From Roseiarcus fermentans (lineage in GTDB: Bacteria > Pseudomonadota > Alphaproteobacteria > Rhizobiales > Beijerinckiaceae), in contig NZ_QNRK01000006.1 of assembly GCF_003315135.1 (NCBI RefSeq), positions 62,001-126,000 on the forward strand: 64,000 nt of DNA, given 5' to 3'. Below, one piece after another: positions 1 to 64,000 of this stretch; within the stretch, counting starts at the first letter, position 1, and the number at the start of each line of letters is the position of its first letter. The notes below the pieces were generated by a model that did not search any database, was not told the DNA's origin, and saw only the letters and a program-made list of their open reading frames with translations. The translations under genes and the position numbers were made by a program.

Positions 1-35
1 CACTCAAAGTTTCTCTTGTCAATGCGGCTGGGCAG

Positions 36-52
36 CCGGCGCGTCTGTTGCG
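36..52 (+). promoter_or_regulatory. Possible sigma-54 (-24/-12) promoter before the export genes
   Basis: The sequence CCGGCGCGTCTGTTGCG has the GG-N10-GC spacing of sigma-54 promoters (GG at 38-39, GC at 50-51) and a TTGC -12 element. The -24 element deviates from TGGCACG at two positions. A start point near 62-64 would leave a leader of about 67 nt before the lipoprotein gene at 131. It is weaker than the glmS site, but a sigma-54 activator is encoded in the same locus. Confidence 0.38.
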
Positions 53-130
53 ACAGTTGAAGCTCGAGTTTATGGTTGGGCCGAGTCCCCAAGCCGCATT
101 GTAGGGACACGGAGGCCGCCGCCGGGCCCA

Positions 131-487
131 ATGCACAAATTTGTTGTGATCTTCGTGTCTTGCCTCGGCCTCTCGGGATGCTTTTTCAGTGAAGGGCCCT
201 GGCCCTCGGAGGGCGCCGGCGGCTTCGCCGAATACCTTCCCATTCAGGACAAGCAGCTTCAAGACCTCAGCGACCGTCTCGATGCGCTGCGCCAGCGGGG
301 GGCGCCGAAATACGACGCGGCGGCCTATGCCGATGCGAGCCTGCTCCTGACGCGTTGCCGGCGCGAGATGGCGGCCGGACTGACTGCGGACGCGAGTGCG
401 GACATCGCCCGTCTGGAGCGGCAGATCGACGCGCTCGAGGCGGCGGTGAGACGCAAGCGTCCGGACACGGACCGGACCCTGTCATGA
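131..487 (+). CDS. Small lipoprotein, first gene of the polysaccharide cluster
   Basis: This 118-residue protein has a short hydrophobic N-terminus ending in a lipobox, L14-S15-G16-C17, so it should be lipidated at Cys17. The rest is charged and probably helical, with heptad-like Leu/Ala spacing around residues 40-62 and 88-105, which suggests a short coiled coil. It overlaps the start of the polysaccharide export gene (ATGA), so the two are probably translationally coupled. I infer that it is a periplasm-facing accessory of the export channel. I do not recognise a family. The lipobox is clear; the role is a guess from context. Confidence 0.75.
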   Translation: MHKFVVIFVSCLGLSGCFFSEGPWPSEGAGGFAEYLPIQDKQLQDLSDRLDALRQRGAPKYDAAAYADASLLLTRCRREMAAGLTADASADIARLERQIDALEAAVRRKRPDTDRTLS

Positions 488-2619
488 AGATTGTCGCGAC
501 CCTTCTCGCGCTCGCTTTGTTCCTGGCCTTGGCCGTGGTCCGGGCCGGCGCTCAGCCGAGCGATGGGGCGCTGCGCATCGGCGACGTGCTGACCATTGGC
601 CTGCCCGGCGAGGCCGCCCTGAACAAAGACTTTCCGGTGGATCGGAAAGGCGCCATCACCCTGCCGGAAGCCGGCGCCCTCAGGGTGGCGGGTCACTCGC
701 TCGACGCCGCGACCGTGATGATCCGCGACGCGCTGGCGCACGCCTACCGCGACCTCGACAAACTGTCCGTCACGCTGAAGGAGCGGAGGTTGCCGCTCAC
801 CGTGCTCGGCTACGTCAAGAATCCCGGCGACGTCGTGCTCGCCGGCGACGCCAACGTCCAGACGGCGCTCGTCGCGGCGGGCGGCGTCAGCCAGGGGGCG
901 CAGCTCGACCGGATGACGGTCACCCACGCCGACGGCAAGCGCGAGCAGTTCGACTACAAGAAATACCTCGATACCGGCGACGCGAACGCGCTGCCGCGGC
1001 TCGCGCCGCTCGACGTCATTTTCGTCCCGGCGTCGCCCTTGACCGGCAACGTGCAGATCGACTTCGACGGCCGAACGCTCGCAGCCACCGGGGACGGCGG
1101 GGAGGAGCGCTCCGCCATCAGGATCTTCGGCGAAGTGAACACGCCCGCAACCTTCGCCTACCGGAAGGGCGCTTCGGTCATCGACATGATCATGCGCGCG
1201 GGCGGCGTGACGCGGTACTCGGCGCCCGAGCAGATCCGGATCCTGAACAAGACCAAACCGGTCATCTTCAACCTGCAGGCCTATCTCGACACCGGCGACA
1301 CGGCGCTCCTGCCGGACGTGGAGCCCGGCGCGACGATCTACGTGCCGAAGTCGGTCGAGGAGATCAGAAGCGGCAAACTGACGGTCTACGTGATGGGCGA
1401 GGTCGCCAAACCCGGCGCGTTCGAGACTCGCGACGGCGCTTCGTTCATCGACATCCTCGCCAACGCCGGCGGCCCGACGCGCTACGCCGACACCCGGCAG
1501 ATCCACATCATCCACGGGGACGGAAAGATCACCAACGTCGACCTCGTCAAATACGCCGATGGTTCGGGGGGACAGTTGCCCTCGGTCAAGCCCGGCGACG
1601 CCATCTTCGTTCCTGAAAAGAACGAGAGCGCCGATCAGCCTTCGTGGCTCAAGATCGCCCCCACCCGCGCGGTGCAGGTTCTCGGCGCGCTCTACAAGCC
1701 CGGCCGTTACGAATGGTCGGACGAGATGTCGCTGTTCGACCTGCTGTCCAACGCCGGCGGCCCGACGGCGCACGCCGACATTTCCCACATCCAGATCCTG
1801 CGCAAGGACGGAGACAAGGCCGCGCCGGTCCTGTTCGACCTGGATACGTTCCTCAAGGGCGGGGGGTCGCTGCAGAACGTGCCGAAGATTCACGCGGGCT
1901 ACGTCGTCATGGTTCCGGAACTTCCACAGGATACTGCCGACAACAAGGCGCAGTGGATGCGGCAGGGGCCGGAGCGGTCGATCTACGTGATGGGCCAGGT
2001 CGGCATTCCCGGACGCTACGCCTTCAACACGGGACTCGGGTTCCTCGATATCCTCACCGCCGCCAACGGGCCGACCGCGGGCGCCGACGTTCGCAACATC
2101 CGCGTCGCTCATCGCGGGGAGAAAGGCTCGCGCGTTTCCCGAGTCAATCTCAGCGCCTATTTCGCCACGGGCGACGAGAAGCTGCTCCCCAAGGTCCGGC
2201 CCGGCGACGTCATCTTCGTTCCGGACCAGAGCAAGAACTACCTCGACGAGCCGCCGTCGGAGGTGGTTCGCGTGCTCGGCGCAGTCGGCAAACCCGGCCG
2301 CTATCCATACAGCGACGAAATGTCGATCCTCGACCTGCTTGCCGAAGCCGGCGGGCCGACTGCGGACGCGCTGCAGGATCGCATCATTGTCGTCAACCTG
2401 TCCTCCACGCAGTCGCAGGCGCACGTGTTCGACCTGCTCGCCTTCGCCAAGACGGGCGACATCCGCCGCGTGCCCGTCGTCCGGGCGGGGGACGTCGTCT
2501 ACATCCCCAACCACGGCCAGGACGAATGGCAGCAGATTACCGGGGCGATCGGGAACATGGTCTCGGCGGCGTCGCTGGCCGGCATCGCGGCTTCCCTCAG
2601 TCACTCCTCCGGCCATTGA
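484..2619 (+). CDS. Wza-type polysaccharide export protein with six SLBB repeats
   Basis: This 711-residue outer-membrane/periplasmic polysaccharide export protein starts at the ATG overlapping the upstream stop; longer in-frame starts would bury its signal peptide (residues 1-23, ending AGA). A Poly_export-like domain (about 27-100, with the segment RIGDVLTIGLPGE) is followed by six SLBB units at about 105-150, 212-255, 300-345, 397-440, 499-545 and 594-640. Each has a G-x-V/L-x-x-P-G core, an AGGP/AGGV turn and most end in a GDxxxVP strand. Wza-class proteins usually carry fewer SLBB units, so this one should build an unusually tall periplasmic tube. There is no lipobox; the C-terminus (about 685-706) is a candidate amphipathic helix. 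It should work with the Wzz-like protein at 19365. Confidence 0.93.
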   Translation: MKIVATLLALALFLALAVVRAGAQPSDGALRIGDVLTIGLPGEAALNKDFPVDRKGAITLPEAGALRVAGHSLDAATVMIRDALAHAYRDLDKLSVTLKERRLPLTVLGYVKNPGDVVLAGDANVQTALVAAGGVSQGAQLDRMTVTHADGKREQFDYKKYLDTGDANALPRLAPLDVIFVPASPLTGNVQIDFDGRTLAATGDGGEERSAIRIFGEVNTPATFAYRKGASVIDMIMRAGGVTRYSAPEQIRILNKTKPVIFNLQAYLDTGDTALLPDVEPGATIYVPKSVEEIRSGKLTVYVMGEVAKPGAFETRDGASFIDILANAGGPTRYADTRQIHIIHGDGKITNVDLVKYADGSGGQLPSVKPGDAIFVPEKNESADQPSWLKIAPTRAVQVLGALYKPGRYEWSDEMSLFDLLSNAGGPTAHADISHIQILRKDGDKAAPVLFDLDTFLKGGGSLQNVPKIHAGYVVMVPELPQDTADNKAQWMRQGPERSIYVMGQVGIPGRYAFNTGLGFLDILTAANGPTAGADVRNIRVAHRGEKGSRVSRVNLSAYFATGDEKLLPKVRPGDVIFVPDQSKNYLDEPPSEVVRVLGAVGKPGRYPYSDEMSILDLLAEAGGPTADALQDRIIVVNLSSTQSQAHVFDLLAFAKTGDIRRVPVVRAGDVVYIPNHGQDEWQQITGAIGNMVSAASLAGIAASLSHSSGH

Positions 2620-2626
2620 GGCGGAT

Positions 2627-3463
2627 ATGATCATGGAAAGGCGAGACGACCCCTCGCGCTCCGCCGCCCGGGCACAGGGCGCAGCCGCCCGCGCAGGACG
2701 CGTGATGCGGCTGACTGCGCGCTCGGCCTACGGGGCCGTGGCCCTGGCCGGAACGTCGTTTCGCGCGTGGCGCCGCCCGCGCGCGTTGGCCGCGATCGAA
2801 GACGTCGCGTTTCCCGACATCCAGCTCCGGGCGAGCGCCAAATACGTCGAGGCGATCTATCAGGCCTCGATCGGGGCCGGCGCCCGCGTGGTTGCGGTGA
2901 TCGGAGTCGAGGCCGGGGATGGCGCCTCGGCGTGCGCCCGCGCGCTCGCGGAGCGGAGCGCTCTCGCGCCGTCGCGCACTCTGCTCGTGGACGCGAGCGA
3001 AGGCTCGAGCCCGTCGCCGCCGACGTGGGAGCCGGAGCCGGAGAACATCGGCTGGTTCAAGCTTTCCGACGGAGAGACGGATACGTTCCGGCTGCGGTCG
3101 CCCGACGTGCTGCGCCGTCTCTGGGCCGAGGCCCACAAGGACTGGGAAACCGTGATCATCGATTGCGCGCCGGCGATCGAGGATCGCGACTATCTCGCGC
3201 CCGGAAAACTCACGGCGCGCAGCGCCGACGCGGTGATCCTGGTCTGCCTCGGCGGCAAGACCACCAGGGAGTCGATCGAGGCCGCGAAAGCGGCGCTCGG
3301 CGCGGCCAACATCCTCGGCTTGGTGGTCAATGGCCGCGATCAGCCGACGGTCGGGGCCGAGGTCGCTCGCGAGGCCGGGCGCGGCGCGCGGTTCTTCCCG
3401 AAATTGTCGCGGTGGTTGGGCGATCGCGCCCGCCGATCGAAGGTTCTCGATGTCCCTGCCTAG
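2627..3463 (+). CDS. CpsD/CapB-like P-loop protein with a degenerate Walker A motif
   Basis: This 278-residue protein (276 if the second ATG is used) follows the export gene by 7 nt. It has the layout of cytoplasmic BY-kinase domains: a Walker A region (93-101), a Walker A'-like strand TLLVDAS (118-124), Walker B VIIDCAP (176-182) and the terminal VILVCLGG...LGLVVN fold. The P-loop reads GVEAGDGAS, with Ala100 where the ATP-binding lysine is expected. There is no tyrosine-rich C-terminal tail either. It may therefore be a non-kinase regulatory partner of the Wzz-like protein at 19365, which lacks a fused kinase domain. The family is clear; loss of ATPase activity is inferred from one residue. 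Confidence 0.8.
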   Translation: MIMERRDDPSRSAARAQGAAARAGRVMRLTARSAYGAVALAGTSFRAWRRPRALAAIEDVAFPDIQLRASAKYVEAIYQASIGAGARVVAVIGVEAGDGASACARALAERSALAPSRTLLVDASEGSSPSPPTWEPEPENIGWFKLSDGETDTFRLRSPDVLRRLWAEAHKDWETVIIDCAPAIEDRDYLAPGKLTARSADAVILVCLGGKTTRESIEAAKAALGAANILGLVVNGRDQPTVGAEVAREAGRGARFFPKLSRWLGDRARRSKVLDVPA

Positions 3464-4541
3464 CGCGACGGCGCCGAACCTGCGGTCGACGGCCATGGCC
3501 GTTCCCGCCGGCGCGATCCGCCTGCTCGTCGATTCCAGCGGCATCGGCGGCATCGAACGCCACATCGCGGTGCTGACTGCGGCGCTGCGGCGGCGCGGCT
3601 ACGACGCCCGAATCCTCCTGCTCGACGACCACGGCGACCACCCGTGGCTCGAGCAGCTCGCAGCGGAGGGACTCCCTTTCGACGTCAACCGCGGAGGTGT
3701 GAACGGCCTGTTTCAGCGGCTGAGAGCGGAACGGGCCGGACTCCTCCACACCCATGGTTACAAGGCGGGCGTTCTCGGCCGCCCGATCGCGCGCCTGCTC
3801 GGCGTGCCGGTCGTCTCGACCTTCCACTCCGGAGAGACAGGGCGGTTTCCCGTCAACGTCTATCAGCGGCTGGACGAATGGACCGGCCTCCTTGCGACCC
3901 GCATCAGCGTCAGCCCCGCGATCGCCGGGCGGCTGCCGTTCTCCTCGCGGCTCATCGCCAACTTCGTCGCGACGTCCGACCGCCCGCCGACCGGTCCGCT
4001 TCCGCCTGCGGTCGGTTTCGTCGGCAGGCTGAGCCACGAAAAGGGTCCCGACCTCTTTTGCCTCGCAGCGTCCGCCTCTCCGCCGGACGTCCGCTGGCTG
4101 GTCTTCGGGGACGGTCCGATGCGCGGCGAGCTTCAACGCCAGTACGGGGCGCGGGTCGAATTCCGCGGCATGGTGTCGAACATCGCGGAGGCTTGGCCCG
4201 AGATCGGTCTGCTGCTCATGCCCTCCCGCGCCGAGGGCCTGCCGATGGCGGCGCTGGAAGCGCTGGCTGCGGGCGTTCCGGTCGCATCGGCCCGGGTCGG
4301 CGCGATGCCCGACGTGATCCGCCCCGGCGAGAACGGCTGGCTGTTCGACGCCGGCGATCTCGAAGCCGTCGGGACGATCGTTCGCGCCTGGGCGGGCGAA
4401 CGCGACGCGCGCGCGGAGGCATGGCGGCTCTCGGCCTGGCGCGTGGCGCACGACCGTTTCGGAGTCGAGACGGGGCTCGACCGCACGCTCGACGCCTACG
4501 CCGCCGCCGGGTTCAAGGCGTCTCCCCCTTCTCGACAATGA
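3450..4541 (+). CDS. Glycosyltransferase family 4
   Basis: This 363-residue GT-B fold glycosyltransferase probably adds a sugar to the lipid-linked repeat unit at the inner face of the membrane. The N-terminal half has the usual GIGGIERH loop (about 32-39) and the HTHGYKAG segment. The C-terminal GT4 domain has FVGRLSHEKGPD, FGDGP and an acidic E-x7-E-type motif in SRAEGLPMAALEALAAG. The ATG at 3450 overlaps the previous gene by 14 nt; an alternative is the ATG at 3495, just before the first strand. Its 3' end overlaps the convergent PP2C-fusion gene by 29 nt. Donor and acceptor sugars cannot be read from sequence. Confidence 0.9.
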   Translation: MSLPSATAPNLRSTAMAVPAGAIRLLVDSSGIGGIERHIAVLTAALRRRGYDARILLLDDHGDHPWLEQLAAEGLPFDVNRGGVNGLFQRLRAERAGLLHTHGYKAGVLGRPIARLLGVPVVSTFHSGETGRFPVNVYQRLDEWTGLLATRISVSPAIAGRLPFSSRLIANFVATSDRPPTGPLPPAVGFVGRLSHEKGPDLFCLAASASPPDVRWLVFGDGPMRGELQRQYGARVEFRGMVSNIAEAWPEIGLLLMPSRAEGLPMAALEALAAGVPVASARVGAMPDVIRPGENGWLFDAGDLEAVGTIVRAWAGERDARAEAWRLSAWRVAHDRFGVETGLDRTLDAYAAAGFKASPPSRQ

Positions 4542-6009
4542 CGAACGTCCAGTCGTCTGCCGGCCGGGGTCCGAGCGCCGTCTCGGTCGCCTGACGAAGG
4601 GTTTCGCCGACAAGGGCGAGCGGATCGGCGCGTCCTCCGAGAAGCGCCGACATGAACCACGGCGGCGGATCGCCCCCCGCCGCCACGTCCGCCGGGTCGA
4701 GCCCGTCGGTGAACAGCGCAAGACGATCGCCGGGCTCGAGGTCGATGCGCTCCGCCTCGTGCGGTTCGGGCGGCAGGACGCCGAGCAGCACATTGACGAC
4801 GGTCGTGCGGCGGACCGCGGCGCCGACGACGAGCGGCGGCGGATGACCGGCCGACGCGACCAGCGCGCCATGGGCGTCCAGGTCGACGACCAGGACGGTG
4901 GCGAGCGCCCGTTCGAGCGTCGGATCGGTCCATGCGACGCGCGCGAGTTCGGTCAGGAACGCCCCGGCGTCGATCGCGCCGAGGCAGTGGTGCAGCGTCC
5001 GAACGATCGCTGCGTAGGCGACAGCCCACGCGCGGGCCGCGACCCCGTGTCCCATCACATCGACGAGGACGATCCGGTCGCCGTCGCCCATCGGCAGGTG
5101 AAGGACGAGGTCGCCGCCGCCGGCTTCCGCGGTTCCGCCCGCGCTCGCCGCCCGGTATCCGTTCATCCTCTCCGGCAGGCGGCCGGTGAGGAAGCCGTCC
5201 ACGTGGCGAGCGAATCGTCGCGCCAGGCGAGCGTCCCTGACCGTGGCGCGCGAGAGCGCGAGCGCGACGGCGTCGCGCAGCGCCTGCGGACGAACCGGTT
5301 TCGAAAGGTAGAATTCCGCCCCGAGCCGCAGCGCCGAGTCCCGCGTGGCGGTCGAGGTGTCGGAGCTGATCAGAACCACCGGAAGGGCGCCGCCGTCGAG
5401 CGCGGCGATCTCGTCCGGGAGCGCCACGCCGAGGCCGTCGCCGAGATGGACGTCGGCCAGCACAACGTCGATGGTCTGCTCCCGGAGCGCCGATTTGGCC
5501 TCTTCCATCGAGGAACTTGCGATCACGCGATAATCGCGCTGCAGGGTCTCGGTATAGGCCTCGAGCAGGGCCGGGGTGTCTTCGACGACCAGCGCCGTCG
5601 CCCGACGCCGGCGGAGGCTTCGCCAGCCCGTGAACCGATTGGGGACGCCGCCCTGATAGGCGTTGCGGTCGAGCGCGGCGCGCGCCAAGGCGAGCCCGCG
5701 CCCGGTCGCGGCGAGCGGATCGGAGGCGCGCTCGGATCCGATGCGCCGCTCGCTTTCGCAGAACGGGCCGCCGTCGTCGGTGATCGCTACGACCAGATCG
5801 ACGCCCTCGATGTCGACCCGGACCCCCAGCGTTCGCGGGGCCGGACTTCCGTGCAGCACGGCGTTGGCGACGATCTCGCTCACCACGAGTTGCAGATCGT
5901 CGACGATCTCCACGGGAAGGCGCAGGTCCTGAAGGCGCCGCGCCATGGCGCGGCGAAGCCAGGATCCATCCGCGAGGGTCGCCGGCCGTTCGGTCTCGAA
6001 GACGTTCAT
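4513..6009 (-). CDS. HATPase - response receiver - PP2C (SpoIIE-type) phosphatase fusion
   Basis: This 498-residue cytoplasmic regulator has three domains. Residues 1-125 are an RsbW-like histidine-kinase ATPase (N-box SEIVANAVLHG at 44-54, DDGGP at 78-82, GRGLALA at 103-109). Residues 137-255 are a REC domain with probable phospho-acceptor Asp186 and conserved Lys237. Residues 285-498 are a SpoIIE/PP2C phosphatase with metal-binding Asp300, VDVMGHG (316-322) and FTDG. This combination points to partner-switching control: a kinase and a phosphatase for a STAS antagonist in one chain, gated by phosphorylation. No STAS gene or sigma factor lies nearby. It follows the GT2 gene by 7 nt on the minus strand and overlaps the convergent glycosyltransferase. 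The target is unknown. Confidence 0.92.
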   Translation of the reverse strand: MNVFETERPATLADGSWLRRAMARRLQDLRLPVEIVDDLQLVVSEIVANAVLHGSPAPRTLGVRVDIEGVDLVVAITDDGGPFCESERRIGSERASDPLAATGRGLALARAALDRNAYQGGVPNRFTGWRSLRRRRATALVVEDTPALLEAYTETLQRDYRVIASSSMEEAKSALREQTIDVVLADVHLGDGLGVALPDEIAALDGGALPVVLISSDTSTATRDSALRLGAEFYLSKPVRPQALRDAVALALSRATVRDARLARRFARHVDGFLTGRLPERMNGYRAASAGGTAEAGGGDLVLHLPMGDGDRIVLVDVMGHGVAARAWAVAYAAIVRTLHHCLGAIDAGAFLTELARVAWTDPTLERALATVLVVDLDAHGALVASAGHPPPLVVGAAVRRTTVVNVLLGVLPPEPHEAERIDLEPGDRLALFTDGLDPADVAAGGDPPPWFMSALLGGRADPLALVGETLRQATETALGPRPADDWTFVIVEKGETP

Positions 6010-6016
6010 GGCTTCC

Positions 6017-6949
6017 TCAGGCCGCCTTCGTGCACGCCGCCAGAAGGTCGGACGCTGCGGCGCGCGCGGTGCGCGGCATCGGCCACCTCATGAACGAGCG
6101 AAGATGAGCGCGCGCCGCGCCCCAATAATCGCCGAGCGCGCGCGCCTGCTCGCCTTCCGCCGTGTCGATCCGCGCCGTGGCCTGCCGCAGCGCCTGCCGC
6201 GCCCGCTTGTCCGTTCGGTTGCTGTAAGGCTCGACGATGGCGCGCATGGCTGCGATCCGGGCGTCCTTGTTCGATGTGACGCTCGTGGGCCGCATCAGGT
6301 AGGTAGTCGTCGTCGCCGAAGAGCAGGCGACCGGGCCCCGCGCCGCAAGACGGAGCCAGAGCTCCCAATCCTCCGCAGAACGCGACGCGGCTGCGAACCC
6401 GTTCGCGTTTTGCAACGCCTGGCGCGACGCGACGACGGTCGAGGTCCCGACGACGTTGACTGCGAGGAGCTCGAGTTCCGCGTCCGTGACGACCTTGAAG
6501 TCGCTCGTCTCGCGGTCGACGTAAGGCGGTCGCCAGTAGTCGAAGCACGTCCGGCGCACATCTCCGTGAGGGCCGACGTGGAGATAATCGGTGAAGCTGA
6601 AGGCGACATCGGGGCGCCCCTCGTGGAACGCGAGCGCGCGCTCGAGCTTCATCGGCCACCAGGCGTCGTCGGCGTCGAGGAACGCGACGATCGGCGCACG
6701 CGCTTGAAATATCGCGAGATTCCTCGTGTGGCTGGGACCTCTTCGCTCGCTGTGGAGCGGAACGACGCGCGGGTCGCGCGACGCTTCCGCCGCCAGCCAT
6801 TCGGCCGTCCCGTCGGTCGAGGCGTCATCGATGACCAGGATTTCGATGTCCTCGACACCCTGCATGCGCACGCTCGCGACCGCATGCGGCAGCAGGTCGA
6901 GGGTGTTGTAGGTCGGGATGATGACCGAGCATCTCGGGTCCGCGTTCAT
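6017..6949 (-). CDS. Glycosyltransferase family 2
   Basis: This 310-residue GT-A glycosyltransferase has the typical start CSVIIPTYN, then VIDDASTDGT and the DXD-like FLDADDAWW, so it is an inverting family 2 enzyme using a nucleotide sugar. The start at 6949 is chosen because AAGGAG lies 7 nt upstream; the longer reading frame from 7033 would run into the divergent gene. It leads a two-gene minus-strand unit with the PP2C fusion and has its own sigma-54-like promoter. No membrane segments are evident, so it should be cytoplasmic or peripheral. The substrate is unknown. Confidence 0.9.
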   Translation of the reverse strand: MNADPRCSVIIPTYNTLDLLPHAVASVRMQGVEDIEILVIDDASTDGTAEWLAAEASRDPRVVPLHSERRGPSHTRNLAIFQARAPIVAFLDADDAWWPMKLERALAFHEGRPDVAFSFTDYLHVGPHGDVRRTCFDYWRPPYVDRETSDFKVVTDAELELLAVNVVGTSTVVASRQALQNANGFAAASRSAEDWELWLRLAARGPVACSSATTTTYLMRPTSVTSNKDARIAAMRAIVEPYSNRTDKRARQALRQATARIDTAEGEQARALGDYWGAARAHLRSFMRWPMPRTARAAASDLLAACTKAA

Positions 6950-6960
6950 GACTTCGCTCC

Positions 6961-6977
6961 TTGGCGCCGCGCTTGCT
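6961..6977 (+). promoter_or_regulatory. Sigma-54 (-24/-12) promoter for the rightward glycosyltransferase operon
   Basis: The sequence TTGGCGCCGCGCTTGCT matches the sigma-54 consensus TTGGCACGNNNNTTGCW at nearly all conserved positions, with GG at 6963-6964 and GC at 6975-6976 (N10 spacing). A start near 6988 gives a leader of about 44 nt to the ATG at 7032. It faces a second match on the other strand, so polymerase bound at one site would cover the other. Confidence 0.65.
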
Positions 6978-6991
6978 GTCGTTACGGCGAG

Positions 6992-7008
6992 TGCATGAGT
7001 CTTGCCAA
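6992..7008 (-). promoter_or_regulatory. Sigma-54 (-24/-12) promoter for the leftward GT2/PP2C unit
   Basis: Read on the minus strand this is TTGGCAAGACTCATGCA: -24 element TTGGCA, GG-N10-GC spacing and a -12 ATGCA (one mismatch from TTGCA). A start near 6981 gives a leader of about 32 nt to the ATG at 6949. With the site at 6961-6977 it forms a face-to-face pair in an 82-bp gap. Confidence 0.55.
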
Positions 7009-7031
7009 AGGCGCAGGGTAGAGAAATCGAC

Positions 7032-8186
7032 ATGAAGACGATTGGCTACGTGCTGGGAGACTTTCCAGTTCTCTCCGAGACTTTTGTCGGCAATGAGATC
7101 CGCGCCATGGCCAAGCGCGGCCACGAAGTCGTTCCGATCGTCATGCGGCTGCGCGAGGGGCCGGCTCAGACCGCCGACAGAATCCTGGCGCGCGACGCCC
7201 GGACGCTGTCGTCCGTGTCGGCCGGGGCGGCGCTCGGAGCCCTCGCCCGGCCGGGCAGAAATCCGGCCTCGGCGCTCGGGTATCTCCTCAGCCAGAAGCG
7301 GCAGCCCCGCAAGTCGCTGCTTTGGAACGCAATGAAGATCGCCGCGATCGCGCGGGAGGCGGGATGCGACCATCTGCATGCGCATTTCGCCGGGGGCGCC
7401 GCCGCCCACGCGATCGTCGCGGCGCGCTGGATCGGCATTTCCGTCTCGTTCGTCTGCCATGGCCACGACGTGTATGCGGAGCCCGAGGACCTGCCGATCA
7501 AGCTCGGGGCCGCGGACGCGGTCGTCGCGGTTTGCAAGGACATGGAATCGGATTTGCGCCGGCTCGCGCCGAGCTCCAAGGTCACCACGATCCATTGTGG
7601 GACGGACCCGGAGGTCTTCCGGCCGGTTCACGATGTCGATCCGCTGCCGCGGCTGCTCTTCGTCGGACGGCTGATCCCGTGCAAGGGCGTCGACGACCTC
7701 CTGTCCGCCCTGGCGATCCAGGGTACGGCCGCGGTCGACATCGTCGGCGACGGTCCCCTCATGAACGCGCTCCGGGAGCGCGCGCAGGCGCTCGGCGTCG
7801 CGGAGCGCGTCAACTTTCTCGGCGCCCGCCCGCGCGAGTGGCTGGTCGAAAACGGCCCGAGATATTTCGGGCTCGTGGCGCCCTTCAAGCAGGGGCCGGA
7901 CGGAACGAAGGACACCGGCCCGCTGGTGATCAAGGAAGCGATGGCGATGGGGCTTCCGGTCGTGGCCACCCGCCAGATGGGCATCAAGGAAATGATCTCG
8001 CCGGAGACCGGCTTCTTCGCCGATCCGGCCGATCCGTCGTCGCTCGCCGAGGCGATCGGCCGGCTGCTGCGTCTGTCGCCCATCGAGCGCTCCGCCATGG
8101 GGCGACGGGGTCGCGAGCGGGTGATCGAGCGCTTCTCGCTCGACGCATCCTCTCGTGCGCTCTCGCAAGTCTTCGAGGCGGCCTGA
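7032..8186 (+). CDS. Glycosyltransferase family 4
   Basis: This 384-residue GT-B glycosyltransferase begins with the family-like GYVLGDFPVLSETFV and has HLHAHFAGGAAAHA, CHGHDVYA, a central VAVCKDMESDL, the linker FVGRLIPCKGVDDL and the C-terminal VIKEAMAMGLPVVAT motif. The pattern resembles colanic-acid-type GT4 enzymes (WcaL/AmsK-like). The ATG at 7032 is preferred over one 30 nt upstream because it opens directly on the first strand. Its TGA overlaps the ATG of the flippase gene, so it leads the 7032-12188 operon. It probably adds a late sugar to the repeat unit; specificity is unknown. Confidence 0.9.
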   Translation: MKTIGYVLGDFPVLSETFVGNEIRAMAKRGHEVVPIVMRLREGPAQTADRILARDARTLSSVSAGAALGALARPGRNPASALGYLLSQKRQPRKSLLWNAMKIAAIAREAGCDHLHAHFAGGAAAHAIVAARWIGISVSFVCHGHDVYAEPEDLPIKLGAADAVVAVCKDMESDLRRLAPSSKVTTIHCGTDPEVFRPVHDVDPLPRLLFVGRLIPCKGVDDLLSALAIQGTAAVDIVGDGPLMNALRERAQALGVAERVNFLGARPREWLVENGPRYFGLVAPFKQGPDGTKDTGPLVIKEAMAMGLPVVATRQMGIKEMISPETGFFADPADPSSLAEAIGRLLRLSPIERSAMGRRGRERVIERFSLDASSRALSQVFEAA

Positions 8187-9598
8187 TGTTGCGCATGCTC
8201 ACCGCGCTGCGCGCGTTCTGGCTGTTCGGCGCGAGCATCCTTCTGACCAAGGGCATGGCCCTGGTCACGATTCCGCTCGTCACCGGCCGCCTCGCGCCGT
8301 CGGACTACGGCCGCCTCGAGCTCGTGACGAGCGTGGTCGAGGCCTTCGCCATCGTCATGACGCTCGGGCTCGCCGAAAGCCTGTTCCGGTTCGCCGCGCC
8401 CGAGCCGGCCGAGCGCCGGCGCGAGATCGCGGCCGGGCTGACGGGAATGGCGCTGCTGCTCGCGGCGGTCGTCGGCGCGCTGCTTCAGCTCGGCGTGTGG
8501 GCGCTCGCCCCGCGCCTCGGACTGGGCTTCGTCCAGACGCCGCTGGCGATCGGCATGGCCGCGGCGACGATCGCAGGGCTGATCGAACTGCCGCTGGCGT
8601 GGCTCCGCCTGCGCGGACACGCCGGCGCCTTCCTCGGTTTCACGGTCGCCAGAACCCTGCTTCAGGTCGCGACCATGGCGGTCACGCTGAACCTCGGCTA
8701 CGGCGTCGTCGGCCTCCTGGCCGGAAACGCCTCGATCGACGCGCTGATCGCGGCGACGCTGCTGACGCTGCAGATTCGGGAATGCGGCGTGCGGCTCGAC
8801 CGCGAGACCTTCGAGCGGGCGGGGCGCTACGGCCTGCCGCTGATCGGCGGGGCGCTGTCGATGTTCGCCCTGGGATCCTGCGACCGGTGGTTCCTCGCCG
8901 GGGCGGTTCCGTCCGCCACGCTCGGCTTTTACGGCCTGGCGGTCAAGCTGTCGCTGATCACGCCCCTGGCCATTCAACCGTTCGGGCTGTGGTGGTACGC
9001 GCGGCGGATCGCCATCCTGCGGCAACCGGGCGGACTCGAGGCGAGCGCGCGCGGCGTGGCGATCGGGATGACGCTGCTGGCCGTCGGCGCGATCGGCTCC
9101 TGCGTCGTCGCGCCGCTCATGGTCAATGGCATGCTGCCGCATGCCTATCGCGCGGCGCTGCCCTTCGTGCCGTGGCTCGTCCTGGCCTCGGTGCTCAACG
9201 AATCCTGTAGCCTCGTCAACGTCGGCGCCTACGCCGGCAACCATGGGCTTCGCGTGCTCGCGGTCAACGCCTCGGGCGCGGCGGTCGCGCTCACCGGCTA
9301 TGCGCTGCTGATCCAGCCGTTCGGGGTCTGGGGCGCGATCGCAGCCACCATCGCCGGCCACAGCGCGCGCCTCGGACTCTATCTGGCGTCGGGTCGCCGC
9401 GATGCGCCGATCCGCTATCCGCTTGGGCTCGCAGCCGCGCTCGCCGGCCTCGTCGTGTTTCTCGTCGCCGGCGTGAAGCTGGCGCCCGACGCCCTGATCC
9501 TGTGCGCGACGATCTCGCTCGGACTGGTGGCCTTCGCCGTGATCGCCTGGCGCTCGGGACGCGGCGCCCTCGCGCTGTTCGGGAGCCAGCCGGCATGA
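8186..9598 (+). CDS. Wzx-like polysaccharide flippase
   Basis: This 470-residue membrane protein has about 12-14 hydrophobic segments and no large soluble domain. It has the polysaccharide-transport (PST/MVF-like) hallmark near the N-terminus, GRLAPSDYGRLELVTSV, where a short loop follows helix 1. It should flip the lipid-linked repeat unit across the inner membrane. The start codon overlaps the previous stop by one base (TGATG), and its own stop overlaps the polymerase start (ATGA), so three consecutive genes are translationally coupled. The flippase-polymerase pair implies a Wzx/Wzy-dependent rather than an ABC-dependent pathway. Confidence 0.88.
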   Translation: MLRMLTALRAFWLFGASILLTKGMALVTIPLVTGRLAPSDYGRLELVTSVVEAFAIVMTLGLAESLFRFAAPEPAERRREIAAGLTGMALLLAAVVGALLQLGVWALAPRLGLGFVQTPLAIGMAAATIAGLIELPLAWLRLRGHAGAFLGFTVARTLLQVATMAVTLNLGYGVVGLLAGNASIDALIAATLLTLQIRECGVRLDRETFERAGRYGLPLIGGALSMFALGSCDRWFLAGAVPSATLGFYGLAVKLSLITPLAIQPFGLWWYARRIAILRQPGGLEASARGVAIGMTLLAVGAIGSCVVAPLMVNGMLPHAYRAALPFVPWLVLASVLNESCSLVNVGAYAGNHGLRVLAVNASGAAVALTGYALLIQPFGVWGAIAATIAGHSARLGLYLASGRRDAPIRYPLGLAAALAGLVVFLVAGVKLAPDALILCATISLGLVAFAVIAWRSGRGALALFGSQPA

Positions 9599-11127
9599 CC
9601 GCGGCGACCCTTTCGCCCACCGCGCCGCTCGTCCGGCCGGCCAGGCATGTCGTCCTCGCGCTCATTCTCGCGGCGCTCGCGATGGCGCCGACGCTCGCGC
9701 CGTTGCCGCCGGCGATCAGGCCGCTCGCCCCGCTCGCGATCGCGGTTCTCCCGTTCGCGGGCCTGATCGCCTTCTCCAATCCGTTTGCGCTCTGCCTCGC
9801 CTTCGTCATCTTCTCCTTCTTCCGGATTCACGAAGCCTTCCCTGCGCTCGGCCCGCTTCACATTCCGCAGCTGATCGCGATCCCGACGCTGATGGTCCTG
9901 TGCTGGCATGTGTTGGTGAAGCGCAGCATCGAGCTGTACTGGAGCCGACTGTTGACCATTTTCGCGATATTCTTTGTATTCGTGACGTTGGGTCTGCCGT
10001 TTGCGGTGAGCAGGCCGGAAGCAGTCGGCTTTTATACGGCGAACTACTGGAAGGTCGCGATCATGACGCTCGCGATCGCCTGGCTCACACGCCGCCCGCG
10101 CGACTTCGCCATCGCCTCGCACGCCTTCGTTGTCGCCGGCGTGCTCATCGCCGGCGTCGCCATCTACAACAGGACGCATGGCATCGGCCTCGTCGAGGGA
10201 ACGCGCGTGACCATCGGCCGCGACATCCAGTCCCTGCTCGGCGATCCGAATGACCTGTCGCTGGTCCTCCTGTTCCCGCTGAGCTTCGCCGTCTCACTCT
10301 TCGCGCGCCGGACGAGCTGGCTGAGCGCGCTGTTCGGCATGGCCGCCTCGGTCGCGATCGTCGTTGCGATCATCGACACGCAAAGCCGCGGCGGGCTCCT
10401 CGGACTGATGACCGTGTTCGCCGTCTACGGCGCGCGGATGATCAAGTCGAAGGCTCTGCTGATCACGATCGCCGTCGTCGCGGCGATGGCGCTGTTCGCG
10501 GCGGCCGGGATCTCGGGCCGCCAGTCCGGAGGATCCGCAGAAACGGACAACGGCATCGACGAATCCTCGATGGGCCGGATCTACGCTTGGCATGCGGCCT
10601 GGAACATGGCGCTGGCGCGCCCGCTGAACGGCGTCGGCTTGAACAATTTCGTGATCAACTACTTCTTCTACAGCCCGCATTGGGATGGCCACAATCACGC
10701 GGTGCATTCGACCTGGTTCGATGTGCTCGGCACGACCGGCTTTCCGGGGATCATCGCGTTCGTCGCCATGGTGGTCACGGTGATACGGATGTCTTTCCTC
10801 GCCCTGCGCAAGCTCGAGAGCGTGAAAGCGCCGATGCCGGCGCGCGCCATGGGGCACGCCGTGCTCGCGGGCGTCGCGGGCTTCTGCGTCTCGGGGACAT
10901 TCCTCACCCAGGGGTTCACCTGGTCGATCTACGTTCTGGTCGCGCTGGGGACGGCGATCGCCGAGTACGCGAGGCGACTGCCGGATTCGCCGCAAGGCGC
11001 GAAGGTGGAGGCCTCGCGAGGTCCCGCCGTCTGCCTACCGGGTCCGGCGCGCGGGACCGTGCCCGCGTCCCGGGCTATGGGCGCGGGCCGCGGCGCCCTC
11101 GCCATGGCCGATGGCCTTGCAAGGTGA
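9595..11127 (+). CDS. Wzy-like O-antigen polymerase/ligase family membrane protein
   Basis: This 510-residue protein has about 11-12 transmembrane segments and the O-antigen ligase (Wzy_C/WaaL/ExoQ) domain. The periplasmic loop has conserved Arg/His residues, with GRIYAWHAAWNMALARPLNG followed by GVGLNNF, and downstream HNHAVHSTWFDVLG. It should polymerise flipped repeat units on the periplasmic side. The last 45 or so residues are an Ala/Gly/Pro-rich tail without family features. The start overlaps the flippase stop (ATGA); the end overlaps a GTG start of the acyltransferase. A WaaL-type ligase is possible, but the exopolysaccharide neighbourhood favours polymerase. Confidence 0.87.
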   Translation: MTAATLSPTAPLVRPARHVVLALILAALAMAPTLAPLPPAIRPLAPLAIAVLPFAGLIAFSNPFALCLAFVIFSFFRIHEAFPALGPLHIPQLIAIPTLMVLCWHVLVKRSIELYWSRLLTIFAIFFVFVTLGLPFAVSRPEAVGFYTANYWKVAIMTLAIAWLTRRPRDFAIASHAFVVAGVLIAGVAIYNRTHGIGLVEGTRVTIGRDIQSLLGDPNDLSLVLLFPLSFAVSLFARRTSWLSALFGMAASVAIVVAIIDTQSRGGLLGLMTVFAVYGARMIKSKALLITIAVVAAMALFAAAGISGRQSGGSAETDNGIDESSMGRIYAWHAAWNMALARPLNGVGLNNFVINYFFYSPHWDGHNHAVHSTWFDVLGTTGFPGIIAFVAMVVTVIRMSFLALRKLESVKAPMPARAMGHAVLAGVAGFCVSGTFLTQGFTWSIYVLVALGTAIAEYARRLPDSPQGAKVEASRGPAVCLPGPARGTVPASRAMGAGRGALAMADGLAR

Positions 11128-12188
11128 AGCGGGTGAAGCACGTGAGGTTTCCGGAACCGGACCGGCTCAGGGGCGTGGCGATTCTCTTCGTCGTCGCCAT
11201 CCATGCGTTCTCCTATCTGAGAATCCCGACCGGAGGCGCCTGGCCGGCGGTCTGGTTCGTCGTGCATCAGACCGCGGTTCCGGCGTTCTTCCTCGCCGAC
11301 GGCTGGCTGTACGGAAAGCGGCGTCGCCAGGCGATGTCCTCGGCCGCCGAGATCGCGTTCCTGTCGGCCTCGGCGCGCAGGCTCCTCGCGCCCTGGCTCG
11401 TGTTCTCGCTTGTTTATCTCGCCTTGCGCCTCGTCACGCAGGCGCTCGGCGTCGCGGGGGGCGCGCCGGTGCAGGTCAACAGCGCGGGCGCCCTGGTTAT
11501 GGCGATCTGGCATGGGGCCGCCGCCGAGGGGCTCTACTTTCTTCCTGCGCTCATGATCGTCCGGCTGGTCACGCCGCGTCTCCACCGCCTCGCGGCCGGC
11601 TCGCCGATCCGGGCGACAGGCCTCGCGATCCTTCTCATGGTCGGCTGGCGGGTGTTTCTCGAGCCGCGTCTGCCGGTTCCCGCGGTCGGCGTCGATCCGC
11701 TGCTGGCGGGTGCGACCGGGCTCTGTTTCGCCGCGGTCGGCTGGGCGCTCGCCGAGGCGCCGGCGCGTTTCTCGCTGCCGGCCGCGATCGTTCCTGCCGT
11801 GCTGCTGGCCGCCGCCGGCGTCGCGACGGAGGGGCGCGCGGCGGCCATGGGCTTCCAGACCAGCGCCGTGCTCGTCCTCTGGGCGCTTGCGGTCGCCATG
11901 CCCGCGCGCCTCGCGCAGCCGCCGGAGTGGCTCGGCCGGCGCACGATGGAAATCTATCTCCTGCACGCGCCGTTCCTCATCAAGGTGGTCTGCGTCGCGG
12001 CGGCGCTGCTGCCGCCGGCCCTCGGCCTGCCGGTCGCTGTGGCCGGTTCGACGGCGGGCGCGCTCGCGCTCGCGGCCGGACTCGATCGGTTCGGGCTCGG
12101 CTGGCTCTGGGACGCCTCGCCGGGCAGGGCGCCGGCGCGGTCGGAAGCCGCCGCGGCCAAAGCCGTTGGACGTAGCGCCGCATCGTGA
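11124..12188 (+). CDS. Acyltransferase family 3 membrane protein
   Basis: This 354-residue integral-membrane O-acyltransferase has about ten hydrophobic segments. The family signature lies in helix 1: RLRGVAILFVVAIHAFSYL, with the Arg and His used by acyltransferase-3 enzymes. It probably adds acetyl or a similar group to the polysaccharide. The GTG at 11124 overlaps the polymerase stop (GTGA) and gives five residues before the conserved PEPDRLRG; in-frame GTGs at 11133 and 11142 are alternatives, and there is no ATG. It is the last gene of the tightly overlapped 7032-12188 operon; the next gene, glmS, has its own promoter. Confidence 0.85.
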   Translation: MKRVKHVRFPEPDRLRGVAILFVVAIHAFSYLRIPTGGAWPAVWFVVHQTAVPAFFLADGWLYGKRRRQAMSSAAEIAFLSASARRLLAPWLVFSLVYLALRLVTQALGVAGGAPVQVNSAGALVMAIWHGAAAEGLYFLPALMIVRLVTPRLHRLAAGSPIRATGLAILLMVGWRVFLEPRLPVPAVGVDPLLAGATGLCFAAVGWALAEAPARFSLPAAIVPAVLLAAAGVATEGRAAAMGFQTSAVLVLWALAVAMPARLAQPPEWLGRRTMEIYLLHAPFLIKVVCVAAALLPPALGLPVAVAGSTAGALALAAGLDRFGLGWLWDASPGRAPARSEAAAAKAVGRSAAS

Positions 12189-12429
12189 CGGGCGCTGTCT
12201 CGGCGCGATCTTGAATGACGGGCGCGCTGGCTCCGGCGCGAAACGGAAGGGACAGGACTCGCGGGGCGACGCGGGCTCTTCGCGTTTCGGGAAGCCTCCT
12301 CGCCCGCCGGCGATGACAGCAGCCGTCGCCAATTCGCAAGGCGCGACGCCCGCGCATCGCAACGCGCGAATTCGAACCGAGGCCAGCCCCGACTGGCCCG
12401 GCTTCGCGGTATTTTCGGGCGCTTTCGCA
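12189..12429 (+). other. Intergenic region upstream of glmS with an inverted repeat
   Basis: No gene is recognisable here. The perfect 7-bp inverted repeat AATTCGC (12331-12337) / GCGAATT (12366-12372) lies 60-100 bp upstream of the sigma-54 site. That is the usual distance for an activator binding site of a sigma-54 promoter. Whether the locus-encoded response regulator binds it is inference only. Confidence 0.4.
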
Positions 12430-12445
12430 TGGCACGGCGGTTGCG
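12430..12445 (+). promoter_or_regulatory. Consensus sigma-54 (-24/-12) promoter of glmS
   Basis: TGGCACGGCGGTTGCG matches TGGCACGNNNNTTGCW at every position but the last, with GG at 12431-12432 and GC at 12443-12444. A start near 12456 gives a leader of about 28 nt to the glmS ATG at 12484. This is the best sigma-54 site I found in the window, and it lies between genes in the expected orientation. Confidence 0.8.
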
Positions 12446-12483
12446 GGACCCAGTCCAACGGAATGACCAGGGATCTCGAGACG

Positions 12484-14295
12484 ATGTGTGGGATATTTGC
12501 AGCGGTTAGCGACAAGCCTGTCGCCCACATCCTGCTCGAGGGGCTGAAGCGACTGGAATATCGCGGCTACGACTCGGCGGGCATCGCGATGCTCGACGAT
12601 CACAAGCTGAAGCGGGTGTGCGCCGTCGGCAAGGTCACGGAGCTCGAGAGCCGGATGGACTCCGAGGCGTTCCCCGGCTGCATCGGCATCGCCCATACGC
12701 GCTGGGCGACGCACGGCTCGCCGAGCGAAGCCAATTCGCATCCGCACATGGCCGACGGCGTCGCCGTCGTCCATAACGGGATCGTCGAGAACCACGGCGA
12801 GTTGCGCCGGCGGCTGAAGCGGCAGGGTTGCAGTTTCCTGAGCGAGACCGACAGCGAGGTCATTCCCTGGCTGATCTCGCGGGCGGTCGCCGGCGGCGCC
12901 GGCGCGGCGAACGCGGTCCGTTCGCTCAGCGACGATCTCGAGGGTTCGTACGCGGTCGCGGTGCTGACGGAGGCCGACGGCGACGTGCTGCACGCCAAGC
13001 GCCACGGGAGCCCGCTGGTCGCCGCGCTCGGGCCGCTGGGCGGCTATCTCTCCTCCGACATTTCCGCGCTCGCCGGCTTCGCCGACGAAGCGATCGTGCT
13101 CGACGACGGCGACCAGGTCGAGCTGCGCCGCGACGCCATCGCCGTGTTCGACAAGAGCGGCCGCGCCGTAACCCGTCCGCGCATGACGGTCGAGGCGGTC
13201 GGGAACGACTTCGACAAGGGCGGCTATCCGCATTACATGCTGAAGGAAATCCACGATCAGCCCGGGGTCGCCCGCGCCATCGAGAGTCGATACGACGCCG
13301 GCGACTTCATCGCCGAACAGGTCACGCTCGACTTCAACCGGATCGACCGCATCCGCATGATCGCCTGCGGCACCTCCTACTACGCCTGCCAGGTCGCCAG
13401 GCGATGGTTCGCGGAAGTCGCCGGGCTCTCGGCCGACGTCGAGTTGGCCTCGGAGCATCGCTACGAGCCCGTCGTCGCCGACGGACTGAGAGAGGCGGCG
13501 ATCCTGGTCTCCCAGTCCGGCGAGACCGCCGACACCCTGGCGTCGCTGGACAAGCTCAAGGGGCTGCGGGTTCCGACGGTCGGCATCGTCAACCAGCAGG
13601 GCTCGACGCTGGCGCGCGAGGCCGACTTCTTCCTGCCCCTGCTCGCCGGCAAGGAGATCGGGGTGGCCTCTACCAAGGCCTTCCTGGCCCAGCTCCTGGT
13701 TCTGGCGCGGCTCGTCGCTCACGCCGCCGACCAGCGCGGCCATCGCGCCGCGGCCAAGCGGCTGAGGACCGCCCTGGTCGCCGCGCCGAAGGCGATCGAA
13801 GCCGCGCTGCACAACGAGTCGGCGATCGTAGCGGTCGCGGAGTCGCTGGCCAAGGCGCAGAGCGCGCTGTTCGTCGGCCGCGGAGCGCTCTATCCGCTGG
13901 CGATGGAAGGCGCGCTGAAGCTCAAGGAGATCTCCTACATCCATGCCGAGGGTTTCGCCGCCGGCGAACTGAAGCACGGCCCGATCGCGCTCGTCGACGA
14001 CAAGACGCCGATCGTCGCGCTCGCGCCGTCGGGCGATCTCTTTCCGAAGCTCGCCTCGAACCTCCGCGAGATCGCGGCCCGCAACGGCAGGATCATCCTC
14101 CTCGGCGACCGCAAGGCGCTGCTGGCGCTCTCCGACATCGCCAGCGCCTCGCTGACGCTGCCGAGCTGCGACGAGCTGATCCAGCCGATCGTGGCCGCGG
14201 TTCCCCTGCAGTTCCTGGCCTACTATGTCGCAGTCGCCCGCGGCCTCGACATCGACCGCCCCCGCAACCTCGCAAAATCGGTGACTGTGGAATGA
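12484..14295 (+). CDS. glmS: Glutamine--fructose-6-phosphate aminotransferase (isomerizing)
   Basis: GlmS makes glucosamine-6-phosphate from fructose-6-phosphate and glutamine, the first committed step to UDP-GlcNAc. At 603 residues it is normal length. The start MCGIF places the catalytic Cys2 at the N-terminus after Met removal. EYRGYDSAG (about 24-32) and HTRWATHG follow in the glutaminase domain; two SIS sugar-isomerase domains follow, with CGTSYYAC and SQSGETADT, and the end KSVTVE is typical. It sits among polysaccharide genes with its own sigma-54 promoter and overlaps the next gene (ATGA). That suggests a dedicated amino-sugar supply for the polymer, possibly as a second copy beside a housekeeping glmS; that cannot be seen from this window. 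Confidence 0.97.
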   Translation: MCGIFAAVSDKPVAHILLEGLKRLEYRGYDSAGIAMLDDHKLKRVCAVGKVTELESRMDSEAFPGCIGIAHTRWATHGSPSEANSHPHMADGVAVVHNGIVENHGELRRRLKRQGCSFLSETDSEVIPWLISRAVAGGAGAANAVRSLSDDLEGSYAVAVLTEADGDVLHAKRHGSPLVAALGPLGGYLSSDISALAGFADEAIVLDDGDQVELRRDAIAVFDKSGRAVTRPRMTVEAVGNDFDKGGYPHYMLKEIHDQPGVARAIESRYDAGDFIAEQVTLDFNRIDRIRMIACGTSYYACQVARRWFAEVAGLSADVELASEHRYEPVVADGLREAAILVSQSGETADTLASLDKLKGLRVPTVGIVNQQGSTLAREADFFLPLLAGKEIGVASTKAFLAQLLVLARLVAHAADQRGHRAAAKRLRTALVAAPKAIEAALHNESAIVAVAESLAKAQSALFVGRGALYPLAMEGALKLKEISYIHAEGFAAGELKHGPIALVDDKTPIVALAPSGDLFPKLASNLREIAARNGRIILLGDRKALLALSDIASASLTLPSCDELIQPIVAAVPLQFLAYYVAVARGLDIDRPRNLAKSVTVE

Positions 14296-14999
14296 GCACG
14301 ACGTTCGCCCTGCGGCGCTGGGTCAAACAGCGCAACAACCCCGTGTCCGACATGATCTATCGGACCGTACTCGCCACCCGGGACTTCTCCATGCCGGTCA
14401 TCCCGGGTCTGCATCATGCGCTCTACGCGGGCATGGTGGCGACGCGATCCGCCTGGCTCGGCGCGAAACGCATCCTCTGGTGGACGCCGCTGTTCCAGAC
14501 GCGGCTGACGAAGCCCGCGACGCGGCTCTACCTCGAGGCCATCCCGCTGGTTCTGGGCCCGGTGCGGATCACCATCGGCGACCATTGCCACATCCTGGGC
14601 GCGGTCACGATCACCGGCCGCGCCAACGGGCCGAAGCCGCCGGAATTCATCATGGGCAGGAACTGCGGCATCGGATGGCAGACGACCCTCGCCGTCGGCC
14701 GGACGATCCGGCTCGGCGACAACGTCCGCATCTCGGGACGCGCCTTTCTCGCCGGCTACCCCGGCCATCCGATCGACGCGAAGGCCAGGGCGGCCGGGCT
14801 GCCCGACACCGAGGACCAGATCGGCGACATCGTTCTCGAGGACGACGTGTGGCTCGGCACCGGCGCCACCGTCTCGGCCGGCGTGACCATCGGCAAGGGA
14901 ACGATCGTGGCCGCGGGCAGCGTCGTCACCAAGGACCTTCCGCCGGGCGTCCTCGCCGCCGGCGTTCCCGCCAAAGTCATCCGCAAGCTCGAGGAGTAG
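14292..14999 (+). CDS. Hexapeptide-repeat (left-handed beta-helix) acyltransferase
   Basis: This 235-residue protein has a helical N-terminus (1-90) followed by a left-handed beta-helix of hexapeptide repeats from about residue 92, including IGDHCHILGAV, MGRNCGIGWQ and the canonical ending DDVWLGTGATVSAGVTIGKG, then GVPAKVI. This is the maltose/serine acetyltransferase-like class (WbbJ family), so it probably O-acetylates a sugar using acetyl-CoA. The start overlaps the glmS stop, and it is followed by a glycosyltransferase after 6 nt, so it belongs to the glmS-led sigma-54 operon. Acceptor unknown. Confidence 0.88.
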   Translation: MSTTFALRRWVKQRNNPVSDMIYRTVLATRDFSMPVIPGLHHALYAGMVATRSAWLGAKRILWWTPLFQTRLTKPATRLYLEAIPLVLGPVRITIGDHCHILGAVTITGRANGPKPPEFIMGRNCGIGWQTTLAVGRTIRLGDNVRISGRAFLAGYPGHPIDAKARAAGLPDTEDQIGDIVLEDDVWLGTGATVSAGVTIGKGTIVAAGSVVTKDLPPGVLAAGVPAKVIRKLEE

Positions 15000-15005
15000 C
15001 TCGCA

Positions 15006-16142
15006 ATGTCGCGCGCCATCGTCGCGTTCGCCGAAGACTGGGGCGGACTGCCGAGCTCGACGCAGCACATCGTCGGCCGCCTCGCGCGCGATCGGGACGT
15101 GCTGTGGATCAACTCGATCGGCATGCGCCGCCCGCGGTTCGATCGCCGCGACCTGTCGCGCGCCGCAGCCAAGGTCCGGGGCCTCGTTGGGCCGCGCCAG
15201 CCCGGGGGCGAGCCCGCGGTCGACAGGCCGGAAAGGCTGACGGTCGTCAGCCCGATCGCCCTGTCATGGCCAGGCAGCCGTCTCGCGGCGAGCTTCAACC
15301 GCATCGCGCTCGGCGGCCAGGTGCGACGCAAAATGGCCGAGCGCGGCCTGAGGCGACCGATCCTGTGGACCTCCCTGCCGACCGCTGCTCCGCTGCTCGG
15401 CGCACTCGGAGAAGGCCCTGTCGTCTATTATGTGGGCGACGACTTCGCCGCCCTTCCCGGCGTCGATCACGAGCCGGTCAGCGCCATGGAGCGCGACCTT
15501 GTGGCGCGCGCCGACCTCGTCCTCGCCGCGAGCGAAGCGCTCGTTGCGAAATTCCCCGCGGATCGAACCGTGTTCCTGCCGCACGGCGTCGACCTCGATC
15601 GGTTTTCCACCCCCGCGCCGCGCGCCGCCGACCTGCCCCGCTCGGGGCGGATCGCAGGCTACTACGGCTCGATCGCCGAGTGGATCGACGTCGAGAGCCT
15701 CGCGCGCACGGCCGCGGCCATGCCCGACTGGACGTTCGTCCTGATCGGAGACGCCAAGGTCGACGTCTCCGCGCTCGAGGCCCTGCCCAACGTTCGCCTG
15801 CTCGGGTCGCGCCCGAACTCCATGCTGCCGTCCTACAGCCAGCATTGGGACGTGTCGCTGCTGCCGTATCGCGACTCGGCCATGATCCGCGCCGGCAATC
15901 CGCTGAAATTGCGCGAATATCTCGCCGCGGGGACGCCGATTGCGGCCATCGACTACAATTACCCGTCGCTGGCTCCCTACGCGAATTTCATTCGCTCCGC
16001 CGCCGATCCGGCGCGCTTTGGCGACGCGATCCGCCTCGCCGCCGGCGACAGGGGCGACTCCGTCCGCCGCCGGGCGCGGGTGGCCGACGAAGGCTGGGAT
16101 GCGCGGGCCCGCGAGGTCGGCGCCTTGATGGAGGCCCTGTGA
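15006..16142 (+). CDS. Glycosyltransferase (GT-B, GT1/GT4-like)
   Basis: This 378-residue GT-B glycosyltransferase is of the type related to TuaH and similar cell-surface polysaccharide transferases. The N-terminal half has FAEDWGGLPSS and the mid-chain YYVGDDFAALPG. The inter-domain stretch ADLVLAASEALVAKF leads to LPHGVDLDRF, and the C-terminal domain has GYYGSIAEWID and the donor-site region NPLKLREYLAAGTPI. It is cytoplasmic. It follows the acetyltransferase by 6 nt and overlaps the next gene by GTGA. Sugar specificity is unknown. Confidence 0.87.
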   Translation: MSRAIVAFAEDWGGLPSSTQHIVGRLARDRDVLWINSIGMRRPRFDRRDLSRAAAKVRGLVGPRQPGGEPAVDRPERLTVVSPIALSWPGSRLAASFNRIALGGQVRRKMAERGLRRPILWTSLPTAAPLLGALGEGPVVYYVGDDFAALPGVDHEPVSAMERDLVARADLVLAASEALVAKFPADRTVFLPHGVDLDRFSTPAPRAADLPRSGRIAGYYGSIAEWIDVESLARTAAAMPDWTFVLIGDAKVDVSALEALPNVRLLGSRPNSMLPSYSQHWDVSLLPYRDSAMIRAGNPLKLREYLAAGTPIAAIDYNYPSLAPYANFIRSAADPARFGDAIRLAAGDRGDSVRRRARVADEGWDARAREVGALMEAL

Positions 16143-18547
16143 GAGCCGTGACAGCGGCGTTGGCGCTCGGCGTCTGGGTCGCGCTCGCCTGTGCGCCGGC
16201 CCGCGCGGAAAACTGGGCGCCCGCCGGAGGCGAGCCGCCGATCGACGTCCGCCCCGCCGCGCCGATCGTGGCGGAGCCCGGCGAAGCGCTCGTCGTCCGC
16301 GGCGAGGTCCTCGGCGAAGCGCCCGCCGGCCTCGTCCTTCGCGTCGAGGACGGGCATTCGACCGGCTACCCGAGTCGCGTCAACGAGGAGCGGCTGTTCC
16401 CGCCGGGTCCGTTCGCCTGGCGCTACCCGCTGTCCGGACAGAAGACGTCCAACGGATACCGTGTCCTCGACGCCCGCGACATTCGCCGGCTCATGCTGTT
16501 CGAGCCGAACAGGACCGGCCGCGTCAAGATCGATACGTTCGCCGTCGAGCCAGCTGCGAAACTGCCGGAGGGGGCGGTCGGCTACAGCCTCGGCGCCGCC
16601 GACGCGCCGCTGATCGGCGGGCTCGTGCGGATGACGCCGGACGACCCGCGCATCGCCGGCCGCCATCCGGTCGCGGTCCGACGACCCTCGCCCGATCCGG
16701 TCATCGCCAACGGGATCGTCGACGTGGAGCGCCTTCGCCTCGCCTGGCCCCAGGGCCATGCCCGCGTCTCGCTGTGGCTCGAGGACCCGGGCGAATGGGA
16801 GACCCTGCCGCACCCGCTTCAGCGCCGGGTGCGCGTGAACGGCCAGGACGTGGTCTACGATCAACTCACTCCCCAGCAATGGATCGACCGGCGCTATCTG
16901 GCCGGCCGGGACCGCGAGGCCGACGCCGGGGACGACGCCTGGACGGCATTTGGGCGCGCCCGCGGCGGGCTCGTCTCGACCGACGTCGACGTCGGCAGCG
17001 ACGGCGTCGAAATCGAACTCGCCGGCGACGGCGCGGCGTCGACGTTCCTGTCCGCGGTCGTCATCGAACCCGCCGGACGAACGTCCGCGCTCGAAGCGGT
17101 TCAGGCCGCGCGCCGCCAATGGATGATCGAGACCTTTCCGGTCATGCCGACGCGATCGGCCGAGCCCGCGCCGGTCTTCGACGGCGCGGGCTCCGGCGCG
17201 CCGTTGCGGGTGGCGGTCGCGCCCGGGACTGGCGTGAGGGTCGCCTTCGCGGTCGGCGGGCCGGGCGTCCACGGCCGCCCGGCCGTGTCGATCCGAACGC
17301 CGGAACTCGGCGGAGACACGCTGAACCTCGATCTCTACGCCGCCCAGCGGCGGCTCGACCGCACCGGCGCCGACTCGAACCTTCTGGTTCGGACCGACCG
17401 GCTGCTGCGCGGCGATCCCGGCTCCCTCGCCATTTCCGCCGCCGAACCCCGACGCTACGTGGCCTGGGCGAGCGCGCCGAAGGACGCGAAGCCGGGCCTT
17501 TACCGCGGCGCGATCACGCTCGATGCCGGCAAGACAGTCGCCGTGCCGATCGAGGTCGAGGTGCTGCCGGTCGATCTTCCGGAACCCGCGAGCCCGGCAG
17601 GGTTCTATCTCGAGGAGGCGCCGCACCTGACCTGGTTCGCGGCGACCCGCGCCGACCGAGGACGGCAACTCGGCTGCGACCTCGCCACGCTCGCCCGTTT
17701 CGGCGTCCTCGGCGACGCGCCGGGCCTCGCGCCCCCCAATCGCGAAGGTCTGGCGACGTTTCTCGACGATACGCGCCGCGCGGACACCGCTGGCGTCGCC
17801 TCGCCGTGGCTCGCCTACCAGGCGTTCACGCGCATGCTCTGGGGCGAGGGCGGCGACGCCGCCGCTGAAGATCTCAAGACCGCGATGGCGGCGCTGAAGG
17901 CCGCGGGCCTGCCCGCGCCGGTGTGGGGACTTTTCGACGAGCCGAGCAATTTCGGCGGCGGCGCGGTTGCGGCGGCTGCGACCTCCGCCCGGCTTCACGC
18001 GATCTCGCCGGAGGTCCGGCTCGGCGGCCAGTTCAACAACCCGGCCGACCGGAAGTATCTCGACGTCGTCGATGTCGCGATCGTCAATCCGGGCTTCGGG
18101 ATCGACGTCGGGACCATCGCGCAGCTCGAGGCCTCCGGCCGCGAAGCCTGGCTGTACAACACCGGGGCGCCGCGTTTCACAGCCGGCGTCTGGCTTTGGC
18201 GCACCGGCGCCTCGCGCTATGTCCAGTGGCACGCCCGGATGCCGACAGCCGATCCTTACGACCCGACCGATGGTCGCGAGGGCGACGTGCAGGTCTTCCC
18301 GCCGATGCCCGAGGTTTGCGCGCTGAACCAGGACATCGACGACGCGCTGATCGAGATGGCCGAAGGGCTGGTGGACCAGCGCTGGCTGCAGTGGCTCGCC
18401 GGCCGGCCGGAGCCGCAGGCGAAGGCGCTGCTGGCCGGGATCGTGCGCGACATGCCGGTCGACTGGGCCTCTGCGTCGAGCGACGGCGCCGCCCGCGCCG
18501 GCTCGATTCGCGATTCGATCATGTCCCTGGCACGTCGTTTGAAGTAA
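16139..18547 (+). CDS. Secreted GH123-like (DUF4091) glycoside hydrolase-like protein
   Basis: This 802-residue protein has a cleavable signal peptide (about 1-22, ending APARA). The GTG start overlaps the previous stop; GTG 16148 is an alternative, and the much longer frame upstream is only open-frame read-through. The middle is beta-sandwich rich and ends in a segment (about 440-485) resembling the domain that precedes GH123 catalytic domains (DAKPGLYRGAITLDAG). The C-terminal part (about 490-800) resembles the DUF4091/GH123 barrel: WGLFDEPSN with Asp600-Glu601 in the position of the GH123 catalytic pair, then WLYNTGAP and WLWRTGASRYVQWH. GH123 enzymes remove beta-GalNAc. Here it could trim or process the polymer in the periplasm. 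Assignment is from motif memory, not a search. Confidence 0.65.
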   Translation: MRAVTAALALGVWVALACAPARAENWAPAGGEPPIDVRPAAPIVAEPGEALVVRGEVLGEAPAGLVLRVEDGHSTGYPSRVNEERLFPPGPFAWRYPLSGQKTSNGYRVLDARDIRRLMLFEPNRTGRVKIDTFAVEPAAKLPEGAVGYSLGAADAPLIGGLVRMTPDDPRIAGRHPVAVRRPSPDPVIANGIVDVERLRLAWPQGHARVSLWLEDPGEWETLPHPLQRRVRVNGQDVVYDQLTPQQWIDRRYLAGRDREADAGDDAWTAFGRARGGLVSTDVDVGSDGVEIELAGDGAASTFLSAVVIEPAGRTSALEAVQAARRQWMIETFPVMPTRSAEPAPVFDGAGSGAPLRVAVAPGTGVRVAFAVGGPGVHGRPAVSIRTPELGGDTLNLDLYAAQRRLDRTGADSNLLVRTDRLLRGDPGSLAISAAEPRRYVAWASAPKDAKPGLYRGAITLDAGKTVAVPIEVEVLPVDLPEPASPAGFYLEEAPHLTWFAATRADRGRQLGCDLATLARFGVLGDAPGLAPPNREGLATFLDDTRRADTAGVASPWLAYQAFTRMLWGEGGDAAAEDLKTAMAALKAAGLPAPVWGLFDEPSNFGGGAVAAAATSARLHAISPEVRLGGQFNNPADRKYLDVVDVAIVNPGFGIDVGTIAQLEASGREAWLYNTGAPRFTAGVWLWRTGASRYVQWHARMPTADPYDPTDGREGDVQVFPPMPEVCALNQDIDDALIEMAEGLVDQRWLQWLAGRPEPQAKALLAGIVRDMPVDWASASSDGAARAGSIRDSIMSLARRLK
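18528..18543 (+). promoter_or_regulatory. Possible sigma-54 promoter before the lipoprotein/Wzz pair
   Basis: TGGCACGTCGTTTGAA has a perfect -24 TGGCACG, correct spacing and a -12 TTGAA in place of TTGCA, so the C of the conserved GC is lost. It overlaps the last codons of the upstream gene. A start near 18554 would lie about 20 nt before the ATG at 18574. Confidence 0.45.
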
Positions 18548-18573
18548 ATACGCCGGAACCTCCGGAGCCGGCG

Positions 18574-19368
18574 ATGGTCGCGGTCAGAATTGTCGTGGTG
18601 CGAATACATCGTCGGGTCCTGCAAACTTCGCGGACTGCAGGCCATGGCGTTTTGCGAATCGTCCTCGGCCTCGCCGCCTGTCAGGCCCTCGCCGGCTGCG
18701 TGACGGACCGGACCGCTGCGGCCGACCTCTCCGCCGCTGCGGACAGCCGCGCGTCCGCCGCCGCCCCGGACGCGCCGGCCCTGGCGCTGGACGAACACAC
18801 GAGAGAGATGGTGGCCAAGGCCCGCGCGCTGGCCTTCGCCGACCCCGGCGCGACCACGCGGCCGGTGCAGGTCGACCTCGCCATGCTCGCGATGCAATCG
18901 AACCCGACCGCCACCCACAGGCTCGACGGCCCGTCCTCACCTGGCGCGGCGTCGGACGCCCTGCCGCCGGAAGAGGTGATGAGGCGTCTCCGCCAGCTTT
19001 CCGGCAACCCCGGCGCCCCCGCGGGGAGCCTGCAGGACGACCGGTCGCGGGACATTCTCGCGCGCCTTCAGGCGCTGTCGCATCGACCGCCGCAGGCGCC
19101 GGCGGCCGAGGCGCAGCAGCCGGTCGCCGCGCCCGCGAGGGCCGTGTCTCCGGAAGCCATCATGCGCCGGATGAGGGAACTCAGCGGCGGCGCGCCGGAC
19201 GCCCCGGCGCAGGCGGACGGCGGGAAACTTCCGGAGAAGCGGCAGCCGCCGACGGCCGCGGACGCGGACGCGTTCGGGGGGCTCGCCGCCGTCGTCCCGG
19301 CCCCCGACATGGCCCGCACGCCGGCCGTCGAGCGGGCGATCCACAACGCCGCGGGAGCCGCTCAATGA
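18574..19368 (+). CDS. Ala/Pro-rich lipoprotein with three short repeats
   Basis: This 264-residue predicted lipoprotein has hydrophobic residues 26-38 and a lipobox L39-A40-G41-C42. The n-region is unusually long from the ATG at 18574, though GGAG lies 9 nt upstream of it. A related helix recurs three times: PEEVMRRLRQLSG (132-144), RSRDILARLQALSH (157-170) and PEAIMRRMRELSG (193-205), separated by Ala/Pro-rich linkers. The repeats suggest docking helices on a flexible periplasmic stalk. Its stop overlaps the start of the Wzz-like gene, so I infer that it works with the export complex. No known family recognised. Confidence 0.75.
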   Translation: MVAVRIVVVRIHRRVLQTSRTAGHGVLRIVLGLAACQALAGCVTDRTAAADLSAAADSRASAAAPDAPALALDEHTREMVAKARALAFADPGATTRPVQVDLAMLAMQSNPTATHRLDGPSSPGAASDALPPEEVMRRLRQLSGNPGAPAGSLQDDRSRDILARLQALSHRPPQAPAAEAQQPVAAPARAVSPEAIMRRMRELSGGAPDAPAQADGGKLPEKRQPPTAADADAFGGLAAVVPAPDMARTPAVERAIHNAAGAAQ

Positions 19369-20810
19369 GCCGCACGCTTTCCGAACTCATCCCGATGGCG
19401 ATCAGCGCCGCCTGGCGGCGCAGGTATCTGATCGCCATCCCGATCGTCGTCATGCCCATTCTGGGCGCGGTCGCCGCCGTGGTGGCGCCGAGGTCCTACG
19501 AATCGCGCATGACGATCCTGGTCCAGGAGCCGGCGAAGCTCAATCCGCTGATGACGGACATCGCCATCGGAGCGGACCTCAAGGACCGGATGCCTTCGCT
19601 TCAGGCGCTCCTGACCAGCCGGTTCGTCCTGGTCGACGTGTTGAAGGACATGGGCCAGATCAAGCCGTCGGCCGACGCGAACACGGTGAACGTCCAGGTC
19701 GGCAATCTGAGCAGGGCGCTGACGTCGAACCTGATCGGTAACGAACTGATCGAGCTGAAGGTTCGCGGCCCGCACCCGGACGGGCTCGGCAAGACGCTCG
19801 CGGCTGTCGGCAAGCGCTTCATCGAGCGCGTCGTCCAGCCCGCCAGCGGCTCGGTGGACAGCAGCGAGAGCTTCCTCCGCAGGCAGCTCGACCAGAGTGC
19901 GGAAGAGCTGAGGAACGCCGAGGATAAGGTCTCCGAGTTCAGGCGCCAGAACGCGGAAAAATTGCCCGCCCTGTACGGGGCGAACATCCAGCGGCTCGCC
20001 GGCATGCAGCAGAATCTCGAGCAAAAGCGGATCGAACTCTCGACCGCCGACGCCGCCTTCGAAGACCTGAGCAAGCGCGTCGCGACGCTCAATCCGGTCG
20101 TCGGCCGTCTGGAAGAGGCGATCGTGCAGACATCGAGCGAACTCGCGGCGCTGCGCGCCCGTTACACCGACGAGCATTCCGAGGTGCAGGCCGCCGATCG
20201 CAAGCTCGCCCGCCTGCAGCAGGAACGCGCCGCATTGCTCGCCATCCAGAGGCCGGAAAAGGGCGCCGACATGCAGCAGCTCTGGAATCTCGCCGCTGGC
20301 GTCGCGACGACGGGCGACAGGGTCAACGCGCCGCTTCTGTTGGAGCAGATGAAGGCGATCCAGGAGGCGGACACGAGGCGGGCCGCGCTGCGCAGGGAGG
20401 TGGAGGAACTCCAGGCGTCGGTCGAACAGCTGCGCGGCAGCATCACGGAATTCGGCCCGATCGAGCAGCAGCAGGAGGAGCTCGAGCGAGGCGTGGCGTC
20501 CGCCCGCGAACAGCACGACATGCTCGCCAAGCGCTACGACATCGCGCGCCTCGCGGGTTCGCTCTCCCGCGACCAGGGGCAGGAATGGGTCAAGATCATC
20601 GACGCCCCGGCGGACCCGACCGCTCCCGTCACCCCGCCGGGGATCCTGTTCGTGATCGGCGGGCTCGTCGGCGGCGTCGTCTTCGGCGCCGGGCTCGCGA
20701 CCGTCTTCGAGGTGCTCGATCCCCGGCTGCGCCGGGTGAAGGACTTCGAGGAGGCGTCGGGACTGCCGGTGCTGGCGTTCGTGCCGAGGATCGAGCCGGC
20801 GTCGCCCTGA
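19365..20810 (+). CDS. Wzz/GumC-type polysaccharide chain-length co-polymerase
   Basis: This 481-residue inner-membrane co-polymerase has a first transmembrane segment at about 21-43, the Wzz N-terminal domain, a long periplasmic coiled-coil region (about 165-390, with GNVR-like VSEFRRQNAEKLPALYG) and a second membrane segment after the Pro-rich DAPADPTAPVTPPG motif. The chain ends soon after (LPVLAFVPRIEPASP), so the tyrosine-kinase domain of Wzc is absent. The CpsD-like protein at 2627 is the natural separate partner. It should set chain length and bridge the polymerase to the SLBB channel. The start overlaps the lipoprotein stop (ATGA). Confidence 0.93.
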   Translation: MSRTLSELIPMAISAAWRRRYLIAIPIVVMPILGAVAAVVAPRSYESRMTILVQEPAKLNPLMTDIAIGADLKDRMPSLQALLTSRFVLVDVLKDMGQIKPSADANTVNVQVGNLSRALTSNLIGNELIELKVRGPHPDGLGKTLAAVGKRFIERVVQPASGSVDSSESFLRRQLDQSAEELRNAEDKVSEFRRQNAEKLPALYGANIQRLAGMQQNLEQKRIELSTADAAFEDLSKRVATLNPVVGRLEEAIVQTSSELAALRARYTDEHSEVQAADRKLARLQQERAALLAIQRPEKGADMQQLWNLAAGVATTGDRVNAPLLLEQMKAIQEADTRRAALRREVEELQASVEQLRGSITEFGPIEQQQEELERGVASAREQHDMLAKRYDIARLAGSLSRDQGQEWVKIIDAPADPTAPVTPPGILFVIGGLVGGVVFGAGLATVFEVLDPRLRRVKDFEEASGLPVLAFVPRIEPASP

Positions 20811-20825
20811 CGCCGCCCCGGATCC

Positions 20826-22247
20826 CTACTTCGGGAGTTCGCCGGTCCGCCAGCCTTCGACCCGGCGGTAGATGGTCGAGGGGCTGACCTGAAGGGCTGC
20901 GGCGGCGCGCGGAATCGACCCTCCGCAAGCATCGATCGCGCCCTCGATCGCGCAGCGAATCACGTCCTCGAGCGGTCGGATCTCAGCCGCCGCGAGCGGG
21001 GTCGCCGGAGGCGGCGCCTGGGGAGGCGCCTGGACCGCCTGCGGCGCCGGCGCAGGCGGGGTCGCATGGCGGCTCCACATCGTCTTTGGCAGCATGTCCA
21101 GGGTCACGACGTCGCCGTCGTTCAGCACGACCATCGAACGGATCACGTTCTGGAGCTGCCGGACATTGCCGGGCCAGGGGTAGGCGAGCATGACCGCTTC
21201 GGCCTCGGGCGAGAACGCCCTCAGCGCCTTCCCGTCTTCCTTGGCGAAGAGCTCGAGGAAGTGCCGCGAGAGAAGCAGGACGTCGCCGTCGCGCTCGCGA
21301 AGCGGCGGCAGTTCGAGCGGGACCACATGCAGGCGATAGAAGAGGTCCTCGCGGAAGCGGCCAGCCATGACCTCCGCCTGCGGGTCCCGGTTGGTCGCGC
21401 ATACGATCCGCACGTCGGCGCGCCGCAAGTTGTCCTCGCCCACGCGCTGGACGGTCTTCTCCTGCAGGAAGCGCAGGAGCTTCGTCTGCATGCCGAGATC
21501 CATTTCCCCGATTTCGTCCAGGAAAAGGGTGCCGCCGTCCGCCAGAAGCGCAGCGCCCTTGCGGTCGCTCGAGGCGCCCGTGAAGGCGCCCTTGACGTGG
21601 CCGAAGATCTCGCTCTCCATCAGGTCCTTGGGAATGGCGGCGCAATTGACCGGGACGAACGGTCCGTCCTTCCGCTTGCTGAGCTTGTGCAGGGCCTCGG
21701 CGCACAATTCCTTGCCGACGCCCGATTCGCCGGTGATGAACACGGTCGCGTTGGTCGGGGCGGCGCTCCGCAGGATGCGATAGACGACCTGCATCGCGAG
21801 CGACTGTCCGATCAGCCGTCCCGGGGGACCCTCGCCGCTCTGTTCGACGACTTCCTCGAGACGATCGCTCAGGCGTCGGTGCTCGAGCGCGTTCCTCACC
21901 GTCACGACCAGCCGGTCCTTCGAGAACGGCTTGACGATGAAGTCGAAAGCGCCCTCGCGCATGGCCTCGACGGCGAGCTTGACCGACCCCTCGGCGGTGA
22001 TCACGATCACGTCCGCCGGCGCGCCCATCGCGCGGATACGGTGCAGGATTTCCAGGCCGTTCATGTCCGGGAGGTGGACGTCGAGCACCGCCACGGCGAC
22101 CGGGCGCCGTTCCAGATAGGCGAGCGCCTCCGCGCCGTTGCTGACAGTGTGGACGAAAACCGGTTCGCGGCTCAGAAACGCAGAGTAGCTCGCTGCGAGC
22201 GCGGGGACGTCTTCGACGATGAGAACGGTCGGCTGATGCGCGTTCAA
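20826..22247 (-). CDS. Sigma-54-dependent response regulator (NtrC/LuxO family)
   Basis: This 473-residue transcription activator has a REC domain (about 5-120, phospho-acceptor Asp in LDVHLPDMNG), an AAA+ sigma-54 interaction domain with Walker A GESGVGKE, the sigma-54 contact loop GAFTGA and Walker B GGTLFLDEIGEMD, an Ala/Pro-rich linker, and a Fis-type helix-turn-helix (RAAAALQVSPSTIYRRVEGW). There is no ATG near the domain start. TTG 22247 is chosen for the AGGA 7 nt upstream; GTG 22265 is the alternative. It converges on the Wzz-like gene with a 15-nt gap. Intact GAFTGA and the -24/-12 sites in this locus make it the likely activator of the cluster. No partner histidine kinase lies in the window. 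Confidence 0.93.
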   Translation of the reverse strand: MNAHQPTVLIVEDVPALAASYSAFLSREPVFVHTVSNGAEALAYLERRPVAVAVLDVHLPDMNGLEILHRIRAMGAPADVIVITAEGSVKLAVEAMREGAFDFIVKPFSKDRLVVTVRNALEHRRLSDRLEEVVEQSGEGPPGRLIGQSLAMQVVYRILRSAAPTNATVFITGESGVGKELCAEALHKLSKRKDGPFVPVNCAAIPKDLMESEIFGHVKGAFTGASSDRKGAALLADGGTLFLDEIGEMDLGMQTKLLRFLQEKTVQRVGEDNLRRADVRIVCATNRDPQAEVMAGRFREDLFYRLHVVPLELPPLRERDGDVLLLSRHFLELFAKEDGKALRAFSPEAEAVMLAYPWPGNVRQLQNVIRSMVVLNDGDVVTLDMLPKTMWSRHATPPAPAPQAVQAPPQAPPPATPLAAAEIRPLEDVIRCAIEGAIDACGGSIPRAAAALQVSPSTIYRRVEGWRTGELPK

Positions 22248-22540
22248 TGGCCCGTCCTGCTTCACCCGGTCGGCGCAGTCCCCGGCGTCCGGCCGTTCCT
22301 TCCCCAATGGCCGCCGACCCGACGAGGTCCTGCTCGAACAATCGATTACCGCGATCGCGGCCGACAAACAATCGTGACCTGCGTCGTTGTCTGCGCAACC
22401 AGCGGCGGCCCGAAGGGACGTGGCGTTCGGGCGCCGGGAGGGCGCCGCGCCGACGGCTGGACGCAGTTCTGTCCAGCCGGTATTGACGGCCGTCCGCCCC
22501 AAGTCCGCGAAAAACCCTGAACCAGAAGGAGTGAGAGATC
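22248..22540. other. Intergenic region between the activator gene and the SH3-like gene
   Basis: This divergent gap of about 290 bp should hold promoters for both flanking genes. I found no convincing sigma-54 site on either strand, and no protein or RNA gene. AAGGAG at 22526-22531 is the ribosome site of the rightward gene. Confidence 0.5.
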
Positions 22541-22921
22541 ATGCGCCCCCTTCTTCTCGCCGCCGGGCTGGTCGCCGTCGTGGCCGCGCCGTCCCTGGCC
22601 GATCCCGCGCTCACTGTCGCGCCCTCCGTCATGCGCAGGGCGGCGAACCCGTATTCCCCGATCGTCCAGACCGTTCCGGTAAACGCCGAGGTCGACATTC
22701 AGAGCTGCGGCGGCGCCTGGTGCTACGGCTCCTGGCGCGGTCTCTATGGTTTCTTCCCGGCCTTCGCCGTGGCGCAGGGAGCGCTTCCGCCGACGGTCGG
22801 CTTTGCGCCCCCGCCGTCATCGTTCGTCGTCACGGCGCCGGTGGTGGTCGCGCCGCCCCCGCCGGTCGTGCGCTGGGGCGGTCCGTACGTCGGGGTCGGC
22901 TGGGGCTGGAGCCGCTGGTGA
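22541..22921 (+). CDS. Small secreted SH3-like domain protein
   Basis: This 126-residue exported protein has a signal peptide (1-20, ending SLADP). Residues 24-78 read like a bacterial SH3 (SH3b) module, with VMRRAANPYSPIVQTVPVNA, a strand with two Cys (SCGGAWCYGSW) and YGFFPAFAV. The rest is a Pro/Val-rich tail ending in aromatic/Gly repeats (WGGPYVGVGWGWSRW), common in small Hyphomicrobiales cell-envelope proteins. The start has AAGGAG 9 nt upstream. It is probably a periplasmic envelope protein; the ligand is unknown. Confidence 0.78.
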   Translation: MRPLLLAAGLVAVVAAPSLADPALTVAPSVMRRAANPYSPIVQTVPVNAEVDIQSCGGAWCYGSWRGLYGFFPAFAVAQGALPPTVGFAPPPSSFVVTAPVVVAPPPPVVRWGGPYVGVGWGWSRW

Positions 22922-22994
22922 GGGCCCCTCTACCGCTGCGCGGGCGTCCTGCCTATATGACGGCTGATCCCGATTTCCATGAGGAGACGAACGC

Positions 22995-24020
22995 GTGAGC
23001 GAAGCCCGCGAAGGCGACAAGATTCCGGTCACGGTCCTCACCGGCTACCTCGGCGCCGGCAAGACGACGCTGCTCAACCGCATCCTCAGCGAGCCGCACG
23101 GCAAGCGCTACGCCGTGGTGGTCAACGAGTTCGGCGAGATCGGCATCGACAACGAACTCGTTGTCGGCGCGGACGAGGAAGTGTTCGAGATGAACAACGG
23201 CTGCATCTGCTGCACCGTGCGCGGCGACCTGATCCGCATCATCGAGGGGCTGATGCGGCGCAAGGGCAAGTTCGACGCGATCATCGTCGAGACGACCGGC
23301 CTCGCCGACCCGGCGCCGGTGGCGCAGACGTTTTTCGTCGACGAGGACGTGCAGAAGGTCGCGCGGCTCGACGCGGTCGTCACCGTCGCCGACGCCAGGT
23401 GGCTCGCCCACCGGCTGCGCGACGCGCCGGAGGCCAAGAACCAGATCGCCTTCGCCGACGTCATCGTCATCAACAAGATCGACCTCGTCAGCCCCGCCGA
23501 ACTGCGCGAGGTCGAGGCGCGCATCCGGGCGATCAACCCCTACGCCACACTGCACCGCGCGCAGAACTGCGATGTCGCGCTCGCCGACGTGCTGGAGAGG
23601 CGCGCCTTCGACCTCGACCGCATCCTCGACATCGAACCGGACTTCCTCGTCGCCGAGGACCATGACCATGACCATGATCACGGCCACGCGCACGAGCATC
23701 ACGGTCTGAAGCACTACCACGACGAGGACATGCAGTCGGTGTCGATCCGGCTCGACGGCGACGTCGATCCGGCGAAGTTCATGCCCTGGATCAACCGCGT
23801 CACCCAGGAGCAGGGGCCGAACATCCTGCGCTGCAAGGGCATCGTGGCGATGAAGAACGATCCCAAGCGCTTCGTCTTCCAGGGCGTGCACATGATGCTC
23901 GACGGCGACTCGCAGCGGGCGTGGCGGGCGGACGAGAAGCGCGAGTCCAAAGTCGTGTTCATCGGCCGCAATCTCGAGGAGGAGGCCATTCGCGCCGGCT
24001 TCCTCGCCTGCGCGGCGTGA
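22995..24020 (+). CDS. COG0523 (CobW/ZigA-type) G3E GTPase with His-rich loop
   Basis: This 341-residue metal-chaperone-type GTPase has Walker A GYLGAGKT (17-24), Walker B around VETTGLADP, the CxCC metal site NNGCICCT (Cys70, Cys72, Cys73) and NKID for base recognition. A His/Asp-rich stretch (about 220-243, repeated HDH units) separates the GTPase from the CobW C-terminal domain ([13 protein letters not shown]). The family inserts or allocates Zn, Co or other metals. The start is a GTG with GAGGAG 8 nt upstream. It is followed after 17 nt by a WD40-like gene. The metal cannot be told from sequence. Confidence 0.93.
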
Positions 24021-24037
24021 CCGCCGGAGAGTTCGCG

Positions 24038-25039
24038 ATGACCGACGGCCAGGCCACGACCTCGCTCGCGCAGCACGTGCGCGCCTTCGACGCGGGCGGC
24101 GAGGCCGTCGCCGCGGCGTTTCTCGGCGACCAGCCGGCGCTCGCGCTCGCCGACGGCGTCGTGCGCCTCGGCGAGCCGGATGATGCGAAGCGGATCGCCG
24201 TCCATCCCGGGGCGGCCATTCTGGTTACGGTGTGCGACGGAGCAACGCTCGCCACCGGCGGCGACGACGGGCGGGTGGTCGCGGTCGGCGCCGACGGCGT
24301 CGCCCGGCAGATCGCCGACGAAAAGGGCCGCTGGATCGACGCGCTCGCGCTGCGCGGCGAGAGCGTCGCCTGGAGCGCGGGCAAGGCCGTCATGGCCCGG
24401 GACGAAGCGGGCGTGGTGAGGACGTGGGCCGCGCCGTCGAGCGTGCGCGGCCTCGCCTTCCAGCCGAAGGGCTACCGTCTGGCCGCGACCCATTACAACG
24501 GCGCGACGCTCTGGTTTCCCAAGGTCGAGGGCGCGCCGCAGACGCTCGAGTGGAAGGGCGCGCATCTCGACGCGACCTTCTCGCCCGACGGCCGGTTCCT
24601 CGTCACCTCCATGCAGGAGAACGCGTTGCACGGCTGGCGGCTCGTCGATTCGCGCAACATGCGGATGACCGGCTATCCAGGCAAGACGCGCTCGCTCGCC
24701 TGGTCGCACGACGGAAACTGGCTCGCCACCTCGGGCGCGGAGGCGTCGGTGGTCTGGCCGTTCAAGGACAAGGACGGCCCGATGGGCAAGGCGCCGCGGG
24801 AATGCGGCGTGCGCGAGGCGCGCGTGACCCGGGTCGCTTTCCACCCAAGAGCGCTGGTGCTCGCCATCGGCTACGCCGACGGGATGGTGCTGCTCTGCCG
24901 GCTCGCCGACGCAGCGGAAATTCTGGTGCGCCGTCCGGGCGGAGGTCCGGTCGGCGCGCTGTGCTGGGACGCGCGCGGCGCGCGCCTGTTGTTCGGCCTC
25001 GAGTCCGGCGAGGCTGGTCTACTGGACCTTCCGGGCTGA
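24038..25039 (+). CDS. WD40-repeat-like beta-propeller protein
   Basis: This 333-residue cytoplasmic protein has no signal peptide. It is built of repeated 40-residue beta units with WD40-like signatures: AVHPGAAILVTVCDG, LAFQPKGYRLAATHYNG, ATFSPDGRFLVTSMQ, LAWSHDGNWLATSGAE, VAFHPRALVLAIGYADG and LCWDARGARLLFGLESG, so about seven blades. ATG 24038 is used because upstream in-frame codons lie inside the GTPase gene. The 17-nt spacing to that gene suggests a joint role, perhaps as a scaffold for metal transfer; that is inference. Confidence 0.83.
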   Translation: MTDGQATTSLAQHVRAFDAGGEAVAAAFLGDQPALALADGVVRLGEPDDAKRIAVHPGAAILVTVCDGATLATGGDDGRVVAVGADGVARQIADEKGRWIDALALRGESVAWSAGKAVMARDEAGVVRTWAAPSSVRGLAFQPKGYRLAATHYNGATLWFPKVEGAPQTLEWKGAHLDATFSPDGRFLVTSMQENALHGWRLVDSRNMRMTGYPGKTRSLAWSHDGNWLATSGAEASVVWPFKDKDGPMGKAPRECGVREARVTRVAFHPRALVLAIGYADGMVLLCRLADAAEILVRRPGGGPVGALCWDARGARLLFGLESGEAGLLDLPG

Positions 25040-25068
25040 CACATTCAAGAAGAGCTGGGGATTTATTC

Positions 25069-26175
25069 ATGTCGCTCGATTCGTCACCGCTGCTCGCGCC
25101 GTTCCGTCTCGGCGATCTCGAGCTGAAGAACCGCGTCGTCATGGCGCCGCTGACCCGCAACCGCGCTACGCCCGGCACGGACGCGCCGCGCGAGCTCAAC
25201 GCCCGCTACTACGTGCAGCGCGCCAGCGCCGGCCTCCTCGTCAGCGAGGGCTCGCAGGTCAGCCGCGAAGGGCAGGGGTACCTGTGGACGCCGGGCGTCT
25301 ATACCGAGGCCCAGGTCGAGGGCTGGCGCAAGGTGACCGGCGCCGTTCACGCGGCCGGCGGCCGCATCTTCATCCAGCTCTGGCACGTCGGCCGCGTGTC
25401 GCACGTCTCGCTGCAGGAGGGCGGCAAGGCGCCGGTCGCGCCGTCTGCGATCATCGCCCGGACCAAGACCTTCATCGAGGGCGGCTTCGCCGAGACGTCC
25501 ATGCCTCGCGCGCTCGAGACGGAGGAGGTCAAGCGCGTCGTCGCCGATTTCGGCCGCGCCGCCGCCAACGCCAAGGCCGCGGGCTTCGACGGCGTCGAGA
25601 TTCACGGCGCCAACGGCTATCTGGTCGACCAGTTCCTGCGCGACGGCTCGAACAAGCGCGAGGACATCTACGGCGGCAGCATCGAGAACCGCATCCGCTT
25701 CGCCCTCGAAGTCGTCGACGCGATCGCCCGGGTCTGGCCGTCGTCGCGCATCGGCATCCGCATGGCGCCGGTGAGTCCGGCCAACGACATCGCGGATTCG
25801 AATCCGCAGGCGCTGTTCGGCGCGCTCGTGGAAAAACTGAGCGAGCGGAAGATCGGCTACATCCACGTCGTCGAGGGCCAGATCCAGGGGCCGCGCGACT
25901 ACGCGTCGTTCGACTACGCCGCGCTCCGGCGCGCCTTCTCGGGCGCCTACATCGCCAACAACGGCTACGACCGCGACAGCGCGATCGAAGCCGTGCGCGA
26001 CGGCCGCGCCGACCTCGTCGCCTTCGGCCGCTGGTTCATCTCGAACCCGGACCTCGTCGAGCGCCTGCGCCGCGGCGCGGAGCTGAACGCATTCGACCGC
26101 GCCACCTTCTACGGCGGCGGCGAAGCCGGTTACACCGACTACCCGACGTTCGCCGCAGCGGTCGAGCCCGCGTAA
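25069..26175 (+). CDS. Old Yellow Enzyme family ene-reductase (NemA-like)
   Basis: This 368-residue FMN-dependent NADPH ene-reductase has the typical start LLAPFRLGDLELKNRVVMAP, then LTRNRA, IFIQLWHVGR, the active-site substrate-binding pair in EIHGANGYLVDQFL, RDGSNKREDIYGGS and NRIRFALEV, and the phosphate-binding end VAFGRWFISNPDLV. Members reduce activated alkenes, nitro-esters or N-ethylmaleimide. The ATG at 25069 follows AGCTGGGGA weakly but opens exactly on the family N-terminus. It stands alone, 29 nt after the WD40 gene, and ends at a stem-loop. The physiological substrate is unknown. Confidence 0.95.
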   Translation: MSLDSSPLLAPFRLGDLELKNRVVMAPLTRNRATPGTDAPRELNARYYVQRASAGLLVSEGSQVSREGQGYLWTPGVYTEAQVEGWRKVTGAVHAAGGRIFIQLWHVGRVSHVSLQEGGKAPVAPSAIIARTKTFIEGGFAETSMPRALETEEVKRVVADFGRAAANAKAAGFDGVEIHGANGYLVDQFLRDGSNKREDIYGGSIENRIRFALEVVDAIARVWPSSRIGIRMAPVSPANDIADSNPQALFGALVEKLSERKIGYIHVVEGQIQGPRDYASFDYAALRRAFSGAYIANNGYDRDSAIEAVRDGRADLVAFGRWFISNPDLVERLRRGAELNAFDRATFYGGGEAGYTDYPTFAAAVEPA

Positions 26176-26221
26176 GACGAGGACAGGCCGGCGCGGACTG
26201 TTGGTTCGCGCTGGCGGTCCC

Positions 26222-26241
26222 GCCCCGGCGCAAGCCGGGGC
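26222..26241. terminator. Stem-loop between convergent genes
   Basis: GCCCCGGC-GCAA-GCCGGGGC is a perfect 8-bp stem with a GNRA-type tetraloop, placed between the convergent OYE and GH43 genes. No T-run follows on either strand, so it may be a weak bidirectional terminator, an mRNA 3'-end stabiliser or an extragenic palindrome. Confidence 0.55.
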
Positions 26242-26282
26242 CGCCGATCAGACTGAAGCGAGCAGCTGGGACGGCCGGCGCG

Positions 26283-27905
26283 TCAGTCGTCGTCGGCGCC
26301 TTCGTAGTCGAAGTCCCTGAAGTCGGCATGCGCGGCGCCGCCCGACGTGTCGAACGCGAACATGCCGACGAAGGCGCCGGTGAAGGAGCGATGCTCTCCG
26401 CCGCCCGCCTCGTCCGAGAGGAGAGAAGCGTCGAGCGCCGGGCCGATATCGCGCCAGACCCCATCGGAGAGCGCGTAGGCGAATTGCAGCCGGGCGTGAT
26501 CGACGGAGACGGCGAGCCTGATCGGCCCTTCCCCGACAGCGACCGAAGCCGGCAATGGAAATGTCAGGCGACCCTCCGGATAGTCGCCGGCGCAGCTCAG
26601 AATCGTCAGCGACCGGCCCGCTGTCTCGCTCCAGCCGACGGCGAGGGCATGAAACTTGTATCGGTTGTAGTAGGCGGTCAGTCCGGCGGCCTGCTGAAAG
26701 GTCCGCGGCTCGAAATCGAGTTCGACCTCGGCGCGATAGACGAAGTGCTCCTGGCGGCGGGCGACCAGCGCCTGCTCGAACCAGGAGCCGATCGATTCCC
26801 GGCCGATCAGGCGAAGCCAACCGGGTCGCGCCGCGAGCGAAAAAATCCGCTCGGGATGCGGCGTTCGAAGCCACTGGAAATCCGGGGGAAGACGATCGGG
26901 AGACAACACGCTCCGCTCCCGCGCCCGCGCCGGCGCCGCCGGCGTCGCGAACGGCGGCGGAACGGCGACGGAGGGAACCTGGCCGCCGTCGGCGAGATAA
27001 AGCCAGTCGTCATCGCCCCACACGCATTTCTGGATGGCCGTCTCGCGCCCGAGCGGCGATCGACTCTGGCCGGGAAGCGGCCGCGAGCAGAGGTGGGTGT
27101 GATAGACCTGCCCGTCCGGCGTCTCGACGATCTGCCCGTGCCCCGCGCGCTGAAGCGGCGCGGCGGGCGCGTCCTTCGATGTGATCAGATGGACGTTGGG
27201 GTGGAGTTCGTACGGACCGTCGAGGCGGCGCGAACGCGCCATCGTGACCGCGTGGTCGTAGCCGGTCCCGCCTTCGGCGGTCGTCAGATAGTACCAGCCC
27301 TTGCGCTTGTGGAGATGCGGACCTTCGACCAGACCATGCGGGCTGCCGGTGAAAATGGTCTTGGCCTCGCCGATGAGCCGACCGGCCTGCGCGTCCCATT
27401 CCTGCAACGCGATGCCGAAAAAGGCCGGATGCCGCAGACGCGCGCCGGCCGGATCGCGATGGTTCCAGAGCATGTTGACGAACCACTTGAGGCCGTCGTC
27501 GTCGTGAAACAACGAGGGGTCGAAGCCGCTCGAATTGACATAAGCGCGCTCCGACCAGGGCCCTTCGATCGCGGGCGCGGTGACGATGTAGTTGTGCGCG
27601 TCCTTGAAATTGCCGTCGAGCCGTTTGACGTCGGTGTAGACGAGCCAGAACTTTCCGTCCGCATGGGAGAGGCAAGGCGCCCAGACGCCGCAGGAATCCG
27701 GCTCGCCCCGGAGATCGAGCAGCGAGGCGCGATCGAGCGGCCGCCCGACCAGCCGCCAGGTCACGAGGTCGCGCGAGTGGTGGATCTGCACGCCCGGATA
27801 CCACTCGAAAGTGGAGGTCGCGATGTAGTAGTCCTCGCCGACCCGGCAGATCGACGGGTCCGGGTTGAAGCCAGGCAGGATCGGGTTGCGGATCGTCGCG
27901 CTCAC
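26283..27905 (-). CDS. Glycoside hydrolase family 43 (beta-xylosidase/arabinofuranosidase)
   Basis: This 540-residue protein has no signal peptide, so it should act on imported oligosaccharides in the cytoplasm. The five-bladed propeller start NPILPGFNPDPSICRVGEDY carries the GH43 catalytic base Asp; WAPCLSH, DPSLFHDDDG and EGPHLHKRKGWYYL (likely acid Glu) follow. The C-terminal half (about 330-540) is a beta-sandwich like that of XynB-type xylosidases. The GTG start overlaps the ThuA-like stop (GTGA); ATG 27917 is an alternative. It is the last gene of a four-gene operon with a ROK regulator. Xylosides are likely, arabinosides possible. Confidence 0.92.
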   Translation of the reverse strand: MSATIRNPILPGFNPDPSICRVGEDYYIATSTFEWYPGVQIHHSRDLVTWRLVGRPLDRASLLDLRGEPDSCGVWAPCLSHADGKFWLVYTDVKRLDGNFKDAHNYIVTAPAIEGPWSERAYVNSSGFDPSLFHDDDGLKWFVNMLWNHRDPAGARLRHPAFFGIALQEWDAQAGRLIGEAKTIFTGSPHGLVEGPHLHKRKGWYYLTTAEGGTGYDHAVTMARSRRLDGPYELHPNVHLITSKDAPAAPLQRAGHGQIVETPDGQVYHTHLCSRPLPGQSRSPLGRETAIQKCVWGDDDWLYLADGGQVPSVAVPPPFATPAAPARARERSVLSPDRLPPDFQWLRTPHPERIFSLAARPGWLRLIGRESIGSWFEQALVARRQEHFVYRAEVELDFEPRTFQQAAGLTAYYNRYKFHALAVGWSETAGRSLTILSCAGDYPEGRLTFPLPASVAVGEGPIRLAVSVDHARLQFAYALSDGVWRDIGPALDASLLSDEAGGGEHRSFTGAFVGMFAFDTSGGAAHADFRDFDYEGADDD

Positions 27906-28543
27906 CGCGCGGCCCATATCATGCCGCGGCGGAAAATCTCGCGCATCTCGGGCGTCTCGAATTCCGCCGCGACATGTCCGAGCGAGCTGTAGAAGACGCG
28001 TCCCTCGCCATGCCTGCGCTTCCACACCACCGGCATGACGACGCCCTTGATCCAGGGCGCGTGCTCGCCCGAGAACGTCGTGGTGGCGAGCACCTCGTTC
28101 GAAGGATCGACGTGCATGTAATATTGCTCGGACCGATAGGGGAAGCTCGCGATCCCCTGCATGATGGGGTCGTCGGGCCGGGTGACGTCGACGCGATAGT
28201 CGATGACGCCGCCGGGATGGGCGACCCACTGGCCGCCGCACATGAACTGGTAGTCGACGCTGTCGCGGAAGGCGTCGCCCATGCCGCCGTGGTATCCCGC
28301 GAGCCCGACGCCGCCGCGCACCGCCGCGGTCAGGTTCTCGACCTCTTCCTTCTCGATCTTCGACATCGTGACGATCGGCACGATCAGGCTCATCTCGGCG
28401 ATGCCCGGATCGGCGAAGGCCTCGGTCGTATTCTCGACATAGACCTTGAACCCGCTCTCCTGCAGCATGCCGGCGACGATCTCGGCGCCTTTCTCGGGCT
28501 CGTGTCCGCTCCAGCCGCCCCAGACGATCAGCGCTTCCCGCAT
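27902..28543 (-). CDS. ThuA-like domain protein
   Basis: This 213-residue protein has the ThuA fold, related to class I glutamine amidotransferases: LIVWGGWSGHEPEKGA, the mid-chain GLAGYHGGMGDAFRDS, QWVAHPGG and the end GRVFYSSLGH. ThuA was named from rhizobial trehalose utilisation; the biochemical role of these proteins in sugar catabolism is not well defined. It sits between the dehydrogenase and GH43 genes, overlapping the latter, which ties it to processing of the imported glycoside, perhaps with keto-sugar intermediates made by the dehydrogenase. AAGGAAAG lies just upstream of the start. Confidence 0.9.
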   Translation of the reverse strand: MREALIVWGGWSGHEPEKGAEIVAGMLQESGFKVYVENTTEAFADPGIAEMSLIVPIVTMSKIEKEEVENLTAAVRGGVGLAGYHGGMGDAFRDSVDYQFMCGGQWVAHPGGVIDYRVDVTRPDDPIMQGIASFPYRSEQYYMHVDPSNEVLATTTFSGEHAPWIKGVVMPVVWKRRHGEGRVFYSSLGHVAAEFETPEMREIFRRGMIWAAR

Positions 28544-28607
28544 GTGGCTTTCCTTCCTTGATTGGGCGCGCGCAAGGCCCGGCCTCGACGGCCGGTCCGG
28601 CCGCGCT

Positions 28608-29705
28608 TCAGTCCAGTTCGCCCGTCGTCAGCGACGCAGGCATGGGCGCCGGCCGCTCCGGGCGCGAGGCGATCGGGACCGACGCGCCCGTATCCGACGA
28701 CGTCTGGAACGCCTGCATCACTTCGAGAACATGGAACGCGAGGTCGCCGCTCGCGCGGTGCGGCCGGCCGGTCCGGATCGCCTGCGCCATGTCGGCGAGA
28801 CCCAGAATGCGGTGGTTGCCGTCCGCATAGGCGTGCCGGGTCGGGACCTCGCGCCAGTCTTCCGAAGCGCTGGCGAACTCGACCCGCCCGCCGAAATAAT
28901 TGGGGTCGGGGACGATCAGCGTCCCGGCCTCCCCGTAGAGCTCGATCGGAACGTGCCGGTGGCGCGCGACGTCGAAGCTCATCGTCATCGAGACCGCCGC
29001 CCCGCTGGCGAAGGTGAGCACGCCGGTCACGTGCGTCGCAATCTCGACCGGCAGGCGCGCGCCCTTGAGCGGCTCGCTCGAGACGACCCGTTCGGCGCGC
29101 GTGCGGGTCGCGACGCCGGCGACGCTCGCCACAGGTCCGAGCAGGTTGACGAGATCGGTGACGTAGTAAGGGCCCATGTCGAGCATCGGGCCGCCGCCCT
29201 CGAGATAGTAGAAGCCGGGGTTCGGATGCCAGCGTTCGTGGCCCGGGCACATGAAGAACGCCGTCCCGCCGACCGGCCGGCCGATGAGCCCTTCATCCAG
29301 GCACTGGCGCGCGGTCTGGTGGGCGCCGCCGAGAAACGTGTCCGGCGCGCACCCGAGGCGCAGACCGCTCGTCCTGGCCGCTTCGAGCAGCCGTCGGGCT
29401 TCGTCGAGCGCCACGCCGAGCGGCTTCTCCGAATGGACGTGCTTGCCCGCTGCGATCGCTCTGAGGCCGACCTCCACATGCGCCTTCGGCACAGTCAGAT
29501 TGAGGATGACCTCGATCGCCGGATCGGCCAGAACGTCCTCGACCGTCCGCGCCGGGACGCCGAACTCGGCCGACCGCGCCTCCGCGGCCGCCGGAACGGC
29601 GTCGGCGAGGGCGGCGATGTCGAGGATCGGAAAGGCCTTGGCCGCCTTGAGATAGGCGGCGCTGATGTTGCCGCAGCCGATGACGCCGACGCTCACTCTG
29701 GTCAT
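28608..29705 (-). CDS. Gfo/Idh/MocA family oxidoreductase
   Basis: This 365-residue NAD(P)-dependent sugar dehydrogenase has a Rossmann start VSVGVIGCGNISAAYL, the family EKPLGV motif (HVHSEKPLGVALDEA) carrying the catalytic Lys, and the C-terminal substrate domain with GGGPMLDMGPYYVTDLVNLL. It probably oxidises a sugar or glycoside at C1 or C3. The ATG at 29705 overlaps the ROK stop (ATGA). The pairing of Gfo/Idh with a ThuA-like protein recurs in sugar operons and fits a 3-keto-glycoside route; that is inference. Confidence 0.93.
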   Translation of the reverse strand: MTRVSVGVIGCGNISAAYLKAAKAFPILDIAALADAVPAAAEARSAEFGVPARTVEDVLADPAIEVILNLTVPKAHVEVGLRAIAAGKHVHSEKPLGVALDEARRLLEAARTSGLRLGCAPDTFLGGAHQTARQCLDEGLIGRPVGGTAFFMCPGHERWHPNPGFYYLEGGGPMLDMGPYYVTDLVNLLGPVASVAGVATRTRAERVVSSEPLKGARLPVEIATHVTGVLTFASGAAVSMTMSFDVARHRHVPIELYGEAGTLIVPDPNYFGGRVEFASASEDWREVPTRHAYADGNHRILGLADMAQAIRTGRPHRASGDLAFHVLEVMQAFQTSSDTGASVPIASRPERPAPMPASLTTGELD

Positions 29706-30949
29706 GCCGATCCTCCCGCCTGCGCTGCCCCGATCCCCCGGGCGGGCGGGGCGGGCCCCGTCGTCCCCCACGGGGCGCCATAGAGGTCGCGTAGCGTCAT
29801 CGCCGCCGCGCCCTGAACCCAGATCCGATCGCTCCACTCGCGCACCACGATGTCGGAGACGTCGGCCAGGCTCGCGGGCAGCGAGGCCGCGACCGCCGCC
29901 CGGAGCGGATGGATGAAACAGTCGCTCGCCGTCATCGCGCGCCCCGACACGATCACCTTTGGGGGCGCGAACAGCGTGATGAGATTGGCGATGGCGAAGC
30001 CGAGCGATTCGCCGGCCCTGGCGAGCACCCGCGCGCAATCCCCGTCGCCGGCTTCGGCGCGCCGGATGAGCGCGGCCATGGCGCGGTCGGGCCGCGCCGG
30101 AACGTCGCCGGCGACCCCTTTGAGAAAGGGCTCGGCGTCGGCGAGCACCGCCGTCTCGGACGCCACGTCCGCGAGGCGGCCGCCGCCTTCGCCGGGCGCA
30201 CGCAGCATGAAGTCGCCGAGGTCGGGGCTGAGGCCGTTCGCGCCGCGAAAGAGTTCGCCGTTGTGCAGGATCCCGAGACCGAGGCTCCGCTCGACATTGA
30301 CCACGAGGAAGTCGTTGAGGCCGCGCGCCTGGCCGAACCAGTGTTCCGCGAGCGCCGCGAGATTGACGTCGCTGTCGATCGAAGCCGGCGTCCCGAGCCG
30401 CGCCGCGAGGTCGGCGCCGAAGGGGACGTCGCGCTCCTGGAGGACCGGGCTCTGCCGGCAGATCCCCGCGGCGCGCTCGACGACGCCGGGCAGGCCGACG
30501 CAAATCCCCGACACGCCCGAGAGTTCGAGACCGGCGTCGCTGACGCATCGACGGACGCCGTCCTCGACCAGATCGGCGATGACCGTCGCCGTCTGCCGGT
30601 CGATGCGCACCGGAAGGGCGAGCGAGTGAAGAATCTCGCCGCAGAAGTTGGCGACCGCCACCGTGATCTGGTCGGAAGCGAGCTTCACCCCGACGACATG
30701 AGCCGCCTCCGGGTTCAGCCTGAGCATGACGCGCGGCCGGCCGCGTCCCAGATCGCGCACGGCGCCGACATGCTCGGGAATGATCAGGCGGTCGTCGAGC
30801 AGCGCCGCCGTGATCGCCGAGACGGTCGTCGGGCTGAGGGCGGTGAATTCGGTGATTTCGACCCGGGACACCGGTCCGAAGCGGCGGATCGCGTCCATCA
30901 CATGGAAGCGGTTGATCGCGCGCATGAGTTCAGGATCGGCGGTCTTCAT
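29702..30949 (-). CDS. ROK family transcriptional repressor (XylR/NagC-type)
   Basis: This 415-residue regulator has an N-terminal winged helix-turn-helix (about 15-75; VSRVEITEFTALSPTTVSAI) and a ROK sugar-binding domain with GICVGLPGVV. The usual ROK zinc motif (CxCGxxGCxE) is absent: the equivalent stretch, after NGLSPDLGDFMLRAP, has no Cys. It is the first gene of the leftward operon and is divergent from an ABC importer; an AT-rich palindrome in the gap is the obvious operator. I expect it to repress both directions until a xylose-like inducer binds. Confidence 0.92.
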   Translation of the reverse strand: MKTADPELMRAINRFHVMDAIRRFGPVSRVEITEFTALSPTTVSAITAALLDDRLIIPEHVGAVRDLGRGRPRVMLRLNPEAAHVVGVKLASDQITVAVANFCGEILHSLALPVRIDRQTATVIADLVEDGVRRCVSDAGLELSGVSGICVGLPGVVERAAGICRQSPVLQERDVPFGADLAARLGTPASIDSDVNLAALAEHWFGQARGLNDFLVVNVERSLGLGILHNGELFRGANGLSPDLGDFMLRAPGEGGGRLADVASETAVLADAEPFLKGVAGDVPARPDRAMAALIRRAEAGDGDCARVLARAGESLGFAIANLITLFAPPKVIVSGRAMTASDCFIHPLRAAVAASLPASLADVSDIVVREWSDRIWVQGAAAMTLRDLYGAPWGTTGPAPPARGIGAAQAGGSA

Positions 30950-30969
30950 CGCGAAGCGGGCGTTCCCTC

Positions 30970-30997
30970 GAATTACTTGGTAACCGGAATTAATTCC
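30970..30997. promoter_or_regulatory. Predicted ROK repressor operator
   Basis: A strikingly AT-rich island in otherwise GC-rich DNA, holding the perfect 12-bp palindrome GGAATTAATTCC (30986-30997) just beside GGTAACC (30979-30985) and a preceding GAATTA half-site. It lies 21-48 bp upstream of the ROK start and about 170 bp upstream of the divergent importer gene. Confidence 0.5.
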
Positions 30998-31081
30998 TCG
31001 GCTCCTTCCCTGTCAACGGCTCACTTCACGGCGAGACGGCGATGCAACCGGCCGTTCCGCGAAAATCCGGAGCCCGATCGC

Positions 31082-31110
31082 TTGACAGGCGCAGGGAGAC
31101 GAGACAGATT
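31082..31110 (+). promoter_or_regulatory. Possible sigma-70-type promoter of the sugar importer
   Basis: A perfect -35 TTGACA (31082-31087) is followed after 17 nt by CAGATT, a poor -10. The start codon is about 50 nt further on. The -10 is unconvincing; alphaproteobacterial -10 boxes are loose. Confidence 0.35.
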
Positions 31111-31168
31111 TAGTTTGCATCTCGGACAAAAGCTGGAAGCCGAGTTTTACAATTTTCGGGAGGAACTT

Positions 31169-32422
31169 ATGACCTTGCGCAAGTCCCTGTTCGTGGCCGC
31201 GTGCATCGCCGCATTCAGCGCCCCCGCATTCGCCGACACCAACGTCACCGTCCTCCATGTCAGCGAAAACCCGGCGCAAAGAGGGCTCTGGGAAAAGATC
31301 GCGGCCGATTACAACGCGTCCCACAAGGGCGTGAACGTGCAGATGAAGTACCTCGAGAACGAGGCCTTCAAGGCCAAGCTGCCGACGATGCTGCAGTCCG
31401 ACTCGCGCCCGGACCTGTTCTACAGCTGGGCCGGCGGCGTCATGCAGGCGCAAGACAAGGCCGGCTTCCTGAAGGACATCACCGCCGACGTCGCGACGGT
31501 CGACCAGACCCTGTCGCCGACCGCGGTCGACGCCTTCAAGGTCGACGGCAAGGTCGTCGGCGTGCCGTTCGAGCAGGGCGAGGTCGTCTTCTACTACAAC
31601 AAGAAGCTATTTGAAAAAGCCGGCGTCAAGGCCGAAGACATCAAGAGCTGGGACGATTTTCTCGCTGCGGTCAAGAAGCTCAAGGCCGCCGGGATCACTC
31701 CGATCGCAGTCGGGGCCGGCGAGAAGTGGCCGATGCACTTCTATTATTCCTACCTCGTGATGCGCCTCGGCGGCGAGCATGCGCTGACCGACGCGAAGGC
31801 GGGCAAGGACGGCGGTTTCAAGAGCCCGGCTTTCGTCGACGCCGGCAAGCGCCTGCGCGAACTCGCCGCGCTCGAGCCCTTCCAGCCCGGCTACCTCCAG
31901 ACCTCGCACGCCCAGTCCTCCGGGATCTTCGGCGACGGCAAGGCGGCCATGGACCTCATGGGCCAGTGGCTGCTCGGCATGCAGGCGCCGAATTCGGCGA
32001 GCGGCAAGGGCCTGCCGGAAGAGGACATCGGCATTTTGTCCTTCCCCGTCGTTGCGGGCGGCAAAGGCAAGGCGACCGACACGCTCGGCGGAATCAACGG
32101 CTGGCTGGTCAGCAAGTCCGCGCCCCCGGAAGCCGTCGATTTCCTGAAGTTCTTCAGCCAGGAAAAATACGCCAAGGAGGCCGCGGCGAGCGCCGCCTAC
32201 ATTCCAGTCGTCAAGGGGGCCGACGCCTCGTTCACCAATCCGCTGTTCAAGCGCCTCGCAAGCGACCTCGCGGCGACGACCTATCATCAGAACTTTTTCG
32301 ACCAGGACCTCGGCCCCTCGGTCGGGCGCGTGATCAACGACGTGTCGGTGGCGGTGGCGGCCGGCGAGATGACGCCCGAAGCCGCAGCCGCCGCGATTCA
32401 GGAAGCGGCCGACCAGCAATAG
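31169..32422 (+). CDS. Sugar ABC transporter substrate-binding protein (family 1)
   Basis: This 417-residue periplasmic binding protein has a signal peptide (1-22, ending AFAD). It is of the UgpB/MalE-like family: VTVLHVSENPAQRGLWEKIA, then DLFYSWAGG, the VGVPFEQGEVVFYYNKKLFE motif and the C-terminal FNPLF-like FTNPLFKRLA. The start is supported by GGGAGGA 5 nt upstream. It is first in an importer operon with two permeases and divergent from the GH43/ROK operon, so its ligand is probably a xylo- or arabino-oligosaccharide. Confidence 0.94.
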   Translation: MTLRKSLFVAACIAAFSAPAFADTNVTVLHVSENPAQRGLWEKIAADYNASHKGVNVQMKYLENEAFKAKLPTMLQSDSRPDLFYSWAGGVMQAQDKAGFLKDITADVATVDQTLSPTAVDAFKVDGKVVGVPFEQGEVVFYYNKKLFEKAGVKAEDIKSWDDFLAAVKKLKAAGITPIAVGAGEKWPMHFYYSYLVMRLGGEHALTDAKAGKDGGFKSPAFVDAGKRLRELAALEPFQPGYLQTSHAQSSGIFGDGKAAMDLMGQWLLGMQAPNSASGKGLPEEDIGILSFPVVAGGKGKATDTLGGINGWLVSKSAPPEAVDFLKFFSQEKYAKEAAASAAYIPVVKGADASFTNPLFKRLASDLAATTYHQNFFDQDLGPSVGRVINDVSVAVAAGEMTPEAAAAAIQEAADQQ

Positions 32423-32500
32423 TCGTGCGCGGACGAAGCGCAGTCGCGGGCCCCGCCGCATGCCGGCGGGACCGTCTTTCCCTCCCATCCGGGGTCGTTC

Positions 32501-33406
32501 GTGTCGGCGGCTGATCCGGCCTATGTCGAGCCCGTCCGCCGCATGTCGGCGAACGGCTGGACGACGCTGGTGGTCTTCCTGCCGCCGGCGCTGCTGATCT
32601 TCACCGTCTTCGTCGCCCTTCCGATGACGGAAGCGGCCTGGTACGGCTTCTTCAACTGGAACGGCTACGGCCGGCCGGAAAAGTTCGTCGGGCTCAAGAA
32701 CTATCAGCAGCTGTTCGGCAACGCGACCTTCCTGCGGTCTCTGGTCAACAACGGACTCATCATCGCGGTCTCCCTTCTGGTCCAGCTCCCGCTGGCGCTC
32801 GGGATCGCCATGATGGTGGCGGGCCGCATCGTCGGCGCCGCCTGGTTCCGGATGATCTTCTTCCTGCCCTATATCCTTGCCGACGTGGCGGCCGGGCTGA
32901 TCTGGCGCTTCATGTTCGACGGCGGCTTCGGGCTGCCGTCCCTGGTCACCGGCGCGCTCGGGATCGCCCCCTACTACCTGCTCGCCGACAAGACCTGGGC
33001 GTTCAGCGCGGTGCTGATCGTCACCCTGTGGAAGTACTTCGGCTTCCATATGATGCTCTACGTCGCCGGACTCCAGAGCATCGACAAGTCGCTCCTCGAA
33101 GCGGCGGAGATGGATGGCGCGAGCGCCTTTCAGCGCTTCTGGCACATCACCCTGCCGCTGCTCGGACCGATGATCCGGCTGTCGATCTTCTTTTCGGTCG
33201 TCGGCGCGCTGCAACTCTTCGACGTCATCGTGCCGCTGACCGGGGGCGGACCGTTCGAGACGACGAACACGATGGTGTCCTTCCTCTACTACTTCGGCAT
33301 TACCCGCATGCGCGTCGGCTTCGGCTCGGCGGTCGGCGTGGTCCTGTTCATCATCTGCGTCACCTTCGCGTTCGGCTACCGACGGATTTTCATGCGCGAT
33401 GACTGA
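32501..33406 (+). CDS. Sugar ABC transporter permease (MalF/UgpA-like)
   Basis: This 301-residue inner-membrane permease has six transmembrane segments. The EAA loop that docks the ATPase is present: LLEAAEMDGASAFQRFWHIT followed by LPLLGP. WYGFFNWNGYG and FVGLKNYQQLF are typical of the MalF side. GTG 32501 gives a 25-residue cytoplasmic N-terminus; the ATG at 32544 is an alternative. It overlaps the next permease by 8 nt. No ATPase gene follows. Confidence 0.92.
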   Translation: MSAADPAYVEPVRRMSANGWTTLVVFLPPALLIFTVFVALPMTEAAWYGFFNWNGYGRPEKFVGLKNYQQLFGNATFLRSLVNNGLIIAVSLLVQLPLALGIAMMVAGRIVGAAWFRMIFFLPYILADVAAGLIWRFMFDGGFGLPSLVTGALGIAPYYLLADKTWAFSAVLIVTLWKYFGFHMMLYVAGLQSIDKSLLEAAEMDGASAFQRFWHITLPLLGPMIRLSIFFSVVGALQLFDVIVPLTGGGPFETTNTMVSFLYYFGITRMRVGFGSAVGVVLFIICVTFAFGYRRIFMRDD

Positions 33407-34283
33407 AGCAAGCCCGATCGCCCCGCCGCTCGGCGCGACCCTGGATACGCCCGCCGGAGACCGGCGCCCGCTCGCCGGGATCGTCCTGTTCGCGGCGTTG
33501 ATCGTCATCGCCGGCGCGGTGCTGGCGCCGATCGCAGCCACCGCGCTCAACGGATTCAAGGCGCTCGGCGACCTGCAAACCCATCCGTTCAACCTGCCGC
33601 AGTCCTGGATCTGGGCGAACTACTGGGACATCCTCGCCAGCGTCCGCTACTGGCAGGTGCTCGGAAACTCGCTGCTCATCGCGCTGCTGACCGTGGCGCT
33701 GACGCTGGCGCTGTCGTCCATGGCCGCCTTCGCCTTCGCGCATCTCAAGTTCTTCGGCGACCGGTTTCTCCTGAGCTATCTTCAGCTCGGGCTGCTGTTT
33801 CCTCTCGCCACCGCGATCTTGCCGCTCTTCATCACGGTCCGCGATCTCGGGCTGCTCGACTCCTATCTCGGCGTGGTGCTGCCGCAGGTCGCCTTCTCCC
33901 TCGCCATGGGCGTGCTGCTGCTGCGCAATGCCTTCCGGCAGTTGCCGGCGGAACTTCTCGACGCGGCGATGATGGACGGCTGTGGATACTTCCGCTATTT
34001 CTTCTTCATCACCTTGCCGCTCTCGGGTCCGATCCTGTCGACGGTCGCGGTCATTTCCTTCGTCGCCAGCTGGAACGGCTATTTGCTGCCGCTCGTCGTC
34101 TTCAACAGCGAATCCCGCTATCCTTGGACGCTCGGCCTCATGGCCTATCAGGGTCAGTATTCGACCTCGTGGCAACTCGTGCTCGCCTTCATCACCCTGA
34201 CGATTCTGCCGGCGATTCTGATGTTCCTGGTGGCGCAGCGCTATATCGTGGCGGGCCTGACCGCGGGTGCGGTCAAGGGATGA
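33399..34283 (+). CDS. Sugar ABC transporter permease (MalG/UgpE-like)
   Basis: This 294-residue permease has six membrane segments; it pairs with the upstream permease as the MalG partner. The EAA loop reads LLDAAMMDGCGYFRYFFFIT then LPLSGP, and the protein ends AGLTAGAVKG, as MalG-type permeases do. The DNA after it (421 bp) carries no ATPase gene, so the complex must borrow one. The nearest candidate is the Smo-type ATPase at 41435. Confidence 0.93.
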   Translation: MTEASPIAPPLGATLDTPAGDRRPLAGIVLFAALIVIAGAVLAPIAATALNGFKALGDLQTHPFNLPQSWIWANYWDILASVRYWQVLGNSLLIALLTVALTLALSSMAAFAFAHLKFFGDRFLLSYLQLGLLFPLATAILPLFITVRDLGLLDSYLGVVLPQVAFSLAMGVLLLRNAFRQLPAELLDAAMMDGCGYFRYFFFITLPLSGPILSTVAVISFVASWNGYLLPLVVFNSESRYPWTLGLMAYQGQYSTSWQLVLAFITLTILPAILMFLVAQRYIVAGLTAGAVKG

Positions 34284-34704
34284 TGTCGACCCCGCCAAGG
34301 CGCCGGGATCGTCGGTTTCGAAGGCCGGCGCCGCGCGCGTTCCCGAGCGCTGCGGGCAGCCTTCCGAAGCGCGCCGTCCGCGCCTGCGGCCCCGATCCGC
34401 TTTCGACGCCGGCGGATATGGCCTCCGAGCAGGGTAGGGGGACCAGCCGAAGGATGGCCGACGGCGCCGGCCGGGCTGAGGCCCGGCGGATGCGCGGCTC
34501 GCGCAAGCAAGCGCGCAAGAGCGTGATCGCGCAGGCGTGCGTCACGGGGCGCGCGATTCCGTTTTCGGCCTTGTCCGCCTGGGGCGCGCCGCCTGGCGAG
34601 GGCGGTTTCCGCGCCGCGGCGCGGCAACGCCGGCCCGGCCGCTTGCCACGGCGGCGCAAAAGTCCGACTCTCGGCGCCCTGCGGAAAGGGCGGCCTCGGG
34701 CGCG
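34284..34704. other. 421-bp gap with one stem-loop, no gene recognised
   Basis: I see no credible coding sequence here; the open frames are GC-rich read-through without family features. A 7-bp perfect stem with a TGAG loop (34470-34487, GCCGGGC/GCCCGGC) could end the importer transcript, though no T-run follows. The promoter for the kinase gene should lie in the last 200 bp; no clear -35/-10 or -24/-12 element stands out. Confidence 0.5.
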
Positions 34705-37029
34705 ATGAACACGGCCTATATCGGAGTGGACGTCGGCACGGGCAGCGCCCGCGCCGGCGCGTTCGACGCCGGCGGCCGGTTGTTGGCCACCGCCAGGCGG
34801 CCGGTCGCGCTCTGGCGCGAACCCGGCGACGTCGTCGAGCAGTCCACGGCCGACATCTGGCGCGCCACGACCGAGGCGGTGCGCGAGGCCGTGGCGACCA
34901 GCGGCCTTCCGCCCGACGCCTTCGCCGGCGTCGGCTTCGCCGCCACCTGCTCGCTCGTCGCGCTCGACGCCCGGCTTGCGCCGCTGTCGATCAACCGGGC
35001 GGACGCCCCCGGCCGCGACGTCATGGCCTGGATGGACCACCGCGCGGCCGAGGACGCGGAGCGCATCAACGCCGGCGGGCACGAGGTTCTGGCTTATGTC
35101 GGCGGCGCGCTGTCGCCCGAGATGCAGATCCCCAAGCTCGCCTGGCTCAATCGCAGGAAGCCGGAGACCTTCGCCAGGGCGGCGCACTTCCTTTCGCTCA
35201 CCGACTATCTGTCCTTCCGCGCGACGGGGACGCTCGCGCGCTCGCTCTGCTCGGTCGCTTGCAAGTTCGGCTATCTGGCGCACGAACGGCGCTGGCCGAA
35301 AGCGTTCCTCGACAGCGTCGGCCTCGGCGCGCTCGCGGCCGACGGCTTCGCCCGGCTCGGCGCCGAGATCGTCGATCCCGGAACGGCCCTCGGGCGCGGA
35401 CTCGCCGCCGAAGCCGCCGCCGCCATGGGGCTCGCGGAAGGCGCGCCGGTCGGAGCGGGGCTCGTTGACGCCCATGCCGGCGCGCTCGCCTCGCTCGGGG
35501 CGCGCGAGGGCGGGGCGCCCGGCGATCCGCGCCGGCGGCTCGCCCTGATCCTCGGCACGTCGTGCGGCTGCCTCGCGGTGTCGGACGAGCCGCGTTTCGT
35601 CGAGTCCCTGTGGGGACCGCACTGGTCCGCGCTGACTCCGGGCCAGTGGCTGCTCGACGGCGGACAGTCGGCTTTCGGCGCGGCGATCGACCGGATCGTC
35701 CGCATGCACCCGATGTCCCATGAGGGTCTGGCCGGCGGCCTCGCCGCGCTCGAGCGGCGGCTGGCCCAGCGGACGGGCGGGCTCGCGCAGGCGGCCCTCC
35801 TCGCCGCCGACCTCCACGTTCTGCCCTCGTTCATCGGCGAGCGGGCGCCGGTCGCCGACTCTTCCGCGCGCGGCGGCGTGGTTGGGCTCGATCTGAGCGA
35901 GGACGCGGCGAGTCTCGAGGCGCTCTATGTCGCCGGCGTTTGCGGACTCGCCTACGGCGTCGCCGATATCGTCGCGGCCTTCGGGCGCGCCGGTTTCGTC
36001 TTCGACGCGATCGTGGCGAGCGGCGGCGCGGCGGCGAGCCCGCTCGTGCGCCGGATCGTCGCCGACGCTTGCGGGATCACGGTCGCCTCGCCCGAGACGC
36101 CCGAACCCGTGCTGCTCGGCTCGGCGATGATCGCCGCTGCGGCCTCGGGGCGCGAAACCGTGACCTCGGCGATGGCGTCGATGTCGGCGCTCGGCGCGCG
36201 GGTCGAGCCCGCGGGCGGCGCGATCGCCGCGTTTCACGCCCGCAAGCGCCGCGCCTTCGCCATACTGACGCGGGCGGAACGCGCGGCGCGGGCGGTCATG
36301 CGCGAAGCCCGCTGGCCGGAGGTCGTCATCTTCGATTGCGACGGCGTCCTCGTCGACAGCGAACTCATCGCCCTCGGCGTCACCCGCCGCATGCTCGGCG
36401 AGGCCGGCCTCAGTCTGAGCGACGAGGAGACGCGCGAACGCTTTCTCGGCATGCGCCAGGACGGCGCGCTCGAGCGAATCCAGGGCGAACGCGGCGTGCC
36501 GTTGCCGAAGGGGTTTTCCGCCGCGCTCGCGCGCGAGATTCTCGCGACCTTCGAGCGCGAGCTGAAAGGCGTCGACGGCGTGCGTCAGGCGGTCGGCGGG
36601 CTCGACGCCCGTGTCTGCGTCGCCTCCTCGAGCGCGCCGCTGCGCCTCCGCTTCGCCTTGCGCGTGACCGACTACGAATCGCTGTTTGCGCCGAATATCT
36701 TTTCCTCCACGGAAGTTCAGCGCGGCAAGCCCTGGCCCGACCTGTTCCTGTTCGCCGCGCGCGCCATGCGGGCCGCGCCACATGACTGCCTCGTGATCGA
36801 GGACAGCGTCGCCGGCGTGACCGCGGCGCGCGCCGCAGGGATGACCGTCTTCGGCTTCGCCGGGGCGAGCCACTTCTCCAAGCCGGCTCAGGCCGAGGAA
36901 TTGACGGCCGCAGGGGCGGCGCTCATCTTCGCCGACATGGCGCGGCTGCCGCAGCTCGTCGAGGAATGGCGCGCGCGCGGCGCGGCGCGGGAGCACGAAT
37001 GGCGCGAAAAACCGATCACGACGGACTGA
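34705..37029 (+). CDS. FGGY carbohydrate kinase fused to a HAD phosphatase
   Basis: This 774-residue protein joins two enzymes. Residues 1-525 are a FGGY kinase close to the D-ribulokinase group: YIGVDVGTGSARAGAFDAGG, EQSTADIW, GFAATCSLV, WMDHRA, GGALSPEMQIPKLAWLNR, and the C-terminal ATP loop SGGAAASPLVRRIVADA. From residue 540 a HAD-IA (beta-phosphoglucomutase-like) domain begins: VVIFDCDGVLVDS with nucleophile Asp544 and Asp546, CVASSSAP, the Lys in RGKPWPDLF and the acidic VIEDSVAG. A sugar kinase and a sugar-phosphate phosphatase in one chain is unusual. It is followed, with 31 nt overlap, by a SorC regulator, and belongs to a polyol locus; D-ribulose is the likely substrate. Confidence 0.9.
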   Translation: MNTAYIGVDVGTGSARAGAFDAGGRLLATARRPVALWREPGDVVEQSTADIWRATTEAVREAVATSGLPPDAFAGVGFAATCSLVALDARLAPLSINRADAPGRDVMAWMDHRAAEDAERINAGGHEVLAYVGGALSPEMQIPKLAWLNRRKPETFARAAHFLSLTDYLSFRATGTLARSLCSVACKFGYLAHERRWPKAFLDSVGLGALAADGFARLGAEIVDPGTALGRGLAAEAAAAMGLAEGAPVGAGLVDAHAGALASLGAREGGAPGDPRRRLALILGTSCGCLAVSDEPRFVESLWGPHWSALTPGQWLLDGGQSAFGAAIDRIVRMHPMSHEGLAGGLAALERRLAQRTGGLAQAALLAADLHVLPSFIGERAPVADSSARGGVVGLDLSEDAASLEALYVAGVCGLAYGVADIVAAFGRAGFVFDAIVASGGAAASPLVRRIVADACGITVASPETPEPVLLGSAMIAAAASGRETVTSAMASMSALGARVEPAGGAIAAFHARKRRAFAILTRAERAARAVMREARWPEVVIFDCDGVLVDSELIALGVTRRMLGEAGLSLSDEETRERFLGMRQDGALERIQGERGVPLPKGFSAALAREILATFERELKGVDGVRQAVGGLDARVCVASSSAPLRLRFALRVTDYESLFAPNIFSSTEVQRGKPWPDLFLFAARAMRAAPHDCLVIEDSVAGVTAARAAGMTVFGFAGASHFSKPAQAEELTAAGAALIFADMARLPQLVEEWRARGAAREHEWREKPITTD

Positions 37030-37955
37030 GACTCGACGAGGCCGCGCGTGCGGGCTGGCTCTACTACGTCGCCGGCAACACTCAGGACGAGATCGCCCGC
37101 AAGCTCGGCATCTCGCGCCAGGCCGCGCAGCGCCTCGTGTCGCTCGCCATCAGCGAGCGGCTGATCAAGGTGCGCCTCGATCATCCGATCGCCCGCTGCA
37201 TGGAGCTCGCCGCCGCGCTCAAGCTTCGCTACGACCTGCGCTACTGCGACATCGCTCCGACCGACCCGGACTCGACCTCCTCGACGCTCGGCATCGCCCA
37301 GGCGGCGGCGACCGAGTTCGAGCGCTGGCTGCGGCGGACGGAGCCCGCGATCATCGGCATCGGCACCGGCCGCACCATGCGCGCCGTCGCGGACCAGTTG
37401 CCGGCGATGGAGTGCCCGCAGCACAGGCTGGTCGCGCTCGTCGGCACCACCAAGGTCGACGGCTCCTCGTCGTTCTTCGACGTGATCATCCGGCTTTCCG
37501 ATACGGTGCGCGCGCCCCACTATCCCATGCCGCTGCCGGTGGTCGCCCGATCGGTCGAGGAGCGCGAACTGCTCACGAGCCTCGCCTCGGTGAAGAGCCT
37601 GTTCGACATGGTCGCGCGCACCGACGTCATCTTCGTCGGCGTCGGCTCGATCAGCGATTCGGCCCCGCTCGTGCAGGACGGCATCATCACCCGGCAGGAG
37701 GCCGAGGCGATGCGCAACGCCGGCGCGGTGGGCGAGATCACCGGCTGGGCGTTCGACGGCGCGGGCCGGGTCCTGACCGAGGGCTTCAACCTGCGCGTCG
37801 CCGGCGCGCCGCTGCGCAAGGCCGGCAATCGCCTGGTGATCGGCGTCGCCATGGGCCCGTCCCGGCGGGCGCCCCTGCGGGCGGCTCTCATGGGAGGATT
37901 GATTTCCGGGCTCGTCACGGATGAAAGCACCGCGGAACACTTGCTGCAGCGCTAG
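36999..37955 (+). CDS. SorC/DeoR-type sugar-binding transcriptional regulator
   Basis: This 318-residue regulator has an N-terminal helix-turn-helix of the sigma-like SorC kind (YYVAGNTQDEIARKLGISRQ then AAQRLV, about 23-50) and a C-terminal SorC sugar-phosphate-binding domain with IGIGTGRTMRAV, VALVGT, IFVGVGSI and AGAVGEI. It should sense a phosphorylated sugar or polyol and control the adjacent importer and dehydrogenases. ATG 36999 lies inside the end of the kinase-phosphatase gene; translation is probably coupled. Confidence 0.93.
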   Translation: MARKTDHDGLRLDEAARAGWLYYVAGNTQDEIARKLGISRQAAQRLVSLAISERLIKVRLDHPIARCMELAAALKLRYDLRYCDIAPTDPDSTSSTLGIAQAAATEFERWLRRTEPAIIGIGTGRTMRAVADQLPAMECPQHRLVALVGTTKVDGSSSFFDVIIRLSDTVRAPHYPMPLPVVARSVEERELLTSLASVKSLFDMVARTDVIFVGVGSISDSAPLVQDGIITRQEAEAMRNAGAVGEITGWAFDGAGRVLTEGFNLRVAGAPLRKAGNRLVIGVAMGPSRRAPLRAALMGGLISGLVTDESTAEHLLQR

Positions 37956-38172
37956 GCGCCTGCCGGCGACTTGGGCGCCCGCAAAAGGACAAACTCTCGT
38001 CGTTTCAATATGTTATAACTCGCCTGGCGTGTTGGTGGCGGAAACTGCCTTTCGGTTGTGCAGCGCAGCGACGATTTCCCGTTGACTTGGCGGCGTCTGT
38101 ATGGTGAGTATTCGCCCGCTACCTAAGCAATTGCCCACCACACGTGGCGTTGCTCACTGGAGGATTACGTTC
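37956..38172 (+). promoter_or_regulatory. Regulatory region of the polyol importer operon
   Basis: This gap holds two AT-richer islands: one with TATAAC (38014-38019), and a TTGACT (38082-38087) that could be a -35. CGTGTTGGTGGC (about 38029-38040) and its imperfect inverse within GCCCACCACACGTGGC (about 38132-38147) flank the TTGACT and are candidate SorC sites. GGAGGA just before the ATG is the ribosome site. Element assignments are tentative. Confidence 0.35.
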
Positions 38173-39489
<1,317 letters not shown>

Positions 39490-39502
39490 CCTCGATCCGG
39501 AC

Positions 39503-39531
39503 CGCCTCGCGGCCAGTTTGTCCGCGAGGCG
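39503..39531 (+). repeat. Stem-loop 1 after the binding-protein gene
   Basis: A perfect 10-bp inverted repeat, CGCCTCGCGG / CCGCGAGGCG, with a 9-nt loop, 13 nt after the smoE stop. Such structures commonly protect the binding-protein mRNA and lower permease expression. Confidence 0.6.
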
Positions 39532-39552
39532 TCCTCGAGACGTCCTCCCCTT

Positions 39553-39572
39553 CCCTCCCCGATTGGGGAGGG
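39553..39572 (+). repeat. Stem-loop 2 between binding protein and permease
   Basis: CCCTCCCC-GATT-GGGGAGGG, a perfect 8-bp stem with a 4-nt loop, followed by CCTTTC. With stem-loop 1 it makes a tandem structure in the 212-bp gap, so partial termination or mRNA processing is likely. Confidence 0.6.
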
Positions 39573-39701
39573 CCTTTCGACCGGCGCGACATCCGCCGGG
39601 ACGACGAATCGTCCGCCTCGCAGACGGGCTCTCCGAGCCTTTGACACCGTATCCCAACCCGGGAACGGCCGCCGACACCAACCGCGGGAGGCCTTTCAAG
39701 G

Positions 39702-40574
39702 ATGGCGACCCAACAGACTTCCGCCGCAGCCCGGGTGCTCGTGGCGCCCTCGGTCATCCTGCTGTTCCTGTGGATGATCGTGCCGCTGGCGATGACGCTC
39801 TATTTCTCGAGCCTGCGTTACAGCCTGCTCGACGCCGAGAACATCGGTTTCGTCGGCTTTCAGAACTACGCCGCCTTTCTCTCCGACCCGGACTTTCTCT
39901 CCGCGCTGGTGAACACGCTGGTTCTCGTGGGCTCCGTGCTGGTGATCAGCGTCGGCGGCGGAATCCTCGTCGCGCTGCTGATGGACCAGCCGGTGTTCGG
40001 GCAGAACGCGCTCCGCCTGATGGTGATCGCGCCCTTCTTCGTCATGCCGACGGTGAGCGCGCTCGTCTGGAAGAACCTGCTGATGAACCCCGACTCGGGG
40101 CTGTTCGCCTGGATCGCCCGGTCGCTCGGCATGGAGCCCGTCGTCTGGTTCACCAACCATCCGATGATGTCGGTTGTCATCGTCGTCTCGTGGGAGTGGC
40201 TGCCGTTCGCGAGCCTGATCCTGCTCACCGCGCTGCAGTCGCTCGACGAGGAGCAGAAGGAGGCGGCGCAACTCGACGGCGCCGGCGCCCTCCCGTACTT
40301 CTTCTATATCGTGTTGCCGCATATCGCCCGCGCCATCACAGTCGTGATCCTGATCGAGACGATCTTCCTGCTCAGCGTGTTCGCAGAAATCTACGTGACG
40401 ACGGGGGGCGGGCCGGGCGTAGCCACCACCAACATCCCCTTCCTCGTCTACAAGGAGGCGCTGCTCAACTTCGATGTCGGCGCGGCGTCCGCCGGCGGTA
40501 TCGTCGCCGTCATTCTCGCCAACATCGTCGCGATCTTCCTGATGCGGATCGTCGGCCGGAACCTGGAGGGCTGA
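39702..40574 (+). CDS. smoF: Polyol ABC transporter permease (SmoF-like)
   Basis: This 290-residue inner-membrane permease has six membrane segments and belongs to the MalF-type family used for polyols. It has TLYFSSLRYSLLDAENIGFV near the N-terminus and the EAA docking loop EEQKEAAQLDGAGALPYFFY. The ATG at 39702 follows AAGG closely. It is the second transporter gene, behind the two stem-loops, and is followed after 4 nt by the partner permease. Confidence 0.94.
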   Translation: MATQQTSAAARVLVAPSVILLFLWMIVPLAMTLYFSSLRYSLLDAENIGFVGFQNYAAFLSDPDFLSALVNTLVLVGSVLVISVGGGILVALLMDQPVFGQNALRLMVIAPFFVMPTVSALVWKNLLMNPDSGLFAWIARSLGMEPVVWFTNHPMMSVVIVVSWEWLPFASLILLTALQSLDEEQKEAAQLDGAGALPYFFYIVLPHIARAITVVILIETIFLLSVFAEIYVTTGGGPGVATTNIPFLVYKEALLNFDVGAASAGGIVAVILANIVAIFLMRIVGRNLEG

Positions 40575-40578
40575 CAAG

Positions 40579-41409
40579 ATGGCCATGAAGCAATCCCCGG
40601 CCAAGCGGGTCGGCGTCACCGTCGCCGCATGGCTCGTCGCCTTCCTGATCTTCTTCCCGATCCTGTGGACCTTCCTCACCAGCTTCAAGAGCGAGCTCGA
40701 CGCCATCGCGATGCCGCCGAAGTTCCTGTTCTTCAACTGGACGCTGGAAAACTACGCCGAGGTCCAGGAGCGCTCGAACTACCTGAAATACGCCTTCAAT
40801 TCGATCGTGCTGTCGGTCGGCGCCAACTTCGTCGGGCTCCTCATCGCGGTGCCCGCCGCCTGGGCGATGGCGTTTGCGCCCGGCAAACGCACCAAGGACC
40901 TCCTGATGTGGATGCTGTCGACCAAGATGATGCCGGCGGTCGGCGTGCTCGTTCCGATCTACCTGCTGTTCCGCGACCTGGGGCTGCTCGACAGCCTGTG
41001 GGGCATCGGCTTCGTCCTGATGCTCCTGAACCTGCCGATCATCATCTGGATGCTCTACACCTACTTCAAGGAGATCCCGGTCGACATCCTCGAGGCGGCG
41101 CGCATGGACGGGGCGTCGCTGCTCAACGAAATCCTCTACGTGCTCACGCCGATGGCCGTACCCGGCATCGCCTCGACGATGCTGCTCGCGATCATCCTGT
41201 CGTGGAACGAGGCGTTCTGGACGCTCAACCTCGCGACCTCCAACGCCGCTCCCCTCACCGCCTTCATCGCCTCTTATTCGGCGCCGGAAGGGTTCTTCTG
41301 GGCGAAGCTGTCGGCGGCTTCGACCCTCGCCATCGCGCCGATTCTCGTTCTCGGCTGGTTCTCGCAGAAGCAGCTCGTGCGCGGCCTGACCTTCGGCGCG
41401 GTCAAATAA
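40579..41409 (+). CDS. smoG: Polyol ABC transporter permease (SmoG-like)
   Basis: This 276-residue permease is the MalG-type partner: six membrane segments, [14 protein letters not shown] near the start, the EAA loop [20 protein letters not shown] and the standard ending [11 protein letters not shown]. It lies 4 nt after the first permease gene and 25 nt before the ATPase gene. Confidence 0.95.
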
Positions 41410-41434
41410 GCCGGCAACAGGGAGACATGCGACC

Positions 41435-42436
41435 ATGGGCAGCATTCAACTGAAGTCGGTTCGCAAGGCCTTCGGCGGCGTCAGCGTGATCAACGGCGTC
41501 GATCTCGATATCAAGAACGGCGAGTTCGCCGTGTTCGTGGGCCCATCCGGCTGCGGCAAGTCCACGCTGCTCAGGCTCATCGCCGGGCTCGAGGACGTGA
41601 CCTCGGGCGAGGTGCTGATCGACGGGAAGGCCGTCACCGACGTCGGCCCCGCGCAGCGGGGCCTCGCGATGGTGTTCCAGTCCTACGCGCTCTATCCGCA
41701 CATGAGCGTGCGCAACAACATCGCCTTCGCCCTTAAGATGGCGGGCGAGAAGACCGACGTGATCGAGCGGAAGGTGGCCAAGGCGGCGGCGACGCTGAAC
41801 CTCACCGACTATCTCGACCGCAAGCCGCGCCAGCTGTCCGGCGGCCAACGCCAGCGCGTCGCGATCGGCCGCGCCATCGTGCGCGAGCCGAAAGCGTTCC
41901 TGTTCGACGAACCGCTGTCCAACCTCGACGCGTCGCTCAGGGTTCAGATGCGGGTCGAGATCGGCGAGCTGCACAACGACCTCAAGACGACCATGATCTA
42001 CGTCACCCACGATCAGGTCGAGGCGATGACGATGGCCGACAAGATCGTGGTGCTCGACAAGGGATCGGTGGCGCAGGTCGGCACGCCGCTCGAACTCTAC
42101 AACCGGCCGAACGGCCTGTTCGTGGCGGGCTTCATCGGCTCGCCCAAGATGAACTTCATCAAAGGGCCGTCGTCGGAAAGGCGCGGCGCGGCGATCCTCG
42201 GCATCCGCCCCGAGCACGTCGCCGTCTCGACCACCGCGGGCGAGTGGCCGGCGACGGTGCGGCTCGCCGAACACCTCGGCTCCGACACCTTCGTTCACGC
42301 CGAGGGCGACGGCATCGGCCCGCTGACGCTCAGGCTCGAAGGGGAAGCGCCGCTGAAGCCGGACCAGAGGATTTTCGTCACGCCGCGCGAAGCCAACATC
42401 CACAAGTTCGACACCAACGGCCGGCGCATCGACTGA
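41435..42436 (+). CDS. smoK: Polyol ABC transporter ATP-binding protein (SmoK/MalK-like)
   Basis: This 333-residue ATPase has Walker [11 protein letters not shown]-loop [12 protein letters not shown], signature LSGGQRQR, Walker B FLFDEP, D-loop SNLDA and switch His in YVTHDQ. The C-terminal TOBE regulatory domain (about 235-333) is shorter than in MalK. It powers the SmoEFG importer. It could also serve the importer at 31169-34283, which has no ATPase of its own; sharing of MsmK/MalK-type ATPases is known in other bacteria. Confidence 0.96.
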
Positions 42437-42488
42437 TCGCCGCCGCCGGCTCGGGCCCTGGGCTTCAAGAATCAGTGGACAAAAACTC

Positions 42489-43967
42489 ATGAGCGTCAAA
42501 CTCACCCTCGCCGCTTCGGCGAACCTGCCGGCCGGCGTCGCCGCGCCGAGATACCGTCGCGCGGATCTGAAGCCGGGCATCCTCCATATCGGCGTGGGCA
42601 ACTTCCACCGCGCCCATCAGGCGGTCTATCTCGACGACCTGTTCAACGCCGGCCACGACCACGACTGGGCGCTCGTCGGCGCGGGAGTCCGCGAACCCGA
42701 CGTCGACATGCGGGCGAAGCTTCAGGCGCAGGACTGGCTGACGACCGTGGTCGAGCAGGAGGCGGACGCCGCCACGGTGCGCGTCACCGGCGCGATGATC
42801 GACTTCGTGACGCCGTTCGACGTCGAGGCGAACCTCGCCGCGCTGGCCCGGCCGGAGATCCGCATCGTGTCGCTGACGGTGACGGAGGGCGGCTACTACA
42901 TCTCGCCCGCGACCCAGCGCTTCGACCCGGCGCATCCGGAGATCGTCTATGACGCGGCCCACCCCGACACGCCCAAGACGGCCTTCGGGCTGATCGCGGC
43001 GGGCCTGAAGCGCCGGCGGGCCGCGGGCCTCGCGCCCTTCACGGTCATGTCCTGCGACAACATCCCCGGCAACGGGCATGTGACGGAAAGCGCGGTCGCG
43101 GGTCTGGCCGAGCTTTCCGACCCGGAATTCGCGCGCTGGATCCGGGCGAACGTCGCCTTTCCCAACTCCATGGTCGACCGCATCACGCCGGCCACGACCG
43201 ATCGCGAGCGCGCGATCCTGCGCGATTCCTACGGCGTCGACGACGCCTGGCCGGTGTTCTGCGAGACGTTCCGGCAATGGGTGATCGAGGACAAGTTCCC
43301 CGCCGGCCGACCGGCGCTGGAGAAGGTCGGCGTCACCTTCACCGGCGACGTCGCGCCCTACGAATTGATGAAGATCCGCATCCTCAACGGCGGCCATGCC
43401 GCGATCGCCTATCCGGCCGGCCTTCTCGACATCCACTTCGTCCACGAGGCGATGGAGGATGCGCAGATCGCGGCTTTCCTCGAGACGCTGACGAAGCGCG
43501 AGATCATCCCGGTCGTGCCGCCGCCGCCGCAAGTCGACCTCGAGGCCTATCGCCAGAAGGTCGCCGAGCGCTTCGCCAACCCCAAGATCGGCGACACCAT
43601 CAGCCGCCTCTGCCTCGATGGATCGAACCGGCAGCCGAAGTTCATCCTGCCGACGGCGCGCGACCGCATCGCGGCCGGCGCCAGCGTCGAGGGACTGGCG
43701 CTCGTCTCGGCGCTGTGGTGCCGCTACGCTTACGGCGAATCGGAGAGCGGCAAGGTCATCCCGCCCAACGATCCGGCCTGGGATCGCCTGCAGGCGGCGG
43801 CGAGACCCGCCCGCGACGACCCCCGCGCCTTCCTCGCGATGGGCGATATCTTCGGCGACCTGGCGGACAATCCCGTCTACGTCGCGGCGTTCTCGGACGC
43901 GCTCGGCGCCTTGTGGGCGAATGGCGTGCGCGCGACCCTCGCGGGTTACCTCGAACGCGGGGCTTGA
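42489..43967 (+). CDS. mtlK: Mannitol dehydrogenase family protein (MtlK-like)
   Basis: This 492-residue long-chain polyol dehydrogenase has the nucleotide-binding start ILHIGVGNFHRAHQAVYLDD, the family SLTVTEGGYY and the catalytic region with KIRILNGGHA, where Lys is the general base. It is metal-independent and uses NAD to make fructose from mannitol or xylulose from D-arabinitol. Length matches MtlK of R. sphaeroides and Pseudomonas. It lies 52 nt after smoK in the same operon. Confidence 0.95.
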   Translation: MSVKLTLAASANLPAGVAAPRYRRADLKPGILHIGVGNFHRAHQAVYLDDLFNAGHDHDWALVGAGVREPDVDMRAKLQAQDWLTTVVEQEADAATVRVTGAMIDFVTPFDVEANLAALARPEIRIVSLTVTEGGYYISPATQRFDPAHPEIVYDAAHPDTPKTAFGLIAAGLKRRRAAGLAPFTVMSCDNIPGNGHVTESAVAGLAELSDPEFARWIRANVAFPNSMVDRITPATTDRERAILRDSYGVDDAWPVFCETFRQWVIEDKFPAGRPALEKVGVTFTGDVAPYELMKIRILNGGHAAIAYPAGLLDIHFVHEAMEDAQIAAFLETLTKREIIPVVPPPPQVDLEAYRQKVAERFANPKIGDTISRLCLDGSNRQPKFILPTARDRIAAGASVEGLALVSALWCRYAYGESESGKVIPPNDPAWDRLQAAARPARDDPRAFLAMGDIFGDLADNPVYVAAFSDALGALWANGVRATLAGYLERGA

Positions 43968-44021
43968 GCCTTCGCGTCGTTTCATGCCGGTCGAGCCGAC
44001 CGAGTGTCGGGAAAGGGCGAG

Positions 44022-44795
44022 ATGTACCTCGATCGCTTCAACCTCAAGGGGCGGGTCGCCGTCGTCACCGGCGGCGCCCAGGGAATCGGGCTCGCGTGCG
44101 TGGAGGCGCTCTGCGAGGCGGGGGCCCGCGTCATCATCGCAGACCGGAACCGGCGGACGGCGGACGACGCCCGCGCGGCGATGACCGTCAAGGGCTATTT
44201 GGTCGACGTCGTCGAAATGGACGTGACCGACCCGGGCCAGGTCGAGGCGGCCGCCGCCGGAATCCTGTCGGACTTCGGCAGGATCGACGTGCTGGTCTGC
44301 AACGCCGGCGTCGCCAGGCCGGACACCGCTTCCGAGGACGTCGGCGACCGCGACTGGCTCGATGTCGTCAACGTCAATCTCAACGGCGTCTTCTGGTGCT
44401 GCCGGGCCTTCGGCCGTCCCATGCTGGCGGCGGGGCGCGGCTCGATCGTCAACATCGGCTCGATGTCCGGGATCATCGCCAACAAGCCGCAGGCGCAGGC
44501 CAACTACAACGCCTCCAAGGCCGCCGTGCACCACCTGACGAAGTCGCTCGCCGCGGAATGGGGCGCGCGCGGCGTGCGGGTGAACGCGGTCGCGCCGACC
44601 TACGTCAATACGCCGCTCACCGCCTTGGCGAAGGCGAACAAGGCGATGTACGACGTCTGGATCGAGAACACGCCGATCGGGCGCGTGGGCGAGCCGGACG
44701 AGATCGCCGCGGTGGTTCTGTTCCTGGCCTCCGACGCGGCCAGCCTGATGACCGGTTCGATCGTGGTGGCGGACGGCGGCTACACGTGCTGGTAG
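44022..44795 (+). CDS. SDR polyol dehydrogenase (galactitol dehydrogenase-like)
   Basis: This 257-residue short-chain dehydrogenase has the cofactor motif TGGAQGIG, NAGVA, catalytic Ser in NIGSMSGIIA, YNASK, and the ending GGYTCW. The region SMSGIIANKPQAQANYNASK strongly recalls Rhodobacter galactitol/polyol dehydrogenase, including its Trp terminus. GTG 44004 opens the frame, but the ATG at 44022 has AAGGG 5 nt upstream and begins at the normal family length. It probably oxidises a secondary alcohol of a hexitol or pentitol. Confidence 0.92.
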   Translation: MYLDRFNLKGRVAVVTGGAQGIGLACVEALCEAGARVIIADRNRRTADDARAAMTVKGYLVDVVEMDVTDPGQVEAAAAGILSDFGRIDVLVCNAGVARPDTASEDVGDRDWLDVVNVNLNGVFWCCRAFGRPMLAAGRGSIVNIGSMSGIIANKPQAQANYNASKAAVHHLTKSLAAEWGARGVRVNAVAPTYVNTPLTALAKANKAMYDVWIENTPIGRVGEPDEIAAVVLFLASDAASLMTGSIVVADGGYTCW

Positions 44796-44808
44796 AGGGA
44801 AGGGACTC

Positions 44809-45600
44809 ATGGACCTCGGATTGAAGGGCAAGGTCGCGGTCGTGACCGGCGGCAGCGTCGGCATCGGCCTGGCGATCGCGGAAGGGCTCGCCGCCGAAGG
44901 CGTTGTCGTTGTCTTGGCCGCCCGCGACTTCGAGCGCGTTCGCGACGAGGCGGCCCGCATTGCGGCGACCTATCGTGTTCGCGCAGACGCCGTAGCCTGC
45001 GATGTCAGTACACGCGAGGGGACAGACACCCTTATCGAGACCGTAAAAATGTCGCACGGCGGGCCCGACATTCTGATCAACAACGCCGGCGCCGGCTCGA
45101 ACGAGACGGTGGCCGAGGCGCCCGACGACAAGTGGCAGGCCTATTGGGACCTCCACGTCATGGCGGCGGTGCGGCTCGGGCGCGGCCTCGCGCCCCTGAT
45201 GAAGGCGCGCGGCGGCGGCGTCATTCTGCACAACGCCTCGATCTGCGCCGTCCAGCCGCTGTGGTACGAGCCGATCTACAACACGACCAAGGCGGCGCTG
45301 ATGATGTTTTCGAAGTGCCTGTCCGCCGAGCTCGTCGGCGACAACATCCGCGTCAACTGCGTCAACCCCGGCCTCGTCCTGACGCCCGACTGGATCAAGA
45401 CCGCAAAGCAACTCACCGCCGGCACCGGCGGCGACTGGCAAGGTTATCTCGACGGAGTCGCGCGCGAGTTCGCGCCGATCAAACGCTTCGCCACGCCGGC
45501 GGAACTCGCGAACTTCTTCGTTTTCCTGTGCTCGGAGCGCGCCAGCTATTCGGTCGGCTCGACCTACTTTGTCGATGGCGGCTGGCTGAGAACCGTCTGA
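44809..45600 (+). CDS. SDR family oxidoreductase
   Basis: This 263-residue short-chain dehydrogenase has TGGSVGIG (cofactor), NNAGAG, Ser in NASICAVQPLWYEP, catalytic YNTTK and ending DGGWLRTV. The substrate loop (about 187-225, DWIKTAKQLTAGTGGDW) is longer than in the neighbouring SDR, so its substrate should differ. It starts 13 nt after that gene and is last in the polyol operon. A ribitol or other pentitol dehydrogenase would feed the ribulokinase-like enzyme at 34705; that is inference. Confidence 0.9.
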   Translation: MDLGLKGKVAVVTGGSVGIGLAIAEGLAAEGVVVVLAARDFERVRDEAARIAATYRVRADAVACDVSTREGTDTLIETVKMSHGGPDILINNAGAGSNETVAEAPDDKWQAYWDLHVMAAVRLGRGLAPLMKARGGGVILHNASICAVQPLWYEPIYNTTKAALMMFSKCLSAELVGDNIRVNCVNPGLVLTPDWIKTAKQLTAGTGGDWQGYLDGVAREFAPIKRFATPAELANFFVFLCSERASYSVGSTYFVDGGWLRTV

Positions 45601-45614
45601 CGACGGCCACCCGA

Positions 45615-45863
45615 TCAGATCCCCGACGAGGCGCCCTGAGCAGTCTCGCCGGGGAGGCGGATCTGGTTGATGACGCCCACGACGCCCGGCACGTGGCGGA
45701 CGTCCGACTCGGCGCATTGCCTTTGATAGGGCAGGTCGACCTGACCCGACATCGTAACCCAGCCGTCCTTGACCTCGACGGCGACCCGGTGACGGGGCAC
45801 CGCGACGTCCCAATGCAGCGCATTCAACACCTGGGTGCGGACGTCTTCGCGATACGAACCCAT
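45615..45863 (-). CDS. BON domain protein
   Basis: This 82-residue protein is almost entirely one BON domain: DVRTQVLNALHWDVAVPRHR, VEVKDGWVTMSGQVDLPYQR, and VPGVVGVINQIRL. BON domains bind membranes or ligands and occur in OsmY-like stress proteins. There is no signal peptide, so this copy is cytoplasmic. The ATG has GGAGGAAG 6 nt upstream. It converges on the SDR gene with a 14-nt gap. A stress role is plausible. Confidence 0.88.
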   Translation of the reverse strand: MGSYREDVRTQVLNALHWDVAVPRHRVAVEVKDGWVTMSGQVDLPYQRQCAESDVRHVPGVVGVINQIRLPGETAQGASSGI

Positions 45864-46016
45864 CTTGTTCTTCCTCCTCCCGGACCTTCCGCGCCGAGAT
45901 TTGCCTCACCAGCCTCCGGCGCGGCGATCGCCTCGACGAAGTCAAGGCGATAGCGGCCCAGTTGAGCGGAAGTGAGGCCGGGAGGAAACGAAATCAGGCG
46001 CTTCGGGCGGGCCGGT

Positions 46017-47174
46017 TCACATCTGGGGCGGCGAGCCTTCCGGCGCCTCGCGGAGCGCCCGCTCGTCGACGCTCATGGCGTTGCCGCGCCAGACGAAACT
46101 GTCCCCGCGCCAACCTTCGGCCCACAGCAGCGGCAGAAGGAGATCGCGTGCGATCCAGGCGGGCGGGCTCAGCCAGCCGAGCGGCCAGCCCGCGACGAAG
46201 GCGAGCAGGGCTTCGAGCGCATACCAGAAGACGGCTGCGAGAAACGCGCTCACCCAGGGGCTCGAGCCGAACTCCGGCGCCGCGAAAGCCGCCGCGACGA
46301 TCAACACCAGGCTGGTGGTGAGGATTTCTGGCGCGAAATGGGCCGGGAACGTCGCGCGCCGCAGCCGCGCCCAGCGCAACTGACGGCCCCACACGTCTTT
46401 CAGCTTGCGGGCTCCGAGCGGTTGCTGGAACGGTTCGTTGACGAGGTGGGCGCTCAGGCCTTGCCTGTGGACCAGTTTGGTCGAGGCCGCGTCCTCGGCG
46501 ATTTCCGCGCCGAGCGCCTCGATGCCGCCGCCGGCTTCGAGAATGTCGCGCCGCCAGAGCATCGTCTTGCCCTGCGCGAAGCCGAACCCGGCGGCCTCGG
46601 CCGCATATTGCCAGCGCGCCTCGTAGGTGTTGAGGAACGCGCACTCGATCTCCGCGCCGAACGTCTCGGGCATCGAGCCGATCGGGGGGGCGCAGACGAT
46701 TCCGGTTCCGGCGGTCCAGCGCGCCAGAAGCCGCTGGATGTAGTCGCGCGGCATCAGGACGTTGGAGTCGGCCATGACGAGCCATTCGTGGCGCGCCGCC
46801 TTGAAGCCCTTGACCACATTGTTGAGCTTGGGGTTGGCGCTGACCCGGTCGTCGCCGATCAGGAGTCGGGCCGGACGGTCGGGACGCGCCGCGATCGCGC
46901 CGCGAACGAGCGGCTCGATCGGGTCGTCGGCATTGGCGAGGCAGAAAACGATTTCGTAGTTGGGGTAGTCGAGATCGAAAATCGAGCGCAGCGTCTCGCG
47001 CGAGAACGTCTCCATTCCGCACAGCGGCTGGACGATGGACACCGGCGGCGCGACTTCGGGCGGCGGCAGATGCGCGCCGCGTCGCGTGCAACGACGCAGC
47101 GCCAAAGTCACGCTCACGCCGTGAACGACGCCCGCCGAAACGCAGATTCCGGCCGCAAGTGCGCTGATCGTCAT
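46017..47174 (-). CDS. Ceramide glucosyltransferase-like GT21 enzyme
   Basis: This 385-residue membrane glycosyltransferase has one N-terminal membrane segment, a GT-A domain and about three C-terminal membrane segments. The GT21 signature is complete: PLCGMETFS, FCLANADDP, NPKLNNVVKG, MADSNVLMP and the RQLRW form of the (Q/R)xxRW motif. Family members glucosylate ceramide; the related HpnI acts in hopanoid modification. No hopanoid genes are nearby, so a glycosphingolipid role is a little more likely. It is divergent from gltX across 74 bp. Confidence 0.9.
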   Translation of the reverse strand: MTISALAAGICVSAGVVHGVSVTLALRRCTRRGAHLPPPEVAPPVSIVQPLCGMETFSRETLRSIFDLDYPNYEIVFCLANADDPIEPLVRGAIAARPDRPARLLIGDDRVSANPKLNNVVKGFKAARHEWLVMADSNVLMPRDYIQRLLARWTAGTGIVCAPPIGSMPETFGAEIECAFLNTYEARWQYAAEAAGFGFAQGKTMLWRRDILEAGGGIEALGAEIAEDAASTKLVHRQGLSAHLVNEPFQQPLGARKLKDVWGRQLRWARLRRATFPAHFAPEILTTSLVLIVAAAFAAPEFGSSPWVSAFLAAVFWYALEALLAFVAGWPLGWLSPPAWIARDLLLPLLWAEGWRGDSFVWRGNAMSVDERALREAPEGSPPQM

Positions 47175-47248
47175 TATGCCATTGTACTCAATTGGCGAAT
47201 CCGCGCCAGCAGTATTGCCCGCGCTCCACGACGCTTCTATGAAGGCTC

Positions 47249-48598
47249 ATGAGTCCGGCTCCGATCGTCCGCTTCGCCCCTTCTCCCACCGGGCGCATCC
47301 ACATCGGAAACGCCCGCACGGCCCTGCTGAACTGGCTGTTCGCCCGCCGCAACGGCGGCGTTTTCGTGCTCCGCTTCGACGACACCGACTTCGAACGCTC
47401 CAAGACCGAATACGCCGATTCGATCGAACAGGACCTCGCCTGGCTCGGCGTCGAACCCGATCTCGTCCGGCGACAGTCCGAACGGATGGCGTTCTACGAC
47501 GATGCGGCTGCAAAACTCAAGGCTCTGGGGCGACTCTATCCGGCCTGGGAGACGCCGGAGGAACTCGACCGTCGGCGAAAGCGCCAGCAGGCGCTCGGGC
47601 GCCCGCCGGTCTACGACCGCGCCGCGCTTCGCCTGACCGACGACGATCGCGCCGCGCTCGAGGCCGCAGGCCGGAAGCCTCACTGGCGCTTTCGCCTCGA
47701 TCCCGGAACAGTCCGCTGGACCGATCTGGTGCGCGGGCCGAGCCACATCGACTGCGGCTCGCTGTCCGACCCGGTCCTGCGCCGCGAGAACGGCGCCTAC
47801 CTCTACACTTTGCCCTCGGTTGTGGACGACATCGAACTCGGCGTCACCCACGTGATTCGCGGCGAGGATCACGTCACCAACACCGCCGTGCAGATCCAGT
47901 TGTTCGAGGCGCTCGCCGGAAGGGCCCCCGAGTTCGGCCATCACAACCTTCTGACCGACGCGGCCGGCGAGGGCCTCTCCAAACGCACCGGCGCCCTGTC
48001 GATCGCCTCGTTGCGCGAGAAGGGAGTCGAGCCGCTCGCGGTCGCGGCGCTGGCGGTGCTGGTCGGCTCGGCGGAAGCGGTGCGGCCGGTCGCCTCGCTC
48101 GACGAACTGGCCGGCCTCGTCGATCTCGGCAATCTGTCGCGCGGCGCCGCCCGCTTCGACGAGGCCGAGCTCGACGCGCTCTCGGCGCGGACGCTGCATG
48201 CCGCGCCCTACGCGGCGGTCGCCGACCGGCTCGCCGCCATCGGCGTCGCGGGGTCGAACGCCGAGGCTTTCTGGCAGGCGGTGCGCGGCAACGTCGCCCG
48301 GCTCGCCGACGCGGCCGACTGGCTCGGCGTGGTCGAGGGCGCCGTGGCCCCGGTCGTCGAGGACCCCGCCTTCCTCGCCCTCGCCGCCGACCGTCTGCCC
48401 GCCGGCGACTGGGACCGGACGACCTGGGCCGAATGGACGAACGTCTTGAAGGCGGAGACCGGGCGCAAGGGCCGGGACCTCTATCATCCGCTGCGGCTGG
48501 CGCTGACCGGGCGCGAATCGGGCCCGGAACTGGCGGCGCTGCTTCCGCTGATCGGCCGGGCTAGAGCGACGGCCCGACTACGCGCACCTTCGTCTTGA
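47249..48598 (+). CDS. gltX: Glutamate--tRNA ligase
   Basis: This 449-residue class I synthetase has [16 protein letters not shown] (HIGH-type motif at 18-21), [10 protein letters not shown], the catalytic GEDHVTN and the KMSK-equivalent LSKRTG. The zinc-binding Cys cluster of E. coli GluRS is absent ([17 protein letters not shown]); this and the short length are typical of one of the two alphaproteobacterial GluRS paralogues. One paralogue can charge tRNA-Gln with Glu for the amidotransferase route; which this is cannot be decided here. The 3' end overlaps the convergent DUF2865 gene by 38 nt. Confidence 0.96.
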
Positions 48599-49826
48599 CG
48601 CCGTCCGGGCCGGTTTGGGTCACGGTCTGGCCCTGCGTCTCACTGTAGAACGCGCCGCCGGAGCGCCCCGTTCCGCCCGCAATGCCCGAGGTCTCGCGGC
48701 TGACCGTCGCCGCCGCGGCGCTGAGGGCTGCATTCTCGCCGTTGGCGTTGAGGCGCTGTCCGGCGTCGGTCAGGCTCTGACTGTCGGACGGAGCGCCCGC
48801 CGCCCCGGAGTCGACGGCTGGATTCGCATCGAGCGTTGCGGGCGCGGGCTTGCCGCCCTTGCTCAGCTTCGCCTTGGCGTCGACGGAGGCCTTCGAGACG
48901 ATCGGGCGGGAGAGTTCGATCGACTTCTCGGGGGTCACCAGGATGTCCTTCGCCTCGTGGCCGTATTTCGCCTCGGCCGCGGCCAGCGCCTGCGCCCAGC
49001 TCTCCCCCTTGCGCCGGCACGAGCAGGTGGGATCGAAGGTCTGCTGAAACTTCAGCGCGTTGGGCATGTCGACGTAGCGCTGGCCGGCGAGCGACACGGC
49101 CTGCTCGATCGTGCCGCCGAACGGGAAGGAATAAAGCTGGACGTCGGCGTTGGGGCAGAGCGACCGGCACACGTCCTCGAGACGGCCGCCCGCGCCGGAG
49201 TAGGAGACCGGGAAGAAGCTGCCGTCGCAGGTGCGCACGCACACGGCGTACGAACCCGCCGAGACGTTGGCTGTCTTCTTTTCCTTGTCGATCGACTTCT
49301 CGATCGTTTGTTGCTGCTGGTCCGGCGACAGGGTTTCCGGATTGATGGGCTGATAAGGGTCTTGAGGCTTGGCCCCGCCGCCGAACAACGCCTCGAAGAA
49401 GTTGCGCGGCTGCTGGGGCGCGTCCGCGCATTCGGAATTGTAGCGCGCGACGAGCGCCCCGCGGCCGCCGCCCGCGCGGCCCTCGAGATCGGAGACGCTC
49501 GCCTGCAGGCGGGCGATCTGGCCCTTGATCTCGCCGCACTGGGGCGGAGGCTCCGAGCCGAAGAACAGGAATTTTTGGTTGCTGCAGCCGATCGAGTTGG
49601 CATAGGCGTTGGTGCGGGCGAGTTCGGCCCGCTGGCGCGACGCCGCGGCGGAGGCCTGACCGTCGCCGCGCGCCGAAGCAATCGCCGCCCTCAGGCGCGC
49701 GCATTCCGTGCTCTCGGCATAGGCGGTCGTCGCAGTGAGAAGCCCCGCCGCCGTCGCGAACGCCGCGATGGCCAGCCGAACCGCTGAAGACTTGCGCGAG
49801 CCGCGCGCGTTCTGATGTTCTGCCAT
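48561..49826 (-). CDS. Secreted DUF2865 family protein
   Basis: This 421-residue exported protein has a signal peptide after a positively charged start (about 1-37, ending AYAE). The DUF2865 core (about 55-285) has many conserved Cys: [65 protein letters not shown] and [14 protein letters not shown]. The C-terminal third is low-complexity Ala/Gly/Ser. The family is restricted mainly to Hyphomicrobiales and has no established function; the Cys pairs suggest a disulphide-rich envelope protein. Confidence 0.9.
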
Positions 49827-49883
49827 CGCTTTACCGTCTAGAACCCCAGCCCGGCGCGCACGGGTCGTCGTTTTCGCTCGTGC

Positions 49884-49902
49884 CCGGGCGCGCGAAGCCC
49901 GG
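49884..49902. repeat. Extragenic palindrome in the DUF2865-glyS gap
   Basis: CCGGGC / GCCCGG with a 7-nt GCGCGAA loop, between the start of the DUF2865 gene and the end of glyS. It could end glyS transcription, but its look matches other GC-rich palindromes in this window. The rest of the 141-bp gap shows nothing else. Confidence 0.4.
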
Positions 49903-49967
49903 CCCTTAGACCCCGAGATCGCGGCGCTAACATGGCGAATGCCGCGAGCGCCGCGGGGCTCGACGCG

Positions 49968-52241
49968 CTACCCCGCCACCCTGGAGAAATCCGCGACCGC
50001 ATGGACCGCGTCGCGCAGCTCGCCGAGCAGCCTCAGGCGGTTGAGCCTGAGCCCGGAATCCTCGGCGTTGACCGTCACGTCGAGGAAGAAGGCGTCCACG
50101 GGAGCGCGCAGGCTCGCCAGCGCCCGCATCGCGCCCTCGAAATCCTCGCGGCCGACCCGCTCCCGCGCCGCGGCCCCGGCGGCGGCCAGGGTGTCGGCGA
50201 GGTCCCGCTCGGCCGGCAGGACGAGCTTGGCCGGGTCGTGCGGGCCCGCGAAGGCGCCGACGCCGTCACGTCTCTCCTCGGCGCGCAAGATGTTGGCGGC
50301 GCGGCGGTATCCGGCGAGCAGGTTCTGGCCGTCCTCGGTTTCCAGCAGGCGGCCGAGCGCCTCGACCCGCCAGACGACCATCAGGAGGTCGTCCTGGCCG
50401 GGAAGGGCGTAGACGGCGTCGATCAGGTCGTGCCGCGCCCCCTTGTCGCGCAGGTAGACTTTGAGCCGATCGGCGAAGAAGTCGACGAGGCTGCGGGTGA
50501 CGGCGGCCAGTTTGGCGTCGTTGGGCGGTTCGGCGCGGCGCGCGGCGCGCGAAACGGCGCCGACGATCTCGTCGAGCTCCGGCCCTTTCGGAAATCCGCG
50601 CTTGCCGAGCGACTGGACGACGGCGCCGGCTTCGTCCTCGCGCGCGAACTCGACGTCGAGCAGCGCGCCCCAGACGGCTGCGGTCAGGGGGCCGGCGAGC
50701 GGCAGCCGCAGCCCGTTTTCCAGCACGATGCGGATGACGCCGAGGGCGGCGCGCCTGAGCGCGTACGGGTCCTTGCTGCCGGTCGGCTTCTCGTCGATGG
50801 CCCAAAAGGAGCCGAGCGTATCGAGCTTGTCGGCCAGCGCGACGGCGATCGACACCGGAGAGGTCGGAAACCGGTCGCCCGGGCCCTGCGGCTTGTAATG
50901 CTCCTCGATCGCGTCGGCGACGCTCGCCTCCTCGCCCTGACGGGTGGCGTAATAGCGGCCCATCAGACCCTGCAGCTCGGGGAACTCGCCGACCATTTCG
51001 GTGACGAGATCGGCCTTGGCGAGGCGCGCGGCGCGCGCGGCGAGTTCGATGTCGGCGCCGACCCTCGGGGCGAGCTCGCGGGCGAGCGCCTCGATGCGCT
51101 CGATACGCTCGGCCTGGGTTCCGAGCTTCTCGTGGAAGACGATTCCCAGCGCCTCGAGCTTGGCGAGGCGCTGGTCGAGCGGCCTTTCGGCCTTGTCCTT
51201 GTAGTCCGGCAGGTCGTGGAGGTCGGTCAGCCAGAAGTGGCGGGCGTCCGACAGGCGGGCGCGCACCACGCGGGCGTTGCCGGCGGCGATCGCCGCACCG
51301 CCGTCGCTGGCGACCAGATTGGCGACGAGGAGGAACCGATTGGCGAGCGTTCCGTCCGCCCGTTTCAGCACGAAGCACTTCTGGTTGGCGCGGATGGTCG
51401 CGCGGATGACCTCGGGCGGAATGTCGAGGAACTCTTCCTCGAACTGGCCCATGAGCACGACCGGCCATTCGACCAGGCCCGCGACTTCCTCGAGCAGGGC
51501 CTCGTCCTCGATCAGCTCGAGCCCCTGGGCGAAAGCGAGGTTCCGGGCGTCCGCCGCGATGATCGCCTTGCGCCGGTCGGCGTCGAGCACGACCTTGCCC
51601 TTCTGGAGCGCATCGACGTAGTCGTCGTAACGACGAACTGCGATCGGCGCCGGCGCCATAAAGCGGTGGCCCCAGGTGAATTCTCCGGATTCGATCCCGT
51701 CGACGGCGAACGGCACGACCTCGGCGGCGTCATGCTGGGCGCCGAGGGTGCAGAGAATGCCGCGCAGCGGGCGCACCCAGCGCAGGGCGTCGGGCCTCGT
51801 CGAGGCCTTGCCCCAGCGCATCGACTTCGGCCACGGGAAGGCGCGCACCACGGCCGGCACGATCTCGGCCACCGCTTCGGCGGTCGAGCGGCCCGGCTTC
51901 TCGATCACGGCGACGTAAAACGCGCCCTTCTTCGGGTCGTTCTCGATGGTCGCGTCCTCGATGCGGGACAGGCCGGCGCTCTTCAGGAATCCCTGGATCG
52001 CCGCGTCGGGCGCGCCGACGCGCGGGCCTTTTCGCTCCTCGCGCAGGGTGGGCTGGGCCCCGGGAAGCCCGACCACGTGCAGCGCGAGTCGCCGCGGCGT
52101 CACGAACGCCTGCGCGCCCTCGTAAGTCAGGCTGCGCTCGACGAGCGCGTTGGTGATCAGCCGCTTGAGGTCGTCGGCCGCCTGCCGCTGCATGCGGGCG
52201 GGGATTTCTTCGGAGAACAGTTCGAGAAGCAGGTCGGGCAT
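49968..52241 (-). CDS. glyS: Glycine--tRNA ligase beta subunit
   Basis: This 757-residue beta subunit of the heterotetrameric (alpha2beta2) glycyl-tRNA synthetase supplies tRNA binding. It starts in the typical way, [18 protein letters not shown], and has [33 protein letters not shown], and the HD-like region and C-terminal anticodon-binding domain ending [19 protein letters not shown] then LLGEL. It is slightly longer than E. coli GlyS, as usual in alphaproteobacteria. Two small genes separate it from glyQ, its obligate partner. Confidence 0.97.
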
Positions 52242-52263
52242 GGGGATCGGGCCTGTTGAGCGC

Positions 52264-52740
52264 TCATCGTCGCGATCGGGCGACGAGCAGCACGGCTAAT
52301 CTTTGTTTCGCATCCGGCGCTAGGGCGTCGACGAAGCCGATCGTCTCTCGTGCGAGCGTCACGAACTGCTGGGCTTCAGCGCGGGTGAAGCGGCCGGCGG
52401 CGCCTCTGTCGAACTCGGGGTGCGGGTCGATGCTGTAGTCGGCCCAGTGTCTCGCCTCTTGCAGGCGTTTGAAGTTGTCGCCGAGCGGCGAACCGAACTC
52501 GACGTGCCCGAGCAACGCATTGCGGGCGTGCCCGTGGTCGATCGCGCGGTAAACGGACCTGAAGCTGTCCGAGGCCGGCTTAGAACGCGCAATCCGCTCG
52601 GCGCACAGAGCGGCAAGTCGTGCGAACAATGCGTAGTATGAAGTCGAGACCGAACGTCTCAAGTTCGCGCCCGCCCGTGGAAAATCGACACTCGCGAGCA
52701 AGTCGGCGGTCGCCAGCATGTTATCCGCCAATGTTGTCAC
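52264..52740 (-). CDS. HEPN-like domain protein
   Basis: This 158-residue all-helical protein resembles the HEPN/UPF0332 family: [18 protein letters not shown] matches the conserved helix with Tyr-Tyr, and [14 protein letters not shown] matches the C-terminal R..ADY helix. The middle has RAIDHGH, a possible RNase-type R-x(n)-H motif. HEPN proteins are often toxins or RNA-processing enzymes paired with an antitoxin. The GTG start has AGGAG 9 nt upstream. It sits between glyS and an unknown small acidic-protein gene, 12 nt away. The DNA looks less GC-rich than its flanks, hinting at insertion. Confidence 0.7.
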
Positions 52741-52752
52741 GCAGGATCGCTC

Positions 52753-53067
52753 CTAATCTTCCGGCAGAGGCTCGAATTCGTCCTCGTCATCAAAGGACCT
52801 GTCGATGTCGAGCGCATCAAAATAGAGGTAGGGGAAACGCGGATTGCCGAGATCGGTCAGAGTCTCCCGAAGTCTTCGTGTCAACTGGCTCTGTCTTCGA
52901 GCATCAGGAATATCCTTTTCCGACGTCATCGACACGGAGATCGAATAGGCCGGCTCATCGGCGTGATCGAGATAAGGGGTTACGCGCACACTGGAGATTC
53001 GCTCCGCGCCGAGGCTGTCCTCGATGATCCGCTTCAGCTCGGCTACGGTCTCGACTTGGTCGGTCAT
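52753..53067 (-). CDS. Small acidic protein of unknown function, HEPN partner candidate
   Basis: This 104-residue protein matches no family I know. It looks like an alpha-beta fold: an N-terminal helix (ETVAELKRIIEDSLGAE), two strands (ISSVRVTPYL, PAYSISVSMTS), a basic helix (RRQSQLTRRLRETLTDLG), a strand and a strongly acidic tail (DIDRSFDDEDEFEPLPED). It lacks the GSxxxG...DxD pattern of MNT nucleotidyltransferases, the usual HEPN partners. ATG 53067 is chosen because AGGAG lies 6 nt upstream; the ATG at 53073 would abut it. It precedes the HEPN-like gene in the same direction, the order of many antitoxin-toxin pairs. Confidence 0.7.
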   Translation of the reverse strand: MTDQVETVAELKRIIEDSLGAERISSVRVTPYLDHADEPAYSISVSMTSEKDIPDARRQSQLTRRLRETLTDLGNPRFPYLYFDALDIDRSFDDEDEFEPLPED

Positions 53068-53076
53068 CGCCATCTC

Positions 53077-53997
53077 CTAAGCCCCCCCTCCCGCCGTCTT
53101 GAGCCAGGCCGCCCCGCAGGCCTTGGCGAGGTCGCGCACGCGCAGAATGTAGCTCTGGCGCTCCGTCACCGAGATCACCCCGCGCGCGTCGAGCAGGTTG
53201 AAGGCGTGGCTCGCCTTGATGCACTGGTCGTAGGCGGGCAGGGCCATGAGATGCCGGTCGCCGTCGGCGCCGCGCTCGAGCAGCGACCGGCATTCGCTCT
53301 CCGCGTCCTTGAAATGCTGGAATAGGATCGCGGTGTCGGCGTGCTCGAAGTTGAAGCGGGAATATTCCTGCTCCGCCTGCTTGAAGACGTCGCCGTAGCT
53401 GACCTTGTCGTCGCCGTCGCGGCCGTTGAAATTGATGTCGTAGATGCTGTCGACGCCCTGCACGTACATGGCGAGGCGCTCGAGTCCGTAGGTCAGTTCG
53501 CCCGCGACCGGCGCGCATTCGAACCCCGCCACCTGCTGGAAATAGGTGAACTGGGACACTTCCATCCCGTCGCACCAGCATTCCCAACCCAAGCCCCAGG
53601 CGCCGAGCGTCGGGGATTCCCAGTCGTCCTCGACGAAGCGCACGTCGTGGACGTGCATATCGATCCCGATCGCGCGCAGCGACTCGAGATAGAGGTCCTG
53701 CAGGTTCTCGGGCGAAGGCTTCAGGATCGCCTGAAACTGATAATAATGCTGGAGTCGATTGGGGTTCTCGCCGTAGCGCCCGTCCTTCGGTCGGCGCGAG
53801 GGCTGCACGTAGGCCGCGTTCCACGGCCGCGGCCCGAGCGAACGCAGCGTGGTCGCCGGATGGAAGGTGCCGGCGCCGACTTCCATGTCGTAGGGCTGCA
53901 GGATGACGCAGCCCTGCCGCGCCCAGAAGGTCTGCAGCGTCAGGATCAGACCCTGGAAGGATTGTGTCGGATCGAGAGCGGGATCGGCGGGCGTCAT
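53077..53997 (-). CDS. glyQ: Glycine--tRNA ligase alpha subunit
   Basis: This 306-residue catalytic alpha subunit has the highly conserved [64 protein letters not shown] and [17 protein letters not shown] segments. It makes glycyl-adenylate and pairs with GlyS. ATG 53997 is used because the longer frame upstream is a low-complexity extension without homologous features. It is divergent from rph across 268 bp that should hold both promoters. Confidence 0.97.
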
Positions 53998-54265
53998 GTC
54001 CGGCGGGCCTTGTGGAAAGGGAAGGCGGCGGAACCTAGTGACCCGGGGCGGCGGGGTCAATGATCGACCCGTGCAGCCGGGCGGCGCATCCGTGCGGCGT
54101 CGCAGGCGCGACGGCGCGATCCAGCGTTGATGCGCAGGCGCTCGCGGCCCCGCGTCGCGACCCGGCGGGCTCGAGGCCGCTCGCGAAGATGACGCAGGCG
54201 CCCGCATTGCGCCGCCCGCGCGCTGCCGCTAAAGCCGGACCACGTTTACGAAAAGGCATGTGTCC

Positions 54266-54979
54266 ATGCGTCCTTCCAAACGCGCCGCCGACGAGATGCG
54301 CAAAGTCAGCTTCGAGCGCGGGGTCGCCCGCTATGCGGAAGGCTCGTGCCTGGTGCGGTTCGGCGACACCCAGGTGTTGTGCGCGGCCTCGCTCGAGGAC
54401 AAGCCGCCGCCGTGGCTGCGTGGCCAGGGGAGGGGCTGGGTGACGGCCGAATACGCCATGCTGCCGCGCGCCACCCTGACCCGCAGCCGGCGCGAATCGT
54501 CCACCGGCCGCGTGTCCGGCCGCACCCAGGAGATCCAGCGGCTGATCGGACGGTCCCTGCGCGCGGTGGTGGACCTGCCCAAGCTCGGCGAGCGGCAGAT
54601 CACCATCGACTGCGACGTGCTCCAGGCCGACGGCGGCACCCGCACCGCCTCGATCACCGGCGCCTGGATCGCGTTGCGCGACTGCGTCCAGTGGATGGTG
54701 CAGCGCTCCATTCTCAAGGACAGCGTGATCAAGGACCACGTCGCCGCGGTGTCCTGCGGCATCGTCGCCGGAGAAGCGGCGCTCGACCTCGACTACGCCG
54801 AGGATTCGAACGCCGAGACCGACGCCAACTTCGTCATGACCGGCAGGGGCGGCCTCGTCGAGGTGCAGGGCTCGGCGGAGGGCGCGCCGTTCAGCGAGGC
54901 GGAGCTCTTGAAGATGCTGGCGCTGGCGCGTGGCGGGATCGACACTCTGGTGGCGATGCAGAAGGCGGCGATCGGGTAG
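54266..54979 (+). CDS. rph: Ribonuclease PH
   Basis: This 237-residue phosphorolytic 3' exoribonuclease trims tRNA precursors. Conserved features are [12 protein letters not shown] at the start, the [10 protein letters not shown] segment, [19 protein letters not shown], the [18 protein letters not shown] region with phosphate-binding Arg residues, and [20 protein letters not shown] with the catalytic Asp. ATG 54266 is preferred to GTG 54260 because AAAAGG stands 9 nt before it and it matches the family N-terminus. Confidence 0.97.
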
Positions 54980-55039
54980 CGCGCCGCTGGCGCTGTCGTC
55001 CGCCCAAAGACAGACGCGGTCCGGCCGCGGGCTGCGCCC

Positions 55040-55831
55040 TCAAGTCCCGCCGAACGACCGCCCCAGCCACTCCGCCAGAATCCCGGCCGGAACCGGCCAG
55101 GACGTGTCGAGCATCATGGCGTGGGGGATGTCGTCGACGATGTGGGTGTCGGCGCCCCAGACGATCGCCGTCGTGCGCACGTCGATCGACGGGACGAAAC
55201 AGTCGCTCCGGCCGCCGATCACCAGCGCCGGCAGGCGCGGGCGCCCCATCACGGTGAGCCACTGCGGCGCCATCAGCTCCGCGTTGGCGAGCAGGGATTC
55301 GCGCTGGAACAGCGGCAGGTAGCGCAGCGCGACGTCGATCGGAAAGTCCTGGGAGAAGAGCCCCCTTCGGATCGCGTCGAAATCCGCCGCCTCCATTCCG
55401 CCGGTCTGGACGCGGCCGAGCGCCCGCAACAGGCTCGGGTGGAACACCGACATGGTCAGGAACGATCCGCCGAGGCCCGAGAGGCTCGTAGGCGCGAGCA
55501 ACGCCAGTCCGGCCGCCTTGTGCGTGCGCACGAAACGCTGGGCGACGATCCCGCCCATCGAATGGCCGATCACCACCGGCGGGCGATCGCATTCGGCCGC
55601 AGCCTCGGCGACGTCGGCGACGTAGTCGGCGATCGTGAAACTGTCGAGCTGCTTGCGGCCGTCGCTTTGCCCATGACCGCGCAGCGACACGGCGAGGCAA
55701 TTCCAGCCCGCTTCGGCGAAGAAGGGCAGAAAATGCTCGGCCCATACCCAGCCGCCGCAAAACGAGCCGTGCACGAACAGCAGCGGCGGTCGCTGCGAAG
55801 GTTTGCCAGCCCTGAAGATTTCGAGCGCCAT
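55040..55831 (-). CDS. Alpha/beta hydrolase
   Basis: This 263-residue cytoplasmic hydrolase has an oxyanion segment LLFVHGSFCGGWVW, nucleophile elbow GHSMGG (Ser in VVIGHSMGGIVAQRF), acid Asp in GGRSDCFV and catalytic His in DDIPHAMML. The substrate is unknown; esterases, lactonases and C-C hydrolases share this pattern. It is converging on rph with a 60-bp gap and lies 77 nt after the iron-alcohol-dehydrogenase gene, so it may be the last gene of the long minus-strand operon. Confidence 0.9.
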   Translation of the reverse strand: MALEIFRAGKPSQRPPLLFVHGSFCGGWVWAEHFLPFFAEAGWNCLAVSLRGHGQSDGRKQLDSFTIADYVADVAEAAAECDRPPVVIGHSMGGIVAQRFVRTHKAAGLALLAPTSLSGLGGSFLTMSVFHPSLLRALGRVQTGGMEAADFDAIRRGLFSQDFPIDVALRYLPLFQRESLLANAELMAPQWLTVMGRPRLPALVIGGRSDCFVPSIDVRTTAIVWGADTHIVDDIPHAMMLDTSWPVPAGILAEWLGRSFGGT

Positions 55832-55908
55832 GCTCCAGATGTACGGGAAGGCGGCCGGAGTCTCCAGTGACGATTCGACGCACGTGGCCGGACTGAACGC
55901 CCGTGCGC

Positions 55909-57066
55909 TCACCAGGCCCGGCGATAGATCTCGAGCGCGTCCGCCTCGGTCACGGCGCGCGGATTGTTCGGCAGCAGCCGGGTCTGTTTCATCGCGTCGC
56001 GCGCCAGCGCCGGCAGGACGTCCTCGGGGACGCCGGCGTCGCGCAGGCGCAGCGGCAGACCGCACGTCCGCGACAGGTTTTCCAGCGCGTCGCAGAAGGC
56101 TTCGGCGCGCGCCTGGCCCTCGAGGCGCGCGAGGTCCGGGAAGGCGACGGGCGCGATCTCGACATAGGCGCCCGGCGCCGTCTTGCAGTTGAAGCGCAGC
56201 ACGTGCGCCAGCACCAGCGCGTTCGACAGGCCGTGCGGGATGTGGAAGTGGCCGCCGAGCGGATAGGCGAGCGCGTGCACCGCGGCGACCGGCGAATTGG
56301 CGAACGCCTGTCCGGCGAGCATGGAGCCGAGCAGCATCGCCGAGCGCGCCGCGATGTCCGAGCCGTTGTGCACGGCGGTCTCGATCGCCCCGCCGAGCAG
56401 GGCGAGCGCCTCTTTCGCGAGCGCGCGCGAGATCGGGTTGGCGTTGGCGCTCTTCGAGGCGTAGGCCTCGATGGCGTGCACCATCGCGTCGATGCCGGTC
56501 GCGGCGGTGACGTGCGGCGGCAGCCCGAGCGTCAACTCGGGGTCGAGCAGGGCGACGTCGGGCAGGATGACCGGCGAGACCACGCCCATCTTTTCATTCT
56601 CGCCCGTGGTGACGATCGAGATCGGCGTCACCTCCGAGCCGGTGCCTGCGGTGGTGGGCACGAGGATCATCGGCAGCCTCGGCCCTTTCGCATTGCCGAC
56701 GCCGAACGCGTCCGCGAGCGTCTCGCGACCGGGGGCGAGCAGCGCGACGAGCTTGGCGGTGTCCAGCGACGATCCGCCGCCGAAGCCGATCACGCCGGTC
56801 GCGCCGGACTGAACGGCCGACTCGACGGCTTTCAGGATCATCGCCGCCGGCGGGTCCGCGGCGACGTCGGAGAACACGTCGGCCTCGACGCCCGCTTCGG
56901 AAAGCAGGCTCATGACGCGTTCGACCAGGCCGGTCGCGATCATGCCGGGGTCGGTGACGACGAGGACGCGGGGCCCGAGCCGCTCCTTCGCCAGCGCGCC
57001 GATCCTGACGATCGCTCCGGGCCCGAACTGGATGCTGGCGCTGGTGTTGAAGGCGAACGCGTTCAT
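55909..57066 (-). CDS. Iron-containing alcohol dehydrogenase
   Basis: This 385-residue group III alcohol dehydrogenase has the NAD-binding GFGGGSSLDTAK, PTTAGTGSEVTP, and metal ligands in the GIDAMVHAIEAY, AAVHALAYPLGGHFHIPHG region (Asp and three His). Length is standard. Substrates in this family include ethanol, lactaldehyde, methanol and 1,3-propanediol; none can be chosen here. It lies 22 nt after a sodium:solute symporter gene, so the symporter may bring in its substrate or product. Confidence 0.94.
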   Translation of the reverse strand: MNAFAFNTSASIQFGPGAIVRIGALAKERLGPRVLVVTDPGMIATGLVERVMSLLSEAGVEADVFSDVAADPPAAMILKAVESAVQSGATGVIGFGGGSSLDTAKLVALLAPGRETLADAFGVGNAKGPRLPMILVPTTAGTGSEVTPISIVTTGENEKMGVVSPVILPDVALLDPELTLGLPPHVTAATGIDAMVHAIEAYASKSANANPISRALAKEALALLGGAIETAVHNGSDIAARSAMLLGSMLAGQAFANSPVAAVHALAYPLGGHFHIPHGLSNALVLAHVLRFNCKTAPGAYVEIAPVAFPDLARLEGQARAEAFCDALENLSRTCGLPLRLRDAGVPEDVLPALARDAMKQTRLLPNNPRAVTEADALEIYRRAW

Positions 57067-57088
57067 GGGTTCCCTCTCCGTTTCTTTG

Positions 57089-59029
57089 TCAGTGTCCGAA
57101 GATCCAGGCCATGGCCGTTATCAGAGCGCCGGCGCCGCTCAATGTCCAGAGCAGCGCCTCCAGATGGTCGACCCGCAGGCCCCGGGTCTTCGGCCGGCCG
57201 GCCGGACCGCGGTCGACGGCGACGATGTCGACGCCCGGCGAGGTCGCCAGCTCCAGCTTGTAGGCGATGAGCCAGACGAGGATGACGCCGAGCGCCCACA
57301 TCGCGAGACACCACGCCCACAGGGGCGGCATGCCGAGCAGCCACGCGTCGAGGCCGCCGCCGGCGTCGCCCAGGGCGAAATTGCCGAACACCAGCCCCGG
57401 GCCCACCCCGAGGAACGCCCAGGCCAGCGCCGCCGACCAGGCCATCGACCGCACGCCGCGGGCGGCCGGTCTCGACGCCCCGAGGCCCGCGAAAAGCTCG
57501 TTCAGCGTCGCTGCGCGCTGGTTCGCGCGCCGCAGCGGCGTGATCGCCGAGATCACGAGCATCGTTGCGACATTCGCCGCGAGCCCCCAGCCCGCGGAGT
57601 GGATCGTCCAGGGCCAGCGGCCCCAGGGCAGATGCAGGCCGACGAAATCCATCACCGCGAGGCCGAAGCTGTCGGTCAACGCCGCCGTCGCGAGACCGAT
57701 GGCGGCGCCGACCAGAGCGGCCGGCGGCGAAATCCAGCGCAGCCAGCACAGGCCGGCGAGCGCCGGCAGCATTTGCGCGGCGAACGGAAGCGCGAGCGCG
57801 CCGAGCGACACCGCGGCTGCCGGCGCGCGGGTCGCGAGCAGGACGCTGGCCAGCATCAGGACGCCGACGCAGATGCGCCCGATCAGATTCGCGGTCCGCC
57901 CGTCCAGTTCCGGCATGAAGTCGGGGACGAAGATGTCGCGCACCAGGCCCCGCGCCGCGGTGATCACGCTGGCCGCGGCGAGGGCCTGAAAGCCTGCAAC
58001 CAGCGCGAAATAGATCGCCGCCATGAACCACGGCGAACCGGCGCCGAGGCGGACGAGCAGGTCGCCGACCGCGTCCCCGGACGACGCGATCATCCCGCAG
58101 GCGCCGACGAGCACGAGGCCGAAGACGCACAGGCCGCCGAAGAAGGCGGCGAGGACCCAGGTCTGGCCGGCCGCGATGGCGCGGTCGTCGCGCGCCGACA
58201 GCAGCAGTTGGGTCGCGATCGGACTCGCCTGCACGCCCGCCAGCGCCAGCGCCGTCGACAGCACCAGCGCCGAGGTCCAGCCGCCGGCGTCGTCGGCGCC
58301 GGCCACGAAGCGGACGACGCCGGACACGCGGAAGAGATGCGCGTTCGCCGGGTCGTGGGCGAGCTTAGCCAACGCCGCGTTGATCGCCGAAAAGCCGCCG
58401 CCGAGGTCGTTGGCGGCGATCGCGAGGCCGACGATTCCGGCCCCCAGCAGCACGCATTGCAACGCCCCGAGCGCGCCGGCCGCGTAGAAGCCGCCGACGA
58501 TCACGTAGGAGAAGGTCATCAGGCTGAGGAGCCAGGTGGCCGGCTCGGGCGCGATGCCGCCGCCGGAGAGATCCGCCATCAGGCGGCCGAGCACGCTGAG
58601 CTGGACGGCGGCGAAGGCCACCGCGAACAGCGTCGCGAGGCCCCCCGACAGCCACGCGAAGCCGCGCGAGCGATAGTAGAAGGCGAGCAGTTGCGCCTGG
58701 CTGCGCGCGCCGAAACGGCGCCCGGCCTGCCACTGCCGCTTGAAGGTGGCGACGCCCAGGAGCGCCATCGGAATGGTCGCGAGCGCGAGCCCGGCGCCGG
58801 AAAATCCGGCGCGCGCCACGTCGTCCGGCAGGCCCAGCGTGATCCAGGCCGACAGGCTCATCGCCGCGAGCGCCAGGGCGACGATCCACGCCGGAAGCTC
58901 GCCCGTCGCCGACAGGAAGCGGCGCGTTCCGGCCTCGCGCAGCGCGCATTGGCGCGCCCAGAACGAGGTCGCCGCCACATAGACCGTTCCGAAGGCGATC
59001 AGCCAGATCTGCGCCGCCGTGAGGGTCAT
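57089..59029 (-). CDS. Sodium:solute symporter family protein
   Basis: This 646-residue inner-membrane transporter has about 13-14 hydrophobic segments and LeuT/SSS-fold signatures: SAWITLGLPDDVARAGFSG, AFYYRSRGFAW and VQLSVLGRLMADLSGG near the front, and GFQALAAASVITAARGLVRD later. The substrate is unknown; acetate, lactate, sugars and amino acids all occur in the family. Its start overlaps the stop of a small membrane-protein gene (ATGA), so the two are coupled. The C-terminus adds a cytoplasmic stretch and one more membrane segment (about 620-643). Confidence 0.9.
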   Translation of the reverse strand: MTLTAAQIWLIAFGTVYVAATSFWARQCALREAGTRRFLSATGELPAWIVALALAAMSLSAWITLGLPDDVARAGFSGAGLALATIPMALLGVATFKRQWQAGRRFGARSQAQLLAFYYRSRGFAWLSGGLATLFAVAFAAVQLSVLGRLMADLSGGGIAPEPATWLLSLMTFSYVIVGGFYAAGALGALQCVLLGAGIVGLAIAANDLGGGFSAINAALAKLAHDPANAHLFRVSGVVRFVAGADDAGGWTSALVLSTALALAGVQASPIATQLLLSARDDRAIAAGQTWVLAAFFGGLCVFGLVLVGACGMIASSGDAVGDLLVRLGAGSPWFMAAIYFALVAGFQALAAASVITAARGLVRDIFVPDFMPELDGRTANLIGRICVGVLMLASVLLATRAPAAAVSLGALALPFAAQMLPALAGLCWLRWISPPAALVGAAIGLATAALTDSFGLAVMDFVGLHLPWGRWPWTIHSAGWGLAANVATMLVISAITPLRRANQRAATLNELFAGLGASRPAARGVRSMAWSAALAWAFLGVGPGLVFGNFALGDAGGGLDAWLLGMPPLWAWCLAMWALGVILVWLIAYKLELATSPGVDIVAVDRGPAGRPKTRGLRVDHLEALLWTLSGAGALITAMAWIFGH

Positions 59030-59445
59030 CGGCGCCCACCGCGCCCGGATCGTCCGCGAATCTGCGAGAACGCGCTTCTCACTCCGAACCGCGTCGCCAG
59101 ATAGACGAAGCCGCTGGCGATCAGCGCCACGATCAGCGTCAGGCCGGTCCAGACGGTCGTGTCTCGGAGGCTGCTCGCGAGCCAGGACACGGTGAAGACC
59201 AGCACCACCAGGGCGACCGCGGCGAGCCCCAGGCCGGCCTCGGCGCGCGAGAACGTCCGGCCGAACCGGGCGTTGACGATCAGGTGACCGACGAATCCGG
59301 CCACCGCCGCGGCGACGCCGACCAGCGACAGCGGATAGGCCTCGCGCGTCACGCCCTCCATCAGGAAGCCGATGGCGATCGCGCCGAACACGCCCCAATT
59401 GGCGAAGACGGCGATCCCGTGCTCGACGTATCGGTCAGTGTCCAA
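59026..59445 (-). CDS. Small four-helix membrane protein coupled to the symporter
   Basis: This 139-residue protein has four predicted membrane segments (about 15-30, 38-58, 70-92, 98-116) and a basic C-terminal tail (RGRSGRGGRR). I do not recognise a family. Some sodium:solute symporters have small helper subunits, but this is longer than those I know. It starts at a TTG; no ATG lies near, and GAGG is upstream. The ATGA overlap with the symporter argues for a stoichiometric partner. It lies 45 nt after the flotillin gene. Confidence 0.75.
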   Translation of the reverse strand: MDTDRYVEHGIAVFANWGVFGAIAIGFLMEGVTREAYPLSLVGVAAAVAGFVGHLIVNARFGRTFSRAEAGLGLAAVALVVLVFTVSWLASSLRDTTVWTGLTLIVALIASGFVYLATRFGVRSAFSQIRGRSGRGGRR

Positions 59446-59490
59446 GGAAGGGCCTCATCGCGCGGGATGCGTGGGGCGGGGGCAAGGGTC

Positions 59491-61164
59491 TCACCGGCCC
59501 GCGGGCTCCCCGCCGCCGTCCGCTTCGCCCGTCCGCGAGTAGACGATCTTCGACAGATTCTGCAGCGGCTGCGTGCGGTGGATCTCGGCCGAAGACAGGC
59601 CGATCTCGCCGAGCAGGGTGTCGACGAACGGCGCCTGCGCCCGGTATCGCAGCGCGGAGCTGACGACCTCCTCGGCGAGGTTGCCGTCCCTGGGGCCATG
59701 CGGCGCGCTCTCGCCGCCCGCGCCGCCGCCGTTGGCCGGGCCCGGGCTCGACAGCCCCGGCAGGCCCTCGACGTGGAGGATCTTGATGCCTTCGATCCGC
59801 TCCATCGGCTTGACGCTCTCGCGGATGATGCTCGGCAGCACTTCGACCAGCTTCTGGTGCAGCGCGCTTCTGCGGCTCGCGTCGGAGCGCAGGTTCTCCG
59901 CCTCGTTGACGGCGCGTCGGGCTTCCGACTCGACCGCCGAGCGCTCCTTCAGCGCCGCGACGGTGATCCGGTCGGCGTCGGCGCGATCGGACGCCGCGGC
60001 CTTGTCCGCCTGGGCCAGCAGCGTGATTCTGACCGCCTCGACCTCGGCCTGGCGCCTGGCGCCGATCAGGTCGATCTCGCGTCTCCGGTTGGCCACTTCC
60101 GTCTCGCGCGCGGTCTCGACGCGCTCCTGCGCCTCGAGCAGCGCCCTGCGCGCGTCCTCCGCCGCGGCCTGAATGCGCGACCGCTCCTGCGATTTTTCCG
60201 CAACCGCGATTTCGCGCGCCTGCTCCGCCAGCTCCCGGGCCTCGAGGCGCCCGATCTCCAGCGCTTCGAGCGTGCGCTCCATGGCGATGCGGGTGCGTTC
60301 GACCTCCTCGCGCTCCTGGATCTTCGCGGCCTCGATGTCGCGTTCGCTGGCGGCGCGTTCGCGCTCGACTTCGGCGGCCTGCTGGGCGCGCCGGCGGGCG
60401 ATCTCGCTCTCCTGGGCGAGCCGCGCGTATTCCGTCTCCCGGCCGATCTCGAGCGACATCTTCTCCGCCTCGAGGTTCTTGTTGCGGATCGCGATCAGCG
60501 TGTCCTGCTCGATGTCGTTGCGCTTCTTCTTGCGCGATTCGATCTCCTCGGTCAGGCGGGTCAGACCCTCGGCGTCGAAGGCGTTGGCCGGGTTGAACAG
60601 CTTCATGTCGGCCTGATCGAGCGAGACGAGCGAGACCGCCTCGAGCTCCAGCCCGTTCTGGCCGAGGTTCTTGACCACCTCCGCCTTGACGCCGGCGATG
60701 AACCGGTCGCGGCGCTCGTGCATTTCCTCGAGCGTCATCGAGGCGGCGACCGACCCCATCGCGTCGACGAAGCGTCCCTGCACCAGCTCGCGCAGCTTCT
60801 CCGGCTCCATGGTGCGCCGCCCGAGCGTGCGCGCGGCGGTCGCGACGTCGGCGGCGTTCGGCACCACCCGGAGGTAGAACTCGACTTCGAGCTCGATGCG
60901 CATGCGGTCCTTGGTGATCAGCGCCTTCTCGCGCGCCCGCGTGACCTGCAGGCGAAGGGTGTTCATGCCCACCTCGGTCAGGTCGTGGACGATCGGCAGG
61001 ATGAACGCGCCGCCGCCCATGATGACCTTTTCCCCGCCGAGCCCCGTCCTGACGAACGACACGTCCTTGGTCGACCGGCGATAGAGCCAGTGCATGAGAT
61101 AGGCGAGGATGGCGATGACGATCGCCGCGAGGATGATGACCGCAATGATATCGGCGCCGTTCAT
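59491..61164 (-). CDS. SPFH/Band 7 flotillin-like membrane protein
   Basis: This 557-residue protein has one N-terminal membrane segment (about 5-28), an SPFH domain (about 35-195, with VRTGLGGEKVIMGGGAFILP and ELVQGRFVDAMG) and a long charged coiled coil (about 215-440, Glu/Ala/Arg-rich) like eukaryotic and bacterial flotillins (FloT/YuaG). The C-terminal 100 residues include GGGAGGES and a short conserved-looking end. Flotillins scaffold membrane microdomains and membrane-protein assembly. Its gene follows the opsin-like gene with 52 nt and a stem-loop between; AGGAG precedes the ATG. Confidence 0.93.
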   Translation of the reverse strand: MNGADIIAVIILAAIVIAILAYLMHWLYRRSTKDVSFVRTGLGGEKVIMGGGAFILPIVHDLTEVGMNTLRLQVTRAREKALITKDRMRIELEVEFYLRVVPNAADVATAARTLGRRTMEPEKLRELVQGRFVDAMGSVAASMTLEEMHERRDRFIAGVKAEVVKNLGQNGLELEAVSLVSLDQADMKLFNPANAFDAEGLTRLTEEIESRKKKRNDIEQDTLIAIRNKNLEAEKMSLEIGRETEYARLAQESEIARRRAQQAAEVERERAASERDIEAAKIQEREEVERTRIAMERTLEALEIGRLEARELAEQAREIAVAEKSQERSRIQAAAEDARRALLEAQERVETARETEVANRRREIDLIGARRQAEVEAVRITLLAQADKAAASDRADADRITVAALKERSAVESEARRAVNEAENLRSDASRRSALHQKLVEVLPSIIRESVKPMERIEGIKILHVEGLPGLSSPGPANGGGAGGESAPHGPRDGNLAEEVVSSALRYRAQAPFVDTLLGEIGLSSAEIHRTQPLQNLSKIVYSRTGEADGGGEPAGR

Positions 61165-61194
61165 TGTCCGTAGGCTCCTGATTCAATTCTTTGG

Positions 61195-61220
61195 CTGAAG
61201 GCGGCGGGCGCCGTCTTCAG
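61195..61220 (-). repeat. Stem-loop after the opsin-like gene
   Basis: An 11-bp stem (CTGAAGGCGGC / GCCGTCTTCAG, one G-T pair) with a GGGC loop that begins in the stop codon of the opsin-like gene and ends 30 nt before the flotillin start. No T-run follows, so partial termination or mRNA processing is more likely than a full stop. Confidence 0.55.
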
Positions 61221-61927
61221 CGCGCTGCGACCCGATCGTTGTCCGCGCTCGCCATCGCGGTCGCGAGCACCGCGAGGCCGAAGGCGATCAGGTTGACGAA
61301 TTCGGCGAGGTTGTAGGCGAGGCTCAGCCGGCCGTCGTCGACCGCGCTGGTGAAGCTGACGATGAAGCTGCCGAGCGGATAGATCGCCCAGCCGACGGTG
61401 GCGACGATGCGCAGCCAGAAATATCCCCGCCGCAGGGCGTCGCCGCCGCCCGTCGCGACCGCCTCGTCCATCTGGCCGAAGTACAGCTCGCCGAGAATGT
61501 ACAGCCAGAACGCGACGCCGATCAGGAAGGCGAGGGTCGGGGCCATCAGCTTCGCGTCGCCGAGGTAGCGGACGAGCACCATCAGGATCGAGACGACCGC
61601 GAGTCGCCAGAACAAGGCCTGCGAGACCTTGCCGCCCCGTCCCGCCAGGAAGAACAGCGTCAGGACCTGGACGGGCATCGAGATGATCCATCCGGCGTAG
61701 GGATAGGCGACGGACACGCTCTTGGCGGCGACCCAGGCCGCGCGGGAGTCGTACGCCTGGCAGGCGCCGACCAGCATCGCGATCGCGGCGAGGCCGACGA
61801 CCAGCTTCCAGCCGCGCTCGACCCAGCTCACGCCGAGCAGCAGGAAGACAGTCGCGCCGGCGAGCGCATAGAGGAGCGCGGAATAGCTGGCGCCGGTCAG
61901 ATCCTGCGGATCGATCATCGTCGTCAC
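61217..61927 (-). CDS. Microbial-rhodopsin-like seven-helix protein lacking the retinal lysine
   Basis: This 236-residue protein has seven hydrophobic helices and aligns by eye with bacteriorhodopsin. Helix C reads YPYAGWIISMPVQVLTL against YARYADWLFTTP...: Tyr, Trp and Pro match (Y77, W80, P85), but Arg82, Asp85 and Asp96 of BR become Pro76, Gly79 and Thr90. Helix E has FWLYILGELYFG; helix F has R173, W180, Y183 and P184. In helix G, Glu209 takes the Asp212 place and Leu213 (or Asn212) the place of Lys216; no Lys occurs after residue 126. So it is a type-1 opsin without a Schiff-base lysine, of the class called Rh-noK. It probably senses or binds something other than covalent retinal. GTG 61927 has GGGAG 8 nt upstream. 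Confidence 0.82.
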   Translation of the reverse strand: MTTMIDPQDLTGASYSALLYALAGATVFLLLGVSWVERGWKLVVGLAAIAMLVGACQAYDSRAAWVAAKSVSVAYPYAGWIISMPVQVLTLFFLAGRGGKVSQALFWRLAVVSILMVLVRYLGDAKLMAPTLAFLIGVAFWLYILGELYFGQMDEAVATGGGDALRRGYFWLRIVATVGWAIYPLGSFIVSFTSAVDDGRLSLAYNLAEFVNLIAFGLAVLATAMASADNDRVAAR

Positions 61928-61962
61928 CGGCGCCGCTCCCGAAGGTCGTTGGCTGTGGTCAT
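61924..61962 (-). CDS. Possible 12-codon leader ORF before the opsin-like gene
   Basis: An ATG with GAGGAAG 2-3 nt upstream opens a 12-residue frame (MTTANDLRERRR) whose TGA overlaps the GTG of the opsin-like gene (GTGA). It starts 8 nt after the permease stop. It could couple translation from permease to opsin. No homology can be judged at this size, so it may be chance. Confidence 0.35.
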   Translation of the reverse strand: MTTANDLRERRR

Positions 61963-61969
61963 GGCTTCC

Positions 61970-63340
61970 TCAAATCTGGGTTCGGATGTGCGGGGAGCGC
62001 GCGTAGAGCGCCACCATCGGCAGGATCAGCAGACCGAAGATGAACTGCTGCCACTCGAATTTCAGGCCGATGCCGACGAGGAACGAGGTCAGCACCTGCA
62101 GCACCAGGACGCCGATCACCGTGAAGCCGTATCCCCCGGTCCCACCGAGCAGCGACGTCCCGCCGACCACGACCGCGGCGAGCGTCATGAACAGGTACTG
62201 GGAGCCCACGCCGATGAAGCCGCCGCCGCTCCAGCCGAGCAGCAGGCAGCCGGTGAAGGCGGAAAACAGGCCGCTGAGGCCGAAAGCGGAGATCCAGTAG
62301 GCGCGCTCGGAGATGAAGAGGCGCTCGGCCGAAGTGCGGTTGACGCCGAGCGCGTAGAGAAACCGGCCGTAGACGGTGCTGCGCAGGCCGATGACGAGGA
62401 TCAGCGACGCCAGGCCCCAGATCGCGATCACCGGCGGGAACGGCAGCCCGAAGGTCGAGCCGGCCATCGAGGACAGGTTGGTCAGCCAGTCGGGCACGGT
62501 TCCGAACACGTTGCCGCTGTAGGCCGAGCCGATCGAGGTGACGATCTGGGTCGCGCCGGAGACGACGAAGCCGGCGCCGAGCGTGACGATCAGCGCCTGA
62601 CCTTGCAGCCTCAGGCTCAGGACGCCGTTGACGACCCCGATCAGGCCGCCCGCGAGCAGGATCAGACAGAAGGCGAGCCAGGCCGGCACGCCGAGACTGA
62701 TCAGGTAAAGCAGCCCGACGTTGGCCGCGCCGATCACGTAGGGGATCGACAGGTCGAGGCCGCCGAGCAGCGCAACCAGGGTCTGCCCGATCGAGGCGAG
62801 GCCGAGGAAGGACGCAAACAGCAGCATCGACTTGATGTTGGTCGCCGAGGCGAAGCCCTCGATGTTCATCGAGCCGACCGAAAACAGCCCGGCCAGCACC
62901 ATGAGTCCGATGAAGGCGCTGCGGTTCTCCGCCATGAAGCGGCCGACGCTCATGGTCAGGATGATGATCAGGAGCAGGATCAGCGCCGAGATCACGGTCC
63001 AGACGTTGAAGAAGCCGTCGATCGTCAGCGAAAGCGCGACAAAGACGCCGACGAGCGCGAGGAAGCCGAGGAGCAGCCCGCGATATCGGCGCCAGGCCCT
63101 GCGAAGCTCGCTCGCCCCCTGTTCGCCGGCGGCGCCGGCGCTGAACTGGAGCACGTAGAACCGCCAAATCCAGGCCGACAGGGCGAAGGTCGCGATGGAA
63201 TAGAGGATGACCTCTTGCGTCGGCAGGCTCTGATAGACGCCGACGCCCGCGCTGACCGCGGTCAGCGCAATCGCGATCAGGAGACCGATGACGCGCGAGA
63301 GCAGGCTGCCGGCCGGCGGCGTCGTGAGCGAAGCGGTCAT
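61970..63340 (-). CDS. RbsC-type sugar ABC transporter permease with N-terminal extension
   Basis: This 456-residue inner-membrane permease has the RbsC/YjfF-type core from about residue 150: LASIGQTLVALLGGLDLSIP, a mid segment GQALIVTLGAGFVVSG, GRFLYALGVNRTSAERLFIS and the end GGTSLLGGTGGYGFTVIG. RbsC-like permeases are about 320-340 residues; the extra 130 at the N-terminus hold about two more membrane segments and a basic linker (RRAWRRYRG). Its start overlaps the stop of the upstream permease, so they form a heterodimer. The ligand is unknown; ribose-, galactofuranose- or autoinducer-type sugars are typical. Confidence 0.9.
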   Translation of the reverse strand: MTASLTTPPAGSLLSRVIGLLIAIALTAVSAGVGVYQSLPTQEVILYSIATFALSAWIWRFYVLQFSAGAAGEQGASELRRAWRRYRGLLLGFLALVGVFVALSLTIDGFFNVWTVISALILLLIIILTMSVGRFMAENRSAFIGLMVLAGLFSVGSMNIEGFASATNIKSMLLFASFLGLASIGQTLVALLGGLDLSIPYVIGAANVGLLYLISLGVPAWLAFCLILLAGGLIGVVNGVLSLRLQGQALIVTLGAGFVVSGATQIVTSIGSAYSGNVFGTVPDWLTNLSSMAGSTFGLPFPPVIAIWGLASLILVIGLRSTVYGRFLYALGVNRTSAERLFISERAYWISAFGLSGLFSAFTGCLLLGWSGGGFIGVGSQYLFMTLAAVVVGGTSLLGGTGGYGFTVIGVLVLQVLTSFLVGIGLKFEWQQFIFGLLILPMVALYARSPHIRTQI

Positions 63341-64000
63341 GGCCGGGCGCTCCCGTGGCCGACGCCGCCGGCGTAGCCGTGCGTCGCGAGATAGACCGCG
63401 AGCAAGGCGAGGCCGGTCACGACGATGTAGACGATCGGGCCCAGGCCGCGGCGGCGCGCGCCGACGATCAGGGTTCGCGCGATCAGGGGCACGGTCAGCA
63501 GCAGGACGCCGACGAAGGCCCAGAGCCGGCTGTCGCGCCCGGACTCGGCGGCGGCGCCGCGCAGCGCCTGGATCTCGAGGAACCCGGCGGCCGTCCCGGT
63601 CGCCGCCGCGCTCGGGACGTCGCCGGTGTAGGTCGAAAACAGGATCACGCCGAGCGCCACGATCGCGAGCACGACGAAATAGAGCAGGGCCGAGAAGTTT
63701 CCGATCGTCCGCTGGATCACCGGCAGCGTCAGGGTGAGGAGCAGCGAGGCGACGAGAATCGCGCCGTAGCACAGGTCGGTGACGAAGCTCTGGATGCCGC
63801 CGAACGAAAACGTCGAGAGCACGTAAGTGATGAGATAGAGATCGACCGCGCCGATCAGCGAGCCGGCGAGGCTCGCCCGGCCGCCGCCGAGGGAAGCGCC
63901 GCCGAGCACCAGCGCGGTGACCGCGAGGAGCGTGTAGGTGGTGCCCTGGCCCGGGTCGCCGGAGCCGATCAGCGCGGTGAAGCAGATCGCCGACAGGCCG
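63337..64000 (-). CDS. RbsC-type ABC transporter permease, 5' part beyond the window
   Basis: The C-terminal 220 residues or so of a second permease; the reading frame stays open past 64000. The motif LVLGGASLGGGRASLAGSLI matches the conserved AVVLGGTSLxGGRGS of RbsC-like permeases and AVDLYLITYVLSTFSF follows. About six membrane segments are visible, more than a plain RbsC end, so this one also looks enlarged. It overlaps the next permease by ATGA. The ATPase and binding protein should lie upstream, outside the window. Confidence 0.88.
   Translation of the reverse strand, partial: GLSAICFTALIGSGDPGQGTTYTLLAVTALVLGGASLGGGRASLAGSLIGAVDLYLITYVLSTFSFGGIQSFVTDLCYGAILVASLLLTLTLPVIQRTIGNFSALLYFVVLAIVALGVILFSTYTGDVPSAAATGTAAGFLEIQALRGAAAESGRDSRLWAFVGVLLLTVPLIARTLIVGARRRGLGPIVYIVVTGLALLAVYLATHGYAGGVGHGSARP

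Follow-up and report, generated by a model that had tools for sequence, protein, structure and literature searches.

A lysine-less, flotillin-associated opsin encoded with a CUT2-type importer in Roseiarcus fermentans and other Hyphomicrobiales, a candidate accessory membrane subunit

The closest described relatives of the opsin analysed here are the flotillin-associated rhodopsins (FArhodopsins or FARs), treated in the open-access literature by Haro-Moreno 2023 (PMC10308929), with the term appearing once in the available text of PMC10308909. According to passages of the former paper, the lysine-less freshwater FArhodopsins carry Leu or Arg, also Gln or Thr, at the place of the Schiff-base lysine (Lys216), adjoin a flotillin gene and lie in clusters with a sodium symporter, an inner-membrane translocator, alpha/beta hydrolases and iron-dependent alcohol dehydrogenases; they come from short metagenome contigs, the rest of the genome being unknown. 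The same passages put FArhodopsins forward as complements to a proteorhodopsin that shares their cell, an idea the authors could not check for the freshwater proteins, propose a role in membrane microdomains, and report that pocket residues of marine FARs are predicted to clash with retinal. One lysine-bearing member, PsFAR, is deposited as PDB 9r21 and, by its entry title, as the double mutant H84V/E120G in 9r23; no paper on either entry was found in the open-access literature. The lysine is also lost in haloarchaeal opsin-related proteins (ORPs; Becker 2016, passages of PMC4915679), which carry Arg (group A) or mostly Leu and other hydrophobic residues (group B) in its place, do not bind retinal canonically, derive from haloarchaeal sensory opsins and in many cases adjoin chemotaxis transducers, and in Rh-noK of betaproteobacteria (Yamauchi 2019, as described in passages of PMC10308929), a xanthorhodopsin-related proton-pump relative found in tandem with a functional pump. 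The role of lysine-less opsins in general is unsettled.

The window, a 64,000-nucleotide stretch of a Roseiarcus fermentans contig (NZ_QNRK01000006.1), encodes an opsin of 236 aa with a GTG start (61217..61927, minus strand). It exceeds the cut-off of the PF01036 profile and its predicted structure has the seven-helix opsin fold, placing it in the microbial (type-1) rhodopsin superfamily, with PsFAR as the best PDB match. The original prediction, drawn by eye against bacteriorhodopsin, was of an opsin without the retinal-binding lysine, and this is borne out: Leu213 aligns with the Schiff-base position of helix G, Asp85 and Asp96 are replaced by Gly and Thr as proposed, and the pocket residues Trp86, Trp182, Tyr185 and an acidic residue at 212 are kept. 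Its choice of reference needs refining, in that the family is right, but the nearer kin are the proteorhodopsins and, within them, the flotillin-associated rhodopsins; that lysine-less type-1 opsins form a known class agrees with passages of PMC4915679 and PMC10308929. With G-S-T at positions 85/89/96 and Leu at 216, the protein also departs from the lysine-bearing marine FArhodopsins (Lys216 with DTT, DTL or DNI), and whilst PsFAR has lysine and aspartate at the 216 and 85 places, and His84 and Glu120, the window opsin has neither of the former and carries Met84 and Arg120. A bacteriorhodopsin-like pump is ruled out, as Asp85, Asp96 and Lys216 are all replaced. Family membership is therefore ordinary, a lysine-less FArhodopsin of an already published group; its setting is not. 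Immediately upstream, a 12-codon leader ORF (61924..61962, minus strand) ends in a TGA overlapping the opsin's GTG, an arrangement that makes translational coupling possible. Short ATG ORFs also lie upstream of the opsin in all three relatives inspected.

In overlapping genome samples, a search profile built from six lysine-less opsins picked up 27 genomes out of 397 at the level of the order, 32 out of 385 for the class, 7 out of 398 for the phylum and 6 out of 11 in one different order; one scan of GTDB contigs yielded five loci, and a plasmid collection six records. Among the aligned loci, opsins adjoining a flotillin were classed as FARs, the remainder being proteorhodopsins with a D-T-E motif and the lysine, without a flotillin match in the 1.5 kb fetched on each side. 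The lysine is absent in 21 of the 26 FAR loci compared (Arg 12, Leu 7, Glu 2) and kept in five, three of which come from one genus. A tree of 43 opsins, from which six pump and pocket columns were excluded, split 29 FAR rows (21 lysine-less, 8 lysine-bearing) from 14 proteorhodopsins (branch 100/96) and united the 21 lysine-less FARs in a single clade (100/100); one change of lysine state suffices on it. This tree was built without the published marine and freshwater FArhodopsin sequences, its tie to these being PsFAR as best PDB match, and the haloarchaeal ORPs, likewise outside it, are set apart by description, since the window opsin has proteorhodopsin-side descent and importer and flotillin neighbours. 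The rows nearest the query's Leu carry Leu and Arg amid Arg-bearing kin, so Arg to Leu was likely the last step at 216 in the query's own line. Viral spread found no backing: one scan of viral contigs returned no relative, and there was no PHROGs match.

Lys216 and Asp85 are both replaced in all 21 lysine-less opsins (Asp85 by Gly in 19, by Ala in 2). Loss of pump residues 85, 96 and 216 in the query could be read as the mark of a decaying proteorhodopsin remnant, a reading we find scarcely credible, as the frames are open in all 21 sequences and dN/dS is 0.058–0.209 (Nei-Gojobori counting; seven distinct lysine-less pairs, three sharing members), with 0.188 for the window opsin against its nearest relative. 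Six sites (W35, F93, R120, F150, F170 and W171) are moreover identical in 21/21 lysine-less opsins, occurring in at most one of 14 proteorhodopsins and in none of the eight lysine-bearing FARs; G32, V117, G168 and L221 show this pattern in 20/21, except that V117 also occurs once in lysine-bearing FARs. A pseudogene is ruled out by this constraint.

Position 120, which we take through the proteorhodopsin offset to be the place of bacteriorhodopsin Gly122, near the ring end of retinal, is Arg throughout the lysine-less clade, Gly in 14/14 proteorhodopsins, and Ala (7) or Glu (1) in the eight lysine-bearing FARs. Residue 84 varies among the lysine-less opsins (Met 13, Val 3, His 3, Ile 1, Gln 1). 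As the lysine-bearing FARs mostly have Val84 and Ala120 (7/8 each), their retinal pocket may be open, and blocking of the pocket was dropped as a FAR-wide trait and is claimed for the lysine-less clade alone.

Light might still be used through non-covalently held retinal or another pigment, as the retained Trp86, Trp182, Tyr185 and Asp/Glu212 and two RPE65-type oxygenases in the window's genome, which may be a source of retinoid there, would allow. The RPE65-type family also includes enzymes that make no retinal. Blh genes were found in none of 14 lysine-less genomes, none of five lysine-bearing FAR genomes and 6 of 12 proteorhodopsin genomes, and RPE65-type oxygenases in 2/14, 3/5 and 2/12, respectively, the window's genome being one of the two lysine-less carriers. 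Matches to both families are thus absent from 12/14 lysine-less genomes, although lack of Blh says little by itself because half of the proteorhodopsin genomes lack it too. Together with the missing Schiff-base lysine, and with Arg120 at the very site changed to Gly in PsFAR by the title of 9r23 (whose two mutated positions are Met84 and Arg120 in the query), this makes continued use of light very doubtful. What was once a light protein seems to have taken on a different role, one in which light plays no part.

A partnership with a proteorhodopsin in the same cell was also sought. Searched with PF01036, which leaves heliorhodopsins (PF18761) outside the search, each of 14 lysine-less and 8 lysine-bearing FAR genomes (22 in all; completeness 61–100%) gave exactly one match, and the proposal that FArhodopsins assist a proteorhodopsin therefore gains no support in these genomes; for them, the single gene speaks against it. 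In this the locus also differs from Rh-noK with its tandem pump, as no second PF01036 gene was found here.

The main clue to function, on which the original prediction is silent, is the operon itself, which joins a flotillin neighbour to an importer. Upstream of the opsin lies ABC permease 2 of CUT2 type (61970..63340, minus strand; PF02653 76.9 bits), whose ATG overlaps the end of permease 1, also of CUT2 type (PF02653 65.3 bits; minus strand), the 3' part of which occupies 63337..64000 of the window, the gene continuing to 64698 in the same coordinates on the contig. An ATPase and a substrate-binding protein also lie upstream, partly or wholly past the window end, and the set most resembles CUT2 sugar importers; none of its genes reached an NCBIfam cut-off that would assign a substrate. 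The order permease 2–opsin–flotillin recurs in 25 of 26 loci, whereas the remaining locus sits on a 4-kb contig too short to reach permease 2. In those 25 the gaps, measured from match ends, are 15–81 bases (permease 2 to opsin) and 8–102 bases (opsin to flotillin), leaving no room for another gene.

Both permeases carry extra membrane segments: permease 2 has an N-terminal extension of ~129 aa and permease 1 a C-terminal extension of ~130 aa. The 482-aa permease 2 query began 26 codons before the likely ATG (counted by eye), and its match starts at query residue 1–63 in 25/25 opsin loci; permease 1 runs 129–480 residues beyond query position 323 in 24/24, the contig of one further locus (G062) ending before it. 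In a related importer of Rhizobium tropici, by comparison, the permease 2 match begins at query residue 155, with at most eight in-frame residues before it, permease 1 ends nine residues past position 323, and the plasmid region has neither an opsin nor a flotillin match. Among 65 plasmid records with a permease 2 homologue, at least 80% query coverage was reached in six, which are the six opsin records. The permease 1 extension is poorly conserved, 80% coverage being reached in 3 of 65 records; in the Shinella opsin record the match stops at 312, as against 318 in opsin-less records, and the extension is seen only from the reading frame. The N-terminal extension was further searched for in 397 genomes of the order, using residues 1–160 of the permease 2 query (1–26 of which precede the likely start codon): 14 matched, of which 13 are among the 15 FAR genomes and the other, G291, is a weak match outside them (E 6e-4, 53 residues). 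The two misses are G269, where the extension is visible on reading the frame, and G033, a truncated contig. The association with the FAR opsin has a Fisher p of 1.8e-21, a value too small in that kinship is ignored and that takes both samples of 397 as the same. The permeases are thus longer with the opsin than in opsin-less homologues, which we read as a sign that opsin and permeases have co-evolved, and an importer with altered permeases is a concrete candidate partner for a lysine-less opsin. In the four lysine-bearing FAR loci with enough sequence to judge (L078, L080, L081 and L082), the permease 1 frame extends 417–480 residues past position 323, as against 129–204 in the lysine-less loci.

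On the other side, 52 bases downstream of the window opsin, lies a flotillin of 557 aa (59491..61164, minus strand) with SPFH/Band 7 and Flot domains (PF01145 51.5 bits, PF15975 113.6 bits), and a flotillin is the next homologue 3' of the opsin in 26/26 FAR loci, the hallmark of FArhodopsins. This constancy, and the microdomain role proposed in passages of PMC10308929, would suit an opsin that organises membrane microdomains as a partner of flotillin alone, with no direct link to the importer; we think this rather improbable, however, as it is the permeases, not flotillin alone, that differ where the opsin is present. Flotillin dN/dS was high in three listed pairs (0.34, 0.34 and 0.50; two from the same genomes). 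Relatives of the flotillin, ~44% identical in the listed rows, occur on many plasmid records, including 230 of Escherichia and 26 of Shigella. The flotillin is followed by hypB (59026..59445, minus strand), encoding a small membrane protein of 139 aa with four hydrophobic segments, which has no Pfam match (its Martelella counterpart has none in Pfam or NCBIfam) and a homologue of which follows the flotillin in 18/26 loci. Next come a sodium:solute symporter family protein (57089..59029, minus strand; PF00474 38.2 bits; start placed at the ATG at 59029) and an iron-containing alcohol dehydrogenase of 385 aa (55909..57066, minus strand; PF25137, PF00465).

Taking these lines together, we lean with modest confidence towards a retinal-free FAR descendant that most likely serves as an accessory membrane subunit of the co-encoded CUT2-type importer, in or near a flotillin platform. 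Retinal and light would have been given up and the seven-helix protein kept as a membrane part of the importer, with flotillin as the platform. It would pack against the extra permease segments and stabilise or gate the importer with no light step. We infer physical contact between opsin and permeases from gene order and permease length, bearing in mind that operon neighbours can share regulation without touching. Arg120 would close off or reshape the former retinal pocket, which may accommodate a lipid or a carboxylate ligand: passages of PMC11322631 describe a retinal-free proteoopsin that can hold decanoate in the chromophore pocket (8cnk is among the fold matches of the window opsin), which makes a fatty or carboxylic acid near the arginine a plausible thought. 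A bolder form of the subunit reading, in which the opsin is a fixed subunit docked on the extra segments of both permeases and uptake is gated when the arginine pocket takes up a fatty acid or the acid being transported, we put forward as unlikely but worth stating; if true, what began as a sensor of light would now act as a transporter's chemical gate. No paper joining opsin or rhodopsin, flotillin, ABC transporter and lipid raft in bacteria was found in the open-access literature.

The decanoate pocket would also serve a chemosensor, a seven-helix receptor whose former retinal site binds a ligand other than light and signals to a partner, as has been proposed for the lysine-less opsins of haloarchaea, and the Arg and Leu replacements and transducer neighbours of the ORPs cited above point the same way. 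Its partner, however, is not in evidence: gene tables covering 12 kb on either side of the opsin in three plasmids list no transducer, kinase or cyclase, nor does that of Hoeflea, whose record ends ~7 kb downstream, and no MCP/HAMP transducer, a neighbour not universal among ORPs by passages of PMC4915679, appears among the annotated operon genes or in four plasmid gene tables. Most of the surrounding genes serve transport, catabolism or regulation, and a chemosensor is, to our mind, a minor contender.

As for what the importer subunit reading would have transported, the operon's catabolic genes offer a lead. Further upstream stand a metallo-beta-lactamase-fold lactonase, an alpha/beta hydrolase (abH), hypA, which encodes a small conserved protein, and a divergent IclR-family regulator. 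The lactonase, ~4 kb past the window end on the same contig, scores 445.7 bits against the AttM NCBIfam equivalog NF045700 (cut-off 390), and that of Martelella, the other lactonase scanned, 415.1. hypA has no Pfam or NCBIfam match in the copies from the window's genome and Martelella, and the iron-containing dehydrogenase reached no NCBIfam equivalog cut-off (4-hydroxybutyrate dehydrogenase, 248.8 of 500). Within the clade with Arg or Leu at 216 that includes the window (n=14), the lactonase is present in 13 loci, the 14th contig ending first, the iron-dependent dehydrogenase in 14, and an adjoining succinate-semialdehyde dehydrogenase (SSADH) in 10; in the window's genome, SSADH is not beside the operon, and one above cut-off lies elsewhere.

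Of the proteins of the Agrobacterium blcABC (attKLM) system, BlcA is an SSADH, BlcB belongs to the iron-type dehydrogenases and BlcR to the IclR family. Passages of PMC5924552 and PMC4231840 describe the operon's conversion of gamma-butyrolactone to 4-hydroxybutyrate and succinate semialdehyde, its divergent repressor gene, and the cleavage of gamma-butyrolactone and many acyl-homoserine lactones by BlcC (AttM), and name no opsin, flotillin or CUT2 importer. The present lineage shares with it the AttM/BlcC-type lactonase, the divergent regulator (IclR here), the iron-dependent dehydrogenase and, in 10/14, the SSADH, so that lactonase, dehydrogenase and SSADH might act in the same sequence as blcABC does on gamma-butyrolactone. 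The hypA–abH pair also exists without the opsin: in six opsin-less plasmid records read, of 111 matched, a hypA match adjoins abH in 6/6, with an aldehyde or succinate-semialdehyde dehydrogenase directly after in 4/6, and none of the stretches gave a match to opsin, flotillin or an AttM-type enzyme. From these genes, a C4 lactone or hydroxy-acid is a fair guess at the substrate in the Arg/Leu clade, and the operon may, more tentatively, import and degrade a compound of this type in this lineage. The link is not general to FAR operons, as any AttM-type enzyme within reach of the second lysine-less group (five loci) or of the lysine-bearing FARs is only 34–37% identical, and elsewhere among them none is present in reach; of the two Glu-bearing Rhodospirillales loci, one has lactonase and hydrolase, on the opposite strand. 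A module in which a conserved small protein and an alpha/beta hydrolase are joined by a dehydrogenase for aldehyde or succinate semialdehyde was also seen in other phyla, on Rhodococcus and Peribacillus plasmids (L099, L102, L103, L106).

Unlike the freshwater FArhodopsins, those described here come from draft genomes and plasmids of cultured Hyphomicrobiales, with a lone opsin, an importer operon and, in this lineage, an AttM-type lactonase. The set from the IclR gene to the iron-dependent dehydrogenase lies on plasmids of Martelella sp. AD-3, M. lutilitoris, Hoeflea sp. IMCC20628 and Pararhizobium gei, so the hosts include named isolates, not uncultured plankton. The two Martelella sets are near-identical, the plasmid annotations label the opsin bacteriorhodopsin, permease 1 of Hoeflea is absent from the gene table and was recovered by tblastn, and Shinella sp. 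PSBB067 carries the second lysine-less operon type. Record CP070278.1 (Dysgonomonadaceae bacterium zrk40, 246,192 bases) is likely mislabelled or contaminated, its matches being identical to those of the M. lutilitoris plasmid NZ_CP066788.1 (246,197 bases). On G033, a 4,090-base contig of a large-genome bin, the lysine-bearing FAR opsin has one in-frame TAG near the N-terminus; it may start after the TAG, or the contig may be a binning error. Finally, an opsin of a different type was noted in the same family as the window's genome (L007, match 1501–2163; PF01036 54.7 bits), a weak match to a proteorhodopsin profile whose helix G, by eye, has no Schiff-base lysine and whose gene adjoins, again by eye, a dihydrodipicolinate-synthase-like gene.
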